Of a DNA stretch of 11,474 nt, positions 1 to 11,474 are shown in pieces. How positions within the stretch are numbered: the stretch's first letter is position 1; every line of letters starts with the position of its first letter. A program made the translations under genes and the position numbers. The notes beneath the pieces were generated by a model. It made no database searches. It saw nothing but the letters and a program-made list of their open reading frames with translations, and was not told where the DNA came from. Source of the stretch: Tubulinosema ratisbonensis (lineage: Eukaryota; Microsporidia; Tubulinosematidae). Location of the stretch: contig RCSS01000940.1 in the NCBI GenBank assembly GCA_004000155.1, forward strand, positions 1-11,474, given 5' to 3'.

Positions 1-210
1 ATCAGAGAAAAATTCCAAATCAAGAAATATAACAAAAAACATTAAAGCAAGAATTTTAGAATAAAGACCTGTTCAAAATCTTTGTTTTTTCAAAAAATAA
101 GCATATTTGCTAAAGAAAGAGATAAAAAGATTTGTTGCCTTAAAAGATAAAATTATCTATGAGATAAATTAATTTCTAAAAATTTAGAAATAAAAAATTA
201 AAATTTATTT
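1..210. other. Intergenic 3' flank with small hairpin
   Basis: A+T-rich sequence downstream of the minus-strand gene that stops at 211. A short inverted repeat at about 172-191 (ATTTCTAA ... TTAGAAAT) could form a hairpin in that gene's 3' UTR. At the left edge two open stretches run off the window: plus strand 1-45, ending in TAA with a Lys-rich 14-residue tail, and minus strand from an ATG at 42 with a hydrophobic start. Neither can be supported as a gene from so few codons. Confidence 0.35.
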
Positions 211-951
211 TCATCCTCGACCAAAAACACAAAATCCTATAAAGCAATCCTCATATTCTTTTAACTCTCTACAAACATTATCAGATGAAAACCACTTCTC
301 CTTAAAATACAACCAATCATAAACCTTATTAGGCTTATAAACAAACACAGAACAAAGAAAATAATTCAAAAAAACTGTGTTTTTCTCATCCAAAAAATTT
401 ACATCTTTCAAAAAAATAGGATTTTTAAAAATTATGATAAAATTTGCCATCAAAATATTTTTATCTTTCAATTCGGTGGTAATATTTGTTTTAAAAAATA
501 TTTGTGTGAAAGGTGTTGCGTACATTTGGTTGGATTTTTCTGTAAGGAATAATTGTGAAGCTATGTGGGATACTTTGGTTAGTGGTGAATTGAATTCTAA
601 CCCTTCTTTTTTACATAAAGTGTAACAAAGTGATTTTAATAAAATACTAGGACCACTCTCTGTTTGTAATGGGGTATACGAAGTGTTATCTAAAATTTCT
701 TTGATAAAAGAAGGGTCATTTAAGAGATCACATTCTTTTTTTGAGTATGCTAAACATTTTTTTACAAGCGAAATTGTATTTTTTAAATATAAATCAAATA
801 TGTTTTGGGTTATTGGCACTCCATCCACAAATTTTAATGGAAAAATGAATGCGTTATTGTTGTCTATGTTTCTTTTTCTTTTTTTGAGATAGTAGATATA
901 TGATATGATGAGTATGGATATGGAGGCTATAAGTGTGATTTTCAGGTACAT
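211..951 (-). CDS. Single-pass membrane protein of unknown function, paralogue of 1401-2096
   Basis: The 246-residue product is not a family I recognise. Residues 5-22 are a hydrophobic membrane segment followed at once by a basic cluster (KKRKR, 23-27), which by the positive-inside rule would place the C-terminal part in the cytosol. The rest is soluble, with several Cys and no known catalytic motif. Residues about 169-205 (FIIIF, PFLK-like, then an LNYF stretch) align with residues about 159-200 of the divergent neighbour at 1401-2096, and both share the N-terminal anchor, so I infer distant paralogy. The first ATG is used because the membrane segment begins directly after it. A motif AC(A)C-T-CTCCTT lies about 31 nt upstream. 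Codon use is A/T-ending like the other genes here. It could equally be a spore or host-interface membrane protein; no evidence decides this. Confidence 0.75.
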   Translation of the reverse strand: MYLKITLIASISILIISYIYYLKKRKRNIDNNNAFIFPLKFVDGVPITQNIFDLYLKNTISLVKKCLAYSKKECDLLNDPSFIKEILDNTSYTPLQTESGPSILLKSLCYTLCKKEGLEFNSPLTKVSHIASQLFLTEKSNQMYATPFTQIFFKTNITTELKDKNILMANFIIIFKNPIFLKDVNFLDEKNTVFLNYFLCSVFVYKPNKVYDWLYFKEKWFSSDNVCRELKEYEDCFIGFCVFGRG

Positions 952-982
952 AGTGGTATTATATATTTCCTTAAAAGGAAAA

Positions 983-993
983 AAGGAGAGTGT
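983..993 (-). promoter_or_regulatory. Candidate promoter motif ACACTCTCCTT
   Basis: On the minus strand this reads ACACTCTCCTT, 31 nt before the ATG of the gene ending at 211. It matches 10 of 11 positions of the motif at 1362-1372, which lies at nearly the same distance from the ATG of the divergent paralogue. Such an island of C in almost pure A+T sequence is the sort of signal seen upstream of microsporidian genes. Its function is inferred. Confidence 0.4.
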
Positions 994-1361
994 AAATTAG
1001 CCAATTAAAATGTGTTTTAAAAAACAATTTTTTAATATTTTATTTATTTTTTAAAATAAAAATTTTCATGTTATTTTGTAAATTCATTTTAATTTATTTT
1101 CAAAATAATATTTTTTATTTAATTATAAAAATATTTTAATTTATTTTTTAAATTCATTTTAAGTAATTTTTAAATTTTTTTTAATTATTTTTAAATTTAC
1201 TGAAAATTAAATAAGTTTTGAATTTTTCTTATGTTTTATAATTTTTAAAAAAATTTTTTATAATAAATTATTCTAATTTATATTACTTATTTTTTAAATA
1301 CTAAAAGTTAATTTTTTCAATAAATATCATTTTTAATTAATTTTTAATGAACCAATAAAAC

Positions 1362-1372
1362 ACACACTCCTT
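1362..1372 (+). promoter_or_regulatory. Candidate promoter motif ACACACTCCTT
   Basis: ACACACTCCTT lies 28 nt before the ATG at 1401 and is the counterpart of the motif in front of the divergent paralogue. An ACCAAT element lies just upstream at 1351-1356. The assignment rests on shared sequence and spacing only. Confidence 0.4.
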
Positions 1373-1400
1373 AATTTATAAACAAATTTCTATTCACTTT

Positions 1401-2096
1401 ATGCTACTAGAAATATTAACAGTAACACTAAGCTTACTAATTTGCTTTTTTTTATTTTTCATTTACCTTTTAAAAACAAAACTATATATTCAAAATAATA
1501 ACACAGTTTATGAAAATGACAAAATAATAGAACATAACACTTTAAACAAACTAGCTAACCAATTAAAAGAGTTAATAAAAGAAGTTACCATAAACAATAC
1601 AGAAATAAATACTAAATTTTTAGTGAATATGATGGTAAAAAAAGGGTATTTTCATTGTTTATGCATTGAGTCATTTCAGTTTATGCTGTTTGAACTGATG
1701 AACACGAAAAATACTGACGTGCTTGTTAGTCTTTTTGTCAGAGGAGTGAATGATACATCAAGCATAATTGTTAAAATGCCACCTGAATTGATATACCAAC
1801 AAGACATACAGCATTCTTTAGACACTTACTTAACAAATGAGCACATAAACTTTAGTAACCATGGCTTATCAAGTATGTTCCTCATTCTGTTTATGCAAAA
1901 CACTCCTTTTTTAAAAGAAATAAACTTAGAAAAAGAAGAAAATTTAGTTATCAAAAAATATAATTTATTTAATTATTTTTTTTATAAAATTTGTTTATTT
2001 AAAAACGAAGAATATTTATTTTTAAAGTTGCATGAACTAGAAGGAAAAGAGGATTACAAAGTGGCATTTGTCATTTACAATAAATTTACAAATTAA
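1401..2096 (+). CDS. Single-pass membrane protein of unknown function, paralogue of 211-951
   Basis: The 231-residue product starts with a strongly hydrophobic segment (residues 2-24) followed by Lys (LLKTK), then an Asn/Glu/Lys-rich soluble region with no recognised motif. Residues about 159-200 (FLILF, TPFLKEINLEKEENL, LFNYFF) align with residues 169-205 of the protein encoded divergently at 211-951. With the common N-terminal anchor this suggests an old duplication. The ATG at 1401 immediately precedes the membrane segment. The gene ends 25 nt from the 3' end of the oppositely oriented snoRNA pair, so the two transcription units converge. A long T run directly follows the stop. The predicted orientation leaves the bulk either cytosolic or lumenal; the sequence does not settle it. 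Confidence 0.75.
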   Translation: MLLEILTVTLSLLICFFLFFIYLLKTKLYIQNNNTVYENDKIIEHNTLNKLANQLKELIKEVTINNTEINTKFLVNMMVKKGYFHCLCIESFQFMLFELMNTKNTDVLVSLFVRGVNDTSSIIVKMPPELIYQQDIQHSLDTYLTNEHINFSNHGLSSMFLILFMQNTPFLKEINLEKEENLVIKKYNLFNYFFYKICLFKNEEYLFLKLHELEGKEDYKVAFVIYNKFTN

Positions 2097-2120
2097 ATTT
2101 TTTTTTTATTTTTAAAATTG

Positions 2121-2180
2121 TGCATCAGATAAAAGATATCATCATGGTCAGACGACCGTCGTGATTTTATCATCATATGC
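2121..2180 (-). ncRNA. Box C/D snoRNA (downstream member), possible SSU 790-loop guide
   Basis: All four boxes are seen on the minus strand: C ATGATGA (2170-2176), D' CTGA (2148-2151), C' ATGATGA (2139-2145), D CTGA (2125-2128). The ends GCAT (2177-2180) and ATGC (2122-2125) pair as a 4-bp terminal stem. D' and C' are 2 nt apart. An 18-nt guide lies between C and D', and only 10 nt lie between C' and D. The guide contains ACGACGGT, complementary to ACCGUCGU, which I recall as part of the conserved 790-loop sequence of eukaryotic SSU rRNA. The D'+5 rule would then select the first C of ACC, as for yeast snR79. Only 8 nt match, beginning four positions from D', so the target is tentative; the box structure is not. 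In the nucleolus such an RNA with fibrillarin would direct 2'-O-methylation. The TTTT at 2114-2117 (minus) could end the transcript. Confidence 0.8.
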
Positions 2181-2189
2181 TTTTTATAA

Positions 2190-2254
2190 AGGAATCAGAT
2201 GTAAAGTGTAATCACTGGTCATTTGGTAATTCCAGTTTTAATCATCATATTCCT
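2190..2254 (-). ncRNA. Box C/D snoRNA (upstream member), SSU 530-loop guide, snR77-like
   Basis: On the minus strand this has C box ATGATGA (2242-2248), D box CTGA (2195-2198), a 6-bp terminal stem AGGAAT/ATTCCT (2249-2254 with 2190-2195), a D'-like ATGA (2219-2222) and, 3 nt on, a C'-like GTGATTA (2209-2215). The guide upstream of D' contains CTGGAATTACC, an 11-nt perfect complement of GGUAAUUCCAG, the universal 530-loop segment of SSU rRNA. The nucleotide 5 positions before D' is the A that pairs with the U of GGU. This is the position I know as yeast 18S Um578, guided by snR77 (SNORD65 in human). The C'-D interval is only 10 nt, so probably not a second guide. It is followed after a 9-nt spacer by the second snoRNA, suggesting one dicistronic precursor. 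Confidence 0.85.
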
Positions 2255-2255
2255 A

Positions 2256-2280
2256 GGGGTTCAGTTTTTATTTATTTATA
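2256..2280 (-). promoter_or_regulatory. Candidate snoRNA promoter: TATAAATA and ACCCC
   Basis: Upstream of the first snoRNA on the minus strand are TATAAATA (2273-2280), about 20-26 nt before the predicted 5' end at 2254, and ACCCC (2256-2260), 2 nt before it. The C run resembles those directly before the ATGs at 2513 and 3840, which suggests that protein and snoRNA genes share an initiator-type signal. I infer transcription start near 2254-2258; the polymerase is not established. Confidence 0.45.
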
Positions 2281-2373
2281 TATTTAAAGGGTTATAGTAA
2301 AAAATGTTTTTATTTTTTTTTAAACTTAAAAAATAATATTATAATCCTTTAATTTATTTGATATTTTTTTTAC

Positions 2374-2490
2374 ATTATTTACTTTTAAATAAATTATTTT
2401 TTATATTATTTATTTTTAATTAAATTTATTTTTTGCATTGTTTATTTTTATTTAAATTTATTTTTTAAATTATTTTTATTTAATATTTTA
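2374..2490 (+). repeat. Tandem repeat, three units of 31-32 bp plus a partial fourth
   Basis: Units lie at 2374-2404, 2405-2436, 2437-2468 and partial 2469-2490. Units two and three match at 28 of 32 positions (both have TTTATTTTTA, then TTAAATTTATTTTTT nearly intact); unit one is slightly more divergent. The array sits between the snoRNA promoter and the uL13 start and ends about 20 bp before the uL13 CCC signal. It may be plain A+T minisatellite drift or may provide promoter spacing. Confidence 0.55.
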
Positions 2491-2509
2491 AAAAAATTAA
2501 AAAATTTTA

Positions 2510-2512
2510 CCC
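2510..2512 (+). promoter_or_regulatory. CCC start signal of the uL13 gene
   Basis: CCC directly abuts the ATG at 2513, within about 150 bp that otherwise contain almost no C. This is the CCC-type motif reported immediately upstream of microsporidian start codons. It supports the chosen start and implies a 5' UTR of almost no length. Confidence 0.6.
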
Positions 2513-3112
2513 ATGCACCCTGAAGAAATAATCATTGATGGTACAAACCATATTGCTGGAAGATTAGGCTCAGTTATAGCTAAGAAATTATTAGAAGGAA
2601 AGAAGGTTACAGTCTTGTGTGCTGAAGCTATNAAACTTACAGGACCAATTCACAGAAGAAAGCTTTCTTACAAGTATTTNCTTGACAAAAGATGCATTGT
2701 AAATCCAAGAAAAGGACCTTTCCACTACAATCAACCATCTAAGTATTTTATGAGAATCACTAAAAAAGGAATGTTACCTCATAAAATCAAGAGAGGAAAC
2801 AATGCTTTTAAAAATTTGACNGTTTTTGATGGTTTTCCTGAAGAATTTGTGGATAAAGAAATAAGTGTCTGTCCTGAAGCATTATTGGAATATAAGGCTA
2901 ATCCTATTAGAAAGAGTTCTACTTTAGGAGAGTTACTTTCTTGTTTTGGATGGAAATATGCTGATATTACAGAAAAATTGAAGAATAAGGTTCTTGGAGT
3001 AATACAAAGTAATAATAAGAAAGTAGAAGAAAGAAATAAAAGAGTAGAAGAATTCATGCAAACAAAAGAATTTCAAAAATTATTTACCAAAGAATTAGAA
3101 AATTATGAATAA
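2513..3112 (+). CDS. RPL13A: 60S ribosomal protein uL13 (RPL13A / Rpl16)
   Basis: The 199-residue product matches eukaryotic uL13 along its length, which is also typical (about 200). Visible landmarks are the N-terminal [20 protein letters not shown] (residues 8-27), the [12 protein letters not shown] block (68-79), the RGNNAF and VFDGFPE region (94-110), and [16 protein letters not shown] (137-152), the last being the family signature TLGxLxxxxGWKY. The charged C-terminal helix is eukaryote-specific. uL13 is a structural protein of the large subunit, assembled in the nucleolus. The ATG is fixed by homology and by the CCC directly before it. Three ambiguous bases (2632, 2680, 2821) all fall at third codon positions (ATN, TTN, ACN; the last is Thr whatever the base). 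The TAA is followed by repeated AATAAAT, a possible poly(A) signal overlapping the stop. No intron is needed. Confidence 0.96.
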
Positions 3113-3309
3113 ATAAATAATTTTTTATTTATAATTTATTTTAAATCTATTTTTTTATTAAATAATAAATTATTTTTATTAAAATGTTAAATAATTTTAT
3201 TTATTTTATTTATTTGTTTTTTTCTTAATAATAGATTTAAATAAAAACTATCTTTGACATAATAAAAAAAGAAATATTATCAAAAATTAACATTAATGCA
3301 AAATATAAT

Positions 3310-3430
3310 AATAATCTTTAAAAAAATTTAATTTAGCAAAATATATTTTTAATCTTTAAATTGTGATGTAATTTACTCATTTATCATAAAAAATTTTATT
3401 TTTCTAAATTAAATATTTTTAAAGATTATT
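3310..3430. repeat. Inverted repeat, 27-bp arms, 67-nt loop
   Basis: The left arm 3310-3336 (begins AATAATCTTTAAA) and the right arm 3404-3430 (ends TTTAAAGATTATT) are reverse complements at 26 of 27 positions, with one further pair possible at 3309/3431. The loop contains GTGATGTAATTTACTC. No target-site duplication or transposase is visible, so it may be a MITE-like remnant, a chance structure in low-complexity sequence, or a transcribed hairpin. Confidence 0.5.
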
Positions 3431-3835
3431 AAAAATAAAAATATTATTAAATTAAATTAAAATCTATTTTTGTTTAATTGTTTAATAAAAAAGATTTATG
3501 TGAAAATTTTTGGATATTTAAAAAATCTTTTTTTAATTAAATTTTTTATAAAAAGAGAACAATTCTAAAAATATAAAAAATTATTTAAAATTGATAAAAT
3601 ATTTTTTAAAAGGATAAATTACTTTTAATAAATTGATCAAATTAATAAAAAATAAATTAAATAAATAAATTTACTATTTTAATACTCGAATCTAAAAGAA
3701 GGAAATGCTATTTCTTAAATTGTAAAATTGATTTTAATTTGTTAAATTGGGAATAAAATTTTATAATTTAGGAAAATAATTTTTGAAAAAGAAAAAATCT
3801 ATCAAAAAAAAATATTTAAGAAAATTTTAAAGAAA

Positions 3836-3839
3836 CCCC
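3836..3839 (+). promoter_or_regulatory. CCCC start signal of the kinase gene
   Basis: ACCCC directly precedes the ATG at 3840, matching the arrangement at uL13. It supports this ATG as the start and a near-leaderless mRNA. Confidence 0.55.
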
Positions 3840-4928
3840 ATGGAAAATTACGAGAAACTTTTTTCCGCTTTTGAGTTTGTTGGGTTTATCAACAAAGAAG
3901 CAATGTCAAATGTGTACAAATTACAGCACAAAAAGAGTAGAAGATATTATGTGCTAAAAGAAGTGTTCTTAGAGTTTAAGGAGGACATTTTATCAATTAT
4001 TTCTGAGAGAAGTTTAGGTAGCATGGATTTACAGCATCCCAACCTTATGGGATACATGAGTATTGTTGTTTCTACCAAGATTGAAGAAGTAAAAAAGTTT
4101 CGCTTGAAAGAAAGTAAGTCAAATGTTAACAAAGAAATTTTAAAAAATTACGGTATCAATGCAAAATATTGGAATAGGCCCAATTCAACATTAACCAATG
4201 ATTCAGTTGATAAACAAATTCAATTCTGCGCTAAATTTAATGAAAGTATTTATGATCCTAACGAAGAAATTTCAATACAAATTGACGAAGAAAATGAAAA
4301 TAATGTACGATTACAAAAAAAGAAAAGGAAACCTTCTTTCAAAATAGCAAAAACATGTGAAAATTACATCTTAAGACACGACCTTGGTACAAAATTTTAC
4401 CATTACTTGATTACCCGTTGGTGTAATTTTACTTTAAATGACTTTATTTGCGCAAGAAATGAGTATTTGTTCAATAACCATGAAATTAAAGATGAACTTT
4501 TAAATGAAATGGTAAAAGAATCTTTGATTGGTAAAGAAGTCAACTCTAATTTTATTAAAGAAATAATGTATGGTATTTTTCATGGTGTTGCTGCTTTACA
4601 TTCATGTAAAATAATTCATGGTGACGTTGTCTCAAAAAATATTTTTTTTATTGAAAATTTTGTACCTAAATTAGGTGATTACAGTGATTCATTTTTTGGA
4701 GATTTTCCTTGTGAAAGAAAGGATATAAAAATGTTAGGAGAGCTTTATTTGGAAATGCTTGTTCCTTTCCTTACGGTAAATGAGAAATTTCATTTTTTTG
4801 AAGATGTTTTAAAAAATAAGTTTCCTTCTTTTTTTGATGAGAAATTCCCTAAGGAAAAGAAAATAATTCAAGAATGTTTCTTAGCTAATAAGAGAATTCA
4901 TGATATTCTTTTATTATTTAATAATTAA
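3840..4928 (+). CDS. Divergent protein kinase (eukaryotic-type fold) with large insert
   Basis: In 362 residues the kinase landmarks are in order. The Gly-loop is degenerate (residues 15-27, one Gly left, ending VYK). The beta-3 lysine is K40 (YVLKE) and the likely alpha-C Glu is E56, ten residues before HPNL (66-69). The hinge is near 187-202. The catalytic loop is HGDVVSKN (260-267), with Asp262 and Asn267 kept but the HRD Arg replaced by Gly. The metal-binding Asp is D280 in GDYS (DFG changed to DYS), then the DIKMLGELYLEML helix (295-307). Residues about 87-180 form an acidic insert with a basic KKKRK (160-164) between the beta-4 and beta-5 positions, where eIF2-alpha kinases also carry inserts; that link is weak. 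No APE motif is evident. Catalytic Lys, Asp, Asn and Asp remain, so it may be active. Substrate unknown. The start is supported by the CCCC before it. Confidence 0.85.
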   Translation: MENYEKLFSAFEFVGFINKEAMSNVYKLQHKKSRRYYVLKEVFLEFKEDILSIISERSLGSMDLQHPNLMGYMSIVVSTKIEEVKKFRLKESKSNVNKEILKNYGINAKYWNRPNSTLTNDSVDKQIQFCAKFNESIYDPNEEISIQIDEENENNVRLQKKKRKPSFKIAKTCENYILRHDLGTKFYHYLITRWCNFTLNDFICARNEYLFNNHEIKDELLNEMVKESLIGKEVNSNFIKEIMYGIFHGVAALHSCKIIHGDVVSKNIFFIENFVPKLGDYSDSFFGDFPCERKDIKMLGELYLEMLVPFLTVNEKFHFFEDVLKNKFPSFFDEKFPKEKKIIQECFLANKRIHDILLLFNN

Positions 4929-5500
4929 ATGTGTAATTTAAAAANATTTAGGATTTATTAATTTAATTAGTTATTAAATCTATAATTTGGTAAAAAATAA
5001 ATTATTATTTTTTAATTAAATATAAAAATATAAAAAATAATAATTTATTTTTATTACAATTTTTTTTAAAAAATACATATTATTGTAACCCTAAGATTTT
5101 TCTAGAAAAAAATCTAGATAAAAGGAATATATTAAATAAATGACTTCTTTTCTTTATGTATTCAAATAATAATAATAAAAACAAATTTAATAAAACCACA
5201 AATCAACAGATTACCACAATATTTTAATCCTTAAAATAAATTTGTATAAAATTTTATATTTATATTATTTTTTAACAGAATCTACCTAAACAGTAGCTTT
5301 ATGCTATCAAAGAAGATCTCCTTAAGAATAATTCATCTTTTAAAATCTTTTTTGATGTTTTTTTTGTTAAAAGTAAGTAAAAAATAAAAAATTATTTTTA
5401 AAATAAAATAATAAATTATTATATTTTTTTTAATATTAAAAATGAATAAAGAATCTTTTTTACAAAAAAGTCTTTTATTAAATATTTCTTATTTAAAATT

Positions 5501-5639
5501 TTATAAATCCAATAAGTTTATAATTGTATCAGTTTCATTTAAAAAACTTAAGATTTTTGCTAAACTTTTTTTAAAATCTTTACATTTTTCCTAATGAATG
5601 TTCTTTGGAGTATTGTTTTATTTCTTTTAAATGATCTAT
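5501..5639 (-). pseudogene. Possible decayed gene end, unknown family
   Basis: On the minus strand about 19 codons (IDHLKEIKQYSKEHSLGK, then ATG TAA) from about 5638 continue in another frame for 28 codons (KCKDFKKSLAKIL onward) to a TAA at 5501-5503. The frame switch lies in an A run near 5585-5590, as a one-base indel would give. Further upstream both frames are stopped. The residue mix is protein-like rather than the N/K/I/L-only translation of random A+T sequence, but no family is recognised and chance cannot be excluded. Confidence 0.22.
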
Positions 5640-6065
5640 AATTTATTTATAAGGTTTTTTTTAGGTTTATCATATTTTATAAACACAACAATATAACTTA
5701 ATTTAAGTGTAAATAAATAAGAAATTAAAGTAATTTTTTTTATATTTCTTAATTTTTTCTGTTATGACTGAACATAAAATAATTTAGAGTTGCAAATCTT
5801 TTTTACTGCTTTAAATACATGTTTATGTGAAGGTTATAGCTTAAAATAAATTTATTTGACCTTTCTCTTTTTATGACTGTTATATATAAATTTATAACAT
5901 AAAGCACATAGGTTCAAACCTCAATGATTATTTTTTTCAATTTAATTTAGTATTTAAAGAAAAAATGGATAGACTTATGTTTTTTTACGCTCAGAATAAA
6001 AACTTAATTAATCTTTTAAACAATCTTTAAAGTTTATTTACTTAAATCTCCTAATTACAGGTGCC

Positions 6066-6079
6066 TATCCTTAAGGATA
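6066..6079. repeat. Perfect 14-bp palindrome
   Basis: TATCCTTAAGGATA is a perfect palindrome and is relatively G+C-rich for this region. It could be a protein-binding site or part of a small RNA hairpin; no gene adjoins it. Confidence 0.5.
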
Positions 6080-6314
6080 TAGCAATAATATTATATTGAT
6101 GTACTGTTTTAAATTATGTTTTAATATCTTTAATTTTTATTGACTTATATAAAAAGGATACTTAATATATTTTATTAAAAACTTATTTAATCTTTGGATT
6201 CTAAGATTAAAAAATTATAAATTAAATTACTTAATAAATCTTTTGTTTATTCAATAAGACAGAAAAGAATACTTTATAATCATTAAATTTTTTTTCTTCA
6301 TTTGGTTTTATAAA

Positions 6315-6363
6315 TAATTGAAAATTAAGATTTTATAATATTTAAAATCTTAATTTTCAATTA
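6315..6363. repeat. 21-bp perfect inverted repeat with 7-nt loop
   Basis: The arms 6315-6335 (starts TAATTGAAAATTAAG) and 6343-6363 (ends CTTAATTTTCAATTA) are exact reverse complements around a TAATATT loop. The arms are not simple AT alternation, so this is well beyond the small hairpins common in such sequence. Possible roles: terminator-like or small-RNA hairpin, MITE core or cruciform. No gene borders it within 800 bp. Confidence 0.7.
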
Positions 6364-6659
6364 GTATATTGTTAAATACCACTTAAATAATTAATGTAAG
6401 TATTCAATTTATAGAAGTTACAAAGAATAAAGAAATAAATTAAATAAAAATAAAATATTTTACTGAAAAAATACCATTTTATATATTATTTATTGTAATG
6501 ATTTACCTTTTATTGTTTTATTAAATAAAAATATTTCATATAACTATTTTATCTTTCTTTTTTTGATTTGCATTTACTTAATTAGTTTTGGTGGTCTTTC
6601 TGCTCTACTTGTTTTTTTAAAATAAAAATGATTTCTTTAATGTATCCTCATTTTAAAAC

Positions 6660-6945
6660 TTAATCTTAAATGCATTTAAATAAGCAATATTTGGTATAAT
6701 TCTTTTAAAAAAATGCTTATCAATCTCTTTTACTTCTTTATGACATCTTCCAGAATCTTAAATATATCTATTAATCTTATTGTTCTTATAAAAAAATTTA
6801 TTAAAAGTTATTTATTTGCTACTTTTTTAGTTTCAAAAATATCGACCACCTATATATATTATAAAGATAGCGAATGACTAAGAGGATCTAAAGTTCTTTT
6901 GTAATCAGTCACAATAACAAATTGAAAAATTTGCAATATTTATAA
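6660..6945 (-). pseudogene. Possible decayed coding sequence, unknown family
   Basis: One minus-strand frame gives VIVTDYKRTLDPLSHSLSL before a stop near 6861, then VVDIFETKKVANK before another. A different frame nearer 6750-6655 gives 34 residues beginning DSGRCHKEVKEIDKHFF before TAA. The use of Asp, Pro, His, Cys, Gly and Arg is unlike translation of random A+T sequence and suggests an interrupted gene, perhaps of a mobile element. No domain can be named with confidence. Confidence 0.22.
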
Positions 6946-7149
6946 AAAACAAGTGCAAAATTTAAAATTTTTTAAAAATTAGTATATTTAGTTTTTTTGT
7001 ATTTTTTAAATAAGTTTATGACTAAAAAATTATAATGTCAAAGGTAATGATAACTTTCTTTTTAATTTCATTAAAAATTGATTAAGATTATTAAAAATTA
7101 TTAATATACAAGTTAAAAATTTAAGGAGAAAATTAACTTTTAATTAAAA

Positions 7150-8105
7150 CTATTTATTCTTAAAGAATAAAAGACCTTCTAAAATAGTGGCCTCAAATCT
7201 AAGATTAAAGGTTTCTTGATCTTCTTGTTGTAAAGGAGGCAAAATTGAATCCTTTGCGCTTATTAAACAATCTAGTGCTTCTTTCCATGTTTTAGGCTTT
7301 AAATTTAGTCTTTGCCATTGAACTATAGATTGAATAATTTCAGGCAATCCGTACTCAGAACTTTGCTCGCTTTGATCGGACCTTACAGTTATTGATTTAG
7401 GATTCTTATATCCCGTGTACGCTTTTCTAGCAAAACAATCGAAAATTAAAAATAAGATAGCATTATTAGTTAAAGCTCCAAACTTTTATTAATAGCACCA
7501 CATATTTCTGTAATTTCTAAGTTTGAAAGCCATTTATTTTGATTATTTCTCCTATATCTTATGTATCGCCTTGTTTTATTAGCCAAATATGATTGAGTAC
7601 CATTAAATTTAAATTTGGCATCGAAACGCAATTCAGATTTAAGTTCTGTTATTTTCTCTTTAAGTTCGGAGACTGAAAGTTTATCTAAATCAGTCACGGG
7701 CTGTCTTGCTTTTTTAGATCCATTTCCTGTTCGTGGTGTTGTTGATACGAATATCCTATAAGTAGGTTTGAGCTTATCTTTTGTTTTGTGTTCTGCAGAA
7801 TGTGCTTGAGTTTGTTTTGGTTTAATGGTTTCTTCCTTTTGTTCTACTGCATTTTCAACGTGCGATTTTGTCAATTCACTACAAGCAGGTAGTCTTTGAT
7901 TTAAACTAGTAGATTGGTTTTGTTGATAAAAAATAGGTTGCTCTTTTATAAAATTAGATACTATCATTTCGATTGAAAGGGGTTGTCTACTTCTTTCTGA
8001 ATCACAAATTTGCGGTTGCGTTTCTGGATTTTCTACTCTTTCTTTATCTTCTGATCCTTGATCGTCTTCAGATGCCGAAAATTGTTTATCACTTGGATTA
8101 GATCT
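7150..8105 (-). pseudogene. Helical-domain family member, frameshifted and 5'-incomplete
   Basis: The family is unrecognised, but this is clearly homologous to the products at 8106-8648 and 9710-10816. Reading leftward, the frame is open from 8129. It gives an acidic linker of over 40 residues before the Met at 7967, more polar linker, then the domain start (LSVSELKEKITELKSELRF) and EITEICGAINKSLEL, and stops at TAA 7470-7472. Shifting by one base at 7472-7475 restores the family sequence at once (LTNNAILFLIFDCFARK), continuing through VQWQRL, EALDCLISAKDSILP and ILEGLLFF to the TAA at 7150. One missing T in a T run explains the break: sequencing error, true pseudogene, or -1 frameshifting. 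The Met at 7967 has CCCC 11 nt upstream and could be the start, but the coding-like sequence before it suggests the real N-terminus was lost at the ambiguous base 8106. Confidence 0.7.
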
Positions 8106-8648
8106 NTTAGAGATCTTTCTACAGATAATCTAAGAATTAGAATAAGCGCTTTCAAAGCTAGTCCATATTTCAACAGAAAATTGAGAGTTGAAAGAGATTT
8201 ATATGAAAAAATATTTCAAATGGAGGAATTTTTAAAAACTGAAAGAAAACTTTTGGAAATTCCAATCCATTTAGAAGACATTGAAACTATTTGTTCAAAA
8301 ATAAAACAATCTCAATTAGGACCTAGTCCGAATGACATTCTTTATTTAATTTATACATGTTTTGTTACCCAAGCATTTAAAAGATTTAATAATCGAAAAT
8401 TATACGCAAAAGCATGCATATTAAGTTTAGAACAAGAAAGCGACGTGTTTTATGAAGAAGACATGTTGATTTCCTTTGATATATGGAGAAATCTAAGATT
8501 TAGATGTAATACATTTGATCAAGCATATCACCGTTTAATGGTTGCAAGAAATTTGATTTCTCCTAATTTAGAAGGAATTATGTCTGATTTATTCGATCTT
8601 CAGTATGAGTACAAAATGCTAGAAGGATTGCGATATTTTTTCGATTAA
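8106..8648 (+). CDS. Helical-domain family member, 5' end missing
   Basis: About 180 codons of family-type sequence follow the ambiguous base at 8106. They give LRIRISAFKASPYF at the domain start, then EDIETICSKI, the hydrophobic NDILYLIYTCF, DIWRNLRF with the fixed-spacing AYHRLMVARNLISP, and MLEGLRYFF before TAA at 8648. No family ATG precedes it; the frame left of the N is antisense to the minus-strand copy and stops at 8052-8054, and the first in-frame ATG is a third of the way into the domain (about 8220). So this is a 3' fragment joined head-to-head to the neighbouring copy. Composition is like the other members. Function unknown: soluble, probably all-helical, with no signal peptide visible. 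A mis-joined contig would explain it as well as a real inversion. Confidence 0.7.
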   Translation, partial: XRDLSTDNLRIRISAFKASPYFNRKLRVERDLYEKIFQMEEFLKTERKLLEIPIHLEDIETICSKIKQSQLGPSPNDILYLIYTCFVTQAFKRFNNRKLYAKACILSLEQESDVFYEEDMLISFDIWRNLRFRCNTFDQAYHRLMVARNLISPNLEGIMSDLFDLQYEYKMLEGLRYFFD

Positions 8649-9709
8649 ATTGTTTCTTCTGATGTATTAATAATTATTATTGGAGCGAAAATAATAAAAT
8701 AAAAAATTAATTTATAATAAAAAAATATGATAAAGTAATCTTTTTTCCTAAAAACATAAAAGAAATCTTGATCTGTTTTAATTTATAGATATCAAAAAAA
8801 TTTTATATAAAAGACAGAAGATTTTAGTATAAAATCTGTTTAATTAATGAACAAATAACTTAAAATAAACATTTTATCACTTTAAGCTATTTTTTTTATA
8901 AATTGTTACAGCAGTTTTTATTATAAAACAAAATTTTTATATTTTATTACTTGATCTTAAATATAAATGCAAAAATTTATTATAGATTAAATAAAAATTT
9001 TTTTAAAAGTCATAAAAATTATTTTTTACAAAAAATACAACATATAATAGTTATAAACATTTTAAGAAGAACAAAATTTTAAAACAAAGTTTGTTATATT
9101 ATTTTATAAAAAAAGCCTAAAAACTTTTTTTCAGTTGATAACATCTTTATGTTAACTATATATAATAAAATTATTTTTATTTGATATGCTGTTAAAAGAA
9201 GACAATTTTATTATTTTGTGGCTTTATTTTTGATTGTAAATTAGATAAAAATCGTTCCTTACATTAAACTATTTCTACAATTATATAACAAGAGTTTATC
9301 ATCGATTTTTATAAAAATAAATATTTAGGGTAACTCATTAACTTATTAATCTTACTTGTTAAAGGTTTTTGATTTCTTTATCATTGAGTTTTCAAATTTT
9401 TTCAATAAAAATGTGATTTTTTATCGCAAAAAATTTGTATACTTTTTAGCTTGAAATTTCAAATAGTTATTTAAATTGGTTAGATATGCTTATAAACAAA
9501 ATAACTAGAATGTCAATTCTAGCACAACCTCTTTTGTATATAAAATTTTGAAAGTATTAAATCTTTTAGATTTTGAAACTTAACTTGACTATTACCTTAT
9601 CAGAAAGAACACATTTACTACATTAAAATTAAAAAAATTTATTACAGAGGTTCTTAGTCTGTATAAAAGATAAAAAAAGTATTTAAATTAAAATTGTCTA
9701 GCCCTTATA
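8649..9709. other. A+T-rich intergenic region, possible upstream relic
   Basis: No gene is supported. A 7-bp-stem hairpin CTAGAAT-GTCA-ATTCTAG lies at 9505-9522. From about 9483 the frame of the following gene continues upstream with coding-like stretches interrupted by several stops, including TAA at 9671-9673 and 9689-9691, which may be the eroded front of that gene or chance. The interval otherwise shows only poly-A/T runs. Confidence 0.35.
9702..9704 (+). promoter_or_regulatory. CCC signal before the gene at 9710
   Basis: CCC occurs 5 nt before the ATG in otherwise almost C-free sequence, consistent with the start signals at 2510 and 3836 and with use of this ATG. Confidence 0.35.
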
Positions 9710-10816
9710 ATGTTAGAAGGATTGTTATTTTTATTGCAATCAATTCAACCTTCTGATACAACTTTGTTTGAAGATGACAAAAGTTTAACTAAAAGAAGCT
9801 GGCCTCATCCGAATTTTCTCCAAAAGGATCTTAGAATAAATAATCCGCCCAGAATACTTACACTTCCAGCTAAAAAAGTTACAAGAAGTTTTGATTCAGA
9901 AAACTTTATTTGGAAAATAACTGAGTTACCTCTTATTTCTAAAAAAATTATAAAAAATAAAGAAGATACTATGAACGAACAAGATGTATTATTTTTGGAA
10001 AATACTGTGGTTGGAAAACAGATGGAAGAAAATCCAAACTTATGCGGTGAAGTTCAGTCGGTATCCTTAAAAGAATTAGAAGTTGACGAAGAAGAAAATC
10101 AGGAATCAAGTCAAACACAAGATGAAACCAAAGAAACCAAACAACTTATGGACTCATTAAAAACACAGGGAGAAGAAAATGATTTGCAAAAAAAAGACCA
10201 AACAATTGTCAAAGATTCACAGATACCAATTGGTAATGAAACTCCCCAAGCTAGTTTAGAAGAAAAAAGTAAAATGCAAATGTCTAAGAAAATTGAATTT
10301 CTTAAAACTTTGATATTTAAAGCGAAAGAACATGATTTTCTAGTTAGATCTACTACGCAAAAAAACCTTTTAAGAAAATATTCTAAATCTGTGCGAAATA
10401 AAAATAATTTTGATTTAACTAACAACGAAATTGAAAAGATATGTAATCTTGTTTGCCGTGAATTGGCTGACACCTCCAAATCTATTTTCCTATTTGTTCT
10501 TTTTCTTCTTTTTATGAACGATAAATCTAAAATTTTCGAAGTTAAAAATCCTAATTCACAACAGAGTGAAGTAGCTTGTAAAAGTGAATCTTTTAAAGAT
10601 ACTTTGGAAAAAATAAATAAATCAATACAAGAATGGAAAAGACATAAATTTGACTTATCAGACGGAGAGACTGCTTTTTCATGTTTAGTATTAGCTAGAA
10701 ATTCTTTTTTGCAAAGTATTAATGAAAATTCTACTGAGATTGAAGATATGAAATACCAATTAGAAGTATTGCAGGGACTTATGGTTTTATTAAATAAAGG
10801 AAGTAAAGTTTACTAA
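9710..10816 (+). CDS. Helical-domain family member, full-length copy
   Basis: The 368-residue product is the only uninterrupted member of the local family. Residues 1-10 (MLEGLLFLLQ) resemble the end of the family domain (MLEGLRYFF, ILEGLLFF in the other copies). Residues about 11-190 form a polar linker with an acidic, Gln-rich stretch at 119-170. Residues about 190-363 are the family domain: KIEFLKTLIFKAK, NNEIEKICNLVCRELA, the hydrophobic SIFLFVLFLLF (258-268), W309 in QEWKRHKF, FSCLVLARNSF (323-333) and VLQGLMVLL. No enzyme motif, zinc ligands or clear signal peptide is visible. The in-frame stop at 9689 and the CCC at 9702 favour ATG 9710, yet the N-terminal echo suggests the start was recruited inside an older two-domain protein. 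Function unknown; a lineage-specific expanded family is the best inference. Confidence 0.75.
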   Translation: MLEGLLFLLQSIQPSDTTLFEDDKSLTKRSWPHPNFLQKDLRINNPPRILTLPAKKVTRSFDSENFIWKITELPLISKKIIKNKEDTMNEQDVLFLENTVVGKQMEENPNLCGEVQSVSLKELEVDEEENQESSQTQDETKETKQLMDSLKTQGEENDLQKKDQTIVKDSQIPIGNETPQASLEEKSKMQMSKKIEFLKTLIFKAKEHDFLVRSTTQKNLLRKYSKSVRNKNNFDLTNNEIEKICNLVCRELADTSKSIFLFVLFLLFMNDKSKIFEVKNPNSQQSEVACKSESFKDTLEKINKSIQEWKRHKFDLSDGETAFSCLVLARNSFLQSINENSTEIEDMKYQLEVLQGLMVLLNKGSKVY

Positions 10817-11474
10817 AATAAAATCTAACAATTAAATTTTTATGTAAAGTATTAACATCAAAATTTTTTATTTTATGAAAAACAAATTTCTTTTGTCTGA
10901 TATATTAAAAGTTTTTGTAAGTGATTTTTTTTAATATTTTTGCTATTAAAAAATTATTTGTTTTTCAGAGAATGGATTCTAAAAAACCAACCTTTTAAAA
11001 AATTATAATACATATTAGTTTTGTTTGCTTCTTATTAAAGACGCTCTTTATGATATCAAACAACATAAAAATTCATCGTAGAAACAAGAATTTAGGTAAT
11101 ATTGGTTATATTTTTTAAAAGAAAAATAGATTTAAGATCTATAAAATCATTTAAAAAATCAAATTATATTTAATTTAAAAGACTTAGATTTATTTAACAA
11201 AATATTATTTAGAATAATGTGTATTTTTGGTAAAAAAAGATTAAAAAAATATTAGTTATCTAATCAATCTAGGGGTTTAAATTTAAATAAAAATACTATC
11301 ATAAAATTTATATTTATTCTGTTACTATTGAAAAGAGGAGTTTAAAATCAAATTGTAAAAATATTAATTATATACAAAATTTAAAATATAAAATTATAAT
11401 TTTATAATATTTTTCAAAGATAAAACTTTTTTACAATATATTAAATTCTCATAAACAATATAAAAATGGAGATT
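10817..11474. other. Intergenic A+T-rich tail of the window
   Basis: No gene is supported. It holds an intron-like interval GTAAGT (10917) to CAG (10968) that would join a 24-codon frame starting at 10875, a CTAGGGGTT at 11269-11277 that repeats the nonamer near the snoRNA promoter, and an ATG at 11466 running off the edge with no C-run signal in front. Confidence 0.4.

Follow-up and report, generated by a model that had tools for sequence, protein, structure and literature searches.

The minus strand of the window, i.e., of the whole 11,474-nt contig RCSS01000940.1 of Tubulinosema ratisbonensis, very probably encodes a dicistron of two small box C/D snoRNA genes with one guide each. As judged from sequence, unit A (2190..2254) is predicted to guide 2'-O-methylation of the small subunit (SSU) rRNA residue equivalent to yeast Um578, and unit B (2122..2180) that of the large subunit (LSU) rRNA residue equivalent to yeast Cm2959.

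Box and Stem Structure of the Two Units

Both units carry a C box RUGAUGA and a D box CUGA as well as internal C' and D' boxes; the D' box of unit A is the variant AUGA, and the C' box of this unit reads GUGAUUA. In unit A, the boxes C (ATGATGA, 2248-2242), D' (ATGA, 2222-2219), C' (GTGATTA, 2215-2209), and D (CTGA, 2198-2195) are separated by 19, 3, and 10 nt, and in unit B, the boxes C (ATGATGA, 2176-2170), D' (CTGA, 2151-2148), C' (ATGATGA, 2145-2139), and D (CTGA, 2128-2125) are separated by 18, 2, and 10 nt, all on the minus strand. A terminal stem joins C and D with six pairs in unit A (AGGAAT 5' of the C box, TTCCT 3' of the D box) and four pairs in unit B (GCAT and TGC, respectively). 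Between the units lies a 9-nt spacer (TTATAAAAA, 2181..2189, minus strand). The initial annotation had described two minus-strand units with C, D', C', and D boxes, this spacer, terminal stems closing on the last A of the D box, and matched spacings (C-D' 18-19, D'-C' 2-3, C'-D 10 nt). All boxes and the spacer were found at these places, in the predicted folds of both units the terminal stem closes the structure and includes the final A of the D box as a paired base, and the spacings were identical on re-measurement, so that the observation of two compact box C/D snoRNA units is confirmed.

Folding and a C/D model search had also been suggested; the terminal stems do fold, but the Rfam scores remain below the cut-offs. 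The fold of unit A has a z-score of -2.65 (1/200 shuffles equally stable), that of unit B of -2.69 (3/200), and that of the tandem pair of -3.24 (0/200). The best Rfam match of unit A is snoR77Y (28.1 bits, E 0.078, cut-off 52), and unit B reaches 25.5 bits at best (E 0.35, cut-off 45). Neither match is significant alone and neither unit attains a curated Rfam C/D family score, so that Rfam at its curated cut-offs misses both, the values of 52 and 45 being single-family thresholds and not a defining feature of the box C/D class.

Guide Elements and Predicted rRNA Targets

In both units, positions 3-13 before the D' box are antisense to eukaryotic rRNA, over 11 nt each. The D' guide of unit A (CTGGAATTACC, 2225..2235, minus strand) is antisense to SSU GGUAAUUCCAG and the D' guide of unit B (TCACGACGGTC, 2154..2164, minus strand) to LSU GACCGUCGUGA. 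This complementarity was absent from the initial annotation and was found in the present analysis. Since the complementarity of the two D' guides to eukaryotic rRNA falls into the correct register, we regard the identity of the units as snoRNAs as settled. The rRNA set consisted of 13 eukaryotic rDNA contigs contaminating prokaryote records, four of which (L036, L037, L040, and L041) are eukaryotic rRNA by Rfam; the guide duplexes were scored on this rRNA of other eukaryotes. The complement of the unit A guide, GGTAATTCCAG, is present in all 13 rDNA contigs, a count which is no measure of conservation since the contigs were fetched by a pattern containing it. The complement of the unit B guide, GACCGTCGTGA, for which the contigs were not selected, occurs exactly in L041, and at the corresponding position ahead of the sarcin-ricin loop L033 contains GACCGTCGCGA, with one mismatch to it. 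In the other 11 rDNA contigs, four of which are partly masked and several of which end early, the stretch was not found.

Position 5 before D' faces U578 of the L041 SSU in unit A and the first C of LSU GACC in unit B. With the yeast residues Um2921, Gm2922, Am2946, Cm2948, and Cm2959 as an LSU ruler, 3 of 631 registers fit all five letters, and the A-loop register, selected by what we take to be the A-loop sequence, puts the unit B target at 2959. The two other fitting registers were set aside as lying away from the A-loop, and yeast Cm2948 (snR69) as the unit B target was abandoned, as the A-loop register gives 2959. An SSU numbering check with four yeast residues (541, 562, 578, and 619) yielded no fitting register in L041; the assignment of the unit A site is based on the link to snoR77Y and on L041 having a U at SSU position 578. 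Tested for the snR77 and snR73/U35 families, respectively, the D' guide of unit A puts SSU U578 and the guide of unit B puts LSU C2959 at +5, and the weak Rfam matches of both units agree with the assigned sites. The SSU target deviates in certain microsporidia (Nosema).

Um578 is the site of snR77, HBII-135, and AtsnoR77Y (PMC8817022, PMC3511168), and its methylation in yeast is listed as at least 90% (PMC5199042), while Cm2959 is the site of snR73, U35A/B, and AtU35 (PMC8817022). According to the table in PMC8817022, both methylations are common to yeast, human, Arabidopsis, and Dictyostelium. Unit A has the C/D boxes and the predicted site Um578 in common with snR77/SNORD65 (HBII-135)/AtsnoR77Y (PMC3511168, PMC8817022), and shares the D' guide UGGAAUUACC with the snoR77Y consensus. 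It differs from these RNAs in its C'-D interval of 10 nt and in an Rfam score under the cut-off, and with 65 nt it is shorter than the snoR77Y model of 85 positions.

The rRNA of T. ratisbonensis itself was sought in 236 contigs with 4,116,903 bases, which are a part of the assembly with some stretches masked and include the window as contig C236; the draft genome comprises 7,555,974 nt in 952 contigs with a GC content of 23.2% and an N50 of 12,152 (PMC6675976). A+T ranges from 73.6 to 80.3% in 23 low-N stretches of the assembly. Within the 236 contigs, no match was obtained for the RF02542 profile, for GGTAATTCCAGC, or for CAGCMGCCGCGGTAA with up to one mismatch, and GACCGTCGTGA was found only at the unit B guide itself. 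Allowing one mismatch, AGTACGAGAGGA occurs at a single, mismatched place versus eight for the reversed control, which is no rRNA evidence. The organism's own rDNA is probably located outside the searched contigs.

Genomic Context and Putative Transcription Signals

The neighbouring genes are uL13 (2513-3112, plus strand), which is divergent to the pair, and an unknown, convergent ORF (1401-2096, plus strand); according to the ORF list, no ORF of at least 60 aa lies between them. The uL13 protein shares 71% identity with its Anncaliia algerae counterpart and 82% with an unnamed protein; in the PDB, 6zu5, presumably the Paranosema locustae ribosome, ranks second among its matches. The divergent location next to a ribosomal protein gene and the microsporidian setting, both proposed earlier, are hence well founded.

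A putative transcription signal of the pair, AACCCC, is located at 2256..2261 (minus strand), and a putative TATA-like element, TATATAAATAAAT, at 2270..2282 (minus strand). The same 13-mer precedes C26, one of two further C/D snoRNA candidates (C26 and C199, see below). Upstream of unit A, TATATAAATAAAT is followed after 9 nt by ACCCC, 12 nt before the C box, and upstream of C26 after 7 nt by ACCCC, 14 nt before the C box; in case of C199, ACCC is situated at 23 nt, and for unit B no CCC occurs within 60 nt before the C box. The patterns that found C26 and C199 did not require the ACCC signal. Within at most 30 nt, ACCC precedes 24 of 77 ORFs of at least 150 aa, and it occurs in 843 of 34,497 intergenic 30-nt windows. 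CCC-like signals preceding microsporidian genes have been described (PMC10815200).

snoRNP Proteins and Proposed Function

Core box C/D proteins are encoded in the assembly contigs, namely, fibrillarin, one Nop58-like Nop-domain protein (Nop58 190.4 bits, Nop56 167.7 bits), and one L7Ae-family protein of 125 aa, for which Snu13 and Nhp2 score alike and are thus not separable. Nop56 was not found in the searched, partial assembly, the Nop58-like protein being the single one with a Nop domain. Eukaryotes usually possess several Nop-domain and L7Ae-family genes; the number of one each, obtained in a coarse initial search, is probably due to the partial contigs and to the coarseness of that search.

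Most likely, a single minus-strand promoter ahead of unit A would drive both units, the precursor would be trimmed, and each unit, closed by its terminal stem, would form C/D and C'/D' motifs as possible binding sites for an L7Ae/Snu13-type protein, Nop58/Nop56, and fibrillarin. Through its D' guide, unit A would pair with SSU GGUAAUUCCAG and target the U corresponding to yeast Um578 (snR77 site) for 2'-O-methylation, and unit B would likewise pair with LSU GACCGUCGUGA and target the C corresponding to yeast Cm2959 (snR73/U35 site). With 10 nt, the C'-D interval of either unit seems to leave no room for a second guide. Transcription, processing, RNP assembly, and methylation are steps that we infer from the boxes and stems, from the complementarity to the rRNA of other eukaryotes with the target at D'+5, and from the protein genes.

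An accidental arrangement of boxes and stems in AT-rich intergenic DNA is very unlikely as an explanation of the pair. It would be in line with Rfam E-values that are not significant on their own, and the search grammar (C box, D box, stem of at least 4 pairs, D', and C') was devised after the units had been seen, but both guides match rRNA in the identical 3-13 register. On both strands of the window, units A and B are the sole grammar matches, as opposed to a mean of 0.0043 matches per shuffle in 3000 dinucleotide shuffles of the window, among which one contained at least two matches and none a tandem pair or a guide with a match in the rRNA set. Across 239,128 unmasked bases of assembly loci (with overlapping stretches counted, and including the window, its duplicate, and the two further snoRNA loci picked by pattern), the grammar matched only units A and B and these two further snoRNAs. 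We also consider it quite improbable that the units are decaying snoRNA genes, once functional and now unexpressed or no longer methylating, as the variant D' box of unit A and the reduced genome might indicate, for the C, C', and D boxes, the stems, and the 11-nt guides are intact and a promoter-like signal is present.

There is equally little reason to favour expressed C/D RNAs that pair with rRNA without methylation, as folding chaperones, or that act at other targets. Some C/D snoRNAs do have such roles, e.g., U3 in cleavage and snR4/snR45 in acetylation (PMC5464676), but both sites predicted here are known 2'-O-methyl sites, the target lies exactly at D'+5, and fibrillarin is present. Two separately transcribed genes instead of one dicistron are rather unlikely. 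Each unit is complete alone, but the 9-nt spacer and the lack of a CCC within 60 nt upstream of the unit B C box speak against separate genes. This spacer, the ACCC located 12 nt upstream of the unit A C box, and the missing CCC before unit B lend indirect support to the dicistronic precursor proposed in the initial annotation, and we infer one Pol II-type transcript carrying both units.

Further Compact C/D RNA Candidates in the Assembly

Genome-wide box patterns gave 26, 26, and 13 matches versus 5, 4, and 1 in the reversed controls, an excess which does not equal a number of snoRNAs since many matches resemble acidic coding sequence. The flanks were examined for five pattern matches outside the window (C26, C199, C48, C142, and C81), of which C26 and C199 convince as C/D RNAs. 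The C26 RNA (C26:9917-9965, minus strand; about 213-272 of C26:9700-10200) is U25-like and situated behind ACCC, with an Rfam snoU25 match of 27.2 bits (E 0.0045, cut-off 50); U25/snR56 corresponds to Gm1428 (PMC8817022). Its guide 11-mer has no match in the 13 rDNA contigs of the rRNA set. The C199 RNA (C199:5789-5832, minus strand; about 286-339 of C199:5500-6100), likewise behind ACCC, has the guide TAGATGACGAGG, which we take to address the snR38 site, yeast Gm2815, and is probably snR38-like. This guide has a match of 9 nt only, found in the L040 LSU. Rfam ranks the archaeal-type sR5 (23.8 bits, E 0.0083, cut-off 40) highest for C199, and not SNORD38. Due to these observations, the target sites of C26 and C199 are less certain. 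C142 (SNORD65, 20.2 bits, E 0.3) as well as C48 and C81 (without any Rfam match up to an E-value of 2) did not convince as snoRNAs, all three having no grammar match.

A covariance model was built from a three-row alignment of A, B, and C26; in a four-row version, C199 was misplaced. In 253,070 bases, the model revealed nothing convincing and new (next best 23.0 bits, E 0.12), and with 15.9 bits (E 3.7) on C199 it is a poor detector. Separately, 14 viral-contig matches were obtained for TCACGACGGTCNNCTGA.

In A, B, C26, and C199, the D'-C' linkers comprise 3, 2, 2, and 3 nt and the C'-D intervals 10, 10, 9, and 8 nt, respectively, and given these short distances, guiding seems feasible on the D' side only. 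This half-guide layout is found in 4/4 RNAs, with 12-19 nt on the C-D' side and 8-10 nt on the C'-D side. It is conceivable, albeit doubtful, that the C/D snoRNAs of this lineage were reduced to a uniform half-guide form, serving deeply conserved rRNA sites only, with CCC-type gene promoters and partly as dicistrons; if true, this would be a minimal natural C/D guide system. Archaeal C/D sRNAs (sR5 and sR9 in Rfam) are of similarly small size. As a rule, they contain two guides, each some 12 nt long, in contrast to the C'-D side of 8-10 nt observed here.

Relation to Known Microsporidian snoRNAs

Among the titles and abstract openings listed in a literature search, none concerned the snoRNA pair. 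Belkorchia et al. 2017, outside the reach of this search, reportedly present a microsporidian snoRNA set, which would share with units A and B the occurrence of snoRNAs in a reduced microsporidian genome. Ten snoRNAs are known in Encephalitozoon cuniculi, as cited in PMC6461891, and additional T. ratisbonensis ncRNAs were identified with A. algerae data (PMC6675976). With snoRNAs already known in microsporidia, the pair is a fairly ordinary example of a known RNA kind. Its presence suggests that guides for widely conserved rRNA 2'-O-methylations, one per ribosomal subunit, are retained even in a strongly reduced parasite, and the analysis names the exact candidate nucleotides. In addition, a search grammar for microsporidian genomes was gained, in which an ACCC signal is followed by a compact C/D unit with a single guide.

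Other ORFs in the Window

The ORFs 211-951 (minus strand) and 1401-2096 (plus strand) adjoin each other, have hydrophobic N-termini, and show no Pfam family above cut-off; in a 7-protein comparison they are weakly alike, with 30% over 82 aa (E 0.002). A divergent protein kinase (Pfam Pkinase, 34.6 bits) is encoded at 3840-4928 (plus strand), with the microsporidian CCC-type signal GAAACCCC directly before its ATG. The ORFs 7150-7347 (minus), 7470-7967 (minus), 8058-8648 (plus), and 9710-10816 (plus) form one weakly similar family, in the region of which an N is located at the turn near 8106. BLASTP E-values of 9710-10816 versus each of the three others range from 1e-8 to 1e-3, and 7150-7347 and 7470-7967 match successive parts of 9710-10816, like one gene split in two.
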